From Myxococcales bacterium (lineage in GTDB: Bacteria; Myxococcota; Myxococcia; Myxococcales; Anaeromyxobacteraceae), in the NCBI GenBank assembly GCA_021806645.1, contig JAJZQX010000002.1, positions 1-64,000 of the forward strand: a stretch of 64,000 nt of DNA, written 5' to 3'. The position numbers were made by a program, and so were the translations under genes. Each line of letters opens with the position of its first letter. The first letter of the stretch is position 1. Under the pieces are notes generated by a model, which ran no database searches, was not told the origin of the DNA, and was given only the letters and a program-made list of their open reading frames with translations. This document shows, one piece after another, positions 1 through 64,000 of this stretch.

Positions 1-2
1 TC

Positions 3-86
3 GGCGTCATGACGCCAGCCCAGGTCCTGCTCGACGCGTATGAGCAGGTGAGCCGGTTGCTCGAGCTGCTCGGGGTGCGGCGCTGA
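3..86 (+). CDS. C-terminal tail of an unidentified protein (runs in from the left edge)
   Basis: An open frame enters from the left edge and gives 27 residues containing LLDAYEQVSRLLELLG before TGA at 84-86. The tail is amphipathic and probably helical. The family cannot be named from so little sequence. The notable point is the junction: CapD-type sequence (fragment A) begins inside or directly after the stop codon, as it does after several other cargo genes in this island. The gene is therefore probably the last member of a further accessory cassette to the left. Confidence 0.4.
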   Translation, partial: GVMTPAQVLLDAYEQVSRLLELLGVRR

Positions 87-282
87 CCGTCCGCTTCGGC
101 AACGTGCTCGGCTCGGCCGGGAGCGTCATCCCCATCTTCAAGGGCCGGTTCCGGCCCTACGAGTGGGACCGGTGGAGAAGCGGCTGGCGTGGCTGCTCGG
201 GCTCGCGGGGGGGACGGCGGCGGCGGTGCGCGGCGGGCTGCGCGAGCTGGTGCCGGAGTACCGGCCGGACGGGGAGAGCTGA
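86..282 (+). pseudogene. CapD/WbpM 3'-end remnant, fragment A
   Basis: Reads [19 protein letters not shown], a conserved stretch of CapD/WbpM/FlaA1 nucleotide-sugar 4,6-dehydratases. It then jumps to the C-terminal segment RFRPYEWDR and, after a one-base deletion near 171 that shifts the frame, continues as [10 protein letters not shown]-type and ELVPEYRP sequence to TGA at 280-282. About 100 internal residues present in fuller relatives are missing. No start codon or NAD-binding domain is present, so it is a remnant. The next 40 bases resemble the bases after fragment D (9093-9135). The stretch 283-457 is otherwise empty and holds the upstream region of the AAA gene, with an AGGGAC-like ribosome-binding site before 458. 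Confidence 0.8.
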
Positions 283-457
283 GGGGGAGGGCACGCTGAC
301 GCGACCGCTCGGGACCCGGGTTGGAGGCCGGGTCGGTGGGCGCAAGGCCCCGGGGAGCCCCCCGAAAAGGTGGACGGAGCCCGCAGGAGGGGCAAGATCA
401 CGCTACAACCCGCGTGAGGTCAGACACGCAGGGTAGTGACAAGTCAGGGACCGAACC

Positions 458-1444
458 ATGGCAACCGCAGACCAGGTCAAGGCGCTCATCAAGAGCCACG
501 CCGAGGGCGACGAGACCCGGTTTTACGCTATCGCCATGCAGATGGCCGCCCAGGAGGCGCGCACCGGTCACGCACGGCTCGCCCAGGAACTCCGGATGCT
601 CGTTGACGAACTCCGGGCGCGCTCCGTTCGCGAGTATCCGTCCGAGTCGAAGCTTGTTCCGCTCGCCCAGCCGCGAGGCGAACTGGCTGGCCTCCTGACG
701 GTCGGGTACTCGAAGACACGCCTCGGCGAGATGGCCCTCGACTCCGAGGTGCAGCGCCGCATCGAGCGGGTGCTCGTCGAGCAGCGCGAACGCGCTCGCA
801 TCCAGGAGCATGGCTTCACGCCGCTTCGAAAGCTGCTCCTCGTCGGGCCGCCTGGCACCGGGAAGACCATGACGGCGAGCGTGCTGGCGGGCGAGCTCGG
901 CCTCCCACTGTTCACCATCCAGCTCCACGCCCTCATCACGAAGTTCATGGGCGAGACGGCCGCCAAGCTGCGGCTCGTCTTCGACGCGGTGGCGCAGGGT
1001 CGCGCCGTGTACCTCTTCGACGAGTTCGACGCGATCGGCTCCGACCGGGCCTCGAAGAACGACGTCGGCGAGATTCGCCGTGTGCTCAACTCCTTCCTGC
1101 AGTTCCTGGAGCAGGACGCCTCCGACAGTCTCATCCTGGCTGCCACCAATCACCCAGCTCTCCTCGACCGCGCGCTGTTCCGGCGCTTCGACGAGACGAT
1201 CGAGTACCGCCTCCCTGGCGCCGACGCCGCGGAACGGGTGATGAAGGGTCGGCTGGCGCTGCTCGACACGGCGAGCGTGAACTGGGTCGAGGCAGCCCGC
1301 GCCGCCGAGGGACTCAGCCACGGTGACGTGGTCCGGGCTTGCGAGCAGGCTGCCAAGAACGTCCTCCTCGCTCACCGGAGAGGGATCGACACCGCCACGC
1401 TCGTGGAGGCGCTGGCCGATCGCCGCTCGGCGCACGGTCCTTAG
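458..1444 (+). CDS. AAA+ ATPase, partner of an S8 subtilase
   Basis: A 328-residue protein with an N-terminal helical region (about 1-120) and one AAA+ module. Walker A is GPPGTGKT at residues 131-138, Walker B is in YLFDEFDAIG, and a sensor-1-like AATNH is followed by an arginine-rich FRRFD. The order resembles classic AAA (FtsH/Spastin-like) ATPases, but there is no membrane segment and no fused protease. The S8 peptidase gene begins 12 bases downstream. This ATPase-subtilase pairing is known from genomic accessory regions. I infer that ATP hydrolysis unfolds or delivers substrates to, or gates, the protease. An HNH nuclease follows in the same direction, which suggests a three-gene defence-like unit. 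Function here is unproven. Confidence 0.85.
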   Translation: MATADQVKALIKSHAEGDETRFYAIAMQMAAQEARTGHARLAQELRMLVDELRARSVREYPSESKLVPLAQPRGELAGLLTVGYSKTRLGEMALDSEVQRRIERVLVEQRERARIQEHGFTPLRKLLLVGPPGTGKTMTASVLAGELGLPLFTIQLHALITKFMGETAAKLRLVFDAVAQGRAVYLFDEFDAIGSDRASKNDVGEIRRVLNSFLQFLEQDASDSLILAATNHPALLDRALFRRFDETIEYRLPGADAAERVMKGRLALLDTASVNWVEAARAAEGLSHGDVVRACEQAAKNVLLAHRRGIDTATLVEALADRRSAHGP

Positions 1445-1456
1445 CGAGATCCACCG

Positions 1457-4021
1457 ATGCCGGCGCCGCGGAACCGAAGGCACATCGTCGTGCCGGCCGT
1501 GCCGGCGGTGGAACCCTACACGCCGCACTCCCCGGTCTTCGGTCGCGAACAGCTTGTCCCGCCCTCGGGTGGCCGGCCGGCGCATGGAGCGAGGCTCGCG
1601 AAGTCCCTTCGGTTGGCCGCGAAGGACGCGAAGGCACAGCGAGCCGCCGCGGGCTTCGAGGTGCACGGGGCCACGCCTGGCCTCTACGTCCAGTTCGAGG
1701 GCGTTCCAGGGGTTCACCTCAAGGTCGCCAGCCTGGAGGACCGCGGCAAGGGCATCGAAGTCGTCGCGGTGACCTTCGAGCAGACGGAGCAACCAGGGGA
1801 CACGGAACAGCCCGTCGTCACGGAACGCGCCACGGTGTTCGTGCCCGATGGACAGGTGAAGCACTTCATCTCGCGCTTCGAGAAGTACGGGCTCAAGGCA
1901 CCGAGGAAGGCAGGGGAGCGCCGGTACGAGGACATGCTCGACCGGGTCGCCGCGCTTCGACATGCAACACTCCAGGCGCTCTGGACGGACGAACCAGCGG
2001 CCTACCCCGGCGCCGTGAAGGCCATATGGTGGGAGGTCTGGCTTCGCAGGACCGACGGGAAGGAACTCGAACGATTCCTGGAGTTCTCTCAGCACGCAGG
2101 GCTCAGGGTGGGCGAACGTCGACTGGAGTTCGACGACCGCATCGTGGTCCTGGCCTTCGGGTCGGCGCGAAAGCTGTCCTCCTCCCTGGATGTGCTCAAC
2201 GACATCGCTGAGGTCCGGGCGGCGAAGGAGCTCTCGAGCTTTTTCGCCGGCGAGCCCCCGGTCGAACAGGCCAGGTGGGCCGACAGCCTGCTGGAGCGCT
2301 TGAAGGGGCCTGGGTTGGATGCTCCAGCCGTCTGCCTGCTCGATACCGGGGTCGCTCGAGCCCACCCCCTCCTCAAGCCGGCGCTGGACTCGGAGGACCG
2401 CTACGCCGTCGATCCGGCCTGGGGGGTGGAGGACGACGGCGGGGCGCCAGAGGAGCGCGGCCACGGCACTGGAATGGCGGGCGTGGCGCTGTACGGCGAC
2501 CTCGCCGCCGCGCTCGCCGCCAGCGGCCCGGTGGATCTCGTGCATCGACTGGAGTCGGTGAAGATCCTTCCGCCGGCCCGGCTCGGCGTCAATCCACCCG
2601 ACCTCTACGCCGCGGTCACCGCCACGGCAGTCAGCTATCCGGAGTCGCGGCTTCCCAATCGTCGGCGCCTCTTCACCATGGCGGTCTCCTCGGTCGAAGA
2701 CCGCGACCGGGGTCAGCCCACCTCGTGGTCGGCGGCCGTCGATGCCCTCGCGGCGGGCCGGTCCTTTGATGCCACGCGCCAGGGGCTTGCCTACCTGGAG
2801 GGCGCTGACGAGAGGAGGCGCCTGCTCGTGGTCGCAGCCGGCAACGTCACCAGGCCCGATGCAGACCACCTGGCCCGCAGCGATCTCGAGCCGGTCCACG
2901 ACCCCGCCCAGGCCTGGAACGCGCTCACCGTGGGCGCCTTCACGGAGCAGTCTGAGATCGACAATGCGTCCGAGCCGGGCCTCAAGCCGCTCGCGGGTCA
3001 TGGCGAACTGTCGCCCTGGTCGACCACCTCGGTGAGCTTCGCGGCGCCTTGGCCCATCAAGCCGGACGTGGTGGCCGAGGGCGGCAACCTGGGCGTGGAC
3101 TCCAAAGGGAACGTGGACTTTCCGATCCCTTCGCTGAGCCCGCTGACGACGCACTACCGTCCAAACGAGAAGCTCTTCGTCCCCACGTGGGCAACCAGCC
3201 CGGCCTCTGCCCAGGTGGCGCGACTGTGCGCGCTGGTGATGGCCGAGTACCCCAGCCTGTGGCCCGAGGCCGTCCGGGCCATCGTGGTGCACTCGGCCCG
3301 ATGGACGCCGATGATGTGGGCCCACCTCAAGGGAGCGGGGGAGGCGAAGGCGAAGCGGGCCAAGCTGGTTCGCCGCTACGGCTTCGGCGTCCCGAACCTG
3401 GGCAGGGCACTGCGGAGCGCCAACGATGCTCTCACGCTTGTCGTCCAGGGAACACTTCGCCCCTTTGTGGCCGGCAAGATGCGGGAGATGAGCCTCTTCC
3501 ACCTGCCATGGCCCAAGGCAGAACTCGAGGCGCTCGCCGACGCACCGGTCCGTCTCAAGGTCACCCTGTCCTATTTCGTCGAGCCGAATCCGGCTCGGCG
3601 CGGGTGGCAGAAACGCCACCGCTACCAGTCACATGGTTTGCGCTTCGAGATGAAGGGCGTGCTCGAGACAGAGCAGGAGTTCCACAAGCGCCTCAACAAG
3701 CGTGCCTTGGACGAGGAGGAGGAGCGCCCAGCCACTGGCTCCGACGGCGGCTGGTTCCTCGGCACACAGGCGCGCAATACGGGATCACTCCATTCCGATA
3801 CGTGGAGTGGAACCGCGGCTGACCTCGCCGAGCGTGGCGTCGTGGCGGTCTACCCTGTGACCGGTTGGTGGAAGGAACAGCAGAAGAGGGACCGGAGCGA
3901 GCTCGGTGTCCGGTACGCACTGGTGGTGTCCATCGAGACGACCAGCGTCGAGAGCGACATCTGGACGCCGGTGGCCCAGGAGGTCGGGCTGGACATCGAG
4001 ACGGCGGTGGAAGTGGGCTAG
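1457..4021 (+). CDS. S8 family serine peptidase (subtilase), ATPase-associated type
   Basis: An 854-residue protein without a signal peptide, so probably cytoplasmic. The subtilisin triad is recognisable: Asp in LLDTGV (about D296), His in GHGTGMAG (about H336), and Ser in WATSPASAQVARL (about S581), following the usual KPDVV segment. About 280 residues precede the catalytic domain and about 270 follow it; the latter region includes the acidic NKRALDEEEERP segment. It is much longer than secreted subtilisins, and I see no propeptide-like or export signal. It lies in an apparent operon with the AAA+ ATPase before it and an HNH nuclease after it. A short homologous remnant of the acidic segment occurs at 11526-11590, so another copy once existed nearby. 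Confidence 0.85.
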   Translation: MPAPRNRRHIVVPAVPAVEPYTPHSPVFGREQLVPPSGGRPAHGARLAKSLRLAAKDAKAQRAAAGFEVHGATPGLYVQFEGVPGVHLKVASLEDRGKGIEVVAVTFEQTEQPGDTEQPVVTERATVFVPDGQVKHFISRFEKYGLKAPRKAGERRYEDMLDRVAALRHATLQALWTDEPAAYPGAVKAIWWEVWLRRTDGKELERFLEFSQHAGLRVGERRLEFDDRIVVLAFGSARKLSSSLDVLNDIAEVRAAKELSSFFAGEPPVEQARWADSLLERLKGPGLDAPAVCLLDTGVARAHPLLKPALDSEDRYAVDPAWGVEDDGGAPEERGHGTGMAGVALYGDLAAALAASGPVDLVHRLESVKILPPARLGVNPPDLYAAVTATAVSYPESRLPNRRRLFTMAVSSVEDRDRGQPTSWSAAVDALAAGRSFDATRQGLAYLEGADERRRLLVVAAGNVTRPDADHLARSDLEPVHDPAQAWNALTVGAFTEQSEIDNASEPGLKPLAGHGELSPWSTTSVSFAAPWPIKPDVVAEGGNLGVDSKGNVDFPIPSLSPLTTHYRPNEKLFVPTWATSPASAQVARLCALVMAEYPSLWPEAVRAIVVHSARWTPMMWAHLKGAGEAKAKRAKLVRRYGFGVPNLGRALRSANDALTLVVQGTLRPFVAGKMREMSLFHLPWPKAELEALADAPVRLKVTLSYFVEPNPARRGWQKRHRYQSHGLRFEMKGVLETEQEFHKRLNKRALDEEEERPATGSDGGWFLGTQARNTGSLHSDTWSGTAADLAERGVVAVYPVTGWWKEQQKRDRSELGVRYALVVSIETTSVESDIWTPVAQEVGLDIETAVEVG

Positions 4022-4090
4022 GCCAGCTGGTGTTGCAAGCCAAGGCCGCGGAGGCCGAGGCAAGGGCAGGGCGTCCTGAAGGGAGCAGCG

Positions 4091-4864
4091 ATGGACGAGA
4101 AGCTTCATCGGGAGAACCTGGGCCGCACCACCAGCCCGACCGTCCGAAAGCTGTACGGGACCCTGGTGGACGAGCTGGGTTCGGGGTTCATGCGGAGCAG
4201 CCCCCACAGCCATGGCCACATCCGGAACGTGCTCCGCTTCAGCCGAGGCACCCTCAACCCGATCGACTTCATCGTGAACGTCTCGGACTTGCGGTGCTAC
4301 TTCAGGTCGCCGCTCTTCTCGATCCACCCTGACCTCTCGACCTTGGTCGAGACCGAGTTTCCCCAGGGTATCCGGCAGGGGAACGAATGGGTGTTCAACT
4401 TCGACGACGCCCGAACCTGCAAGCGACTCATCGACTTCGTGAACGGGCGGCTGAGAGGGTTCATCGAGATCAGGCCGGGCGGTCCAGCCACGCCCGTAGA
4501 AGAGCGACTGTCCGTGACTTTGGTGGAGCCAGCCTCAGTGGAGGGCTCGGTCTACTGGGAAGGCGACAGGTCCCGCGCTCTTCATGAACAGGTGGAGCGC
4601 AACTCGGCGGCGAGGGACGCGTGTCTCCGCGACCAAGGCGCCCGGTGCATCGTGTGCGGCCTGCGAGTGCGGGAACGATATGCCGGGCTGTCGCGGGAGG
4701 TCGTCGAGGTCCACCACCTGCGGCCCCTGTCTGACACGATTGGCCCGTACCAGCTGAACCCCGCCACGGACCTGGTGCCGGTCTGCCCGAATTGCCACCG
4801 GGTCATCCATTCCCAGGTGCCGGCGCTGGAGCCGGGTCAGGTGAAGGCCATGCTGGCCTCCTGA
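4091..4864 (+). CDS. HNH endonuclease (McrA-like C-terminal nuclease)
   Basis: A 257-residue protein with no recognised N-terminal domain (about 1-180) and a C-terminal HNH module. The module has CIVCG, then VEVHHLRPLS, then a CPNCHRVIH zinc knuckle, as in restriction-type HNH nucleases with ARDACL...CxxC lead-ins. The N-terminal part may recognise DNA or a modified base, but that is inference. The gene starts 69 bases after the subtilase in the same direction and could be the effector of that module or an independent restriction-like gene. Its stop codon (4862-4864) is followed within 1-3 bases by CapD-derived sequence (fragment B), the same kind of junction as at 86. Confidence 0.85.
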   Translation: MDEKLHRENLGRTTSPTVRKLYGTLVDELGSGFMRSSPHSHGHIRNVLRFSRGTLNPIDFIVNVSDLRCYFRSPLFSIHPDLSTLVETEFPQGIRQGNEWVFNFDDARTCKRLIDFVNGRLRGFIEIRPGGPATPVEERLSVTLVEPASVEGSVYWEGDRSRALHEQVERNSAARDACLRDQGARCIVCGLRVRERYAGLSREVVEVHHLRPLSDTIGPYQLNPATDLVPVCPNCHRVIHSQVPALEPGQVKAMLAS

Positions 4865-4865
4865 C

Positions 4866-5242
4866 GACCGCTTCGGCAACGTGCTCGGGTCGGCGGGGAG
4901 ATCTACATCCTGGACATGGGCCAGCCGGTGCGGATCGCCGACCTGGCGCGCGACCTCATCACCCTCTCCGGCTTCACGCCCGGGGTGGACATCGAGATCC
5001 GGTTCACCGGCACGCGCCCCGGCGAGAAGCTCTTCGAGGAGCTCTCGGTGGACGACGAGGCGGCCGAAAAGACCCGCCACCCCAAGATCTTCGTGGGCCG
5101 CTTCCGGCCCTACGAGTGGGACCGGGTGGAGCAGGGGCTGGCGCGGCTGCTCGGGCTCGCGGGGGGGACGGCGGCGGCGGTGCGCGGCGGGCTGCGCGAG
5201 CTGGTGCCGGAGTACCGGCCGGAGGGGGGTTCCGAGGGCTGA
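4866..5242 (+). pseudogene. CapD/WbpM 3'-end remnant, fragment B
   Basis: Starts with [10 protein letters not shown], almost the same entry point as fragment A, then jumps to EIYILDMGQPVRIADLARDL and continues unbroken through FTGTRPGEKLFEEL and [14 protein letters not shown] to [14 protein letters not shown] and TGA at 5240-5242. This is the most complete C-terminal half among the six remnants. The segment between GSAG and EIYIL, present in fragment D, is deleted. It has no start codon and no Rossmann fold. Similarity to CapD/WbpM/FlaA1 C-termini rests on the LDMGxPVRIxDLARDLIxLSG and TGxRPGEKLFEEL motifs. Confidence 0.85.
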
Positions 5243-5337
5243 GGGGCCCGAACGCCACGGACGCGACCGAACTGAACCCGGACTTGAGCGTAGCGCGATG
5301 GACGCGAGGCCGGGCGCTCTGAGCTACCCAAGGGCCT

Positions 5338-5372
5338 GGCGCTGTCGGAGCGGCCGGTATACTGAACGGATG
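5338..5372 (+). promoter_or_regulatory. Putative leaderless promoter before the DUF1016 gene
   Basis: A TATACT hexamer (5358-5363) lies exactly six bases before an ATG (5370). A transcript starting at the usual distance would therefore begin at or next to the start codon. The block GCGCTGTCGGAGCG...GTATACTG is repeated at 6784-6817 before the AbiE module with only a few differences. No good -35 box is visible. The ATG opens an 8-codon frame (MLMTAGRP) whose TGA (5394-5396) overlaps the TTG at 5393 that opens the nuclease reading frame, an arrangement suited to translational coupling. Confidence 0.5.
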
Positions 5373-5392
5373 CTCATGACAGCGGGGCGCCC

Positions 5393-6550
5393 TTGAAGCG
5401 CACGAGGATCGCACAGACACCGGCCGAGGCTGGCTATGAGACCGTGCTCGCTGACGTCGCGGAGTTGGTCGAGGCGGTGAGGGGCGCATCAGCGCGGACG
5501 GTGAACGCGCTGATGACGGCCACGTACTGGTCGATCGGGCGTCGGATCGTCTAGCAGGAGCAGCAGGGGCTGACGCGCGCTGACTACGGCGCGGTGCTGA
5601 TCGGTCGCCTGGCCATGCACTTGACGGCTCGCTTTGGCCGCGGGTTCGGCCGCCGGAACATCTTCCAGATGCGGTCCTTCTACCTCGCCTACCGCGAACT
5701 TCCGCTTGCAGGGCACTCGCAATTCATGAGGCCTTCGACGGCCGCGAAAGTGCAGACAGCGTCTGCACTTTCTACTGTGATGACCCTCGCCGGTGGACCG
5801 GACCGCCTGCCGGTCTTCCCGCTGCCTTGGTCCCACTACGTGCGCCTCCTTGGCGTTCGCAGCGTCGAGGGCAGGCGGTTCTACGAAGCCGAGGCGCTTC
5901 GTGGAGGCTGGACCATTCGGCAGCTCGACCGCCAGATTGGCAGCCAGTTCTACGAGCGCACGGCGCTGTCCAAGAACAAGGCCGTGATGCTGCGACGCGG
6001 GGAGGCGAGGCGACCAGGCGACGCGGTAACGCCCGAAGAGGAGATCAAGGATCCCTTCGTGCTCGAGTTCCTCGGGCTCAAGGATGAGTACTCCGAGACC
6101 GAGTTCGAGGCGGCCCTGACCTCCAAGATCGAGTCATTCTTGCTGGAACTCGGCGGCGACTTCGCCTTCGTGGGCCGGCAGCGCCGACTGCGCGTCGGGG
6201 ATACCTGGTATCGGATCGACCTGCTCTTCTTTCACCGTCTCTTGCGCTGCCTCGTCATCATCGATCTGAAATTGGACCGACTCACCCACGCAGACGCTGG
6301 TCAGATGCATCTCTACCTGAACTACGCTCGCGAGCACTGGATGCTCCAAGGGGAGAATCCGCCGGTCGGCCTCATCCTATGCGCCGAGAAGGACAGCGCG
6401 GTCGCTCACTACGCGCTGGAGGAGCTGTTCAACAAGGTGCTCGCCGCCGAGTACCGGACTGCGCTCCCCACCGAGCGCACGCTTGTCGCGGAAATCGAGC
6501 GGACCATCCACCAGATCTCGGGCCGGTCACGGTCACGCACCCGGAGATGA
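5393..6550 (+). pseudogene. DUF1016 / PDDEXK nuclease (YhcG-like) with in-frame amber
   Basis: From TTG 5393 the frame encodes the DUF1016 N-terminal helical domain (NALMTATYWSIGRRIV). It hits TAG at 5552-5554, where relatives usually carry Glu, and continues in the same frame through [20 protein letters not shown] and the PDDEXK nuclease core (YRIDLLFFH ... CLVIIDLKL ... QMHLYLNY) to TGA at 6550. Without the amber it would be about 385 residues, normal for the family. Internal starts such as GTG 5594 could still give a 318-residue protein lacking the first domain. The last nine codons are read out of CapD fragment C in another frame, so the native C-terminus is probably lost. DUF1016 proteins occur in defence and restriction contexts. 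Most likely a decayed nuclease, with readthrough an outside possibility. Confidence 0.75.
5478..5882 (+). repeat. 405-bp direct repeat, copy 1 (5' part of the DUF1016 gene)
   Basis: Identical by eye to 8288-8692, at an offset of exactly 2810 bases. It begins at TGAGGGGCGCATC and ends at GGCGGTTCT. This copy is embedded in the longer DUF1016 gene; the second copy lies between the abiEii stop codon and CapD fragment D. Both copies carry the same in-frame TAG, so the stop predates the duplication or has been kept by gene conversion. Confidence 0.95.
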
Positions 6551-6746
6551 AGCGGTACTTCATGACCATCCCGGAGGCCAGCCAGTTGGTGCTGCAGGCC
6601 GGGACCATGGGTCCTCCGAGTGGGACCGGGTGGAGAAGCGGCTGGCGCGGCTGCTCGGGCTCGCCGGGGGGACGGCGGCGGCGGTGCGCGGCGGGCTGCG
6701 CGAGCTGGTGCCGGAGTACCGGCCGGACGGGGATTCGGAGGGCTGA
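6520..6746 (+). pseudogene. CapD/WbpM 3'-end remnant, fragment C
   Basis: Starts with [20 protein letters not shown], a highly conserved CapD/WbpM stretch, runs to [11 protein letters not shown], then jumps to [18 protein letters not shown] and on to [14 protein letters not shown], with TGA at 6744-6746. The LDMG...RPGEKLFEEL block is deleted. Its 5' end overlaps the last codons of the upstream nuclease frame, so the join happened inside that gene. Fragments C and D leave the CapD sequence at nearly the same point (after QAGT) but rejoin it with different bases. Confidence 0.85.
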
Positions 6747-6783
6747 GGGTCCGCCGAGGCCCCCGGCGAAACCCGGGCGACGG

Positions 6784-6817
6784 GCGCTGTCGGAGCGATG
6801 CGTATACTGGACGAATG
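6784..6817 (+). promoter_or_regulatory. Putative leaderless promoter before abiEi
   Basis: The near-copy of the block at 5338-5372: GCGCTGTCGGAGCG, then TATACT (6803-6808), six bases, and ATG 6815 in frame with abiEi. The repeated spacing suggests a promoter module travelling with the cassettes. If translation instead starts at GTG 6953, the perfect inverted repeat TTGCT-GAA-AGCAA at 6918-6930 would be well placed as an operator for autoregulation by AbiEi, which is the usual control mode of AbiE modules. Confidence 0.45.
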
Positions 6818-7753
6818 TTCACATCCGATCACGCCATGGCTGCCGGCAGTTGTCACCTCCGCAGCTTGTCCGAGGTCTTCGACGCTGACCCCCGGCGGCG
6901 CATGCATACGGGTACGCTTGCTGAAAGCAACGGTAGGCGTTACTTTGACAGCGTGAAACCGGTCCAAGGGGCTAGAACCGCCGCGCGCTACGCCGACAGC
7001 CTCGCGGCGTCGGGGCGCTACCACTTCACGACCACCGATGCCGTGAAGGCGCTCGGCGTCTCCACCGTGGCAGCCCGCGCCGCGCTTCGTCGGCTCGCCG
7101 CCAAGGGGGCCATCGCCTCGCCCAATCGTGGTTTTCACGTGATCGTGCCTCCAGAGTACCGGCGGCTCGGCTGCCTGCCCCCGGAGCAGTTCATCCCTCA
7201 GCTCATGGCGCACCTTGGACTCGACTACTACGCCGGCCTGCTCTCTGCCGCGCAGCTCCACGGGGCAGCCCACCAGCGACCCCAGGTGTTCCAGGTGATG
7301 GTGGAGCGGAACAGGGCACCGATCGCCTGCGGCGAAGTCCGGGTCGAGTTCGCCGCGCGCAAGGCCATCGCGGGTGTTCCGACGGTTCAGTTGAATACCC
7401 CCCGCGGGAAGCTTCGTGTCTCGAGCCTCGAGGCAACCGCGCTCGAACTCGTGGGCTACTCGGCGCGCGCCGGAGGTCTCGATACGGTGGCCACCGTGCT
7501 GGCCGAGCTCACGGAGCAGGTGGACCCGATGAAGCTCGCCGCGGCGGCTCGCCTGGCCCCGGTGCCGTGGGCACAACGACTTGGCCACTTGTTCGAACTG
7601 GCGGGAGCCGGCGACAAGACCGGTCCGCTCGCCGAGTGGGTACACGCCGAGGCTCGCGAGTACGTCGCCCTGGTCCCAGGGGGAGGCCGAGGGAAGGAGC
7701 GATCGAAGCGGTGGCGGCTCCTCGTCAACGCCTCGGTGGAGATCGATGCGTGA
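6815..7753 (+). CDS. AbiEi-family antitoxin (type IV toxin-antitoxin)
   Basis: 312 residues if started at the leaderless ATG 6815; the conserved part begins near GTG 6953 ([17 protein letters not shown]). It shows the winged-helix segment [28 protein letters not shown] and the long AbiEi effector domain ([19 protein letters not shown]-like [13 protein letters not shown]). AbiEi proteins repress their own operon and counter the nucleotidyltransferase toxin AbiEii in phage abortive infection. The toxin gene starts with a GTGA overlap at 7750, so the operon layout is standard. The toxin, however, is internally deleted, which leaves this as a probable orphan antitoxin. The start is uncertain; ATG 6815 adds about 46 unconserved residues. 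Confidence 0.8.
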
Positions 7754-8290
7754 TCCCCCGCGACTTCATCACGGAGTGGCGTGCGCAGGCACCCTGGGTG
7801 TCGGACCTCCAGGTGGAGCAGGACCTCGTGATCAGCCGCGCGCTCGTGGAACTCTTCTCCCGGCTCGCCATCGCGGAGGCGCTCGCCTTTCGCGGCGGGA
7901 CGGCTCTCTACAAGCTGCACCTGCGTCCGCCCGCTCGATACTCCGAGGACATCGATCTCGTGCAAGTCGATGCGGGACCCATCGGCTCGGTGCTGAAGGA
8001 AGTGCGCGCGGCGCTCGACCCATGGCTCGGGGACCGCCCCGGTCGACCCGAGGCGCGTGGTGGAGGCGTTCTCCCGCTACATGACGGAGGAAGCGGGCCG
8101 GGTGACCCGGGCCGCGTTCGAGCGCAACCTCGCGCAGAAGCGGCGCGACCCGGTATTCACGGGGGACATCTCGCCGCTCCTTGCGCCCGGCCATCCGTGG
8201 GACCTCGAGGCAGCGTTCGAGTCAGTTCACGGTCGGCTCGTTGCTCTCCTCCCGGGCGAGCCGTGGAAGGGCTGGTCGCCGGAGAGATGA
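7750..8290 (+). pseudogene. abiEii toxin with internal deletion and frameshift
   Basis: The N-terminal part ([16 protein letters not shown]..., FRGGTALYKLHL, YSEDIDLV) carries the nucleotidyltransferase motif GGTAL and the DID metal site. At about 8040 the sequence jumps, out of frame, to the C-terminal part (RRVVEAFSRYMTEEAG, SPLLAPGHPWD, PGEPWKGW) and ends at TGA 8288-8290. Around 100 middle residues expected from the family are absent. The toxin should be inactive, although a fragment with the active-site motif could still be made. The stop codon is also the first base of the second 405-bp repeat copy. Confidence 0.8.
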
Positions 8291-8692
8291 GGGGCGCATC
8301 AGCGCGGACGGTGAACGCGCTGATGACGGCCACGTACTGGTCGATCGGGCGTCGGATCGTCTAGCAGGAGCAGCAGGGGCTGACGCGCGCTGACTACGGC
8401 GCGGTGCTGATCGGTCGCCTGGCCATGCACTTGACGGCTCGCTTTGGCCGCGGGTTCGGCCGCCGGAACATCTTCCAGATGCGGTCCTTCTACCTCGCCT
8501 ACCGCGAACTTCCGCTTGCAGGGCACTCGCAATTCATGAGGCCTTCGACGGCCGCGAAAGTGCAGACAGCGTCTGCACTTTCTACTGTGATGACCCTCGC
8601 CGGTGGACCGGACCGCCTGCCGGTCTTCCCGCTGCCTTGGTCCCACTACGTGCGCCTCCTTGGCGTTCGCAGCGTCGAGGGCAGGCGGTTCT
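8288..8692 (+). repeat. 405-bp direct repeat, copy 2
   Basis: Exact copy of 5478-5882 by eye. Here it is a fragment of the DUF1016 gene (including the in-frame TAG at 8362-8364) with neither its true 5' end nor its nuclease core. It joins the abiEii stop codon on the left and CapD fragment D on the right; the right join shares the short GGTTCT overlap with copy 1. Confidence 0.95.
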
Positions 8693-9092
8693 CCACCGAC
8701 AAGGCGGTCAACCCCACCTCGGTGATGGGCGCCACCAAGCGGGTGGCCGAGATCTACGTGCAGTCGCTGTCGCAGCGGTCCAGGACCCGCTTCGTCACCG
8801 TCCGCTTCGGCAACGTGCTCGGCTCGGCCGGGAGCGTCATTCCCATCTTCAAGGAGCAGATCGCCGCCGGCGGGCCGGTCACGGTCACCCACCCGGAGAT
8901 GAAGCGGTACTTCATGACCATCCCGGAGGCGAGCCAGCTGGTGCTGCAGGCCGGCACCATCGTCCCTACGAGTGGGACCGAGTGGAGAAGGGGCTGGTGC
9001 GGCTGCGAGGGCTCGCGGGGGAGACGGGGGACATGGTGCGCGGCGGGCTGAGGGAGCTGGTGCCGGAGTACCGGCCGGACGCGGGGTCCTGA
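8691..9092 (+). pseudogene. CapD/WbpM 3'-end remnant, fragment D
   Basis: The longest N-terminal stretch of the remnants: [49 protein letters not shown], then [20 protein letters not shown] and VLQAGTI. STDKA and [12 protein letters not shown] are the diagnostic active-site-side motif of CapD/WbpM/FlaA1 dehydratases. It then joins [11 protein letters not shown] in another frame and ends [12 protein letters not shown] with TGA 9090-9092. The tail is more diverged than in A-C ([13 protein letters not shown]). It has no start codon. The 40 bases after its stop match those after fragment A. Confidence 0.85.
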
Positions 9093-9212
9093 GGGTGAGT
9101 TCACGCTGACGTGACCGCGCGGGACTCGGGCCCACGGTCACCCAGTTCTGGCCTGGGCGAAGCGCTCCCCAGGACTATCCCCGAGGCCGGGACACTCCGG
9201 ACCCATCCGAGT

Positions 9213-9611
9213 TCACCGCCGCGCGCCTGCGAGCTGCTGGATCCGCTGGTGGGAGACCCCGAGCAGCTCGGCGGCATCGCGAACCGACATCCCGAGCTTG
9301 CGGGTGAGCACGCTGGCGGCGGAGGCCGTGGCCTTCATGGCCTTGGCCTGGACCTGGTCGAGCTGGGCGCGAGACGAGGCGACCTTGCGGACCACGGCGC
9401 TGGTCCGGGCTGGGAGGCGGATATCGTCCACCAGCTCGGCGCGGGCAGCGGCCGCTTCATCGATGAAGAGCGCAAGCGCCTCGCGAATTCGCCTCCGACC
9501 CTCGGCCAGGCTGCGGCCCTGGGTCAGGCACCCCTGAACCTCGGGCACGGTGACGATCCACCAACCCGACGGGTCCTTCTCGAAGCGGACAGTGTAGCTC
9601 CTGGTCTTCAT
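9213..9611 (-). CDS. HicB-type antitoxin with C-terminal helix-turn-helix
   Basis: 132 residues. The N-terminal HicB fold reads YTVRFEKDPSGWWIVTVPEVQGCLTQGRSLAEGRRRIREALAL in sequence; a C-terminal Arc/XRE-like HTH is present in VRDAAELLGVSHQRIQQLAG. The start at 9611 is well supported by AGGAGG eight bases upstream. HicB proteins neutralise HicA mRNA interferases and repress their promoter. No HicA gene is present: only an 18-codon open stretch without a start (…KDWLKKIIREGK) lies immediately upstream, possibly a remnant of the toxin. This is therefore an orphan or a HicB-like regulator. Confidence 0.75.
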   Translation of the reverse strand: MKTRSYTVRFEKDPSGWWIVTVPEVQGCLTQGRSLAEGRRRIREALALFIDEAAAARAELVDDIRLPARTSAVVRKVASSRAQLDQVQAKAMKATASAASVLTRKLGMSVRDAAELLGVSHQRIQQLAGARR

Positions 9612-9681
9612 GTTGTGCCTCCTACTTCCCTTCCCGGATGATCTTCTTGAGCCAGTCCTTGCCCAGGCAGGGTTCACCGAA

Positions 9682-9724
9682 AGGCTATTCCGGCCCGGCC
9701 AATCTGTCAAGGCGGTTAGACAGA
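9682..9724 (-). promoter_or_regulatory. Sigma-70-like promoter and inverted repeat before hicB
   Basis: On the minus strand TTGACA (9705-9710) is followed after 17 bases by TAGCCT (9682-9687). The -35 box is covered by the left arm of an inverted repeat, TCTGTC (9703-9708) and GACAGA (9719-9724), separated by 10 bases. The repeat lies between the divergent hicB and ImmA/IrrE genes and could be an operator for either HTH protein. Confidence 0.5.
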
Positions 9725-9764
9725 TCGAAGGAGGCGGATCGCCGAGGCGCGCAAGGTTGCTCAG

Positions 9765-10601
9765 TTGAGCCAGGCCGAGCTGGCGACCGCCGTGAAGCTG
9801 CTTGTCGAAATGGGCCTCCTGGTGCCGCCCCTGGCACCGCAGCCGACCACCGTCGACTCGGTGGAGACCGCTGAATTGGCGGCCCGCAACCTGCGACTTC
9901 ATCTGGGGCTCTCGCCCGGGCCCGTCTGGGACCTCCTCACCGTAGCCGAGCGGCTCGGCTGCTACGCCTTCAGCCTTGATCTCAGGGACGACTCGCTGGA
10001 CGGGGCCTACTTGCGCCTGGAGGCCGGCGGAGTCGCCGTGGTCAACGGCTCCATGCGACCCGGCCGCCGGCGGTTCACGTTGGCCCATGAGCTTGGCCAC
10101 CATCTTTTCGCGGATGACTTCTCGGATGAGTGGATCGTGGGGGCTGATGGGGACGGGCGCGAGCGACTCATCAACGCGTTCGTGATCCACTTCCTGATGC
10201 CTCGGGAGGCCTGTCTCTCCAGGTGGCAAGAACTCGAAGGCCGGCGTGAGCCGCGCTCCGCGGCGCTCGCGCTCGGGGCAGAGTTCGGCGTGAGCTGGAC
10301 CGCGGTGCTGGGCCACCTGCGCAACCTCGACCTCGTGGACATCCGCGCCCACGAGCGACTGAGCGCGGACCGCCCCACCAAGGCCGACTATCTGGAGGGT
10401 GGGGTGACCATGCGGGAAGAGTTGACGCCCCCGGCCGTGCCGCCCAAGTACGCCCAGGCGGTCATCCGGGCGTTCAAGGGCCACAAGCTCAGCCGCGGCC
10501 GGACGCTCGACCTGCTCCACGGCGCCGCAACGGCCCAGGATCTTCCACGGGAAGACCGGGTCCCGGTTGAATCGATGCGAGCACAGTTCGATCTCGACTG
10601 A
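9765..10601 (+). CDS. ImmA/IrrE-family metallo-endopeptidase
   Basis: 278 residues from TTG 9765. The zinc-peptidase motif is FTLAHELGHHLF (HExxH), followed by the family pattern NAFVIHFLMPREA and a C-terminal helical domain. Members cleave repressors and control mobile elements or toxin-antitoxin genes. Relatives usually start with an XRE HTH domain. Here only RIAEARKVAQLSQAELATAV remains, then the sequence switches to KLLVEMGLLVPP, so the HTH core seems deleted. The start is unclear: an AAGGAGG box at 9728-9734 precedes no ATG, GTG or TTG until 9765, and only an in-frame ATC occurs at 9738. An in-frame TAG at 9717 closes the frame upstream. Confidence 0.8.
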   Translation: MSQAELATAVKLLVEMGLLVPPLAPQPTTVDSVETAELAARNLRLHLGLSPGPVWDLLTVAERLGCYAFSLDLRDDSLDGAYLRLEAGGVAVVNGSMRPGRRRFTLAHELGHHLFADDFSDEWIVGADGDGRERLINAFVIHFLMPREACLSRWQELEGRREPRSAALALGAEFGVSWTAVLGHLRNLDLVDIRAHERLSADRPTKADYLEGGVTMREELTPPAVPPKYAQAVIRAFKGHKLSRGRTLDLLHGAATAQDLPREDRVPVESMRAQFDLD

Positions 10602-10603
10602 CG

Positions 10604-10666
10604 ATGGCGGTGCTCGTCTTCGACAGTGCGCCGCTGAGCGCTGTGCTCCGGAGAAGCTCGAAGTAG
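10604..10666 (+). pseudogene. PIN-like protein N-terminal stub downstream of the ImmA/IrrE gene
   Basis: ATG 10604, two bases after the peptidase stop, opens MAVLVFDSAPLSAVLRRSSK and then TAG. The opening LVFDxxPLS is typical of PIN-like nuclease domains, which often follow ImmA/IrrE-XRE genes. Only 20 residues survive, so the putative effector of this pair is lost. The sequence then runs without any gene to the antitoxin stop at 10684. Confidence 0.5.
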
Positions 10667-10683
10667 CAGCGACCAGGTGGCGG

Positions 10684-10998
10684 CTAGACGCCGCGCAGCT
10701 TGACCGACCGGCCGTCAAACCGGGCGACGATCTCCAGTTCGCCGCCCAGTGCTTCGATGTAGCGGCGCAGCGTCGAGAGCAAGTGGTCATCCCTGCGCTC
10801 GACGCGGGACAACTCGGACTGGTCGATGTCCGTCGCCCTTGCAACGTCCTCCTGGGTCAGGCCGGTGAGCTGGCGCAGCTCGCGGAGGTTCATCTCGAGA
10901 ATCTCCGCCTCGACGGCCTTGTCGATCTCGGCGATTTCCCCCGAGGTGAAATACTTGGCATCCAGTTCCTTCAACGTCTTCGTCCGAACCCTCGTCAT
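10684..10998 (-). CDS. XRE-family antitoxin (HigA-like)
   Basis: 104 residues from ATG 10998 (TTG 11004 is also possible). The central HTH reads LRQLTGLTQEDVARATDIDQSELSRVERR in sequence, followed by LLSTLRRYIEALGGELE, the usual HigA/XRE tail. The gene lies 67 bases behind the Gp49/HigB-like toxin, the toxin-first order normal for higBA. The protein is about half identical by eye to the antitoxin at 25324-25629, sharing STLRRY.ALGGELE and the K/R-GV end. It probably neutralises the toxin and represses the operon at the inverted repeat 11453-11474. Confidence 0.85.
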   Translation of the reverse strand: MTRVRTKTLKELDAKYFTSGEIAEIDKAVEAEILEMNLRELRQLTGLTQEDVARATDIDQSELSRVERRDDHLLSTLRRYIEALGGELEIVARFDGRSVKLRGV

Positions 10999-11065
10999 GT
11001 GCAATTGCCCGTCGCGCGTCGGCTACGGCGAGCCCTCCGTCCCGGTGGTGCTCGGGCGGTTGGAG

Positions 11066-11422
11066 TCACTTCGAGTCATCCTCTTCGATGTCCCTCAAGT
11101 GCTGCTCCCAGATGGCCTCGGCCACCGGGATGATGCGATCGTACATCGCCTTGTCGGCTCCCTTGTCGCCGCCGGTGAGCAGGACGGCCTCTCGTCGCGG
11201 GTCGAAGGCGTAGATGGGCCGCAAGGGGCTGTTGCCCTGTTTCGGACGAAGCTCCCGAAGCGCGTAGCGGGAGCCCTTGATGGCGCAGCTATGCGGATAT
11301 GCCAACAGCAGGCCCAACTCCTTGAGAAGGTGGATCGAGTGACGCACCTCCTTTTGCTCGCGGTGGGTCAGGCTGGACATCCACCCGTCGAACTCCTCTG
11401 TCACGATGACTGTAGCGGCCAT
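11066..11422 (-). CDS. HigB / phage Gp49-like toxin (RelE superfamily, DUF891)
   Basis: 118 residues from ATG 11422. Conserved DUF891 features are WMSSLTHREQKEVRHSIHLLKELG, IKGSRYALRELRP, PLRPIYAFDPRREAVLLTGGDK and the tail YDRIIPVAEAIWEQHL. Such toxins are ribosome-dependent mRNA interferases. A TTGACA promoter with an overlapping palindrome lies just upstream (11453-11481). The pair with the downstream XRE antitoxin looks intact, in contrast to most neighbouring modules. Confidence 0.85.
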   Translation of the reverse strand: MAATVIVTEEFDGWMSSLTHREQKEVRHSIHLLKELGLLLAYPHSCAIKGSRYALRELRPKQGNSPLRPIYAFDPRREAVLLTGGDKGADKAMYDRIIPVAEAIWEQHLRDIEEDDSK

Positions 11423-11452
11423 GAACGTTTCCGCTTCGGCCCACCGCGTACC

Positions 11453-11481
11453 CTTATGACATGTACCACATAAGTTGTCAA
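11453..11481 (-). promoter_or_regulatory. Promoter and operator of the first HigBA-like pair
   Basis: On the minus strand TTGACA (11476-11481), a 17-base spacer and CATAAG (11453-11458). The arms CTTATG (11453-11458) and CATAAG (11469-11474) form an inverted repeat around the palindrome ACATGT, so a bound dimer would cover the -10 and spacer. This is typical placement for toxin-antitoxin autoregulation. Confidence 0.55.
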
Positions 11482-11525
11482 GCATGTGGACGGTGTCGCC
11501 CCACCCGCCTCGAGTGCCACGGGAT

Positions 11526-11590
11526 TGCCACAAGGCTCAACAAGCGCGCACTGGAGGAGGAGGAGCAACGCCCAACCGCTGGCGAAGGCT
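11526..11590 (+). pseudogene. Remnant of a second S8 subtilase gene
   Basis: Reads TRLNKRALEEEEQRPTAGEGSG, matching HKRLNKRALDEEEERPATGSDG of the subtilase at 1457-4021, with DNA similarity over about 65 bases and several substitutions. It is therefore a diverged homologue, not a recent copy. Both flanks are unrelated to the subtilase. Confidence 0.65.
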
Positions 11591-11996
11591 CCGGCGCCTC
11601 CTCCAGCTCAAGACCGTGGACAGCGGCGGAAACGTGTTCGTCACCGTGCCGGACGACGACCTCGTCTTTGGGCGTCGGCTCGAACCAGTCCCTGGCATCT
11701 GGTGCACCGGGCTCGTCCAGACCTGGCTGGCTCTGTCCCGCGCCGGCGACCGAGGGGTCGAGGCCGCCGACCATCTCCTGCAGCAGCGGTGGAAGCCGGA
11801 GTGGGAGCAGCGTCCGTGACCGCGCCGGCCGTCGCCTACGACATCTACTACTCGGTCCGGAACTTCGAGGGCGGACCGGAGGCGCTGGCGGTGGCATGCC
11901 GCCCACTGCTCGGCGACCCGGTGGTCGAATGGGGGTTGAGATGCATTGCGGGGAAGTTCGGCTCGCGCGAGGACTTCGGGCCGGAGACGGTGCGCC
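11591..11996 (+). pseudogene. Remnant of a second AbiE-like operon (abiEi' and abiEii')
   Basis: The first frame (11591-11819) reads NVFVTVPDDDLVFGRRLEP and VQTWLALSRAGDRGVEAADHLLQQRW, resembling the C-terminal part of AbiEi-like antitoxins. A GTGA overlap at 11816 leads into a second frame that begins MTAPAVAYDIYYSVRNFEGG and ends ARPLL-like CRPLLGDPVVEWGLRCIAGKFGS, resembling the C-terminus of AbiEii-like nucleotidyltransferases. Both genes lack their main domains. The second frame runs directly into CapD fragment E, so this is another cargo end touching a CapD remnant. Family assignment rests on short motifs and the operon layout. Confidence 0.5.
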
Positions 11997-12027
11997 GGTT
12001 CCGGCCCTACGAGTGGGACCGGGTGGA
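11996..12027 (+). pseudogene. CapD/WbpM 3'-end remnant, fragment E
   Basis: 32 bases encoding [10 protein letters not shown], identical to the corresponding piece of fragments A and B. Nothing else of the gene follows; the sequence leaves the homology at the point where fragments continue with EKRLARLLG. Fragment F (17527-17589) holds the more distal part, so E and F may be the two ends of one remnant split by the IS/SNF2 segment. Confidence 0.7.
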
Positions 12028-12188
12028 CGGCCCGCTTCGGCCACGGGGCAGGGATGATTGGCGGCGGTAGCCGCCCGGACTGAAGGGCTCTTGGAAGTCC
12101 AGACGTTTGGACTGGCGCCGGACCCTGCGCAGCCGCGAGCACAAGCACAAATTCGCACGCCCATCTCCACTCGGGGTACGAAACAGAT

Positions 12189-12219
12189 GCGGCGGGCGAT
12201 CCTGGTGATCGCCCGCCGC
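12189..12219. other. Perfect 13-bp stem-loop left of the IS
   Basis: GCGGCGGGCGATC (12189-12201) pairs with GATCGCCCGCCGC (12207-12219) around the loop CTGGT. No T-run follows on either strand, so it is not a standard intrinsic terminator. It lies 15 bases outside the left inverted repeat of the IS. It could reduce transcription into the IS or be part of an older element. The rest of 12028-12234 shows no gene. Confidence 0.5.
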
Positions 12220-12234
12220 GGTTCGGCTTGTCGT

Positions 12235-13191
12235 CGGGTAGGAGCCCGGCGGATGCCAACGACCCGGGGATCATACGAGAGGAGATCGATGAGGGGAAGA
12301 GCGGTGAGGAGGATGGCGGGGCTCCTGGCGGCGCGGCTGCCGGAGCTGGGGCTGGAGGAGGTGCCCGGCCCGAGGGCGCGGGAGGGGCGCTGGAGCCTGG
12401 CGCAGATCCTCCAGGCGACGCTGCTGGGCCTCATGGCCGGGTGCCGGAGCCTCTCGGAGTCCGAGGACCTGAGCGCGTCGCTGGCGCTGACGATGCGGCG
12501 GGGCGCTCTCGGAGGCCAACGCCAAAGCCGTGGTGGACGCGGGCAAGGACTACCTCTTCGCGCTCAAGGGCGAGCAGCGGACCATGTTCAAGCTGGCCAC
12601 CGAACATATCGCCTTCGAGAAGGTCCTCGCCAGGACCGAGGACGTCCTCGACAACGAGACCACCGTGGTGCGCTCGCTCAAGCTGCTGGCGGTCGATCCG
12701 ACCTGGAGCTACGGCGACGGCAAGGGGCCGGGCGAGTCGGTCTGGCCGCACGCCAGGGCGTTCCTCTCCGTCGAGTACGTGAAGGTCCACCGCCGCGAAG
12801 TGGTCGAGCAGGACGAGCGGCTATTCGTCACGAGCTACGACCCGGCGCGGCTCACGGACGAGCAGTGGCTGTTGCTGGCGCGCAGCCACTGGGGCGTGGA
12901 GAACAACAATCACCACACTCTCGACACCGCCTTCGCCGAGGACGACCGGCCGTGGATCGAGGCCGACCCGCAGGGCATGCTCGCCGTGCTCATCCTGCGC
13001 CGCATAGCCTACACGCTGCTGGCGCTCTACCGCTCGGTGACGCTCCGCTCGGACGAGGGGCGCGCCACCCGCTGGAAATCACTGCTCCAGTCGGTGCGCG
13101 ACCTGCTCGTCGCCGCCACCGAAGACCAGCTTGCTGGCCTCCGCCAGCGGCAGGCCGCCGCGACACGCTGAAATCGCCGGGCTCCTACCCG
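12235..13191 (+). mobile_element. ISAs1-family insertion sequence, internally deleted
   Basis: Bounded by 17-bp perfect terminal inverted repeats, CGGGTAGGAGCCCGGCG at 12235-12251 and its complement at 13175-13191. The total length is 957 bases, shorter than full ISAs1-type elements (about 1.2-1.3 kb), which agrees with an internal deletion in the transposase. No obvious target duplication flanks it, so one end may have rearranged after insertion. It should not move on its own but could respond to a related transposase. Confidence 0.75.
12289..13171 (+). pseudogene. ISAs1-family transposase, deletion and frameshift
   Basis: The N-terminal part from ATG 12289 (MRGRAVRRMAGLLAARLPEL, WSLAQILQATLLGLMAGCRS) is the DDE_Tnp_1-associated region. 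Near 12510 it joins the C-terminal catalytic part in another frame: NAKAVVDAGKDYLFALKGEQ, then RSHWGVENNNHHTLDTAFAEDDRPW, then AVLILRRIAYTLLALYRS. RxHWxVEN and the D..F.ED pattern are diagnostic for ISAs1/H-repeat transposases. The middle segment with the first catalytic Asp (IDGK-type motif) is missing, so the enzyme is inactive. Confidence 0.8.
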
Positions 13192-13402
13192 CGGCGGGCG
13201 ACATCGAAGGGACCTGGGAAACACTGCCCCGCGACCGGCGCCGGCCGGCCGTAGCCGCCGCGTGCCCCGAGGTCCGGCAGGAACCGCTCCCCGGCCACCC
13301 CGGAGGCGGGCCTAACCTCGGGAACTGCTTGGCCGATCATTCCTGGAGCCGACCAGACCCGGTGGTGCCGCTGTCAGCCTCGGCGGCTAGGTTGCTCCCC
13401 CG

Positions 13403-17497
<4,095 letters not shown>

Positions 17498-17526
17498 CGA
17501 GCGCCGGGCCGGCCAGCCGCCTTCGG

Positions 17527-17589
17527 GGTGCGCGGCGGGCCGCGGGAGCTGGTGCCGGAGTACCGGCCGGGTGGCGGTTCCGAGGGCCA
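17527..17589 (+). pseudogene. CapD/WbpM 3'-end remnant, fragment F
   Basis: Encodes [20 protein letters not shown], the last 20 residues of the CapD-type protein, with the terminal TGA changed (GAGGGCCAG instead of GAGGGCTGA). It starts 29 bases after the SNF2 stop codon and is followed by the 3' end of a dehydrogenase gene on the other strand. It marks the right border of the accessory island. Confidence 0.75.
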
Positions 17590-17638
17590 GTGGCCAAGCC
17601 CTCGACGCAGGACGGCTACAGCGCCACCCCGCTCAACC

Positions 17639-18961
17639 CTAGGCCTTGACCAGCCTGCAGGGTGGCGAGCGGCCCGCGAAGAGCGGCGCAACGAGGTTAC
17701 GGGTGTCCACGGCCAGCTTCACTCCGCCCCAGAGTCCCGGGTGCTTGAATGCATCGTGGGCGGTGGAGACCACCACGGCGTCGTGGGCACCGAAGGCCTC
17801 GGCGGTGCATGGCACCGACTTCAGGCCGAGATCGTACTTCCTGGTCCGGTGCGTCGCCGGGAAGAAGGGATCGCAGTAGTCCACCCGTGCGCCGAGTTCC
17901 TTCAGCAGCTCCAGGATCTCGTACGACGGCGACTCCCGGTCGTCGTCCACGTTGGCCTTGTAGGCCAGCCCCAGCACCAGCACCCGCGACCCCTTGAGCG
18001 ACTTCCCGTCCTCGTTGAGGGCGTGCATCACCTTGTCCACCACGTAGCGAGGCATGCGCGTGTTGATCTCGCCGGCCAGCTCGATGAAGCGGGCCCACTC
18101 GCCGTGCTCGGCCGCCTTCCACGACAGGTAGAACGGGTCGAGCGGGATGCAGTGCCCCCCCAGCCCCGGCCCCGGGTAGAAGGGCATGAAGCCGAACGGC
18201 TTGGTGGCGGCCGCCGCGATCACCTCCCAGATGTCGATGCCCATCCGGTCGAGGATCACCTTCAGCTCGTTGACCAGCGCGATGTTCACGGACCGGAAGA
18301 CGTTCTCCAGCAGCTTGGACGACTCGGCGACACGCGATGACGAGACCGCCACGACCTGGTCGAGCCCGGCGGTGTAGAGGGCCACCGCAGCCTCGGTGGA
18401 GGGCGCATTGACCCCGCCAACCACCTTCGGGATCGAACGAGTGGTGAAGTCCTTGCGGCCCGGGTCCTCGCGCTCCGGGTAGAAGGCCAGCAGGAAGTCC
18501 TCCGGGCAGCGCAGGCCGCTCTTCTGGAGGAGCGGCAGCACCTAGCCGTCGGTGGTGCCCGGGTAGGTGGTGGACTCCAGGATGACCAGCTGCCCGGGCC
18601 GGAGTCGCCTGGCGATCTCCTCGGCGGTCCGGTGGATGTAGGAGTTGTCCGGTTCGCGGTGCGGTCCGAGCGGCGTGGGCACGCAGATGACGACGGCGTC
18701 GCAGTCGCGCAGCCGGTCGAAGTCGGTGGTGGCCTGGAACCGGCCGCTCGCCACGGCCTGCTTCACCCGCTCCGGCCCGATGTGCTTGATTTACGACTCG
18801 CCGCGGCCGATCGCCGCCACCTTCACCGGGTCGAGGTCGAACCCGGTCACCGGGAAGCCGCCCTCGCAGAGGACCAGCGCCAGCGGCAGGCCGACGTACC
18901 CCTGCCCGATGACGCCGACTCGCGCCGTGCGGTCGTTGATCCTGGTCAGCAAGGCGCTCAT
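17639..18961 (-). pseudogene. UDP-glucose/GDP-mannose dehydrogenase-family enzyme with two in-frame stops
   Basis: From ATG 18961 one frame gives the NAD-binding start VGVIGQGYVGLPLALVLCEGG, TAA at 18791-18793, the segment CDAVVICVPTPLGPHREPD, TAG at 18542-18544, then the catalytic and C-terminal domains (FRSVNIALVNELK, PGPGLGGHCIPLDPFYL, GLAYKANVDDDRESPS). The active-site Cys in GGHCIPLD is present. Length and domain order match UDP-N-acetyl-hexosamine/UDP-glucose 6-dehydrogenases such as WecC/TviB, which oxidise nucleotide sugars for capsules. Everything except the two stops is conserved and in frame, so inactivation is recent, or the stops are sequence errors or read through. It lies at the head of the export genes. 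Confidence 0.85.
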
Positions 18962-18997
18962 CGTGCCCCCAAGTGTGTTGCCCGGAGAAACCAGTCT

Positions 18998-19099
18998 AGT
19001 GCCCGATCCGTCTCCAAAGAAGACCAGCGCCTTCAAGCTCTCGCTCGGCTGGAAGCTCGGGCCGAACATCTCGCGGGCCGCGCCGAGACCACTGGCCAT
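18998..19099 (-). other. Possible short gene remnant in the divergent intergenic region
   Basis: The minus strand reads MASGLGAAREMFGPSFQPSE followed by SLKALVFFGDG and continues in frame, without a stop, into the dehydrogenase start region. The pattern FxPxxSLKALVFFGDG looks like a conserved protein segment rather than random translation and might come from a nucleotidyltransferase-type toxin, but I cannot confirm the family. The remaining 18962-19259 shows no other gene and must contain the promoter of the phosphatase-wza-wzc operon; I could not fix its position. Confidence 0.25.
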
Positions 19100-19259
19100 G
19101 ATCTCGTTGTGGCAGCGGTCTGAATAGGATCGAAATACCGTCACATTCTCCGTACCTATGACTCTAACCCCCCAACGGGGAAGAGGCCCTGAAACCCGCC
19201 GTCGTGGCTTGATCTCGCTTCCTTGCTCAAGGTACACAGCACTGCACCCTAGGGGGGTC

Positions 19260-19712
19260 ATGCTCAACCGGATCCTCGTCCTCTGCACAGGCAACATCTG
19301 CCGCAGCCCCATGGCCGAAGCCCTGCTTCGGGCCCGCCTGGCCACCTCGCGCCCATCGCTCGCCGTCTCTTCCGCCGGCCTGGCCGCCCTGGAGGGCCGG
19401 CCGGCCGACCCGCTGGCGGTCGCCCTGCTGGCCGAGCGCGGCCTCGACCTCACCCCCCACCGGGCCCGCCAGCTCACCCCGGAGCTGGTGGCCGCCGCCG
19501 ACCTCATCCTGGTCATGGAGACCGCCCAGCAGCGCCACCTGGAGCTGCTGGCGCCGTCGGCCCGCGGGCGCGTCCACCGGCTCGGCTGCTTCGGCGACTT
19601 CGACGTCCCGGACCCCTACCGGCAGGGCCGGCGCCAGTTCGAGCGGGCCCTCGCCCTGATCGAGAAGGGGCTCGACGGCTTCGAGCGCACCTTCTGGGCT
19701 GGCGCGGCGTGA
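19260..19712 (+). CDS. wzb: Low-molecular-weight protein tyrosine phosphatase (Wzb-like)
   Basis: 150 residues from ATG 19260. The P-loop CTGNICRSPMAEALLR (CxxxxxRS) near the N-terminus and the acid loop VPDPYRQG are the two catalytic elements of the family. In capsule and exopolysaccharide loci this enzyme dephosphorylates the tyrosine autokinase Wzc to allow the polymerisation cycle. It overlaps the export gene by GTGA, and wzc follows it. The symbol is given by role and context; the exact orthology is not proven. Confidence 0.85.
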   Translation: MLNRILVLCTGNICRSPMAEALLRARLATSRPSLAVSSAGLAALEGRPADPLAVALLAERGLDLTPHRARQLTPELVAAADLILVMETAQQRHLELLAPSARGRVHRLGCFGDFDVPDPYRQGRRQFERALALIEKGLDGFERTFWAGAA

Positions 19713-20824
19713 GGTTCCCGCACACGGCGCTCGCCCTGGCCGCGCTGGGGCTCTCCGGCTGCGCCACCATCGGCCCGGGCCTCCACGTCTCCGACCGCGA
19801 GGTGGCCGCGCGCGGCACCACCGCGGCGCCCATCGCCGTCGAGGAGATCTCCCCGGCGCTGCTCACCGGCCAGGCCGAGCTCCGCGCCCGCGCCGCCACC
19901 ACCAGGCCCCACGATCCCGCCGCGGGCCTCACCGGCCCCTACCTCTACCGGATCGCGCCGCACGACGTCCTCTCGGTCATCGTCTGGGACCACCCGGAGC
20001 TGACCATCCCGGCCGGCGAGTTCCGCGCCGCCGACCAGGCCGGCAACGTGGTGCAGGGCGACGGCACCGTCTTCTACCCGCACGTGGGCGTGGTCGAGGT
20101 GGCCGGCCGCACGCTCCCGGAGGTCCGCGACCTCTTCACCGAGAAGCTCCGCAAGTGGGTGGAGAACCCGCAGCTCGACGTCCGGGTGGTCGCCTTTCGC
20201 GGCCAGAAGGTGCAGGTGACCGGCGAGGTGCTCCAGCCGTCCACCATCCCCATCACCGACGTCCCGCTCCGCGTGGAGGACGCCATCGCCCAGGCCCACG
20301 GCCTCGGCCCCAACGCCTGGCCGCGCGGCGTCACCCTCACCCGCGGCGGCGCCGTCTACCAGCTCGACCTGCAGGCGGCCTACGTGGAGGGCGACCTCTC
20401 GCAGAACTGGCGGCTCCAGGACGGCGACGTGCTCCACGTACCCACCCGCGAGCAGTACAAGGTCTTCGTCCTCGGCGAGGTCCGCAAACCCTCCTCCAAG
20501 GTGATGGTCCAGGGCGCCATGAGCCTGGCCGAGGCCATCGGCGACTCGGAAGGCTTCGACCCGCTCACCTCCAACCCGGGCGCCGTCTACGTCTTCCGCG
20601 GCCGCTACCAGGCGCCGCGCGTCTACAAGCTCGACGCCTCCAGCGCCGACGCGCTGCTGCTGGCGGTCCAGTTCCAGCTCGAGCCGCTCGACGTGATCTA
20701 CGTCACCGCCACCAGGCTCACCGACTGGAACCGCGTCATGACCCAGATCCTCCCGACCGTCCAGGGGCTATGGCAGTCCGTGGACCTCGGGAACCGGGCC
20801 GCTACGGCCGTCAAGGGGCTCTGA
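19709..20824 (+). CDS. wza: Wza-type outer-membrane polysaccharide export lipoprotein
   Basis: 371 residues with a lipoprotein signal (ALALAALGLSGC, lipidated Cys near residue 18). The Poly_export domain starts at YLYRIAPHDVLSVIVWDHPEL, and two SLBB-type repeats follow (VQVTGEVLQPSTIPITD and VFVLGEVRKPSSKV). A C-terminal amphipathic stretch could form the outer-membrane helix barrel. It builds the channel for capsule or exopolysaccharide together with Wzc. GTG 19709 overlaps the phosphatase stop; wzc starts two bases after its own stop. Confidence 0.9.
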   Translation: MRFPHTALALAALGLSGCATIGPGLHVSDREVAARGTTAAPIAVEEISPALLTGQAELRARAATTRPHDPAAGLTGPYLYRIAPHDVLSVIVWDHPELTIPAGEFRAADQAGNVVQGDGTVFYPHVGVVEVAGRTLPEVRDLFTEKLRKWVENPQLDVRVVAFRGQKVQVTGEVLQPSTIPITDVPLRVEDAIAQAHGLGPNAWPRGVTLTRGGAVYQLDLQAAYVEGDLSQNWRLQDGDVLHVPTREQYKVFVLGEVRKPSSKVMVQGAMSLAEAIGDSEGFDPLTSNPGAVYVFRGRYQAPRVYKLDASSADALLLAVQFQLEPLDVIYVTATRLTDWNRVMTQILPTVQGLWQSVDLGNRAATAVKGL

Positions 20825-20825
20825 C

Positions 20826-23039
20826 ATGACGCCCACCCTGGCCCCCGCGCCGCCCCTGCCGCCCCCGCCGCCCATGGACGCCGGGCAGCCCGACGAGCAG
20901 GTCGATCTCGCCGAGCAGCTCCACGTCGTCCTCGACGCGCGCTGGCAGGTGCTGGCCGTCGTGGCCGTGGCGGTCGCCCTGGGCGGGGCCTACGCCTGGC
21001 TGGCCACCCCGATCTACCGCTCCGACGTCCTGCTCCAGGTGGAGGACAAGAAGTCGGGGATGGGGGCCCTGGGCGAAATCTCCGGCATGTTCGGCGATTC
21101 GTCGCCGGCCGAGACCGAGATCGAGATCTTGCGCTCCCGCGGCGTGGCCGGCGAGGTGGTGGACGCCCTGCGGCTCGACCTGATGGCCGAACCGGCCCGC
21201 CTGCCGCTGCTGGGGCGCGCCATCGCCCGCCGCCACGAAGAGGACACGGTCGCCGGCGCTCCGCCTGGGCTGGGCGGCTACGCCTGGGGCGGCGAGCGGC
21301 TGCGGGTGGACCGGCTCGGCGTGCCGGAGTCGCTGCTCGGCCAGCAGCTCACCCTGGTGGCCGGCCAGCCCGGCCGCTACGATCTCCTCGACCCCGACGG
21401 CAAGCTCCTCGGCGCCGGCGTGGTGGGCGCCCCGTTCGCCGCCGGCGGCGTGACCCTGCAGGTCGCCGAGCTGCGCGCCCGGGCCGGCACCCGCTTCCGG
21501 CTGGCGCGCCTCCCCCGCGAGGCGGCCATCCAGGCGCTGCAGGAAGACCTGCGCATCGCCGAGAAGGGGAAGAAGACCGGCATCCTCACCGTGTCGCTGG
21601 AGGGGCCGGATCGCGACCGCATCGCCGCCATCCTCGACACCCTGGCCGCCGCCTACCTGCGCCAGAACGTCGAGCGCAAGAGCGCCGAGGCCGGCAAGAC
21701 CCTGCGGTTCCTGGAGTCCCAGCTCCCGCTGCTCCGCGCCGGGCTGCAGACCGCCGAGGTCGAGCTGGAGCGCTACCAGACCCGCAAGGGCGGCCTCGAC
21801 GTCAGCCTGGCCACCCAGGCGGTGGTGGCCCGCTCGGTCGAGGTGGAGAAGGCCTCGTCCGAGCTGCGGCTGGAGGTCGCGTCGCTCCGGCAGCGCTTCA
21901 CCGAGACCCATCCGGCGCTGCTGGCGCTGCGCGACAAGCTGCGGCGGCTCGACGGCGAGCGGGCCTCGATCGAGGCCCGGCTCAAGACGCTGCCCGAGGC
22001 CGAGCTGGAGAGCGCCCGGCGGCTGCGCGACGTCAAGGTGGCCAGCGAGCTCTACCTCACCCTCCTCAACCGGGCCCAGGAGCTGAAGGTGGTCAAGGAG
22101 GGGACGCTCGGCAACGTGCGCATCCTCGACGCCGCGTTGCTCCCGGTGAAGCCGGTCTCCCCTAAGCCCGGGCGGATCGTGGCCCTGGCGCTGCTCCTCG
22201 GCCTGCTCGGCGGCGTCGGCCTGGCCTTCGCGCGCCGCGCCCTCGACCAGGGCGTCGAGGACCCCGACCAGCTCGAGCGGGCCTCCGGGATCCCGGTCTT
22301 CGTCAGCGTCCCCTTCAGCCGGGTCGAGGCGGACCGCGCCACCACCTCGGCCTCCTCGTCCCGCCCGGTCCCGCTGCTGGCGTCGGCCGAGCCCCGCGAC
22401 CTGGCGGTGGAGAGCCTGCGCAGCCTGCGCACCGCGCTCCAGTTCGCGCTGGTCGAGGCCGAGACGCAGGTGGTGGCCGTGGGCGGGCCGGCGCCCGGCG
22501 TCGGCAAGTCCTTCGTCACCGCCAACCTGGGCCTCCTGCTGGCCGAGGCCGGCAAGCGCGTGGTGCTGGTGGACGCCGACATCCGGCGCGGCACGCTCCA
22601 CCGGTTCTTCGGGCTGGGCCGGGGGCCGGGGCTGGCCGACGTCATCGCCGGCCTGCCGCTCGAGCAGGCCCTGCGCGGGACCGGCCAGCCGGGGCTCACC
22701 GTGCTGACCAGCGGCGCCTTGCCCCCCAACCCCGCCGAGCTGCTCGCCAGCGATCGGCTGGCGCGGCTCATCGCCGAGCTCGCGGCCCGCTTCGATCTCG
22801 TGCTCCTCGACACCCCGCCGGTGCTGGCCGTCACCGACGCGGCGCTGGTGGCGCGCCACGCCAGCGTCAACCTGCTGGTGGCCCGCTCCGGCCAGCACCC
22901 GCTCCGCGAGCTGCTCACCGCCGTCCGGCTGCTCGGGCGCAGCGGCATCCGCGTCAACGGCTTCGTCTTGAACGGCGTGCGGCTCGACCGCGGCCTGGGC
23001 CGGCGCAGCGCCTATCACTACCAGTACAAGTACGAGTAG
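20826..23039 (+). CDS. wzc: Wzc-type tyrosine autokinase / chain-length regulator
   Basis: 737 residues. The N-terminal Wzz domain has a first membrane helix (VLAVVAVAVALGGAYAWLA) and a GNVRILDAALLPVKPVSPKP-type periplasmic end before the second helix (IVALALLLGLLGGVGLAFA). The cytoplasmic BY-kinase has Walker A in GPAPGVGKS (K about 561), Walker A' in VLVDADIRRG and Walker B in LVLLDTPPV. The tail SAYHYQYKYE supplies the tyrosine cluster. It autophosphorylates, controls polymer length and docks with Wza. Its last 22 bases overlap the convergent Wzi-like gene. Confidence 0.92.
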   Translation: MTPTLAPAPPLPPPPPMDAGQPDEQVDLAEQLHVVLDARWQVLAVVAVAVALGGAYAWLATPIYRSDVLLQVEDKKSGMGALGEISGMFGDSSPAETEIEILRSRGVAGEVVDALRLDLMAEPARLPLLGRAIARRHEEDTVAGAPPGLGGYAWGGERLRVDRLGVPESLLGQQLTLVAGQPGRYDLLDPDGKLLGAGVVGAPFAAGGVTLQVAELRARAGTRFRLARLPREAAIQALQEDLRIAEKGKKTGILTVSLEGPDRDRIAAILDTLAAAYLRQNVERKSAEAGKTLRFLESQLPLLRAGLQTAEVELERYQTRKGGLDVSLATQAVVARSVEVEKASSELRLEVASLRQRFTETHPALLALRDKLRRLDGERASIEARLKTLPEAELESARRLRDVKVASELYLTLLNRAQELKVVKEGTLGNVRILDAALLPVKPVSPKPGRIVALALLLGLLGGVGLAFARRALDQGVEDPDQLERASGIPVFVSVPFSRVEADRATTSASSSRPVPLLASAEPRDLAVESLRSLRTALQFALVEAETQVVAVGGPAPGVGKSFVTANLGLLLAEAGKRVVLVDADIRRGTLHRFFGLGRGPGLADVIAGLPLEQALRGTGQPGLTVLTSGALPPNPAELLASDRLARLIAELAARFDLVLLDTPPVLAVTDAALVARHASVNLLVARSGQHPLRELLTAVRLLGRSGIRVNGFVLNGVRLDRGLGRRSAYHYQYKYE

Positions 23040-24604
23040 GCCACCGCCCCCTTGAGGTTCGGCTCGCTGCGCAGGAAGTCCCGGTTCCAGCGGTAGGCCG
23101 CGCTCAGCTCCAGCGACAGCTCGGACCCGCCCAACAGCAGCACCTGCCGGTACCCGGCCGCCAGCTCGGTGTCGTGCTGCCTGGCCCGGCCCGGCTGCGG
23201 TTCGATCACGCTCCAGTAGACCTGCTCGTTGCGGGCGGTCCGCTCGACGAAGCCACCGATCCGGCCGCCGGCCGCCAGCAGGTCCACCGCCAGCCGCTGC
23301 GAATCGCCGCCCGGCCCGGCCGCCGCCCCCAGCAACTGGCCGGCGTTGGTGTAGTCCACGCCCGCGCCGTGCACGTACCAGGACCAGCCTCCGTCCGGCC
23401 GGAAGTGGTGCAGCCGCGTCGCCTCCACGTGAACCCGCACCAGCCGGTCCCCGGCGCGCACCAGCTTCTGGAACCCCCAGACCCACCCCTGCGTCCAGTC
23501 CGGGTCGCGCACCAGCGCCCCGAAGTTGAGGGCGGCGTCGTCGCGAGCCCACTCGCCGTACAGCTCGAGGCCGGCCTCGGGCATGACCCAGCGGAATGAG
23601 GCCGACACCGCCTGGTTGTCGTCCGGGAAGTTGCCGCGCGTCAGGATCCCCCCGGGCCACCCGACCAGGATCGCCAGGCCGTCGCGGCGGCGGAACATGG
23701 CCGGCGACTGCACGAAGCTCCGCGCGGCGCCGAGGTACAGGCCGGGGACCCACCGTGGCTGGTAGGTGAGCGCCAGCGCCGAGAACCAGGGGCGGCCTGG
23801 GGCCGGGAGGTGGCGCGACCGCTGCAGCCGCCCCCAGACCGCCAGCACCTCCAGCCAGCCCACGTGGACGTCCACCGGCCTCGAGGTGCCCAGGAACAGG
23901 TGCGGGAAGCCGGGCGCGTCGTTGGTGAGCAAGATGCCGTTGCGCAGGCCGGGGCCGAGCCAGAGGTTCTCGGTCGAGACGCCGGCGGCGGCGCCGAACG
24001 CGTCCACCCTCAGGTAGCTCTGCCCCGGCCCGGCCCGGGCGAACGGCCCGGCCCCGAAGCGCTGCGGCACGTCGAGATTGTCCCCGTACCACGGGTTCTG
24101 GAAGGCGAGGTCGCCGCCCTTGCCGGTCGGGACGGTCTCGAACCAGCGGTTCTGCTGCCAGGCCAGCTCGGGCGCCAGCGCGGCCGAGACGATCCCCCAC
24201 CGGCCGGCCACGCCGGCGCGGGCTTGGCTCGAGAAGCCCCGCCCGGAGGCCAGCAGGCCGTCGTTGTCGCCGGAGGGGTACTGGCTGTTCCAGACCGTCT
24301 CCAGCCGGGCCGGCAACGCCAGCCAGCCGCGCTCCGCCGGCGCCGGCACCGCCAGCTGGCCCAGCCAGCCGACCTGCTTCGCCCCGGGACAGACCGGCAG
24401 CACCCGGAAGCCGGCCCGGCGGATGAGCTGCGAGCTAGGGGGCGCGGCGCCGGCCAGCTCGGCCAGGCGAGCCAGGTCGTCGCCGGGGGTGCCGAGCCCG
24501 TCCAGCAGGAGCACGGCGTCGGGAGCGCAGGCCGGCGGCGCCTGGGCGGCCACCGGCCGGGCCAGGAGCGTCATGATGGCGACCGCGGCGAGCTGGCAGC
24601 GCAT
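23018..24604 (-). CDS. Wzi-like outer-membrane capsule assembly protein
   Basis: 528 residues from ATG 24604, which puts a Sec signal (LAAVAIMTLLARPVAAQA) at the N-terminus; ATG 24667 would add 21 unhelpful residues. The body is aromatic-rich beta-barrel sequence with Wzi/capsule-assembly motifs (ARLETVWNSQYPSGDNDG, NLWLGPGLRNGILLTNDAPG, FPDDNQAVSASFRWVMPEAG). Such proteins anchor or help assemble capsular polysaccharide at the cell surface. It is convergent with wzc, and the two genes overlap by 22 bases at their 3' ends, so it is transcribed separately from the export operon. Confidence 0.8.
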   Translation of the reverse strand: MRCQLAAVAIMTLLARPVAAQAPPACAPDAVLLLDGLGTPGDDLARLAELAGAAPPSSQLIRRAGFRVLPVCPGAKQVGWLGQLAVPAPAERGWLALPARLETVWNSQYPSGDNDGLLASGRGFSSQARAGVAGRWGIVSAALAPELAWQQNRWFETVPTGKGGDLAFQNPWYGDNLDVPQRFGAGPFARAGPGQSYLRVDAFGAAAGVSTENLWLGPGLRNGILLTNDAPGFPHLFLGTSRPVDVHVGWLEVLAVWGRLQRSRHLPAPGRPWFSALALTYQPRWVPGLYLGAARSFVQSPAMFRRRDGLAILVGWPGGILTRGNFPDDNQAVSASFRWVMPEAGLELYGEWARDDAALNFGALVRDPDWTQGWVWGFQKLVRAGDRLVRVHVEATRLHHFRPDGGWSWYVHGAGVDYTNAGQLLGAAAGPGGDSQRLAVDLLAAGGRIGGFVERTARNEQVYWSVIEPQPGRARQHDTELAAGYRQVLLLGGSELSLELSAAYRWNRDFLRSEPNLKGAVAYSYLYW

Positions 24605-24715
24605 GGGCGAAGCGAGGGTATGCGAGCGGAGCGAGCGGCGTCCAGCCGGCCGGGCGGGTCGTTTCACGGTGAGCCCACCAACGGATCGTCAACCATGGCC
24701 GCCCCCGGCCCCGGG

Positions 24716-25321
24716 TCAGCGGCGCGCTCGGCCCGGGCCGGACGCCCAGCCGAGCGCCAGCAGCAGGCCGGCAACGACCGCGCCGGGCAGGCTCGCCGCC
24801 TGGACCAGGAGCACCAGCCAGGCGCCCGCCCCCAGGGCCAGGACCAGCCACCGGAGCGGGCCGGGCCGGGCCACCGGGCCGAGCAGGAGCGCGCCGGCGA
24901 TCCCCGCGCCCAGCGCCGCGCCGGCCGGAAGCGCGAGGAGGCCTCGCGCCGCCACCAGGCCGTCCCAGCGCGCCTCTACGATGACCGCGAAGACGGCCAC
25001 CGACGCCACCACCAGCGCCAGCACGGCGCCGGCCGCGGCATCCTTGGCGAGGCGAGCGCCCTCCGACGGCGCTCCGCCGTGCAGGTCCACCGCCGCCTCC
25101 AGCGCCGTGTTGGCCGCCTCGGCGCCGATGACCGCGAGGACGCAGAGGAGGAGGAGGGCCCGCTCCACCGGCGCCAGCGGCGCCACGGCGGCGAACCCCC
25201 CGGCCAGGATCCCGGCCACCAGCTGGAGCCGCAGGTTCCGGTGGCCCGCCGCGTCGCGCAGGCCGCGCAGGGCGTGGCCCAGCGCCTCCGGGAGGGAGCT
25301 GCGGGGGCGCAGTTGTGCCAC
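24716..25321 (-). CDS. DgkA-type diacylglycerol / undecaprenol kinase
   Basis: 201 residues with the DgkA signature EAANTALEAAVDL followed by AKDAAAGAVL and several membrane helices. The family is normally about 120 residues; this protein has roughly 80 extra C-terminal residues with two more membrane helices. It phosphorylates diacylglycerol or undecaprenol, which supplies lipid carrier for the neighbouring polysaccharide pathway. The start GTG 25321 lies two bases after the stop of a toxin-antitoxin gene, so that module may have replaced the original promoter. Confidence 0.8.
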   Translation of the reverse strand: MAQLRPRSSLPEALGHALRGLRDAAGHRNLRLQLVAGILAGGFAAVAPLAPVERALLLLCVLAVIGAEAANTALEAAVDLHGGAPSEGARLAKDAAAGAVLALVVASVAVFAVIVEARWDGLVAARGLLALPAGAALGAGIAGALLLGPVARPGPLRWLVLALGAGAWLVLLVQAASLPGAVVAGLLLALGWASGPGRARR

Positions 25322-25323
25322 CT

Positions 25324-25629
25324 CTAGACGCCCTTGAGCTGGATCTTCATGTCGCCGAACTTGGCGTTGACTTCGAGTTCGCCGCCCAATGCCTTCACGT
25401 ACCGTCGCAGGGTAGACACGAGGTGGTCGGCCCGCTTCTCGGTGGCCGAGACCTCGGGTTGCGACATCTTCGCAACGCGGGCCACTTCGGCCTGCGTCTT
25501 CCGGAGGTGGGAGCGCAGCGCCGCCAGGTTCATCCTCAGAAGTTCGGCCTCAACGGCGGCATCCAGGTCCTGGATCTGGGAGGCCGTGAAGTTGTTGCGT
25601 CGAATGTCGTCCCACTTGTGCGTCTTCAT
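25324..25629 (-). CDS. XRE-family antitoxin (HigA-like), second copy
   Basis: 101 residues with the HTH segment LRSHLRKTQAEVARVAKMSQPEVSATEKR in sequence and the tail STLRRYVKALGGELE. It is a clear paralogue of the antitoxin at 10684-10998. ATG 25629 overlaps the toxin stop as ATGA, so the two are translationally coupled. It probably represses the promoter at 25974-26002. The module sits between dgkA and an ABC exporter, away from the main island. Confidence 0.85.
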   Translation of the reverse strand: MKTHKWDDIRRNNFTASQIQDLDAAVEAELLRMNLAALRSHLRKTQAEVARVAKMSQPEVSATEKRADHLVSTLRRYVKALGGELEVNAKFGDMKIQLKGV

Positions 25630-25967
25630 GGCTTCTCCTGCTTCAGGTACTCCACCCAGAGGGCTTCAGCACGGGCGATCATCCGCTGGTAGAAGCGGTT
25701 GTCCCCGGCCTTGTCGCCCCCGATGAGCAACAAGGCGTTGCGCCGTGGGGCGAAGGCGTAGAAGGCGCGGAGAGGACTTGCTCCGCGCTTGGGACGCAGT
25801 TCCCTCAATGGAAACCTGGAGCCCTGGATCGCGCTGGAGTATGGCGCCCCGAGGGCGACACCTTGAACCCGGAGCAAGCCCACCACGAGATCGATGGACC
25901 TTTTCTCGCCGGGAGCGAGCCCCTCGAACCACCGCTTGAACTCGGTCGTCGCCTCGACATCGACCAT
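25626..25967 (-). CDS. HigB / Gp49-like toxin (DUF891), second copy
   Basis: 113 residues from ATG 25967: FKRWFEGLAPGEKRSIDLVVGLL, IQGSRFPLRELRPKRG, PLRAFYAFAPRRNALLLIGGDKAGDNRFYQRMI. It shares the whole DUF891 pattern with the toxin at 11066-11422, including RELRPK and LxGGDK. It is presumably a ribosome-dependent mRNA interferase. The promoter places the transcript start at or beside the ATG. Confidence 0.85.
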   Translation of the reverse strand: MVDVEATTEFKRWFEGLAPGEKRSIDLVVGLLRVQGVALGAPYSSAIQGSRFPLRELRPKRGASPLRAFYAFAPRRNALLLIGGDKAGDNRFYQRMIARAEALWVEYLKQEKP

Positions 25968-25973
25968 GGACGC

Positions 25974-26002
25974 AGTATAGTGTCTACCATATAGCGTGTC
26001 AA
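25974..26002 (-). promoter_or_regulatory. Strong sigma-70 promoter, leaderless, for the second HigBA-like pair
   Basis: On the minus strand TTGACA (25997-26002), exactly 17 bases, TATACT (25974-25979), then six bases and ATG 25967. This is an unusually consensus-like promoter for such a GC-rich genome. The spacing means a leaderless mRNA. Direct half-sites TGTCTACCATAT and TGTCAACCATAT overlap it and may be the antitoxin operator. Confidence 0.7.
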
Positions 26003-26089
26003 CCATATCCGACTTCGTGGTCCGAACCCCAACGCGCCCACGGCCGCGATGCGAGCACGGAGGCCCTTCTCGCGCTAAGAGTAGAGCCC

Positions 26090-27862
26090 GTGTCCACCCC
26101 CGACGCCCCATCCCGCGCCCCCGCCGTCTCCCCCCGCGCCTCGCTGCGCCGCGTCTGGCCCCTCTTCCGCGAGGAGTGGCCGGTGCTGCTCGGCGCCACC
26201 GCCCTCCTCCTGCTCGGCTCGCTGGCGGCGCTCGCCTACCCGCAGGGCATCCGCATCATCGTGGACGGCGCCACCGCCAGGCGCGACGTCATCACCGTGC
26301 GCAACGCCGCCCTGCTCATGGGCGCCCTGGCCGTCCTGCAGGGGTTCGCCGTGGCGGGCCGGGCCTGGCTCTTCAGCCTGGCCGGCGAGCGCGGCGTCAA
26401 GCGCGTGCGCGAGCTGCTCTTCCGCTCGCTGGTGTCGCAGGAGATCGCCTTCTTCGACGGCCAGCGCACCGGCGACCTGCAGTCGCGCCTCGCCTCCGAC
26501 ACCGGCTCGCTGCAGGGGCTGCTCTCCGCCCAGCTCTCCATGGCGCTGCGCAACGCCGTGCAGGTGGTCGGCGCGCTGGCGCTGCTCGTCTACACCTCGG
26601 CCCACCTCACCGCCGTGATGCTGGCGGTGGTCCCGGCCCTGGCCTTCGGCGCCGTCTTCTACGGCCGCAAGATCCGCGGCCTGGCCCGCAAGTCGCAGGA
26701 CGCGCTGGCCGACGCCGGCCACGTCGCCGAGGAGTCGCTCTCCGCCATCCGCACCGTCCGCGCCTTCGCCGCCGAGGACGCCGAGGACCGCCGCTACGGC
26801 GCCGCCGTCACCACCGCCTTCGGCTTCGCCCGCACCCGCGCCGCCGCCGGCTCCATCTTCATGGGGGCCACCTACGCCGGCATCTACCTGGCCATCGCCG
26901 TGGTGCTCGGCTACGGCGGCACGCTGGTCACCGCCGGCGAGCTGACCGCCGGGGCGCTTACCGCCTTCCTGGTCTACACGCTCCTCATCGCCATGGGGCT
27001 GGGCACGCTGGCCGACCTCTGGGCCGAGGCCATGCGCAGCCTCGGCGCCGCCGAGCGGGTCTTCGAGCTGATCGACCGCGCCCCCGCCATGGCCCTGCGC
27101 GGCGGCCGCCGGCTCGAGCGGGTGGCCGGCCGGCTCGCCTACGAGGGCGTCAGGTTCTCCTACCCGGCCCGCCCCGACCAGGAGGTGCTCCACGGCGTGG
27201 ACCTGCTGGTCGAGCCGGGCGAGGTGGTGGCGCTGGTCGGCCCCTCGGGCGCCGGCAAGTCCACGCTCGGCTCGCTGCTGGTGCGGCTCTACGATCCCGG
27301 CGCCGGCCGGCTCACGCTCGACGGCGTGGATCTCCGCGACCTCGACCCCTCCTGGCTCCGCTCGCAGGTCGGCGTGGTCTCGCAGGAGCCGGTCCTCTTC
27401 TCCACCACCATCGCCGAGAACGTCCGCTACGGCCGCCCCGGCGCCACCGACGCCGAGGTGCGCGACGCGCTCGGCAACGCCAACGCCCTGCAGTTCGTGC
27501 TCGCCTTCCCCGACGGCCTCGCCACCAAGGTCGGCGAGCGCGGCCAGCAGCTCTCCGGCGGCCAGAAGCAGCGGGTGGCCATCGCCCGCGCCATCTTGAA
27601 GGACCCGCGGCTGCTCCTGCTCGACGAGGCCACCAGCGCGCTCGACGCCGAGTCGGAGGCGCTGGTGCAGGAGGCGCTCTCGCGGCTCATGCGCGGCCGC
27701 ACCTCCATCGTCATCGCCCACCGGCTCTCGACCGTGGTCGGCGCCGACCGGGTGGTGGTGATCGACGGCGGCCGGGTGGTGGAGTCGGGGCGCCACGCCA
27801 CGCTGGTCTCGCGCGGCGGCGCCTACGCCAGGCTGGTGGAGCGCCAGGTGCTGCGGGGGTAG
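26090..27862 (+). CDS. ABC transporter, fused permease-ATPase (ABCB / MsbA-like exporter)
   Basis: 590 residues from GTG 26090. A six-helix exporter domain (about 25-320) precedes the nucleotide-binding domain with Walker A GPSGAGKST, Q-loop SQEPVLFS, signature LSGGQKQRVAIARA, Walker B LLLLDEATSALD and the switch His in IAHRLS. The layout matches homodimeric half-transporters for lipids or drugs (type IV ABC exporters). Substrate is unknown; the nearby polysaccharide genes do not prove a link. A weak GACCCGT...ACGGGTC stem at 27872-27894 follows, without a T-run. Confidence 0.9.
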   Translation: MSTPDAPSRAPAVSPRASLRRVWPLFREEWPVLLGATALLLLGSLAALAYPQGIRIIVDGATARRDVITVRNAALLMGALAVLQGFAVAGRAWLFSLAGERGVKRVRELLFRSLVSQEIAFFDGQRTGDLQSRLASDTGSLQGLLSAQLSMALRNAVQVVGALALLVYTSAHLTAVMLAVVPALAFGAVFYGRKIRGLARKSQDALADAGHVAEESLSAIRTVRAFAAEDAEDRRYGAAVTTAFGFARTRAAAGSIFMGATYAGIYLAIAVVLGYGGTLVTAGELTAGALTAFLVYTLLIAMGLGTLADLWAEAMRSLGAAERVFELIDRAPAMALRGGRRLERVAGRLAYEGVRFSYPARPDQEVLHGVDLLVEPGEVVALVGPSGAGKSTLGSLLVRLYDPGAGRLTLDGVDLRDLDPSWLRSQVGVVSQEPVLFSTTIAENVRYGRPGATDAEVRDALGNANALQFVLAFPDGLATKVGERGQQLSGGQKQRVAIARAILKDPRLLLLDEATSALDAESEALVQEALSRLMRGRTSIVIAHRLSTVVGADRVVVIDGGRVVESGRHATLVSRGGAYARLVERQVLRG

Positions 27863-27921
27863 GAACGCCTCGACCCGTCGCACCTGCACGGGTCCAGGGT
27901 CGGCGTGCTATGTCCTCTTGA

Positions 27922-28173
27922 ATGGCGGCCGGTGCCTCCACCACGAACGCCTCACCTCGGGACCTCGAACGCGCGGTCGACGCGCTCGTCGACGAGTGCC
28001 GCGTCGAGTGCCTCTGGTACCTGCGTCCCGACTACTACCCTCGGACCGACCTCGAGCGACTGCAGGTCCTGGATGCGATCCAGGAACGCTCCGGCCGGGA
28101 CGTCTTCCGACGAGCGGGGACCCTGAAGACATGGCTCTCACGCCACTCCAGCGACGGATCTGTCTCCTCTTAG
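27922..28173 (+). CDS. Small protein paired with a nucleotidyltransferase (possible antitoxin)
   Basis: 83 residues: LERAVDALVDECRVECLWYLRPDYYPRT, LERLQVLDAIQERSGRDVFRRAGTLKTWL. I do not recognise a named domain; it is helical with a conserved-looking YLRPDYYP segment. Its 3' end overlaps the nucleotidyltransferase gene by 43 bases in another frame, tight coupling as in toxin-antitoxin operons. An antitoxin role is inference from this arrangement. Confidence 0.6.
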   Translation: MAAGASTTNASPRDLERAVDALVDECRVECLWYLRPDYYPRTDLERLQVLDAIQERSGRDVFRRAGTLKTWLSRHSSDGSVSS

Positions 28174-28940
28174 CCGAACAGCGGAAACGGGTCGGCGAGA
28201 GCTACGTCGCCGGCGGCGCCGCCCTGAACGAGCTGCTCGGTGGCACCCGCAAGTCGCGCGACGTCGATCTCTTCCACGACACCGAGGAGGCCCTGGCCCT
28301 GACATGGGAGCGCGACCAGGCGACGCTCACCGCCGCCGGCCTGCGCGTCACCCCGAGCCGCGAGGGGCCTTCCTTCGTCCAGGCCCAGGTGAGCGATGGC
28401 ACCAGCGCCGAGGTCCTGCAATGGGTCCAGGACAGCGCCTACCGGTTCTTCCCGCTCGTCGAGAACGAGACCTTTGGCCTCACCCTCCACCCTTTCGACC
28501 ACGCCACCAACAAGGTCCTCGCCCTGGCCGGCCGGCGAAAGGTGCGGGACTGGGTTGACGCCATCCACTGCCACGACACCCTGCAGCCGCTCGGCTACCT
28601 CGCCTGGGCCGCCTCCGGGAAGGACCCCGGCCTCTCTCCGCCCTTCATCCTCGAGCAGGCCGCCCGAACCCGGTACGTGCAGGGCGAGCTCGATCAGCTC
28701 GAGTTCGAGGGCCCGACCCCTCGTGCAGCCGACCTATCCAGCCGCTGGCACGAGGCCCTCGACGAAGCGCGAGAGCTGGTGCGCCTGCTTCCTCCGGAGC
28801 AGGTCGGAAAGTGCGTCCTCGACATCCAGGGGCGGCTGGAGCGGTCGTCTCCGAGCGCCATCACCGGCCAGCTCGCCCTGGGGCGCGTCACCTTCCACGA
28901 AGGACGCATCCGAGGCGCGTTCCCCGAACTGCGCGGTTGA
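28131..28940 (+). CDS. AbiEii-like nucleotidyltransferase
   Basis: 269 residues from ATG 28131. The nucleotidyltransferase core is VAGGAALNELLGGTRKSRDVDLFHD, with the metal-binding DVD pair, followed by a helical C-terminal region. It belongs to the broad polymerase-beta superfamily group that includes AbiEii/MenT-type toxins, which transfer nucleotides to tRNA or other targets. The preceding overlapping small gene is the likely partner. Unlike the AbiE modules in the first 12 kb, this gene looks intact. Confidence 0.75.
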   Translation: MALTPLQRRICLLLAEQRKRVGESYVAGGAALNELLGGTRKSRDVDLFHDTEEALALTWERDQATLTAAGLRVTPSREGPSFVQAQVSDGTSAEVLQWVQDSAYRFFPLVENETFGLTLHPFDHATNKVLALAGRRKVRDWVDAIHCHDTLQPLGYLAWAASGKDPGLSPPFILEQAARTRYVQGELDQLEFEGPTPRAADLSSRWHEALDEARELVRLLPPEQVGKCVLDIQGRLERSSPSAITGQLALGRVTFHEGRIRGAFPELRG

Positions 28941-28966
28941 ACCCGGGATCTACCCCGCTCGCCGCC

Positions 28967-29353
28967 TCACTCGTCCGACTGGTTGGGCCGCTGGGGCCGG
29001 CCCGAGCGCGACCCGCGGTTCAGCACTCGGCCCGGAGGCCGGTGGCGCTGGTAGCTTTCCTCGGAATCGACCGGCGGCGCGGGCTGCGCGGCCGGGGCCG
29101 GCGCCTGGGGCTGGTTCAGCGTGTCTCCGTGGGGATCGGTGCCGGAAGGCATGCTGCTGGCGGCCGGACCGCTGGCTGGCAGGTCGGCCTGGGACGGCGG
29201 CGACAGCACCGGCTGGGGCGCCTCGGCGCTGGCGGCCGCGCCCCCGGCGGCGGGTGAAGGCGGCGGCGGCTCGGTCACCCGGCGGACGATCAGGATCGCG
29301 CCCGCGGTCAGCAGGACGATCAAGGCGACGGCGACGGCGAACGGCTTGCCCAT
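28967..29353 (-). CDS. Small membrane-anchored Pro/Ala-rich protein
   Basis: 128 residues with one N-terminal membrane helix (AVAVALIVLLTAGAILIV), then a low-complexity Pro/Ala/Ser-rich region ending in a basic RGSRSGRPQRP segment. No family is recognised. It is the last of four minus-strand genes after an ECF sigma factor, 15 bases behind its neighbour, and may be an envelope protein of that regulon. The composition makes homology calls unreliable. Confidence 0.6.
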   Translation of the reverse strand: MGKPFAVAVALIVLLTAGAILIVRRVTEPPPPSPAAGGAAASAEAPQPVLSPPSQADLPASGPAASSMPSGTDPHGDTLNQPQAPAPAAQPAPPVDSEESYQRHRPPGRVLNRGSRSGRPQRPNQSDE

Positions 29354-29368
29354 GCGGAGTCCGTGGGG

Positions 29369-29860
29369 CTACGGCCCCGCCGGCCAGGCGTGGACGGTGA
29401 CGAAGTAGGCCACGCCGTTCCTCTCGCCGCTCACCTGGTGGATGATCCGCTGCCCATGCTCGATGGTGAGGCGCGACTGCGTGTTCCGCTGCGCCAGCGC
29501 CACCTCGATGGTCACGTTCTTGCTGTTGGCGTCCTGCACCGTGAGCGCCACGTGGTCGCCCCCGGGCAAGGCGGTGAACTCGGTCTTCTTCACCGTCATC
29601 CCGAAGTCCTGCTCGCTCACCAGCTCCCAGCGCTTGTAGGCCAGCTTGGAGAGCTGCTGCTTCAAGGGGGCCAGCCTGGCATCGAGCGCGGCCGGCCCCT
29701 TGCGGGAGCCCTTGATGACCCGCACCCGCACCGGGATGGGCGCGGAGGCCGCCGGCGCCGGCGCGCCGGGCGGGGGACCAGGCGGCTCCGGCGAGGCCAT
29801 GACGGGAGTGAACGGCTGGAGGAGGAGCAGCGCCAGCGTGGCCACCGCGATTCGGGTCAT
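29369..29860 (-). CDS. Hypothetical secreted protein in the ECF sigma operon
   Basis: 163 residues with a Sec signal peptide (IAVATLALLLLQPFTPVMA), a Pro/Ala linker and a compact domain from about residue 45 (VRVRVIKGSRKGPAALDARL, KQQLSKLAYKRWELVSEQDF, ALPGGDHVALTVQDANSKN). The domain is predicted periplasmic and beta-rich. ATG 29860 overlaps the anti-sigma stop (ATGA), so it is co-translated with the sigma/anti-sigma pair, suggesting a sensor or target role in that envelope response. Not a family I can name. Confidence 0.65.
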   Translation of the reverse strand: MTRIAVATLALLLLQPFTPVMASPEPPGPPPGAPAPAASAPIPVRVRVIKGSRKGPAALDARLAPLKQQLSKLAYKRWELVSEQDFGMTVKKTEFTALPGGDHVALTVQDANSKNVTIEVALAQRNTQSRLTIEHGQRIIHQVSGERNGVAYFVTVHAWPAGP

Positions 29861-30321
29861 GTCGCCTCGTCGTCGTCGATGAGGACCACCGGCCCGTCGC
29901 TCGACTGGATGATGGTGGTGGCCCCTTCGGAGTTCACCTCGAGGGCGGCGGTGGAGCGATCGTGCCTGGCGCCGCGCTCGACGTAGAGGGCGACCAGCAG
30001 CGCCGCCGCGACGGGGGCGAGCGCGCCGAACGCCGCGAACCAGGGGTGCAGGACGACGGTCCGCCGCAGGCGGGCCAGCGGGCCGAGGTGGCGGTGCTCG
30101 ATGCGCGCCATCACCTGGCCGGCGAACGGGGCGAAGTCGCGGCGCGCGGCCACGGCCTGCAGCGCCTCGGAGACCAGCCCCTCGGTGGAGGCCAGCGCCG
30201 CGCCCCAGCGGCGGCAGCCCTCGCAGCCGGCCAGGTGGCCGGCCAGCGCGGCGGCCTCGGCCGGGGAGAGTTCCCCCTGGCGGGATCCGACCAGCGGCCT
30301 GTAGGTGGTGCAGTCAGCCAT
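29857..30321 (-). CDS. Anti-sigma factor, zinc-finger (zf-HC2) type
   Basis: 154 residues. The N-terminal ZAS-like motif GHLAGCEGC (HxxxCxxC) is followed by a helical region that would bind the ECF factor, one membrane helix (FAAFGALAPVAAALLVALYV) and an acidic periplasmic tail (VLIDDDEAT). It lies 15 bases after the sigma gene. It would hold sigma inactive at the membrane until a signal releases it. Confidence 0.8.
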   Translation of the reverse strand: MADCTTYRPLVGSRQGELSPAEAAALAGHLAGCEGCRRWGAALASTEGLVSEALQAVAARRDFAPFAGQVMARIEHRHLGPLARLRRTVVLHPWFAAFGALAPVAAALLVALYVERGARHDRSTAALEVNSEGATTIIQSSDGPVVLIDDDEAT

Positions 30322-30336
30322 GGCCTTCCGAAGATG

Positions 30337-30942
30337 CTACTCCTCGCCTCCAACCTTCTGCCGCGTCGCAGGTGGGGCGTACTCCGCCAGCGCCGCCTGC
30401 ATCCTCTTCCGGGCGTGGAAGAGCCGGCTCATCACCGTACCCTTCTGGATCCCGAGCCGCTCCGCCAGTTCCTCGTAGGAGAGCCCCTCCACCTCGCGCA
30501 ACACCAGGATGGTCCGGTGGATCTCCGGCAGCCCGTCGAGCGCCGCCTCCATCCGGCCCGCCAGCTCCCGCCGCAGCAGGTTGGCGGACGGATCGACGCC
30601 CAGCGAGGTGGAGAGGATCCCCTCGCCGCCCTCCTGGAGCGCCTCCTCGCGGACGTCCTCCAGCTGGTCCCGCCGGCTCTTCCGCTCTCGCCGGAGCGAG
30701 TCGATGGCCAGGTGGCTGGTGATCCGCGTCACCCAGGTCTGGAAGCTCGAGTCACCCTTGAACTCGGCGAGGTGGCCGTGGACGCGGACGAAGGCCTCCT
30801 GGGAGATGTCCCAGGCCTGATCCGGATTTCTGACGATGCCCAGCGCCACCACGAAGACCTTCCTCTGGAAGCGGACCACCAGCGCCTCGAAGGCGCGATC
30901 GTCACCAGCCCTGGCTGCGTCCACCAGCGCGAGATCGTCCAC
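30337..30942 (-). CDS. ECF RNA polymerase sigma factor (RpoE-like)
   Basis: 201 residues from GTG 30942. Region 2 includes AFEALVVRFQRKVFVVALGIVRNPDQAWDISQEAFVRVH in sequence and TWVTRITSHLAIDSLRRERK; region 4 includes LVLREVEGLSYEELAERLGIQKGTVMSRLFHARKRM. The anti-sigma gene follows directly. Upstream lies an elaborate palindromic region (30966-31009) shared with the divergent DUF4175 operon, so the factor may control both directions. Confidence 0.9.
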   Translation of the reverse strand: MDDLALVDAARAGDDRAFEALVVRFQRKVFVVALGIVRNPDQAWDISQEAFVRVHGHLAEFKGDSSFQTWVTRITSHLAIDSLRRERKSRRDQLEDVREEALQEGGEGILSTSLGVDPSANLLRRELAGRMEAALDGLPEIHRTILVLREVEGLSYEELAERLGIQKGTVMSRLFHARKRMQAALAEYAPPATRQKVGGEE

Positions 30943-30965
30943 TTCCGGGTATCCAGACGGGGCAA

Positions 30966-31009
30966 GGGTGTGAGGAATTCACTTCGAAGTGGGACTCCTT
31001 ATCACACCC
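30966..31009. promoter_or_regulatory. Nested palindromes between divergent operons
   Basis: A perfect 12-bp palindrome CACTTCGAAGTG (30980-30991) lies inside a wider inverted repeat, GGGTGTGA (30966-30973) and TCACACCC (31002-31009), nearly concentric with it. It lies between the sigma gene (start 30942) and the DUF4175 operon (start 31086). It could be an operator for a dimeric regulator controlling both promoters, or an extruded stem in the leader. Confidence 0.55.
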
Positions 31010-31085
31010 CATCCGCCCGGGAGGTTGGCCGGCGGGGCGCGGAGGCCTTACGATTCCCGTCTACCGGCGAAGTGGCCGGAATCAC

Positions 31086-34000
31086 ATGACCGACCTCCCC
31101 ATCGACATCGCCGGACAGCTCGTCCGGGCTCGAGGCCGCGCCCGGCGCCTGGCGCTCGCCGAGTGGGCCGCCCTTGGCCTGGCCGGGGCGGTGGCGTCGT
31201 TGCTCCTGGGGACAGGGCTGCTGGCCGCCGGCGTCCGCCTCTCGCCGATCAGGTGGCTGACCCTGGCGCTGGTGGTCGCGGCGCTGGCCGAGGCCGGCCG
31301 GAGGCTCTGGCTGACCCGCCGGGGGAGCGGCACCGACGAGGCCGTGGCCCGCCTCATCGCGCCGGCCGACCCGGCGCTCCGCTCCGCTCTGGTCTCGGCC
31401 GTGGAGCTGACCCGGGCCCGCGACGGCCTGGCCGCCTCCGGCGCCGCCTCGCTGGAGCTGCTCGACGCCCACGTGGCCCGCTCCGCCGCCGCCGCCCGCG
31501 CCGTCGAGCTCGCCACCGTCCTCCCCGCCTCCAGGGCCCGGCGCGCCGGGTGGGTGGCCGCGGGCGTCGCGCTCTGCTGGCTGGTGGCGCTGGCCGCGGG
31601 CGGCGGGACCACGCTGCGCCAGGCGAGACGGCTCCTGGCCGGCGATCCGGCCACGGCGCTGGGGCCGTCGCTCGACCAGATCACCGGCGACATCGAGCTC
31701 GGCTTCCGCTTCCCGGCCCACACCCACCGCCCGCCCCAGGTCCTCTCCGGCACCGGCGGCGAGATCCGGGCGCCGCGCGGCACCGAGGTGAGCCTGCGGA
31801 CCCGCGCCGACCGGGTGGTGGAGGCGGCCGAGCTGGCGCTGCGGAAGCCCGACGGCGCGGTGGCGCGGCGGATCGCCCTCTCTGTGAGCGGCGGGCGGGA
31901 GCTGGCCGGCCGCCTGGTGGTGGACGAGGGGGGCAGCTACCGGTTCCGCTTCGCCACCGCCCGCGGCGAGACGGTGGCGGAGGGGCCGCCCATCCCGCTG
32001 GTGGTCGAGCCCGACGCCTTCCCCACCGTCCGCCTCACCGCGCCCGAGGCCGAGCTGGAGGTGGCCCCCGACGCCGTGGTCCACGTCGAGTGGTCGGCCG
32101 AGGACGACTACGGCCTGGCCTCGCTCTCGCTGGTGCTGCGCGCCCCCGGCGGCTCGGAGTCGCGGCGCCCCCTGCGCGCCCTCGCCGGCCTGCGCCGGGA
32201 CTCGGGCGGCTTCGACCTGCCGCTCGGGCCGGAGCGGCTGGGCGAGGGGGAGCGGCTCCTCTACTGGCTGGAGGTGGAGGACAACGACGCCGTCTCCGGC
32301 CCCAAGAAGGGCGCCTCGGCCACGCAGGCCGTCAAGCTCTACAGCGAGGCCGAGCACCGGCGCGCCGCCATGGAGAAGGCGCGCGCCGCCTGGGAGCAGC
32401 TGGTGGTCCACCTCGGCGACCGGCTCGAGCTGCAGGCCGGCGGTCCGGTGGCCACGCCGGCGCGGCTCCCGCTCGGCGCCGCGCTCGACGTCAAGGCGCG
32501 CGCGCTCCACATGGCGGTGGCGGCGACGGCGGCCGAGCTGCGGCGCGACCGGGTGGCGCCGCGCGAGGTGGCGCGGGCGCTCGCCAACGTGGCCGCCTCG
32601 CTCAAGACCGCGGAGCAGCGGGCCACCGCCATCCGGCAGGGCGCGCGGCGGGTGGTGGCGGCCGGGCAGCCGGTCGGCGGGCAGGCCGGGCAGGTGGCCT
32701 GGGCCGACGGCCTGCTGGTGGCCGAGCTGGAGAGGGACGTCCTCTACCTGGAGCAGCTCTTCGACAGGTCGCGGGCCGGCGAGCTGGTGCGGCTGGCGCG
32801 CGAGCTCTCCGCCCGCAAGCGCGACCTGCAGGCGGTGCTGGAGCGGCTGCGCGACTCGCCCGGAGACGCCGCCCGCCAGGAGGCGCTGGCGCAGGTGAGG
32901 CGGCTCAGGGCCCGCATGCGGGAGCTGCAGGCGCGCCTGGCCGAGACGGCCCGCGGCTTCAACGACCAGCACCTCAACGCCGAGGCGCTGGCCGAGCTCT
33001 CCCGGCAGAAGGACCTGGCCTCGCCGCTCGACGCCATCGAGAAGGCCATCCAGCAGGGCGACATGGCCGCCGCCATGAAGTCGCTCGACCAGCTCGCCTC
33101 GCAGCTCGACCAGCTCGCCTCTTCGCTGGAGAAGACCGCCGCCGAGCCGGACGCCCGGCAGCGGGCGCTCATGAAGGAGATGCTCGCCTTCAAGGCGCAG
33201 CTGGAGCAGGTGGAGCGGCAGCAGCAGGAGACGGCCGCTCGGACCGAGCGGCTAGAGCACACCTTGCGCCAGCGGCTCGGGCCGAAGCTGGAGGAGGCCA
33301 GGCAGGCCGCGCCGGCGCTGGAGCAGCTGGCCCGGGAGGCGCGCCAGGCGCTCGACCAGGCGCAGCCGGGCGTGCCGGCGCGCGGCGAGCCCGATCTCGA
33401 CGCCGCCCGCGAGGCGCTGGCCGACCTGCAGCGGGCGCTGGCGATGCGCGACCTCGACGCCGCCGGCGAGCAGGCGCAGCGGGCCCATGGACCGACCCTG
33501 CGGCTGGGGCAGGCGCTGGAGGAGGACGCGGCGCTGGCCGAGCGGTTCCCCGGCGCCACCACCCGGGACGCGGGGTCGCTGCGCGCCGCGCAGGCGCGGG
33601 TGAAGGAGGCGGCGCCGCGCATCGCCAGGATCCGCGAGCGCCTGGGGAAGCTCACGCCCGATCCCCGGCAGGCCATGACGCCGGGCGACCGGCGGAAGGC
33701 GGCCGAGCTGGCCGCCAGGCAGCAGGGGCTGGAGCGCCAGGCCGGCGAGCTGCAGCAGAAGCTCGGGGCGCTGGCCGAGAAGGCGCCCATCTTCCCGCCC
33801 CAGGCGCAGGGGCTGCTGGGCGAGAGCCGCGGCCACATGGGCTCGGCCGCCGGCGAGCTGCGGGGGCGCAACCCGCAGCGCGGCCACGGCGAGCAGGAGG
33901 CTGCGCTGGAGCGGCTCGGCCAGTTCAAGAAGGGGCTGGAGCAGATGGCCAGGCGGTCGAAGGGCGGCCAGGGCGGCGGCTTCCCGTTCCCGTTCGGCGA

Positions 34001-34187
34001 GACCGGCGGCGGCGAGCGCGAGGGCGAGGTGGGCGATCCCATGCCGGAGAAGGTGGCCATCCCCGGCTCGGAGGCCCACCGGCTGCCCGAGGAGTTCCGC
34101 CGCGACCTGCTAGAGGCGATGAAGCAGGGGGCGCCGGAGCGGTACCGCGGCGAGGTGCAGCGCTACTACGAGGAGCTGGTCAAGTGA
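31086..34187 (+). CDS. DUF4175-type membrane protein with long coiled coils
   Basis: 1033 residues. The N-terminal part has membrane helices ([55 protein letters not shown]). An Ig-like/beta region near residues 200-400 is followed by about 500 residues rich in Gln, Glu, Ala and Leu typical of long coiled coils. Domain order matches DUF4175/TIGR02302 proteins found next to MoxR-DUF58-VWA operons, as here. It is the first gene of a tightly coupled five-gene operon; the next gene starts with a GTGA overlap. Probably an envelope scaffold; its biochemical role is not established to my knowledge. Confidence 0.75.
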
Positions 34188-35718
34188 TCGCCGCCCTGCT
34201 CGCGCTCTCGCTGGCCGCGCCGCCGCCGGAGCTCGGCGCGGCGGTGAGCCGCCTGCACGAGGAGGACGTGGCCGGGGCCGCGCCGGTCATCGAGGCGGCG
34301 GCCGCCACCCGCGCCGGCGATCCGCTCGCCCAGCTCGCGCTCGGCCAGCTCCGCTTCTACCAGCACCGCTACGACGAGGCGGCCAGGCTGCTGGAGTCGG
34401 CCACCCCCGGCGCCGATCCGACCGGCCTGCTGCGGCTGGCCCGCGCCGCCGCCGAGCTGATGCGCGGCCACGCCGAGGTGGAGGGCGAGCACTTCGTCAT
34501 CTCCTACCCGAAGGGGAAGGACGAGGTGCTGGTGCCGTACCTGCTCGAGACGCTGGAGGCGGAGCGGGCGGCGCTGGCGAGCGACCTCGGCGTGGCGCCG
34601 GCCGAGAAGGTGCGGGTGGAGATCCTGGGCGCCGTCTCCGAGCTGGCCCGCCTCTCCACGCTCACCGACGCCGAGATCCGCGGCTCCGGCACCATCGCGC
34701 TCTGCAAGTACGGCAAGCTGATGCTGGTCTCCCCCAAGGCGCTCTTCACCGGCTACGACTGGCTCGACACCGCCGCCCACGAGTACGTCCACTACGTGGT
34801 GATGCGCGCCGGCGGCCCGGCCACGCCCATCTGGCTCCACGAGGGGCTGGCCAAGTGGCTGGAGACCCGCTGGCGCGGCGAGGGCGGGCAGGACTTCACC
34901 CCCTTCTCGGCGGCGCTGGTCCGCCGGGCCGCGGAGAAGGGGACGCTGGTCCGCTTCGAGCAGATGCACCCCTCCATGGCCAAGCTGCCGACGCAGGAGC
35001 GGGCGGCGCTGGCCTTCGCCGAGGTGGCGCTGGCGGTGGAGCTGATGGTGAAGAAGGGCGGGACCCCGGCGCTGGCGCGCACGCTGCAGCTGCTGGCGGG
35101 CGGCACGCCGGTCGAGACCGCCGTGGTGGCGACCATGGGGATGCCCTGGCCGGAGTTCATGGCCACCTGGAAGCGCCACCTCGCCACCCGGCCGCTGCCG
35201 CGCGGCGGCGCCCAGGCCATGCGGCGGCTCAAGTTCATCGACGACCCGAAGCAGGGCGGGCCATGGGCCGAGTGGGCCGAGCTGGACGACCCGAAGGCGC
35301 GCGAGTTCGCCCGGCTCGGCGAGCTGATGCGCGAGCGGGGCCGCCCGGTGGCGGCGCGGCTCGAGTACCGCAAGGCGCTCGACCGGGGCGGCGGCCGGGT
35401 GGCCGTGCTGGCCAGCCAGTTCGCCGTGGTGGCCATCCAGACCGGGCGGCAGGCCGAGGCCGAGCAGGTGCTGGGCGAGGCCATAAGCTGGAACCCGGGT
35501 CACCCGTCGCTGCGGGTGCGGCTCGGCCGGCTCTTGCTCCAGCGCCAGGACTTCGCCGGCGCCCGCCGGCAGCTCGTCCTGGCCAACCGGCAGGACCCGT
35601 TCGATCCCGAGATCCACGTGGGGCTGGCGCTGGCCCACGACGCGCTCGGCGACCCGGCTTCCGCCTCGCGCGAGCGGCGCTTCGCGGAGATACTGCGGGA
35701 GAGAGGACACGCCAGCCC

Positions 35719-35722
<4 letters not shown>
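34184..35722 (+). CDS. TPR-containing gluzincin (MA clan) peptidase-like protein
   Basis: 512 residues from GTG 34184, with a short signal-like N-terminus ([12 protein letters not shown]). The zinc motif [10 protein letters not shown] (HExxH, H about 199) and a downstream [10 protein letters not shown] match peptidase-MA-type enzymes. TPR-like repeats lie before ([18 protein letters not shown]) and after ([34 protein letters not shown]) the peptidase part. Probably periplasmic. Overlaps both neighbours by 4 bases, so it is a fixed partner of the DUF4175 protein and the MoxR system. Confidence 0.75.
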
Positions 35723-36723
<1,001 letters not shown>

Positions 36724-37629
36724 ATGGCCTCGCCGTCGCGCCCCCTGCTCGACCCGGAGGTGCTGGCCCGGCTCGGGACGCTCAAGCTGCGGGTCCGCTC
36801 CGTCACCGAGGGGATCCTCTCCGGCCTGCACCGCTCGCCGCACCACGGCCAGTCGGTCGAGTTCGCCGAGCACAAGGAGTACGCCCCGGGCGACGACGTG
36901 CGGCGCATCGACTGGAAGGCCTACGGCAAGTTCGACAAGTACTACGTGAAGCAGTTCGAGCAGGAGACCAACCTGCGCTGCCACCTGGTGGTGGACAGCT
37001 CCGGCTCGATGGGCTGGAAGGGGGCGCCGGGGCGGCTCACCAAGCTGGAGTACGGCGCCGCCCTGGCCGCCTCGCTCGCCTGGCTGCTGGTGCGCCAGGC
37101 CGACGCGGCCGGGCTGCTGCTCTGCGCCGGCGAGGTGGTCAGGTCGATCCCGCCGCGGGCCTCGGCCGGCCACCTGCAGCCCATCCTGGAGGCCCTCTCG
37201 GCGGCGGTGCCGGCCGGGCCGACCCGGCTCGACGCCGCCATCGACTGGGTGGTGGAGCACGCCCCGCGCCGCTCGGCGGTGGTGCTGATCTCGGACCTCT
37301 TCGACCAGGACCAGCGGCTGCTCAAGCAGCTGGCCCAGCTCTCGCGCCGCGGCCACGAGGTGACCATCTTCCACCTGCTCGACCCGGCCGAGCTCACCTT
37401 CCCCTTCGAGGAGCCGACCCTCTTCCTCTCCATGGAGGACGGCCGCTCGGTGGAGGCGGTGGGGCGCGAGGTGAAGCAGGGCTACCTGGGGCTGATGGCG
37501 GCGTGGCTGGCGGGGGTGAAGCGCGAGGCGGCCGAGGCCGACCTCGACTACACGCTCTGCCCGACCGACCGGCCGCTCGACGAGGTGCTGTTGCCGTTCC
37601 TGGCCCGGCGGGAGCGCCACGCCGCATGA
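36724..37629 (+). CDS. DUF58-family protein with VWA-like domain
   Basis: 301 residues. DUF58 hallmarks are VEFAEHKEYAPGDDVRRIDWKAYGKFDKYYVKQFEQET in sequence, and a VWA-like fold with the metal-site motif VVDSSGSMGW. Cytoplasmic by prediction (no signal). It directly follows the MoxR ATPase and precedes the BatA protein, the standard MoxR-APE layout. Probable client or adaptor of the ATPase. Confidence 0.9.
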   Translation: MASPSRPLLDPEVLARLGTLKLRVRSVTEGILSGLHRSPHHGQSVEFAEHKEYAPGDDVRRIDWKAYGKFDKYYVKQFEQETNLRCHLVVDSSGSMGWKGAPGRLTKLEYGAALAASLAWLLVRQADAAGLLLCAGEVVRSIPPRASAGHLQPILEALSAAVPAGPTRLDAAIDWVVEHAPRRSAVVLISDLFDQDQRLLKQLAQLSRRGHEVTIFHLLDPAELTFPFEEPTLFLSMEDGRSVEAVGREVKQGYLGLMAAWLAGVKREAAEADLDYTLCPTDRPLDEVLLPFLARRERHAA

Positions 37630-37645
37630 CCACCGGCGAGGCGCG

Positions 37646-39790
37646 GTGATCGGCTTCCTCGACCCGGCGCTGCTCTGGGGGCTGGGCGCGGCCGCGCTGC
37701 CGCTCCTCGTCCACCTCTTCTTCCGCCGCCGCCCGCGCCCGCTCGCCTTCCCCGCCTTCGAGTTCGTGCTGCGGGCCCGGCGCCAGACCGAGCGGCGGTT
37801 GAAGCTGCGCAAGCTGCTCCTCTTCCTGGCCCGGACGCTGGTGCTGGCGGCGGTGGCGCTGGCCCTGGCGCGGCCGCGCGCCGAGCGGCCCGAGACGTCG
37901 GCCGCGGCGGCCGCGGGCCCGGCCGCCACGGTGATCCTGCTCGACGCCTCCGGCTCGATGAGCTACCGGCTGGGCGGCGAGACGCTCTTCGAGCGCGGCC
38001 GGCGCGAGGCGCTGGCGGCGCTGGCGCGGCTCGGCAACCAGGAGCCGGTGGCAGCGCTGCTCTGCGACGGCGCCACGCCCCGGGCGGTGGCCCCCTCCTT
38101 CGACCGGGCCGCGGCCCGGCAGCTCCTCTCCGAGGCCCAGCCGACCGCGCTCCACGCCGACCTGACCACCTGCCTGGCCGCCGCGGCGCAGGGGCTCGGC
38201 GAGGGGCGGGGCCAGGAGCGGCTGGCCAGGCGGATCGTGGTGGTGACCGACCTGACCGCCACCGCCTGGCGGCTCGAGGCGCCGCCGCCCGAGCTGCCCG
38301 GGCCGGGCGGCAAGCCGGTCCGCCCCGAGGTGGTGGTGGTGGACGCGGCGCGCGGCGCGGCGCTCCCCAACCTGGCCGTCACCGGCCTCACCGCCGAGCC
38401 CGATGCCGCGGTCGGGCCGCGCGGCTACAGGGTGACCGCCACCGTGCTCGACGCCGGCGTCGAGCGGGCCGGCGAGGTCTCGCTCACGCTGCGCGCCGCC
38501 GGCGACGCCCGCCCGGCGGTGCGCGCCTTCCTCGACGTCCCGCCGGGCGCCACCGTCCGCAAGACCTTCTCCCACCCCTTCACGGCGGGTGGACCGGCGG
38601 TGCTCACCGCCGCGCTCCCGGCCGATCCGCTCACCCTCGACGACCAGCGGTCGCTCACCCTGCGCGTGCCGCGCGAGGTCAAGGCGCTGGTGGTGGACGG
38701 CGCGCCCTCGCCAATGAAGCTGCGCGACGAGGCCTGGTTCGTCGAGGCGGCGCTCACCTCGGCCGCCTCGCCGGTCCGCCCCACCCTCATCGACGCCGAG
38801 GCCCTGGCCGGCGCCGACCTCCACGCCTTCGACGTGGTGCTGCTGCTCAACGTCCGCTCGGTGGGGTCCCGCGCCGCCGATCTGGAGGCCTTCGTCCACG
38901 GCGGCGGCGGCCTCTTCCTCTCCATGGGCGACCAGATCGATCCGGACGAGGTGAACCGCGAGCTGGCCGCCCTGCTGCCGTTGCCGCTCCACCTGGTCAA
39001 GACCGCCGCCGCCCCCGGCGCCGAGCGCGGCGCCGCCCGGCTGGCCCGCATCGACGAGGCCCACCCGGCGCTGGCGGTCTTCACCGGCGAGGCGCGCGAG
39101 GGGCTGGTGGGGGCCCGCTTCCAGCGCTACATGCTGACCCGGCCGGCCGGGCGCGGCGAGCCGCCGGTGGTGCTGGCCGCCTTCGACGACGGCGCCCCGG
39201 CGCTGGTCGAGGCGCGGCGCGGCAAGGGGCGGGTGCTGCTCTACACCTCGACCGTGGACCGCGACTGGACCGACTGGCCGCTCCGCACCAGCTTCCTGCC
39301 GGCCATGCAGCGGTTCGCCGGCTGGCTCTCCGGCGCCCTCGACGACCGGCGCGACCCGCCCACCGTGGTCGGCTCGCCGAGGACGCTCCACCTCGAGCCG
39401 GGGCGGCGGCTGGCCGCGCTGGTGGGACCGGACGGGAAGAGCCGCACCGGGCGCGACCTCGGCGTGACCTCGGCCGCCACCGCCGACGGCGGCGCCGACC
39501 TCACCTTCACCCCGCTCCAGCCCGGAGCGTGGCAGGTGCAGGTGGAGGAGCGTGGCGGCGCCCGGCTCGACGGCGCGCTGGCCTTCGCGGCCGTCATCGA
39601 CCCGCGCGAGTCCGACACCCGGCGGCTCGACCCGGCCGCGCTCACCGCCTGGCTGGGGGGCGGCGGCTCGGCGCGCGTGGACGGCTGGCCGGGCGGCGGC
39701 GGGGGTGGGGGGCCGGGCGTGCCGCTCTGGTCGATCCTGCTGGCGGTGGCGGTGGCGCTCTTCCTGGCCGAGGCGGCGCTGCTGGCCTGA
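37646..39790 (+). CDS. BatA-like protein: N-terminal membrane pair plus VWA domain
   Basis: 714 residues from GTG 37646. The BatA N-terminus reads FLDPALLWGLGAAALPLLVHL and LLLFLARTLVLAAVALALARPR; a VWA domain with metal site LLDASGSMSYR follows, then a long periplasmic region with a class-I-glutamine-amidotransferase-like part near residues 330-480 (HAFDVVLLLNVRSVG, FVHGGGGLFLSMGD). A last helix near the C-terminus (LWSILLAVAVALFLAEAALL) re-enters the membrane. It is the final gene of the MoxR operon. Confidence 0.82.
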   Translation: MIGFLDPALLWGLGAAALPLLVHLFFRRRPRPLAFPAFEFVLRARRQTERRLKLRKLLLFLARTLVLAAVALALARPRAERPETSAAAAAGPAATVILLDASGSMSYRLGGETLFERGRREALAALARLGNQEPVAALLCDGATPRAVAPSFDRAAARQLLSEAQPTALHADLTTCLAAAAQGLGEGRGQERLARRIVVVTDLTATAWRLEAPPPELPGPGGKPVRPEVVVVDAARGAALPNLAVTGLTAEPDAAVGPRGYRVTATVLDAGVERAGEVSLTLRAAGDARPAVRAFLDVPPGATVRKTFSHPFTAGGPAVLTAALPADPLTLDDQRSLTLRVPREVKALVVDGAPSPMKLRDEAWFVEAALTSAASPVRPTLIDAEALAGADLHAFDVVLLLNVRSVGSRAADLEAFVHGGGGLFLSMGDQIDPDEVNRELAALLPLPLHLVKTAAAPGAERGAARLARIDEAHPALAVFTGEAREGLVGARFQRYMLTRPAGRGEPPVVLAAFDDGAPALVEARRGKGRVLLYTSTVDRDWTDWPLRTSFLPAMQRFAGWLSGALDDRRDPPTVVGSPRTLHLEPGRRLAALVGPDGKSRTGRDLGVTSAATADGGADLTFTPLQPGAWQVQVEERGGARLDGALAFAAVIDPRESDTRRLDPAALTAWLGGGGSARVDGWPGGGGGGGPGVPLWSILLAVAVALFLAEAALLA

Positions 39791-39862
39791 GCGGGCCACC
39801 GCCCGGGGACGGCGCCGGGGCGGCGGCACCGGCCGGGACCAGGACTTGCCATTCGGTCGGAC

Positions 39863-39878
39863 TCGAATAATTATTCGA
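39863..39878. promoter_or_regulatory. 16-bp AT-rich palindrome before the DUF4143 ATPase
   Basis: TCGAATAATTATTCGA is a perfect 16-bp palindrome ending two bases before ATG 39881. It is strikingly AT-rich against the background and would overlap the ribosome-binding region of the mRNA. An operator, possibly for autoregulation, is the simplest reading. Confidence 0.6.
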
Positions 39879-39880
39879 TC

Positions 39881-41143
39881 ATGCCTGGATCCGCCTTCCG
39901 GCTAGATCACCTGGCCTGCCGCGCCCTGCTCGCGGCGCGGCTCGCCGAGCCGGCGCCCGGGCGCATCCAGCTCCTGGCTGGACCCCGGCAGGTCGGCAAG
40001 ACCACGCTCCTGCTCGAGCTGGCGGACCGGCACGGCCCGGCGGCCATCTATGCCGCCGCCGACTCGCCGGAGGCCGCGCTCCCCGGCTTCTGGGAGCGGA
40101 CCCTGGCGAGGACCGAGGAGGCTGCCGCGTCCCACGGCAAGGCGGTTCTCCTCCTCGACGAGGCCCACCTGCTCGCCCACTGGGCCGCGCGCTTGAAGGG
40201 AGCGTGGGACCGGATCCGGCGGCGCCACCAGCCCGTCCACGTCGTCGCCACTGGCTCGTCGGCGCTCCACCTGGCCATCGGGTCGCGCGAGAGCCTGGCT
40301 GGCCGCTTCGAGCCCTTGACCTTGACCCACTGGTCGGCCGCCTCCCTGGCCGCGGCATTCGGCGGCTCGCCACGGTCCGCCGCCGAGTCGCTGGTCCGGT
40401 TCGGCTCATATCCCGGCGCCTTCCCGCTGCGCGGGGACCTGGCCCGCTGGACCGCCTACGTCCGCGACGCCATCCAGGAACCGGCCATCGGACGGGACCT
40501 CCTCGCGCTCGGCGTGATCCGCCGGCCCGCGCTCCTCCGGCAGGTGTTCGGCCTGGCGGCCTCGATGCCCGCCCAGGTGGTCTCGCTCCAGAAGCTCCAG
40601 GGGCAGCTCCAGGATCCGGGCGCCCTCGAGACCATCCAGCACTACCTCGGTCTCCTGGAGCAGGCCTTCCTGGTGGCGGCGGTGCCGAAGTACTCGACAC
40701 AGGTGCTCCGGCGCCGCGCCGCGCCGCCCAAGCTGGTCACGCTCGACAACGCGCTGCTGGCCGTCACCGACCCGGGAGGCCAGCCCGATCCACGGATCGA
40801 CCCGGCGCGCCACGGCGCCTGGGTGGAGAACGCCTGCCTCGCCCACGCCTGGAACTCGGGCCAGCGCGTGGCCTACTGGCGCGAGGAGCCGCTGGAGGTG
40901 GACGGTGTCCTCGACGGGAGCTGGGGCTCATGGGCCGTGGAGGTTAAGACCGGACCGTTTCGCGCCGGCGACCTCGGTGGACTGCTCGAGTTCACCAGGC
41001 GACACCCGAAGTTCAAGCCACTCGTGGTCGGCGCGCCTGGAGGCCGAAGCGCGGCCGAACGGGCCGGGGTGGCCTGGATCGACTGGCGTGACTTCCTGGT
41101 CCACGGGCCGGCGGGACGCCCGCCGAAGGAGCCCCCGACGTGA
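39881..41143 (+). CDS. AAA-family ATPase with DUF4143 domain
   Basis: 420 residues. P-loop GPRQVGKTTLLLEL, Walker B AVLLLDEAHLLAHW, sensor VVATGSSALHLAIGSRESLAGRFE, then a DUF4143 restriction-endonuclease-like C-terminal domain (WVENACLAHAWNSG, VAYWREEPLEVDGVLD, WAVEVKTGPF) carrying the D...EVK pattern of the PDDEXK fold. These proteins are widespread and scattered among genomes, and their role is uncertain. It overlaps nagZ by GTGA although the functions look unrelated, which suggests insertion into a pre-existing promoter region. Confidence 0.88.
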   Translation: MPGSAFRLDHLACRALLAARLAEPAPGRIQLLAGPRQVGKTTLLLELADRHGPAAIYAAADSPEAALPGFWERTLARTEEAAASHGKAVLLLDEAHLLAHWAARLKGAWDRIRRRHQPVHVVATGSSALHLAIGSRESLAGRFEPLTLTHWSAASLAAAFGGSPRSAAESLVRFGSYPGAFPLRGDLARWTAYVRDAIQEPAIGRDLLALGVIRRPALLRQVFGLAASMPAQVVSLQKLQGQLQDPGALETIQHYLGLLEQAFLVAAVPKYSTQVLRRRAAPPKLVTLDNALLAVTDPGGQPDPRIDPARHGAWVENACLAHAWNSGQRVAYWREEPLEVDGVLDGSWGSWAVEVKTGPFRAGDLGGLLEFTRRHPKFKPLVVGAPGGRSAAERAGVAWIDWRDFLVHGPAGRPPKEPPT

Positions 41144-42237
41144 ACGACCGGGATCTCGACCGCACCGTGGCCGGGCTGCTCTGCGTCGGCTTCCACGGGG
41201 TGCGCCCCTCGCCCGAGGTGCTGGAGCTGATCCGGCGCGGCGTGCGGGGCGTCATCCTCTTCTCGCGAAACCTGGTGGAGGCCGAGCAGGTGGCCGAGCT
41301 GGTCGGCGCGCTGAAGCGGGAGGCCGGCCGGCCCCTGCTCGTCTCCATCGACCAGGAGGGCGGGCGGGTGGCGCGGCTGCGCGCGGCGCACGGCTTCACC
41401 GAGCTGCCCCCCATGCGCCGGCTGGGCGAGGCCGGCGACGAGCGGCTCGCCTTCGACGCCGGGGCGCTGGTGGGGCGCGAGCTGCGCTCGGTCGGGATCG
41501 ACCTGGACTACGCGCCGGTGGTGGACGTGGACACCAACCCGGACAACCCGGTCATCGGCGACCGGAGCCTGTCGCGCCGGCCGGAGCGGGTCGGGCGGCT
41601 CGGCGCGGCGCTGGCCCGCGGCCTCCAGTCGTCCGGGGTGGCCGCCTGCGCCAAGCACTTTCCCGGCCACGGCGACACCAGCCAGGACTCGCACCTGACC
41701 TTGCCGCGGCTGCCCCACTCGCTCGACCGGCTCGAGGCGGTGGAGCTGCCGCCCTTCACGGCGCTGGCCCGGGCCGGCGTGGCGGCGGTGATGACGGCGC
41801 ACGTGGTCTTCGAGCCGCTCGACCCGGTCCGGCCGGCCACCCTCTCCCCGGCGGTGCTCCGGCTGCTGCGCGAGACCTGCGGCTTCGAGGGGGCCTGCAT
41901 CTCCGACGACCTCGAGATGAAGGCCATCAGCGAGCAGGTCTCGCTCGAGGAGGCGGCGCCGGGGGCGCTGGCGGCCGGCGTGGACCAGCTGCTGGTCTGC
42001 CACACCGCGGCGGTGCAGCACCGGGCCATCGACCTGATCCGCGCCGCGGTGGAGACCGGGCGGATCCCGCCGGCGCGGCTGGCCGAGGCCACGGCGAGGG
42101 TGGCCAGGCTGCTCCGCTGGGCCGGGCCGCCCCCCGACCCGCGCACCGCGCGGGCGGCGCTGCGCACCCGCGAGCACCTGGCGCTGGCCGAGGCCATGGG
42201 CGGGCCCGGCGCGGGGCGCGATCCGACCGAAGGCTGA
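41140..42237 (+). CDS. nagZ: Beta-N-acetylhexosaminidase (glycoside hydrolase family 3)
   Basis: 365 residues with GH3/NagZ motifs: LVSIDQEGGRVARLR, AKHFPGHGDTSQDSH (about 171-185, supplying the catalytic His/Asp loop) and ISDDLEMKAI containing the nucleophile Asp. NagZ removes N-acetylglucosamine from peptidoglycan turnover products in the cytoplasm. GTG 41140 overlaps the upstream ATPase stop. No signal peptide is visible, consistent with a cytoplasmic enzyme. Confidence 0.92.
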   Translation: MNDRDLDRTVAGLLCVGFHGVRPSPEVLELIRRGVRGVILFSRNLVEAEQVAELVGALKREAGRPLLVSIDQEGGRVARLRAAHGFTELPPMRRLGEAGDERLAFDAGALVGRELRSVGIDLDYAPVVDVDTNPDNPVIGDRSLSRRPERVGRLGAALARGLQSSGVAACAKHFPGHGDTSQDSHLTLPRLPHSLDRLEAVELPPFTALARAGVAAVMTAHVVFEPLDPVRPATLSPAVLRLLRETCGFEGACISDDLEMKAISEQVSLEEAAPGALAAGVDQLLVCHTAAVQHRAIDLIRAAVETGRIPPARLAEATARVARLLRWAGPPPDPRTARAALRTREHLALAEAMGGPGAGRDPTEG

Positions 42238-42270
42238 AGGACGCTGGCGCGGGAGCCGCTCGCGGCGCGG

Positions 42271-43641
42271 CTAGCGTCGCTCGAGGATCTTGAGCGCCAC
42301 CAGCCCGTAGAGGAAGCCGTAGACCACGTGCTCGGGCCGCCTGGCGATCGCCACCAGCTCGGAGAGGGTGCGGGTGCCGTCCACGCGCGGCAGCAGCTCC
42401 GCCTCCCACCGCTCCAGCTCCACCTCGTGCAGGCCGTAGGCCGGCTGCGGCGTGGGGATGAGCCGGTCCTCCGGGGAGAGCAGGCCGAAGAGCCGCTCCG
42501 GCTTGTAGAGCTTCTTCACGCCGCGGGTGATGAGGTGGGCCGGGTGCAGGTCGATCTTGATGGCCTGGCTGGCGGCGCGGTCCTTGAAGTGGAGCCGGTA
42601 CTCGCCGTCCTCCCAGCCGAAGAGCGAGTAGATGATCGCCTTCACCTGCTGGGCCACGTAGTAGAGCTTCTCGGTGTCCTTGAGGACGTTCATCTCCACC
42701 AGGATGTCGCCGGTGCGCCGCCCGGTCTTGTCGGCGGCGGCGCGCACCAGCTCCAGCTGCCCCTGCGTGAGCTTGCCGACGCGGACCAGGAACGGGCCGA
42801 ACCGGTCGGTCACCAGGTTGGAGATGGCGAAGCAGGGGGCGCCCGACTGGAAGTAGATGGTCTTCTTCACCTTGCCGCGCTGGACGGTCAGCTCGCCGGT
42901 CTGCTGGGCGAGGTGGAACGCGGTGATCAGGTCGGGCAGCTTCTCCCCGAGCTGCCCCTCGGGCAACGGCACGTCGGCGGCGCGACGGGCCGCGAGGGCC
43001 TTGCCGTGGGCCTCCCGGGCCTCCCGGGCCGCCTGGGTGGCCGCGGCCGAAGGCGAGGGCGGCGGGGCGTGCGGCGGTGGCTGGGCCGGCTTGCCGAGCG
43101 CCCCGGCGGTGACGTTCTCGCCGTGCAGCACCGCCGAGACCTTCCCGCCTTCGGTCAGGACCACCCGGCCGGTCAGCTCCATGGCGTCCACCGGCTCGTC
43201 GGCCTCCACCGCGACCTCCACGTCGAAGTCGTCGGTGGACTCGGGCGGCGGCGTCAGGGCGGCGCGGGTGGGCGGCTCCGGCGGCAGCAGCGCCCGGAGC
43301 GCGTCCACCAGCTGCTTGCCGGGGAAGGGCTTCTCGAAGTAGCCGGCGGCGCCATGCTGCGCCCGGGCCTCGGAGGCGGCCCGCCCCCCCTTGATGACCC
43401 CGGTCATGAAGACGTACGGGATGGAGGCCTTCCGGAGCGCCGCGCCCACCTCGTAGCCCATCATGTCGGGCAGCAGCACGTCCACGACCGCCGCCGCCGG
43501 CGGCTCCTTGGCGAGCAGCTCGAGCCCGGCGCGGCCGCGCAGCGCGGTGACGGCCACCCAGCCCTCGCCCTCGACGAGGCGGGCCAGCAGGCCGACCAGC
43601 TCGGCGTTGTCGTCGACGAGGAGGATGCGCGGGCGGCTCAT
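42271..43641 (-). CDS. Response regulator with DUF4388 (PATAN) output region
   Basis: 456 residues. The receiver domain (about 1-120) begins ILLVDDNAELVGLLARLVEGEG and has phospho-acceptor Asp in AAVVDVLLPDMMGYE, with Lys in FEKPFPGKQL. A Pro/Ala linker leads to a DUF4388-like region (LPDLITAFHLAQQTGELTVQRGKVKKTIYFQSG...) that in Myxococcota and relatives occurs in regulators of motility and signalling. No DNA-binding domain is seen. It overlaps the upstream MFS gene by ATGA. Confidence 0.82.
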   Translation of the reverse strand: MSRPRILLVDDNAELVGLLARLVEGEGWVAVTALRGRAGLELLAKEPPAAAVVDVLLPDMMGYEVGAALRKASIPYVFMTGVIKGGRAASEARAQHGAAGYFEKPFPGKQLVDALRALLPPEPPTRAALTPPPESTDDFDVEVAVEADEPVDAMELTGRVVLTEGGKVSAVLHGENVTAGALGKPAQPPPHAPPPSPSAAATQAAREAREAHGKALAARRAADVPLPEGQLGEKLPDLITAFHLAQQTGELTVQRGKVKKTIYFQSGAPCFAISNLVTDRFGPFLVRVGKLTQGQLELVRAAADKTGRRTGDILVEMNVLKDTEKLYYVAQQVKAIIYSLFGWEDGEYRLHFKDRAASQAIKIDLHPAHLITRGVKKLYKPERLFGLLSPEDRLIPTPQPAYGLHEVELERWEAELLPRVDGTRTLSELVAIARRPEHVVYGFLYGLVALKILERR

Positions 43642-44864
43642 CGTGGGGCGACCATATCACGCGCCTCGTGGCCCAGCCGCCGCCGGCGAGCCGGTCCGGC
43701 CGCCAGGTGGAGGGCCGCCGCCAGCGCGCCGGTGGCCAGGCAGCCGAGCCAGAGGGAGGTACCCCCGAAGCGGTGAAGCACCTCGCCCCCCAGCAGCGGC
43801 GAGAGGGTGAAGGCCAGGCCCCAGGCCATCGAGAAGGCCCCCTGGTAGCGGCCGCGCAGGTGGGGAGGGGCCAGGTCGGCCACGATGGCGGAGGCGACCG
43901 GGAACCCGATCACTTCACCGATCGTGTATAGGACGGCGCCTGCCAGGTAGGCCGGCAGCGAGCCGCCGAAGGCGTTGAGGCCGAACCCGACGCCGATGAG
44001 GAGCGAGGAGAGGGCCAGCATGCGGGCGCCGTCATGGCGCTGCAGCAGCGGCGAGAGCAGGGGCTGGAGCACCACCACCCCCAGGCCGTTGAGCGCCATG
44101 ATCAGCGAGAAGGCGCGCGGGCCGACGCCGTGGGCGGTGTAGTCGAGCGGCAGCGCCAGCTGGAACTGCGTGAAGACCAGCAGCACCGCCAGGTGCAGGC
44201 CGAGGAAGACCATGAACGGCCCGTCGCGGAAGACGCGGAAGAGGCCGTGGACCACGGGCGCCGCGCCGTGGTGCGCCGGCCGGGTCTCGGGCACGCGGGC
44301 CAGGACGATGAGCGCGAAGGCCAGCGAGGTGGCCGCGTCGGCGAGGAACAGCGCCAGCATTGAGCGCTCGGCCACGAAGCCGGCCACCGAGAGGCTGATG
44401 GCCCAGCCCAGGTTGACGGCCCAGTAGATCAGGCCGTAGGCGCGGGCCCGGTCGGCCGGCGCCACCACGTCGGCCACCGCCGCCTGCGCCGCCGGGCGGT
44501 AGACGTCGCCGGTGAGGGCGGCCAGGAAGGCGACGAAGGTGAGCCCGGCCGGGTCGCGCAGGAAGCCGAGCACGGCCACGCAGGCGCCGCCCAGCGTGAG
44601 GCCGAGCAGCATGGTCTGGCGGCGGCCGATCCGGTCGGCCAGCGCGCCGCCCACCGGGCCGGCCAGCAGCATGCCCAGGCCGTAGATCGCCACCACCTGG
44701 CCGGCCTGGTCGGCGCTGAAGCCGCGATCGGTGACCAGGTAGAGGGCGAGGAAGGTGACGACGAAGGAGGCGAGCCGGTTGACCAGCATGCCCGCCCAGA
44801 GCGTCCAGAAGAGCGGCGGCAGGCCGCCGGTGGCGGCGCGGAAGCGGGTGACGAGGAAGGCCAC
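43638..44864 (-). CDS. MFS transporter (MdtH/drug efflux-like)
   Basis: 408 residues with about 12 hydrophobic helices. The MFS loop motif GPVGGALADRIGRRQTM lies between helices 2 and 3, and a second copy-like segment LLSPLLQRHDGARM in the second half. Substrate unknown. It lies downstream of the glnA terminator on the same strand and is translationally coupled to the response regulator. Confidence 0.85.
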   Translation of the reverse strand: MAFLVTRFRAATGGLPPLFWTLWAGMLVNRLASFVVTFLALYLVTDRGFSADQAGQVVAIYGLGMLLAGPVGGALADRIGRRQTMLLGLTLGGACVAVLGFLRDPAGLTFVAFLAALTGDVYRPAAQAAVADVVAPADRARAYGLIYWAVNLGWAISLSVAGFVAERSMLALFLADAATSLAFALIVLARVPETRPAHHGAAPVVHGLFRVFRDGPFMVFLGLHLAVLLVFTQFQLALPLDYTAHGVGPRAFSLIMALNGLGVVVLQPLLSPLLQRHDGARMLALSSLLIGVGFGLNAFGGSLPAYLAGAVLYTIGEVIGFPVASAIVADLAPPHLRGRYQGAFSMAWGLAFTLSPLLGGEVLHRFGGTSLWLGCLATGALAAALHLAAGPARRRRLGHEARDMVAPR

Positions 44865-44883
44865 GGCGGCGCAAGGTAGCCGG

Positions 44884-44923
44884 AAAACGGGAAGGCGGCC
44901 ACCTGGCGGTGACCGCCTTCCCG
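44884..44923 (-). terminator. Intrinsic terminator of glnA
   Basis: On the minus strand an 11-bp perfect stem, CGGGAAGGCGG with CCGCCTTCCCG (arms 44913-44923 and 44888-44898), with a 14-base loop, is followed by TTTT (44884-44887). It lies 23 bases after the glnA stop and before the MFS start. Confidence 0.8.
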
Positions 44924-44945
44924 ATGACGCCGCTTCGGCGCCGCG

Positions 44946-46370
<1,425 letters not shown>

Positions 46371-46417
46371 CGCGGTTGTTTCTCCGGCTTGAGAGAGGGG
46401 GCTGCGGCCCGGATCGT

Positions 46418-46434
46418 TAGCACGCGCCGTGCCG
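46418..46434 (-). promoter_or_regulatory. Sigma-54 promoter of glnA
   Basis: The minus strand reads CGGCAC-GGCGC-GTGCTA: GG and GC dinucleotides 10 bases apart, as needed for the -24/-12 boxes. The transcript would start about 38 bases before ATG 46370, with GGAGA as ribosome-binding site. I did not find a convincing NtrC double site upstream. Confidence 0.6.
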
Positions 46435-46580
46435 TGGCCGGGGAGCGTTCGAGCATCGAAAACCCCTTGGGCGACCGGGGGCTGTCCAGGGGCGGTGCCC
46501 GTGATGCGAGCACCATGCTGCCCGGTTGTCGAGCAGCCAGCCGGGGCGTGCCTCCAGGCTGGCCGCGTGCGCCGTCCGGC

Positions 46581-48035
46581 TCAGCGGGCCTTCAGTCCCA
46601 GCGCCCGCATCCGCTCGCGGAGCGTGTTCCGGTTCATGCCGAGCAGCTCGGCGGCCCGAAGCTGGTTCCCCTTGGTGCGGGCGATGGCCGCGGCGATGAG
46701 CGGCTTCTCCACCGCCTCGAGCGCCGCCTGGTAGCGGCCACCCTCGGGCTCGGCGCCGTCGAGCATGGTGTTCACCAGCCCCGAGAGGCCGCGCTCGGCG
46801 GCGGCGGCGGCCGGCAGCAGCCCGGAGAGCTCGGCGGCGCCCAGGCGCGGCCCGTGGAGCTTGAGCAGCGCCCGCTGGATGACGTTCTGCAGCTCGCGCA
46901 CGTTGCCCGGCCAGGGGTGCGCCAGCAGCATCGCCTCCGCGTCCTTGCCGAGCGCCACCGGGCGCCCCTTGAGCTGCTGCCCGTAGCGGGCCAGGAGGTG
47001 GCGGGCCAGCAGCACCACGTCGGCCTCGCGCTCGCGCAGCGGCGGGAGCCGGATCGGCACCACCGCCAGCCGGTAGTAGAGGTCGCGCCGGAAGCGCCCC
47101 TCCTCCACCGAGCGGGCCAGGTCGGCGTTGGTCGCCGCCACCACCCGCACGTCCACCGGCAGCGCGCGCGAGCCGCCCACGCGGTCGATCTCCCGCTCCT
47201 GCAGCACGCGCAGGAGCTTGGCCTGCAGCTCGATGGGCAGCTCGCCGACCTCGTCGAGGAAGAGCGTGCCGCCGCTGGCCAGCTCGAACTTGCCGGGGCG
47301 CCGCTCCACCGCGCCGGTGAAGGAGCCCTTCTCGTGGCCGTACAGCTCGCTCTCGATCAGGTCGCGCGGCAGCGCCGCCATGTTGACGGTGATGAAGGGG
47401 CCTCCCGAGCGGGCCGAGTTGGAGTGGACGGCGCGGGCCACCAGCTCCTTGCCGGTGCCCGACTCGCCCATGAGCAGCACCGTCATCTCGGTGCGGGCGA
47501 CACGCCCGACCTCCTTGAAGACCTCGATCATGGCCGGCGAGCGCCCCACCAGCGTCTCGGGGAGGGCCACGTCGCGGTAGCGGCGCGGCTCCCCGGCCGG
47601 ATCGCCGCGCTCGTCGCGCTCGTCGCCGGGCGGGCTCGCCTCGGCGTCGCCGCTCTCCCGGGGCGCGGCCGAGAGGTCGAGGATGATCCGCTCCACGCGG
47701 GCCAGGTCGAAGGGCTTCCCGAGGTAGTCTGCGGCGCCGCGCTTCATCGCCTCCACGGCGGTGCGCATGGTGTCCTCGGCCGTCATCACCACCACGAAGG
47801 GCGAGCCGGGACGGCCGGCGATCTCGCCCAGCAGCTTGAGGCCGTCGTCGCCGGGGAGCCGCACGTCGAGCAGCAGCAACCCGATGCCGGTGGGGCCGGT
47901 GCCGAGCGCCCGCAGCTTCTCCCGGGCCTCCTCGGCGCTGGCGGCCTCCTCGAAGGGGACCCCGGCCCGCTCGCAGGTGCGGGCCAGCACGAAGCGGATG
48001 GAGCTCTCGTCGTCCACGATCAGGACCTTGCGCAC
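46581..48035 (-). CDS. ntrC: NtrC-family sigma-54 response regulator
   Basis: 484 residues. Receiver domain ([17 protein letters not shown], Asp in [13 protein letters not shown], Lys in YLGKPFD), sigma-54 interaction AAA+ domain ([26 protein letters not shown] loop in [25 protein letters not shown]) and Fis-type HTH ([20 protein letters not shown]). Downstream is glnA with a -24/-12 promoter and upstream the sensor kinase, so NtrC is the natural assignment among many NtrC-like proteins of these bacteria. Confidence 0.88.
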
Positions 48036-48044
48036 GGTGCCTTC

Positions 48045-49127
48045 CTAAGCAAGGTCGGGGCCAGCCGGGCCGCCGAGGTCGAGGGGGAGGTAGAGACTGG
48101 CTTCGCAGCCCCCGCCGGAGCGGTTGCGGACCTCGATCCGGCCGCCGTGGGCGTCGATGATGCGCCGCGAGATGGCCAGGCCCAGGCCGGTGCCGTTCGG
48201 CTTGGAGGTGGCGAACGGGGTGAAGAGCCGGGACAGCATCGCCTCGTGGATGCCCGGGCCGTTGTCCTTCACCGAGACGCGCGCCAGGGGACGGGTGCGG
48301 CCGCTGGCGGTCCGGACCCGCTGGGTGGCCACCGCGGTCTCGATCACCAGCTGCGGGTTGGGCCGCCCGGCCAGCGCGTCGAGGGCGTTGCGGACCAGGT
48401 TGAGGATCACCTGGGTCAGCTTCTCGTCGTCGCCGCTCACGTGGGGCAGCGACGGGTCGAACCGCTCCACGATGGTGACCCCCTCGGCGGCGGGGACGCC
48501 GCGGGCCAGCACCCGGACGTCGCCGAGCACCTGGTGGATGTCCACCGGCGCGATGTGGAGCGCCGCCGGGCGGGCCAGGTCGAGCAGCTCGCGCACCAGG
48601 CCGTCCACGCGCCTGGCCTCGCGGGCGATCACCTGGGCGTAGTCCCGCGCGCTCCCCTCGGCCTCGCGGGCCAGCAGCTCGGCCGAGCCCTGCAATCCCG
48701 CCAGCGGGTTCTTGATCTCGTGGGCCAGGCCGGCCGCCAGCGCCTCGAAGTCGAGGGTTCGCTCGCCGCCGCGCGGTGGCCGGAGCACCAGGACCGAGCC
48801 CACACAGCTCGATCCGTCGAAGAGCGGCGAGGCCTCCACCGAGATGACCAGGCTCCGGTCGGCGGGGCTGGGCAGGTACGAGGCCTGGGTCTCCTGCGAG
48901 CGGCGGGCCCGCTCGGCCACGGCGCCGAGCGACTCGGCCCCGGGGAGCATGCGGACCGGCTGGCCCACCGACTGTTCCCGGCTCCGGCCGAAGAGCTCCT
49001 CGGCGGGCGGGTTGAGGTGGAGCACCGCGCCGCCGGCGCTCACCAGCAGGATGGCGTCGCCGACCGAGTCGACGGCCGCCCTCGCGAGCGCCGCCGTGAG
49101 CGCCGCAGGCTTGGCCGAGGCAGCCAC
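48045..49127 (-). CDS. ntrB: NtrB-like sensor histidine kinase
   Basis: 360 residues without membrane helices. A PAS domain (LVSAGGAVLHLNPPAEELFGRS), the H-box LAHEIKNPLAGLQGSAELLA, and HATPase motifs (NLVRNALDALAG, VKDNGPGI, GTGLGLAISRRI). Soluble PAS-HisKA-HATPase kinases of this size next to ntrC are NtrB. It would sense nitrogen status through the P-II protein encoded 22 bases upstream and phosphorylate NtrC, which starts nine bases downstream. Confidence 0.88.
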   Translation of the reverse strand: MAASAKPAALTAALARAAVDSVGDAILLVSAGGAVLHLNPPAEELFGRSREQSVGQPVRMLPGAESLGAVAERARRSQETQASYLPSPADRSLVISVEASPLFDGSSCVGSVLVLRPPRGGERTLDFEALAAGLAHEIKNPLAGLQGSAELLAREAEGSARDYAQVIAREARRVDGLVRELLDLARPAALHIAPVDIHQVLGDVRVLARGVPAAEGVTIVERFDPSLPHVSGDDEKLTQVILNLVRNALDALAGRPNPQLVIETAVATQRVRTASGRTRPLARVSVKDNGPGIHEAMLSRLFTPFATSKPNGTGLGLAISRRIIDAHGGRIEVRNRSGGGCEASLYLPLDLGGPAGPDLA

Positions 49128-49149
49128 CTGGGCTAGTGCCCCCGGAGCA

Positions 49150-49491
<342 letters not shown>

Positions 49492-49738
49492 TCACCTCGT
49501 GGATGTGAAAGTGGTGCTGACGCTACGCTTCGTGCCCGAGACCGGTCAAGATTGGCCTGCCCGGAAACCGGGCACCCGGCTGCTCGGTTCCTGGACGGCC
49601 CTCCGGCGATGCGGGCCGCCTCCGAGGCGGCCGGACAGCGGCGCGGCGGGGCGTTGGCGCGGCGGCGGGCATGACGGGCGGGTCATGCCGGAGCAGGTTG
49701 CAACCGGCGGGCCATGACTCGTCCTACAATTGATCTCC

Positions 49739-50770
49739 ATGGTCGAAGCCATCCTCTTCCCGCTGCTGGTCCTGGCCACCGCCGCCCACGTCCTCTTCTG
49801 GAGGTGGAAGCTGCGTGCGCCGGGCGGCCAGGACGAGCTGGTCGAGGCGGTCACCGCCGACGGGTGGCGGCTCTGGATGGGGCGGCGGAGGCCGAAGGGG
49901 GCGCCGCGCGTCACGCCGGTGCTGCTGGTCCACGGCGTCGCCATGAACCGCCAGGCGCTCGACTTCGGCGTGGAGCGCTGGTCGCTGGCGGCGGTGCTGG
50001 CGGCGGGCGGGCTCGACTGCTTCGCCATCGACCTGCGCGGCCACGGCAGCTCGCGGCGCGGGCCGCCCGGCATCGACCACGAGTGGACGCTGGACGACTA
50101 CCTCGCGCTCGACATCCCGGCGGCGCTCGACGCCGTCCAGCGGGTCACCGGCCAGCGGCGGGTGCTCTGGGTCGGCCACAGCCAGGGGGCGTTGCTCGGG
50201 CTGGTGGCGGCGCAGAAGTACCCGGACCGGATCGCCGGCGTGGTGGCGCTGGCCCCACCCATCCGGTTGCCGCGTGGGCCGGCCGAGCACCGGTTCCTGC
50301 CCGGGCTGGTCCGCTGGAGGCTCGTCCGCCCGCTCGCCCAGCTGGTGGCGCCGTTCGCCGGCTGGTGGCAGCCGCGCCGGGCCGGGCTCTCCATCCAGCT
50401 CGGCAACATGGAGCGGCCCGTCTACCGGCGGCTGCTCATGAACGCCATCGAGGAGCTGCCGTCGGGCGTGGTCCGCCACTTCGTGACCCTGGCCGGCGAC
50501 GGGCGGCTCGGCTCGCTGGACGGGCGGGAGGACTGGCTGGAAGGGCTGGCCGGCTGCCGCATGCCGGCCCTCTTCGTGGCCGCTCCGCGCGACGGGCTGG
50601 CCAGGCTGGCGGGGGTCGAGGAGGGGCACGCGCGCTGGGGCGGCGAGAAGACGTTGCTGGTGGCGGCGCCCGAGGTGGGCCACGGGGACCTCGTGCTCGG
50701 CAAGCGGGCGCCGGCGGAGCTCTTCCCGGCGGTGCGCGACTGGCTCACCGCCCGCTCGCCGCTCCGGTGA
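49739..50770 (+). CDS. Alpha/beta hydrolase
   Basis: 343 residues from ATG 49739. An N-terminal hydrophobic helix (ILFPLLVLATAAHVLFW) probably anchors it in the membrane. The fold motifs are VLLVHGVAMNRQ (oxyanion), the nucleophile elbow GHSQGA and the C-terminal His in EVGHGDLVLG. A lipase or esterase; substrate unknown. Its last 26 bases overlap the convergent Nudix/metallo-beta-lactamase gene. Confidence 0.82.
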   Translation: MVEAILFPLLVLATAAHVLFWRWKLRAPGGQDELVEAVTADGWRLWMGRRRPKGAPRVTPVLLVHGVAMNRQALDFGVERWSLAAVLAAGGLDCFAIDLRGHGSSRRGPPGIDHEWTLDDYLALDIPAALDAVQRVTGQRRVLWVGHSQGALLGLVAAQKYPDRIAGVVALAPPIRLPRGPAEHRFLPGLVRWRLVRPLAQLVAPFAGWWQPRRAGLSIQLGNMERPVYRRLLMNAIEELPSGVVRHFVTLAGDGRLGSLDGREDWLEGLAGCRMPALFVAAPRDGLARLAGVEEGHARWGGEKTLLVAAPEVGHGDLVLGKRAPAELFPAVRDWLTARSPLR

Positions 50771-52238
50771 GGCACCAGCGCCCCTCCCGCTCCACGGCGC
50801 TCCCCCGCGCGGCCAGCTTGAGCAGCACGGCCAGGCCGCTCCGCTCCGCCACCGGCCAGACCTGCGGCGGGACGTCGGCGTAGGCGCGAGCGGTGATCTC
50901 GCCGAGCGTGCCCGGCTCGGCCAGGGCGTCGAGGATCCGCGCCTCGCGCTCGGCCCGGTGGGCCAGGTAGGCGCGCAGGGCCGCCACGCCCCTGGGGGCG
51001 GGCTGGCCGTGGGCCGGGTAGAGGGTCCGCGGGGCCAGCACGACGAGCCGCTCGAGCTGCCGCTCGTACTCGGCCATGTCGCCCTCGGGCGGGTCGATCA
51101 CCACCGTGGAGAGCGTGGAGAGCATGTCGCCGACCAGCAGCGCGCCGGTCTCCTCGTCGTGGAAGACCACGTGGTCGCGGGCGTGACCCGGGGTGAAGAG
51201 CACGCCCCAGCGGCCGCCCAGCAGCTCGCCCTCGCGCAGCGGCTTGAAGAGGACGCCGGGCAGGCGCGCGGCGATGTCGCGGTGGGCGCGGACGGTGAGC
51301 CCGCGCACCGCCAGCGCCGCCACGCCGCCGACGTGATCGGCGTGGCCGTGGGTGACCCAGACCTCGCGGGCCGGGCGCCCCTCGGCGGCGAGGAGGTCGA
51401 GGAAGCCATCGAGCCGGGCCTGCTCCTCGGGCCACGGCGAGCCGGGATCGACCACGGCGACCCGGTCGCCGAGATCGGCGATCCAGCAGTTGGTGTGGAC
51501 CGCCGGCGGCAGCGTTGGGGTCCGGAGCGGCAGCTGCCAGAGCCCCTGCTGGTACTCGATCCGGAAGGCGGCCTGGTCGGGGCGGCGGAGCGCCTCCAGG
51601 TCGGGCGCGCCGCCGCGGGCCAGCACCCGGACCGGCCAGAGGTTGGGCGGCAGGAAGAGCCGCTCGCCGCGCGACCAGGCGTCGAGGGCGCCGGCGGCGG
51701 AGAGCCAGGCGCCGTCCTCCAGCTCGCCTGGCCAGACCTCCGGCTCCTCGCCGTCGCGCCACTCGACCAGGTAGGTGAGGGCGTCGAAGCGGATGGGGTA
51801 GGCCTCCGGCGTCACCCAGCGGCCGCCCTCGACGAAGCGTGGACCGTCCACCTCGGCCTGGAGCTCGCGGAGCAGCTCGGCGAAGCCGACGGCGCCGGAG
51901 AGCAGGCGCGAGCGGTGCCCGGCGAGCGAGGCGGGCGGGCGAGGCCGGCCGGTGGCGACCAGGACCCCGGCCTCCTCGAAGAGCTCTCGGGCCGCGCAGG
52001 CCACGTCGGCGGGGGCGCTGGCGCCCGGCAGGTGGACCGGGACCGCGGCGTCCTCGGGGTCGCGGCGGCCGCCCGGGAAGGCGGAGAAGCCGGGGGCGAA
52101 GCGCTGCGTGGCGCCGCGGCGGACCAGGTAGGTCTCGAGGCCCCGCGGGCCGGACCGCCAGAGGATGACCGTCGCCGCGGGGCGCGGCACGGCGGGCGGC
52201 CGGAGCGGCCCGGGGTCGAAGGCGCCCAGCTCGCTCAC
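50745..52238 (-). CDS. Nudix hydrolase - metallo-beta-lactamase fusion protein
   Basis: 497 residues from GTG 52238. The N-terminal half carries a Nudix-type box (FPGGRRDPED ... ACAARELFEEAGVLV). The C-terminal half is a metallo-beta-lactamase fold with THGHADHVGG, FTPGHARDH and a final LYPAHGQP. A winged-helix-like tail (LGEITARAYADVPPQVWPV) is like that of LACTB2-type enzymes. Separate genes of these types are common; the fusion combines nucleotide-diphosphate and hydrolase chemistry. Substrate unknown; possibly CoA or nucleotide metabolite clean-up. Confidence 0.85.
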   Translation of the reverse strand: MSELGAFDPGPLRPPAVPRPAATVILWRSGPRGLETYLVRRGATQRFAPGFSAFPGGRRDPEDAAVPVHLPGASAPADVACAARELFEEAGVLVATGRPRPPASLAGHRSRLLSGAVGFAELLRELQAEVDGPRFVEGGRWVTPEAYPIRFDALTYLVEWRDGEEPEVWPGELEDGAWLSAAGALDAWSRGERLFLPPNLWPVRVLARGGAPDLEALRRPDQAAFRIEYQQGLWQLPLRTPTLPPAVHTNCWIADLGDRVAVVDPGSPWPEEQARLDGFLDLLAAEGRPAREVWVTHGHADHVGGVAALAVRGLTVRAHRDIAARLPGVLFKPLREGELLGGRWGVLFTPGHARDHVVFHDEETGALLVGDMLSTLSTVVIDPPEGDMAEYERQLERLVVLAPRTLYPAHGQPAPRGVAALRAYLAHRAEREARILDALAEPGTLGEITARAYADVPPQVWPVAERSGLAVLLKLAARGSAVEREGRWCLTGAASGR

Positions 52239-52266
52239 GACACGCCCCGGACGGCGACGCGGGGGG

Positions 52267-53457
52267 TCACACCGGGATCCGGACCAGCTCCTGCTGGATC
52301 CTGGAGAAGACCCGAGGGCCGTCGGCGAGCAGCACCACGTCGATCTCGGTCCGGACGCCCATCCCCTCGTCGGGCAGGTAGATGCCGGGCTCGATGGAGA
52401 AGGCCAGGCCGGGGACCAGCGGGCGGGTGTCGTGGGTCTCGAGGTCGTCGAGGTTGGCGCCGTCCCCGTGGACGTGGACGCCGATGGAGTGGCCGGTGCG
52501 GTGGATGAAGCGCTCGCCGAAGCCCTGCGCGGCGATGCTGTCGCGCACGGTGCGGTCCACCTGCCAGCCCTGCAGCGTCCGCTGCTCGGCGTGGGCGCGC
52601 TCCAGGGAGGCGAGGCCGGCGTCGCGGCCGTCGGCGGCGACGCGGAAGATCCGCTCCAGCTTCGCGGCCGGCCGGTCACCGCAGAAGGCCACCCAGGTGA
52701 TGTCGGCGTAGACGTCGTCGGGGCCGGTCCGGCGGGCCCAGAGGTCGATGAGGACCAGGTCGCCCTTGCGGATCCCGGTGGGCGCCTGGTCGGAGGGCTC
52801 GTAGTGCGGATCGCCGGCGTGGCCGTTGACGGCGACGATGGGGGCGTGATCGCACTCGAGGCCGGCCTCGGCGAAGCGGTCGGTGAGGAAGCGCTGGATC
52901 CCGGACTCGGTCGGCTCGGTGCCGCGGCGGAGCAACTCGCCGATGCGGGCGAAGGCGGCGTCCTTGGCGGCGTCGATGGCGGTGAGGGCGCTCCGGTGGC
53001 TCTCGACCTGCGCGGCGGTCCAGCGGCAGAGGAAGTGCTGCACCAGCTCGGCGGAGGAGACCACCCTGGCGCCGAGGCCGCGGATGACCTCGAGGGTGCC
53101 GGCGTCCACCCGGGAGAGGTAGGGGATGGCCGCCCCGGGGAAGTACTCCATGGCCACCGTGGGGCTGGGCGGGAGCAGGGCGAGCAGCTCACCGAGCGCG
53201 GCCTGGAGCGACTGCCAGGAGGTGTAGGCGCGGCGGCGGCCCGGCACGCCGGCGGGAAACGAGCCGAGCTCGATGGCGTGGACCAGGAGCTGGGGTTCGC
53301 CGCGGGCCGGGACGAGGTAGAACCACCTGCGGGTGAGCATGTGCCCGTCCAGCCCCAGGGCCGTCAGGGCGGTCGGGTTCTGGCCGTGGAAGTCGTACAG
53401 GAGCCAGCCGTCCAGCTTCTGCTCGACGAGCGCACGCTGAAGCGCGGGAGTGTCCAT
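52267..53457 (-). CDS. M24-family metallopeptidase (Xaa-Pro dipeptidase-like)
   Basis: 396 residues. The N-terminal creatinase-like domain is followed by the pita-bread catalytic domain. Metal ligands are recognisable in VLIDLWA (Asp), YADITWVAF (Asp), HRTGHSIGVHVHG (His), FSIEPGIYLP (Glu) and VRTEIDVVL (Glu). It would cleave an N-terminal residue before proline or a related bond. It lies in a minus-strand run with pyruvate kinase and the Nudix fusion. Confidence 0.9.
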   Translation of the reverse strand: MDTPALQRALVEQKLDGWLLYDFHGQNPTALTALGLDGHMLTRRWFYLVPARGEPQLLVHAIELGSFPAGVPGRRRAYTSWQSLQAALGELLALLPPSPTVAMEYFPGAAIPYLSRVDAGTLEVIRGLGARVVSSAELVQHFLCRWTAAQVESHRSALTAIDAAKDAAFARIGELLRRGTEPTESGIQRFLTDRFAEAGLECDHAPIVAVNGHAGDPHYEPSDQAPTGIRKGDLVLIDLWARRTGPDDVYADITWVAFCGDRPAAKLERIFRVAADGRDAGLASLERAHAEQRTLQGWQVDRTVRDSIAAQGFGERFIHRTGHSIGVHVHGDGANLDDLETHDTRPLVPGLAFSIEPGIYLPDEGMGVRTEIDVVLLADGPRVFSRIQQELVRIPV

Positions 53458-53489
53458 CCACGATCTCTAGCGCCCCGGGAGGGCGGACG

Positions 53490-54956
53490 CTACACCGGCA
53501 CGCGGTAACGCGGCCCCGCCCCGGCCTCGCCCGGCCGCGGGATCTGGTGCAGGCGGATGGAGTTGGTCTTCCCCGCGACGCCCATGGGCGAGCCGTGCAC
53601 CAGCACCAGCCGGTCGCCCGGCACGGCGATCCCATCCGCCACCAGGCGATCGGCCACCGCCTCGGCCATGGCGTCGGCGTTCTTGACCGGCTCCATCAGC
53701 GCCGGGATCACGCCCCAGTAGAGCGCGCAGCGCCGCCGCACCGCCTGCTCGGTCGAGAAGGCCACCACCGGCACCGCCGGCCGGAAGTGGGCCAGCAGCC
53801 GCGCCGTCGTCCCCGAGAGCGTGAAGCAGCAGATGGCCACCGCCCCCGAGCTCGCCGCCGCCCGGCAGGCCGCCGCCGCCACCACCTCGTCGAGCGGCGC
53901 CGGCGCCGCCTCGGTCAGGCCCGGGACCTGGAGCTTCCCCGCCGTCAGCTCGGCCTCGCGCACGATCCGGTCCATCATCTGCACCGCCGCCAGCGGGTGC
54001 TTGCCGCTGGCCGTCTCGCCCGACAGCATCACCGCGTCGGCGCCGTCCCAGATCCCGTTGGCCACGTCGCTGGCCTCGGCGCGCGTCGGCCGGGGGTGCT
54101 CGATCATCGAGTTGAGCATCTGGGTGGCGATGATGACCGGCTTGCCCAGCGCGTTGGCCTTCCGGCAGAGCATCTTCTGGATGCCCGGCACGCGCTCCGG
54201 CAGGATCTCCACGCCCAGGTCGCCGCGCGCCACCATCAGCCCGTCGGCGGCGGCCAGGATGGCGTCGATCTGGTCGAGCGCCTCGGGCTTCTCGATCTTG
54301 GCGATGACCGGCACCACCCTCCCGGCCTGCTCCATGAGCCGCCGGCAGAGCAGCACGTCCTCGGCCGTCCGCACGAAGGAGAGCGCCACCGCGTCCACCC
54401 CGTTGGCGAGGCCGAAGGCGAGGTCGGCCTTGTCCTTGTCGCTCATCGCCTCGGTGCGCAGCGCCACGCCGGGCAGGTTGATCCCCTTGTGCTCGCCCAG
54501 CGTCCCGCCCTCCACCACCTCGGCCGACACCCGCACCCCGTCGGTGGTGAGCACCTTCAGCTCCAGCAGGCCGTCGTCCACGAGCAGCCGGTCGCCCGGC
54601 TTCACGTCCTCGGCGAGATGGGCGTAGGTGGTCGAGACCAGCTGGTCGTCGCCCGGCAGCTCGCCCGCGGTGGTGATGGTGATGGTCTTGCCCGGCACCA
54701 GCGTCACGCCGGCGCGCCCGGCCTTGAGCGGTCCGGTCCGGATCTTCGGCCCCTGCAGGTCCTGCAGCACGGCCACCGGCTTGCCGAGGTGGCGCGAGGC
54801 GGCCCGGATCCGCCCGATGGTCCCGGCGTGGTCCTCGTGCTGCCCGTGGGAGAAGTTGAGCCGGGCCACGTCGATGCCGTGGCGGAGCAGCTGCTCCAGC
54901 GCCTCCGGCGTGGCGGTGGCGGGTCCGATGGTGGCGACGATCTTGGCGCGGCGCAT
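53490..54956 (-). CDS. pyk: Pyruvate kinase
   Basis: 488 residues from ATG 54956. Signatures: RRAKIVATIGPAT, RLNFSHG, LQDLQGPKIRTG, the catalytic Lys region VIAKIEKPEAL, MVARGDLGVEI and the C-terminal GTTARLLAHFRPAVPVVAF. Converts phosphoenolpyruvate and ADP to pyruvate and ATP in glycolysis. Length and domain order (A-B-A-C) are standard. Transcribed singly or with the M24 peptidase 32 bases downstream. Confidence 0.97.
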   Translation of the reverse strand: MRRAKIVATIGPATATPEALEQLLRHGIDVARLNFSHGQHEDHAGTIGRIRAASRHLGKPVAVLQDLQGPKIRTGPLKAGRAGVTLVPGKTITITTAGELPGDDQLVSTTYAHLAEDVKPGDRLLVDDGLLELKVLTTDGVRVSAEVVEGGTLGEHKGINLPGVALRTEAMSDKDKADLAFGLANGVDAVALSFVRTAEDVLLCRRLMEQAGRVVPVIAKIEKPEALDQIDAILAAADGLMVARGDLGVEILPERVPGIQKMLCRKANALGKPVIIATQMLNSMIEHPRPTRAEASDVANGIWDGADAVMLSGETASGKHPLAAVQMMDRIVREAELTAGKLQVPGLTEAAPAPLDEVVAAAACRAAASSGAVAICCFTLSGTTARLLAHFRPAVPVVAFSTEQAVRRRCALYWGVIPALMEPVKNADAMAEAVADRLVADGIAVPGDRLVLVHGSPMGVAGKTNSIRLHQIPRPGEAGAGPRYRVPV

Positions 54957-55050
54957 GGCGCCTTGTACCGTCCGCGCCCGGGTGGGGTCCAGCCGGGGCG
55001 GGGCCCGCGCCCCGTTGTGGGCCGCGGCGCGGGGGGCTACCGTCCCACCG

Positions 55051-56490
55051 ATGGAAGCCGCCGGGCTGGTTCGCCGCCTCGAGAAGCTGCAGCGCCTCCT
55101 CGAGGTGGCCCGCGCCATGACCGCCGAGCGCCACCTGCGCACCCTGCTCGGGACCATCAACGACGCGGCGGCCGGCGTGGCCGAGGCCGACCGCTGCAGC
55201 ATCTTCGTCGTCGATCGCGACCGCGGCGAGCTCTGGACACCGGTGGCCCACGGGACCGGCGAGATCCGCATCGCGCTGGGGGCCGGCATCGCCGGCGCGG
55301 TCGCGGCCACCGGCACCTCGGTTCGCGTCCCCGACGCCTACGCCGACGCACGCTTCAACCCGGAGGTGGACGCCGCCACCGGCTACCGGACGAGGAACAT
55401 CCTCGCCGTCCCCATGCTCAACACGCGCGGCGAGCCGGCCGGCGTCATCCAGGCGCTCAACCGGCGCGACGGCGACTTCGGCGACGAGGACGAGGAGCTG
55501 CTGCAGGCCCTGGCCGGCCCGGCCGCCAGCGCCATCGAGAACGCCGTGCTCCACGAGGAGATCGAGCGGCTCTTCGAGGGGTTCGTGCAGGCCTCGGTCA
55601 CCGCCATCGAGTCGCGCGACCCGAGCACCGCCGGCCACTCGGGCCGCGTCGCCACCCTCACCGTCGGCCTGGCCCGCGCCGTCGAGCAGGCGCCGCCACC
55701 GGCCTGGCGCGGCGTCCGCTTCGAGCCGGCCGCGCTCCAGCAGCTGCGCTACGCCGCCCTGCTCCACGACTTCGGCAAGGTGGGCGTCCGCGAGAACGTC
55801 CTCACCAAGGCCGACAAGCTCCACCCGCTCCAGCTCGAGCTGCTCAAGCAGCGCTTCGAGCTGGCCCGGGCCGGGCTGGAGAACGAGCGGCTCCGGGCCC
55901 GCCTGGCCGGCCAGGGCGACGACGGCCTGCCTGAGCGGCTGGCCGAGCTCGACGCCTTCCTGGAGGTGGTGCTGGTGGCCAACCGGCCGGCGGTGCTGGC
56001 CGAGGCCGCCTCGGCGCAGCTGGCGCGCCTGGCGGGGCGGACCTTCACCGACGCCCGCGGCGGGGCCAGCCCGCTCCTCACCGGCGAGGAGCTGCGGCTG
56101 CTCTCCATCCCGCGCGGCTCGCTCTCCGAGGCGGAGCGGCTCGAGATCGAGAGCCACGTCACCCACACCTTCCGCTTCCTCTCGCAGATCCCCTGGACCC
56201 GCACCCTGCGCCGGGTGCCAGAGATCGCCTACGGCCACCACGAGAAGCTAGACGGGCACGGCTACCCGCGGGCGGTGGCGGCCCCGGCCATCGCCGTGGA
56301 GACCCGGATGATGACCATCGCCGACATCTTCGACGCGCTCACCGCCAGCGATCGCCCGTACAAGCGGGCGCTCCCGGTGGAGCGGGCGCTCGACATCCTC
56401 GCAGACGAGGTGAAGCGCGGGCAGGTGGACGGCGCGCTCTTCGGCGTCTTCGTCGAGGCCAGGCCCTGGCTCCCGCCCCACGCGCCGTGA
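55051..56490 (+). CDS. GAF / HD-GYP domain protein (cyclic-di-GMP phosphodiesterase family)
   Basis: 479 residues. GAF domain (about 25-165: [30 protein letters not shown]). HD-GYP: HD in [10 protein letters not shown] (His239/Asp240) and the GYP loop [11 protein letters not shown] (His396 onwards), then [17 protein letters not shown]. The metal ligands are present, so it may cleave cyclic-di-GMP. The HD and HHE motifs are about 156 residues apart instead of the usual 60 or so; the inserted part is mostly helical ([22 protein letters not shown]). It shares a GTGA overlap with the DNA-glycosylase gene behind it. Confidence 0.88.
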
Positions 56491-57083
56491 GGCTCGACCG
56501 CGCCTTCTTCGCCCGGCCGGCGCCGCTGGTGGCGCGCCAGCTGCTGGGGCAGCGGCTGGTCCACCTCGACGGCGGCGTCCGCCGGGCCGCCCGCGTGGTC
56601 GAGACCGAGGCCTATCACGGGCCGCTCGACCGGGCCTCGCACGCCTTCCGCGGCCCGACCCCGCGCGCCGGCATCATGTTCGGCGGCGCCGGCGTGGCCT
56701 ACGTCTACGTCATCTACGGCAACCACGGCTGCCTGAACGTGATCACCGGCGAGCCGGGCGAGCCCTCGGCGGTGCTGCTGCGCGCCGCCGAGCCGCTCAC
56801 CGGCTGCCTCCACTCGACGCGCGGGCCGGGCAACCTCTGCCGCGCCCTGGCCATCGGGCTGGAGCGCCACAACGGGCTCGACCTGGGCGGCGCCACCCTC
56901 TTCTTCGAGCGGGACGACCGGCCGGCCGGCCGGGTCGTCGTGACACCGCGGGTGAACGTGGCCTCGGCGGGCCCGCGCTGGGCGGCGCGGCGCTGGCGCT
57001 TCCTGCTGGCCGGCAGCGACTGGATCAGCGGCCCGGACCGGCGCCGCCACTCGTCCCGGTCGTCGTCGCGATCGCGCCGCTGA
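56487..57083 (+). CDS. 3-methyladenine DNA glycosylase (AAG/MPG family)
   Basis: 198 residues from GTG 56487. Family motifs: [39 protein letters not shown] and HGCLNVI, then [12 protein letters not shown]. The Glu in ETEAY is the catalytic residue. It removes alkylated purines in base-excision repair. The C-terminal [14 protein letters not shown] tail is basic and not part of the fold. Confidence 0.92.
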
Positions 57084-57090
57084 GGGCCGG

Positions 57091-57120
57091 CGTGGGGCGG
57101 CGTGGGGCGGCGTGGGGCGG
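57091..57120. repeat. Short tandem repeat, 3 x 10 bp
   Basis: CGTGGGGCGG repeated three times without change between the DNA-glycosylase stop and the RlmN-like start. It could vary by slippage, but it lies outside coding sequence if translation starts at 57143. Confidence 0.9.
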
Positions 57121-57142
57121 CGGCGGGAGCGGGGCGAGGCGC

Positions 57143-58209
<1,067 letters not shown>

Positions 58210-58222
<13 letters not shown>

Positions 58223-58443
58223 GAGGCCGGCGCGGCCGGCGGCTTCGGCGGCTCGGCCCCCTCCGGCACCAGCAGCTCGAACCGGTCGAGCAGGTCGAGC
58301 TGCTCCAGCAGCTCGAGGTGGCGCAGCAGCTCCTCGTCGCCCGGCTCGGTCGCCTCGGCCCTCGGCGGCGCCGGCGGTGCCGGTGGCGGGGCCGGCGCGG
58401 GGGGCGCGGCGAACAGCAGGAGGGCGGCGAGCGGGGCGATCAT
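58210..58443 (-). CDS. Small Pro/Ala-rich exported protein with leucine-rich acidic core
   Basis: 77 residues: signal-like start ([20 protein letters not shown]), a Pro/Ala linker and a helical acidic core [20 protein letters not shown] with leucine at heptad-like spacing, then a Pro-rich end. No family recognised. It overlaps the beta-barrel gene upstream by ATGA and belongs to the same operon as the second ECF sigma/anti-sigma pair. It could be an inner-membrane or periplasmic interaction peptide. Confidence 0.6.
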
Positions 58444-60038
58444 GGGGTGCGCAGGTCCACGGCCAGCACCGACTTGTAGATCGTCTTCCCCCCGCCGAAG
58501 AAGTCGCCCGGCAGCAGCACGTCGGCCTCGGCGCCGAAGGAGATCCAGGGGGCCGGCTCCCACGTCGCCGCCAGGTCGAGCTCGGTGCCGTAGGTGCGCC
58601 CGCCCCACGGGCCGTCGTCCTCGGCGCGCAGCCAGGCCGCCCGCGCCAGCAGGTCCACGTCGCTCCCGAGGTCGAGTTCCACGTTGAGGCCGGGGGCGAT
58701 CACGCCGCGGCCGTTCACGCCCGGCGCGGTCGCCTGCCGCGCCGCGAAGGTCTCGGAGAGGCCGCCGCCGAAGAAGAGGTTGGTGGCGGTGACGTAGGGA
58801 CTGACGCCGAGGAAGGCGCCGTAGCCGGCCGGCAGCCCCAGCCGCGCCTTCTCCGCCGGCGGGCGATCGCCGGAGAGGTAGAGGAACCAGGGCGTGACCG
58901 AGAGCCAGGGCCAGGGCGAGACCTGGTAGCGGAGCCAGGCCGCCGAGCCGCGCAGCGGGACGTCCACCTGGACCGGCGCGCCGGCCGGTCCCAGCTCGTC
59001 GAGCCGCCCCCGGAGCAGCGCCAGCGTCCAGAGCAGCCGCTGGCTGGCGAAGGTGACGAGGCTGCCGCTGGTGCCGGCCCAGGCCAGCGTGGCGGTGGAG
59101 GCCGGCGCCGACGAGAGCAGGACGGCCAGGTGGCGGGAGACGTCCGTGTAGGGCTGCGAGCCGGGGGCCAGCCCGGCCAGGCGGACCACGTCGTCCTCGA
59201 CGAGGGCGCCCCGGACCAGCTCGGCCAGCCCGCCGGTCAGGTCGCGGTGCGCCGCCAGGAAGAGGCCGGCGTGCTCGAAGAGCGACGGGAGCCAGTCGGC
59301 GCGCAGCAGCGCCATGGGGCTGATCCCGGCCACGGTGCTCGGGAAGTCGCGGGTCGGCTGGAAGAGGGCGGCGCGCAGCTCGAAGGGCGGGCCGATGGCG
59401 CCGAGGTCGAGCGCCAGGTCCAGGCCGGTGCCGTAGTCGTCGTGGACCAGCCCCTCGGCCACCGCCTGGCGGGCGCGGCCGGCCCGCAGCGTGGCGAAGC
59501 CGGCGCGGCCGAAGCTCCAGGCGGCGTACGCTTCGCGCACCAGCAACGTGCTCCTCACCTCGTCGGCTATGGGCCGGCCGTTGGAGGTGAGCTGGGAGGG
59601 GCCGAGCCGGCTCTCCTCGACGGCCAGCGTCGGGCTGACCAGGTTGCAGCGCCCGCTGCCGCGAACGTCGAGCCCGGACGGTGAGCCGCTGGACCAGCAG
59701 GCGAACGCCGTCGCCGGGGAGCGGCGCATCCGCAGCTCGCCGGTGTCCACCGCCAGCCGCCAGTGGAGGGCGCCGTCGAGGTGGCGGCCGTCGAGCGACA
59801 GCTCGGCCAGCGTGGAGCCGTAGCGGGCGCCGGTGGCGGTGGCCAGGTAGTCGTCGACGAGGAAGACGCGGGTGGCCCGGTCGAAGAGGACGTCGGTCGC
59901 CGGCGCGTCCCGCAGCTCGGTGAGCCGCAGGTGGAGCGCCCCCTCGACGCGCACCTCCGCCACGGCGGCGCCGGGGAAGGCCGCCGCGGCCAGCGCCGCC
60001 GCGGTCAGCGCCGCGAGGAGGAGGGCCGGCCCGCGCAC
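58440..60038 (-). CDS. Outer-membrane beta-barrel protein, unidentified
   Basis: 532 residues with a signal peptide (ALLLAALTAAALAAAAFPGAAVA) and alternating beta-barrel-like sequence (GALHWRLAVDTGELRMRR, AAWLRYQVSPWPWLSVTPWFLYLSG) ending in ...[10 protein letters not shown]. Gives the impression of an alginate-export or porin-like barrel but I cannot name the family. It follows the DUF3106/anti-sigma/sigma genes on the same strand and may be a target of that sigma factor. Confidence 0.65.
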   Translation of the reverse strand: MRGPALLLAALTAAALAAAAFPGAAVAEVRVEGALHLRLTELRDAPATDVLFDRATRVFLVDDYLATATGARYGSTLAELSLDGRHLDGALHWRLAVDTGELRMRRSPATAFACWSSGSPSGLDVRGSGRCNLVSPTLAVEESRLGPSQLTSNGRPIADEVRSTLLVREAYAAWSFGRAGFATLRAGRARQAVAEGLVHDDYGTGLDLALDLGAIGPPFELRAALFQPTRDFPSTVAGISPMALLRADWLPSLFEHAGLFLAAHRDLTGGLAELVRGALVEDDVVRLAGLAPGSQPYTDVSRHLAVLLSSAPASTATLAWAGTSGSLVTFASQRLLWTLALLRGRLDELGPAGAPVQVDVPLRGSAAWLRYQVSPWPWLSVTPWFLYLSGDRPPAEKARLGLPAGYGAFLGVSPYVTATNLFFGGGLSETFAARQATAPGVNGRGVIAPGLNVELDLGSDVDLLARAAWLRAEDDGPWGGRTYGTELDLAATWEPAPWISFGAEADVLLPGDFFGGGKTIYKSVLAVDLRTP

Positions 60039-60063
60039 GTGGCTCAGTGCCCCGACCCAGGCA

Positions 60064-60573
60064 CTACGGGCCCCGCCGCTGCCGCCACCGCTCGCGCGCC
60101 CGGTTCCGCTCCTCGGGGCTCAGCTCGCGCCAGCGGCGGAGGTTCTGCATGTACCGCTCCCGCTCCCGCGGCGGCGCCCGCAGGATCTCGCCCATGGCCT
60201 TGCGGAGCTGGGCGCGCCGCTCCGGCGACATCTCCTTGAAGCGGTGGAACCGCTCCTGTAGCTGGCGCTGCTCGCGCTCGGGCAGCCGGCGGAAGGCCTC
60301 ATAGCGCTCGATCAGCTCGACCCGCCGCTCGGGGGGCAGCGCCCGCAGCCGGGCGAGCCGCTCCTTCGCCTCGGCCTGCTTCTCGGGCGGCAGGGCCTGG
60401 AACGCCTTCCACTTCGCGCGCAGCGCCTCGCGCCGCGCCGGCGAGAGCTTCTCCCAGCGCTCGCGGGCCGCGGCCGTGTCACCCGCCGGCGGCGCCGGCT
60501 CCTGCGCGTGCGCCGCGCCCGAGGCGACGGTGAGGGTGAGGGCCAGGGCCAGGGTGGCGACCTGCCGGGTCAT
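60064..60573 (-). CDS. DUF3106-type periplasmic helical protein
   Basis: 169 residues with a signal peptide (ATLALALTLTVASGAAHA). The rest is charged helical repeats of the DUF3106 kind (RWEKLSPARREALRAKWKAF, LPPERRVELIERYEAFRRL, EMSPERRAQLRKAM), four or five units with a LSPExR motif. Often encoded beside anti-sigma and ECF sigma genes. Overlaps the anti-sigma gene by ATGA. Likely a periplasmic sensor or chaperone-like partner; the role is not established. Confidence 0.8.
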   Translation of the reverse strand: MTRQVATLALALTLTVASGAAHAQEPAPPAGDTAAARERWEKLSPARREALRAKWKAFQALPPEKQAEAKERLARLRALPPERRVELIERYEAFRRLPEREQRQLQERFHRFKEMSPERRAQLRKAMGEILRAPPRERERYMQNLRRWRELSPEERNRARERWRQRRGP

Positions 60574-61040
60574 CGCGCCCCTCCCGGCTCCAGCGTGTCG
60601 AGGTGGGCGATCAGCGCCACGTCGTCGGCGGTCTCCACGTCGCCGACCGAGGCCACGGTCTCGTACTCCTGAAGCAGCTCGAGCTCGGTGGCCGTCCCCA
60701 GCTCGAGGCCGCGCTCGTGACGGGCCATGAGCACGCCGGCCAGGACCACGGCGGCCAGGCCGGCCGCCGGCACCGCCAGCCGCCAGCGCCACGCCGCCGG
60801 CAAGCCTCGCCAGCCCGGCCGCGGCTCGTCCGCCAGCCGCGCCTCCAGCCGGGTGGTGAACCAGGGCGACGGCTCGGGAGGCGCGGGGAGCCGCTCCAGC
60901 GCCCGCAGGGCGCCGGCGAGCCGGCCGTGCGCGGCGCGGCAGGCGGCGCAGGCGGCCAGGTGCGACTCGACCGCCCGGCGCGCGGCCGGGTCGAGGGCGC
61001 CGTCGAGCAGCGCCGAGAGGTCGTCGATCGCGTGCTTCAT
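60570..61040 (-). CDS. Anti-sigma factor, zinc-finger type (second pair)
   Basis: 156 residues. ZAS motif SHLAACAAC (HxxxCxxC) in the first 35 residues, a membrane helix (LAVPAAGLAAVVLAGVLMA) near residue 100 and an acidic C-terminal tail. Overlaps the sigma gene by ATGA on one side and the DUF3106 gene on the other, a fully coupled signalling operon. Confidence 0.82.
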   Translation of the reverse strand: MKHAIDDLSALLDGALDPAARRAVESHLAACAACRAAHGRLAGALRALERLPAPPEPSPWFTTRLEARLADEPRPGWRGLPAAWRWRLAVPAAGLAAVVLAGVLMARHERGLELGTATELELLQEYETVASVGDVETADDVALIAHLDTLEPGGAR

Positions 61041-61630
61041 GACACCGCCTCCTCACCGCCACCGGGCGCGAACGGCGCCAGCGCCGCGGCGGCGGCGACG
61101 GTGGCCCGGTGGATCAGGGACTTCACCGCCGACTCGCTGGTCTCCAGCGTCTCGGCGATCTCCTCGTAGCTCATCCCCTCGAAGCGGCACAGCACGAAGG
61201 CCGCCCGCTGTTTCTCCGGCAGCGCGCCGAGCAGCGCCGTCACCGCCTGCTCCAGCGATCTCGCCACCGCCTCGTCGTGCGGATCGGCGGCGCCCGAGGG
61301 CAGGGCGTCGAGGTCCGGTGCCGGACCGTCGCCGGGGCGGTCCGCCGCGCGCGCCGTGAACTCGGCGCGGCGCACCTCGTTGAGGCAGTGGTTGGTGGCC
61401 ACCCGGTAGAGGAAGGTCTTGAAGCGGGCGCTGGGCCGGTAGCGGTGGGCCGACCGGTAGAGCTTCACGAAGACGTCCTGCGCCAGCTCCTCGGCGCGGG
61501 CGGCGTCCCTCACGAAGCGATGGCAGAAGGCGATCATGGCCCGGGTGTTCCTCTCGTAGAGGAGCCGGAACGCCGCCTGGTCGCCGCGCTGGAAGGCCAG
61601 CAGGAGCGCCGCGTCGTGGTCCTGGCTCAT
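61037..61630 (-). CDS. ECF RNA polymerase sigma factor (second pair)
   Basis: 197 residues. Region 2: FRLLYERNTRAMIAFCHRFVRDAARAEELAQDVFVKLYRS in sequence; FKTFLYRVATNHCLNE. Region 4: AFVLCRFEGMSYEEIAETLETSESAVKSLIHRA. A regular group of the RpoE-like ECF class. It heads sigma / anti-sigma / DUF3106 / barrel / small-protein genes, all on the minus strand. Confidence 0.92.
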   Translation of the reverse strand: MSQDHDAALLLAFQRGDQAAFRLLYERNTRAMIAFCHRFVRDAARAEELAQDVFVKLYRSAHRYRPSARFKTFLYRVATNHCLNEVRRAEFTARAADRPGDGPAPDLDALPSGAADPHDEAVARSLEQAVTALLGALPEKQRAAFVLCRFEGMSYEEIAETLETSESAVKSLIHRATVAAAAALAPFAPGGGEEAVS

Positions 61631-61672
61631 CCAACCTCCAGAACACGCCCCGGGGTCGCGAGTTGCGGGGCA

Positions 61673-62716
61673 CTAGCCGCCCAGGGCGCCGATCAGCAGG
61701 TGGGTCGCCCAGTAGACGGCCGCCGCGACCAGCGCCGAGGCCGGAATCGTGAAGATCCACGCCCAGATGATGCGCCCGGCCAGGCCCCAGCGGACCGACC
61801 GCGTTCCCCGGGTGGCCCCGACCCCGACGATGGCGCCGGTGATGGTGTGGGTGGTGGAGACCGGGATGCCCCAGTGGGCCAGGGCCAGGATGGTGACGCC
61901 GCCGCCGGTCTCGGCGCAGAAGCCGCCCATGGGCTGCAGCTTGGTGAGGCCGGTCCCCAGGGTCTTCACGATGCGCCAGCCGCCGAAGAAGGTGCCCAGC
62001 CCGATGGCGGCGTGGCAGGCCAGCACCACCCATAACGGGATGTGGAACTCCTGCCCCTTCATGATGGTGCCGAAGAGGACGAGCGCGATGATGCCCATCA
62101 CCTTCTGCGCGTCGTTGGTGCCGTGGCTGTAGGAGAAGATCGCGGCCGAGCCGAGCTGCAGCTTGCGGAACCACCGGTCCACCTTGGCGGGGGTGAAGCC
62201 CCGCACCAGCCAGGAGGTCAGCACCATCATGGCGGTGCCGAGCACCATGCCGATGAGCGGCGACAGCACGATGAACAGCGAGATCTTGAGGATGCCCGAG
62301 CCGATCAGGCCGGAGGGGCCGAGCGCCGGCAGCGCGGCCCCGATCATGCCGCCCGCCAGCGCGTGCGACGAGGAGGAGGGCAGCCCCCAGGACCAGGTGA
62401 GCAGGTTCCAGACGATGGCGCCCACCAGCGACGAGAAGACCACCACCAGCACCATGGTGTCGCCCATGGCGCGCAGATCCTCGAACTGGATGATCCCCTT
62501 GCCCATGGTGTTGGCCACCTTGAGCTGGGCGCCCCAGAGCACGGGGGCGGCCGCGATGAAGTTGAAGAAGGCGGCCCAGGCCACCGCCTTCATGGGCGTC
62601 AGCACCCGGGTGGAGACCACCGTGGCGATGGAGTTGGCGGCGTCGTGGAACCCGTTGATGAAGTCGAAGACGAGGGCGACGAGGATCAGCCCGATGACGA
62701 CGGCGTAGAGGAGCAT
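61673..62716 (-). CDS. pit: PiT-family inorganic phosphate transporter
   Basis: 347 residues with about 10 helices and both PiT signatures: FDFINGFHDAANSIATVVSTR near the N-terminus and FSYSHGTNDAQKVMGIIAL in the second half. Imports phosphate as metal-phosphate with protons or sodium. The DUF47 gene lies 28 bases upstream on the same strand, the usual pairing. Confidence 0.93.
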   Translation of the reverse strand: MLLYAVVIGLILVALVFDFINGFHDAANSIATVVSTRVLTPMKAVAWAAFFNFIAAAPVLWGAQLKVANTMGKGIIQFEDLRAMGDTMVLVVVFSSLVGAIVWNLLTWSWGLPSSSSHALAGGMIGAALPALGPSGLIGSGILKISLFIVLSPLIGMVLGTAMMVLTSWLVRGFTPAKVDRWFRKLQLGSAAIFSYSHGTNDAQKVMGIIALVLFGTIMKGQEFHIPLWVVLACHAAIGLGTFFGGWRIVKTLGTGLTKLQPMGGFCAETGGGVTILALAHWGIPVSTTHTITGAIVGVGATRGTRSVRWGLAGRIIWAWIFTIPASALVAAAVYWATHLLIGALGG

Positions 62717-62744
62717 GGCGGGGCGGCGGGGCCGGGTGGGCGGC

Positions 62745-63374
62745 TCAGGCGTGTTCGAGGACCACGCCCTCGATCACGTTGGCCACGTCCTCGGCCCGGT
62801 CGGTGGCGTCCTCGAGGAGATCGATGATCTCCTTCCACTTCATCACCGTGAGCGGATCGTTGCCGCGCTTGAAGAGCTTGGCCATGGTCTTGCGGGTGAG
62901 CGTGTCGGCCTGGTTCTCGAGCTTGTTCATCTCCTGGCAGGCGGCCAGGATGGTCCGCGGGTCCTTCTTCATGTTCCGCAGCCCCTTCACCGCCTCCTCC
63001 ATCTTGCGCGACTGCTCCACCAGCACGGCGGCCAGCTCACGCGACTCGGGGAGCACGGTGTCGATGTCGTAGAGGCCGAGCCGCTCGGCGGCCGCGTCGG
63101 CCAGGTCGAGCACGTCGTCGATGCGCGAGAGGAGCCGGTGGATCTCGGAGCGGTCGAACGGGGTGATGAACTGGGTGTGGAGCCGCTCGAAGGCCCGGTG
63201 GGTGATGTCGTCGGCGCGGTGCTCGACGTCCTTGATGGCCTGGCACTTGGCCGGCACGTCGGTGAAGTCGTCGAGCAGCCCCTTCAGCAGCACCACCCCC
63301 TCCACCACCGCGGCGGCCTGGGCCTCGAAATCCGAGAAGAAATCGTCCGACCTCGGCATCAAGCGCTGGAGCAT
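62745..63374 (-). CDS. DUF47 / PhoU-like protein, partner of the phosphate permease
   Basis: 209 residues of PhoU-like helical bundle: FFSDFEAQAAAVVEGVVLLKGLL, CQAIKDVEHRADDITHRAFERLH, FITPFDRSEIHRLLSRIDDVLD and NKLENQADTLTRKTMAKLF. The ExxxD metal positions of the family are visible. DUF47 proteins modulate PiT transporters. An AGGAGG box precedes ATG 63374. Confidence 0.92.
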   Translation of the reverse strand: MLQRLMPRSDDFFSDFEAQAAAVVEGVVLLKGLLDDFTDVPAKCQAIKDVEHRADDITHRAFERLHTQFITPFDRSEIHRLLSRIDDVLDLADAAAERLGLYDIDTVLPESRELAAVLVEQSRKMEEAVKGLRNMKKDPRTILAACQEMNKLENQADTLTRKTMAKLFKRGNDPLTVMKWKEIIDLLEDATDRAEDVANVIEGVVLEHA

Positions 63375-63499
63375 CTGTCCTCCTGGTGGGGAAGGGGCCT
63401 GTGAAGCGGGGGCAGGGTATCATGGCGGGCGGCCGGATCGGGTGGATCCCGGGCTGGCCGCGTCCCGGTCATGCCCGGCCTCGGCTCCCCGCGCTTCTC

Positions 63500-64000
63500 C
63501 TACCGCACGCGGTCGTTGACCAGGGCCCGCAGCTGCATGGCGTCGAACGGCTTCTCGACCCGCTGGTTCGGCGACCCGTCGAGAAACGCCTGGGCGCGAG
63601 GCGTGAAGGCCCCACCCGTGAGGAAGACCATCTGCGAGGCCTGGTCGCCGAGCTTGCCGTCGGTGCCCACCTCGCGGGCCACGCGCGTCACCTCGGCGGC
63701 GAACGAGCCGAGCTGCCGGACCATCCCGTTGACGATGGTGGCCGTGCGCATGAACTCGCCCTTGAGCGGCCGCCCCTCGATCTCGAGCGCCATCGACTGC
63801 GAGAGGTCGCCCTTGGCCACGGCACCGATGACGCGAGCCATCTCGCTCGTCGGTTGGACCAGGTCGGAGACGAGCCCGTTGACGGCGCTGACCTTCCGCC
63901 CCCAGCCTCCAGGGGCATCCTCGACGGTGACCCGTTGCGAGATCTGGCCCTCCTTGCCCACGGCCAGGCTGACCCGGTCGAACTCCTGGCCGATCCGTTC
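63500..64000 (-). CDS. HAMP-containing sensor joined to a receiver-domain tail (runs off the right edge)
   Basis: The frame is open to the right edge. It reads HAMP-type repeats (GQISQRVTVEDAPGGWGRKVSAVNGLVSDLV, VIGAVAKGDLSQSMALEIEG, TRVAREVGTDGKLGDQA) and then abruptly the end of a receiver domain (MVFLTGGAFTPRAQAFLDGS, VEKPFDAMQLRALV). In large hybrid kinases of this group many more HAMP units and a kinase core separate these parts, so an internal deletion is likely. Whether the piece is functional cannot be judged without the rest. The 125 bases between it and the DUF47 gene show no gene. Confidence 0.65.
   Translation of the reverse strand, partial: ERIGQEFDRVSLAVGKEGQISQRVTVEDAPGGWGRKVSAVNGLVSDLVQPTSEMARVIGAVAKGDLSQSMALEIEGRPLKGEFMRTATIVNGMVRQLGSFAAEVTRVAREVGTDGKLGDQASQMVFLTGGAFTPRAQAFLDGSPNQRVEKPFDAMQLRALVNDRVR

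Follow-up and report, generated by a model that had tools for sequence, protein, structure and literature searches.

In the present study, we interpret the region as a hotspot of defence genes in decay, situated at an exopolysaccharide locus. Within the window, meaning the whole 64,000-nt stretch of DNA that was analysed, we regard the patch at 11521-12027, with good confidence, as non-functional wreckage in a hotspot of defence and toxin-antitoxin cassettes, lying where a capD gene has been lost, next to the exopolysaccharide genes wza and wzc, and preserving the remains of an AbiEi_2/AbiEii operon formerly present there. From left to right, the patch holds a subtilase scrap (IetS'), an antitoxin piece (AbiEi'), a GTGA overlap, a toxin piece (AbiEii') and capD fragment E. 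The original prediction, which had placed scraps of these three types at 11526-12027 and taken them as a record of turnover, was confirmed in place by homology and by a chance test of 500 dinucleotide shuffles per scrap, with the AbiE pieces recognised as protein and the IetS and capD pieces as DNA. As far as the sequences can tell, cassette turnover at the locus is supported; the turnover reading is supported for AbiE and is strengthened by a congener (G002).

The scraps themselves gave nothing usable against Pfam, where the sole match (E 0.28) was a chance one in another frame, and no match against the PADLOC profiles. Since they went unrecognised in direct HMM searches, their identity could be reached only via intact relatives.

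The cassettes of the hotspot

Base 1 of the window is the first base of contig C5 (329,956 bases), one of the 33 contigs of a 4.14-Mb genome, and the G+C content of the window is 73%. Several unrelated defence or toxin-antitoxin systems share this single site. Lying between pieces of capD are a UDG-like gene (below the Pfam cut-off), a DUF6941 module, the IetA (458-1444) and IetS (1457-4021) defence pair (458-4021, + strand; PADLOC IetA 3e-69 and IetS 1.4e-36, with an S8 domain), an HNH gene, a DUF1016/YhcG nuclease cassette (PADLOC PDC-S02; 5594-6550, +, found by both Pfam and PADLOC), and an AbiE pair (6970-8290, left end approximate, +), which consists of an AbiEi of the AbiEi_1 family (PF09407, 2.3e-50) and a truncated AbiEii whose PF08843 match covers profile positions 1-63 of 238 only. 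Further along stand a HicB-like gene (-; its match just below the Pfam cut-off), an M78/ImmA-like gene (+) and an XRE plus Gp49/HigB-like pair (-), together at 9216-11533, and a SNF2-family helicase gene (13403-17497, +; PF00176, 5e-58).

Additionally, the 5' part of the DUF1016 gene (5478-5882) recurs without a mismatch over 405 nt at 8288-8692 (+), and this second copy abuts capD fragment D directly. The same in-frame TAG is present in both. An insertion sequence with an internal deletion (12049-13345) begins 22 nt past capD fragment E and has copies at G000:C8:320356-322056 and on C13; relative to the former copy, about 400 nt are deleted.

The AbiE relic

The AbiE pieces lie at 11586-12001. 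AbiEi' (11586-11819, +) comprises the final 77 codons of an AbiEi_2-type antitoxin gene, ending in the stop TGA at 11817-11819 and lacking roughly the first 287 antitoxin residues, and is identical at 36 of 68 amino acids (53%) to residues 288-355 of the 360-residue AbiEi of Variovorax plasmid 3. The GTGA stop/start overlap at 11816-11819 (+), with its GTG start at 11816, can be read directly from the sequence and leads into AbiEii' (11816-12001, +), a toxin gene without about 190 internal codons. Compared with the 292-residue Variovorax toxin, AbiEii' keeps the start and 5 codons (11816-11833), has lost approximately residues 6-199 and is in frame again from residue 200, retaining residues ~200-255 (11834-12001), in which 35 of 56 amino acids (63%) are identical to the toxin of the Variovorax plasmid operon L142. 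Against the Variovorax operon, AbiEi' scored 65.1 bits (shuffle maximum 27.7) and AbiEii' 70.5 bits (maximum 25.8), scores reached by none of the 500 shuffles in either case. The second AbiE-like operon with a visible overlap, as originally predicted, was thereby borne out.

The intact relatives tell the same story of gene order and family. All three plasmid records that were fetched hold both genes in the order of the relic, antitoxin gene first; the first gene is annotated as an AbiEi family antitoxin, the second as an AbiEii/AbiGii toxin in one record and as hypothetical in two, and the genes overlap by 4 nt in L143 and by 13 nt in L142 and L144. AbiEi' itself has no Pfam match, whereas three intact antitoxin relatives match AbiEi_2 (PF09952) at 7e-9, 4e-7 and 5e-5. 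Among four intact toxin relatives, the match to AbiEii (PF08843) is clear in one (4.1e-8), just below the cut-off in another (2.7e-4) and weak in two (0.15 and 0.034). By tblastn, the toxin piece was found in 27 of 72,556 plasmid records (E<=0.01) and the antitoxin piece in 26 of 72,556 (E<=0.1); the toxin piece had no match at E<=0.01 among 50,697 phage records and was present in 6 of 195 genomes of the phylum, own genome included (E<=0.001). Matches of AbiEii' in other genomes at E<=0.001 (2 in one search, 5 in the phylum search) begin at relic residue 7, as do 19 of the 20 plasmid matches listed.

Homology to these intact plasmid operons shows that an AbiEi_2/AbiEii operon was once present at the patch; its antitoxin gene has since lost the 5' portion and its toxin gene about 190 mid-gene codons, both truncations being visible in the relic. 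Nucleotidyltransferase motifs I and II of the toxin, which PMC3985639 places near the N-terminus of AbiEii, fall in the missing part. Given these truncations, a working toxin would not be expected from the relic. The neighbouring AbiE pair, 3.3 kb off, belongs to AbiEi_1, an antitoxin family other than the AbiEi_2 of the relic; therefore, the relic represents a separate lost cassette, and the two are not recent duplicates of each other. The claim that the locus had hosted more cassettes of the same types than now remain stands for at least one extra AbiE cassette, of a different antitoxin family, with the congener adding evidence of turnover, and is not supported as stated for subtilase and capD. 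A search for the full source cassettes yielded relatives at 53-63% identity and no donors.

The subtilase scrap

The claimed remnant of a second subtilase also held, in the form of IetS' (11521-11584, +), which is what is left of the 3' part of a gene for an IetS-type protease of the S8 family and carries a 2-nt frameshift. It is identical to window positions 3676-3739, inside the IetS gene, at 51 of 64 positions (80%) with a 2-nt gap, and its DNA score of 60 exceeds the maximum of 39 among 500 shuffles, none of which reached it. As a protein the match is marginal, being equalled by 1 of 500 shuffles. The scrap corresponds to residues 745-765 of the 854-residue IetS and lies outside the S8 domain (residues 290-644). 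A lack of homology to S8 or AbiE families, which would have overturned the original prediction, was not what the comparisons showed.

It is nearly an even chance that the IetS and capD scraps arose by duplication of the copies close by and then decayed where they stood, and that AbiE alone was ever a separate cassette. In a DNA comparison of 81 IetS genes (that of the window and those of 80 distinct loci), the window IetS was nearest to IetS', with a score of 64 against a next best of 44, which makes an old duplicate of the neighbour possible. Moreover, capD fragment E is almost identical to other local fragments, and the exact 405-nt duplicate shows that local duplication happens here. On the other hand, IetS' is just 80% identical to its neighbour, and among 17 codons aligned in frame, 4 of the 8 changed ones are synonymous, somewhat above expectation for plain neutral decay; furthermore, its protein scores are near-equal for the window IetS (75) and the next two IetS proteins (72 and 71). 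Judged on these comparisons, IetS' may be an old duplicate of the neighbouring IetS or derive from a separate related IetS, both origins being possible. The earlier view that none of the scraps derives from its neighbours fares differently for each: it holds for AbiE, may or may not hold for the subtilase, and fails for capD fragment E, as all the capD fragments represent one gene.

The capD fragments and the exopolysaccharide locus

In its own genome, capD (Polysacc_synt_2, PF02719) survives as eight pieces of its last third only, and the search of that genome turned up nothing from upstream of residue 435, as numbered in a 654-residue orthologue; a hit on contig C4 of the same genome, at 28% identity, was taken for a different protein. 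Six pieces lie in C5, all on the + strand: fragment A (86-282; 5' truncated, with an internal deletion), fragment B (4863-5243), fragment C (6519-6747; internal deletion), fragment D (8692-9099; the longest 5' reach, and an internal deletion), fragment E (11990-12027; 38 nt) and fragment F (17527-17587; 3' end only). The two others, C28_1 (C28:65563-66010) and a second piece (C28:67613-67746), are both + in contig C28. Since C28 breaks off within a capD piece and 85 nt of C5 precede its first piece, the two contigs are probably neighbours; the locus sits at the ends of two contigs, and both their join and the common orientation of the two fragment sets are what we infer.

Fragment E, likewise part of the original prediction, proved to be real: it is identical at 36 of 38 nt to fragment B and at 37 of 38 to a C28 fragment, and its DNA score of 66, against a maximum of 33, was reached by none of 500 shuffles. 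Its comparison with a distant capD protein was not significant (110 of 500 shuffles reached the score), so that its support is the DNA match to the other local fragments. With protein evidence weak for IetS' and fragment E, both are established by DNA similarity to local relatives and not by protein search.

A protein search with the C-terminal part of capD in 41 genomes gave 7 matches (E<=1e-8) in the own genome and at most 3 in any other. With the 3' end as DNA, at least 48 of 60 genomes (own included) matched at E<=0.001, and the best match outside the own genome, among those listed, was short and at 1e-8; we took these matches as no evidence of other arrays.

Over the shared 3' end, fragments A, B, C and C28_1 are mutually 94-97% identical, and D is 86-87% identical to these. 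The 59 differences between fragments, summed over ten comparisons, fall on codon positions 1, 2 and 3 as 16/21/22, whereas the same segment compared with an intact orthologue gives 8/9/34; as the ten comparisons share references, the counts are not independent and are suggestive only. The lack of a third-position excess favours an origin of the pieces from a single capD 3' end that was copied, the copies drifting afterwards. It may well be that the 3' end of capD was copied several times, probably within the lineage, and that the copies drifted without selection, as the codon-position counts suggest. Different functional capD alleles as the source of the fragments were considered and rejected for want of a third-position excess.

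It is rather unlikely that the pieces were cassette-borne, each cassette having brought a piece of its donor's capD so that the differences between fragments would reflect different donors. Such an origin would fit the divergence, which reaches 14% where the fragments share their 3' part, and also the left ends, which differ from fragment to fragment and adjoin cassette genes; it sits poorly with the codon positions, which show none of the third-position excess seen in divergence from the intact orthologue, and with the surroundings of IetS loci elsewhere. In the fetched flanks (up to 6 kb) of 80 IetS loci in other genomes, 8 of these loci being shorter than 8 kb, capD was found in 0 of 80 at E<=1e-8, a result that speaks for capD as part of the site rather than of the cassettes.

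The relatives agree with capD as a former resident of the site. Six of their loci were fetched and four compared, and three of the four (L053, L055 and L056) have an intact capD close to wza, with wzc close by as well in two of the three; in this window, wza and wzc follow the capD array. The glycosyltransferase gene adjoining the array in C28 had no match at E<=1e-15 in the loci of four relatives, so the synteny rests on wza, wzc, an ABC transporter, an anti-sigma gene and Ugd, not all of them in each locus. A second Ugd-like gene in the window (17639-19060, -) has two in-frame stops, and an open copy of Ugd is located in C28 (L009:11963-13280).

Junctions and possible routes of cassette gain and loss

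At the junction of AbiEii' and capD fragment E, 12 nt (11990-12001) fit both genes, agreeing at 11 of 12 positions with the C28 capD and at 10 of 12 with fragment B; they encode the end of AbiEii', VRRF, where capD has VGRF. At a second short-homology junction, the TGA closing the AbiEii frame coincides with the first bases of the 405-nt DUF1016 duplicate. The overlap at the toxin-capD junction is what short-homology joining would be expected to leave. Apart from this, the UDG-like gene (L009:15568-15601) and the DUF1016 gene (window 6519-6550), which are unrelated, are fused to capD at almost identical positions; each reading frame continues into capD for a few codons and terminates at one and the same capD stop, which is out of frame with capD itself.

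Cassettes would most likely have been gained by recombination in which capD supplied homology at one end while the other end was joined illegitimately, and may have been lost by short-homology deletion; neither donor DNA nor an empty site was found. Homology-facilitated illegitimate recombination has been proposed for Vibrio T6SS immunity-gene arrays in PMC5361080, and a process of this one-sided kind is also described in PMC2884548. Going further, the capD fragments might be site-borne homologous direct repeats that drive an integrase-free, recombination-driven cassette array, in which each module with same-strand capD pieces on its flanks can be excised, duplicated or replaced by homologous recombination and decays between the repeats, the scraps being modules shut out of exchange; we put this forward tentatively and consider it doubtful. 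If capD repeats do drive exchange, the locus would offer a tractable case of defence islands that gain and lose cassettes without an integrase.

A layer shared with a congener

Contig C4 of G002 (4.6 kb, = L159) carries pieces of the DUF6941 module of C28 (89%, 89% and 76% identical), 68 nt of AbiEi' (93%) and a match to window 19008-19098 (85%), all in the same order and orientation as here. The last of these is part of an apparently full-length AbiEii-type gene (L159:1875-2549; PF08843 1.1e-17, profile positions 14-178 of 238), which in the window and at the end of C28 has dwindled to a 38-residue scrap, a relic of a further AbiEii-type toxin gene (18986-19099, -; 28 of 38 amino acids identical to the G002 product). 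The small gene upstream of it in G002 matches no Pfam family. From the module pieces to the AbiEi relic the distance is about 0.6 kb in G002, against more than 11 kb of cassettes here. G002 keeps the collinear pieces with a different intact gene, and the AbiE relic appears as a layer shared between two species, with the collinearity supported by this one short congener contig, in which the identity of the site is probable. No capD fragment was detectable on the contig. Next to the AbiEi relic of G002, on the opposite strand, a piece resembling the M78/ImmA C-terminus was read by eye.

In the 68-nt stretch of AbiEi', 4 of the 5 codon differences between the own genome and G002 are synonymous, a hint that the AbiEi gene was still under selection while the copies diverged; a single old relic inherited by both would not lead one to expect this. 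That G002 retains a full AbiE2 cassette was considered and rejected, the contig having these 68 nt only. It is highly improbable that the relic region is still functional, for example as a regulatory RNA or a truncated antitoxin, since, for all that the AbiEi' stretch is more conserved in G002 than the glycosyltransferase gene (81%) and SNF2 (75-77%) and changes mostly at synonymous sites, the antitoxin lacks most of its length and searches of G002 gave no match to the toxin piece.

Comparison with known systems

We return to the reading of the patch as wreckage in a decaying hotspot. Homology, beyond presence or absence, shows here that a defence hotspot formerly held more systems than it encodes today. 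The component genes are of known kinds; the arrangement is unusual, and its special status is unproven. Defence islands and hotspots with pseudogenised systems are a known kind of locus, and the present one resembles them in mixing defence and toxin-antitoxin genes, several of them broken, at one chromosomal site, while differing in being punctuated by repeated 3' fragments of a former resident gene, capD.

As for the individual systems, the subtilase scrap matches the C-terminal region of the IetS of IetAS (an ATPase plus a subtilase; PADLOC IetA/IetS), but amounts to just 64 nt, frameshifted and without the catalytic domain, and the region 11400-12100 has no match to the IetA gene at E<=1. 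The relic operon shares with AbiE type IV toxin-antitoxin systems its gene order, its overlapping genes and its C-terminal homology to annotated plasmid AbiEi/AbiEii; it differs from them in the truncation of both genes, which has cost the toxin the region bearing its catalytic motifs, and function is not expected.

The locus as a whole can also be compared with the Vibrio T6SS immunity-gene arrays and the strings of orphan 3' regions in Rhs loci, which, according to PMC5361080, arise by serial insertion with leftovers of earlier modules. In the T6SS arrays, the old effector is displaced by incoming effector-immunity modules and the immunity genes remain, whereas here the repeated piece is capD, unrelated to the cassettes. 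Such arrays stand next to a secreted effector gene; none was noticed among the proteins scanned here. This repeated capD punctuation is the unusual feature of the locus, and it is worth population-level attention.
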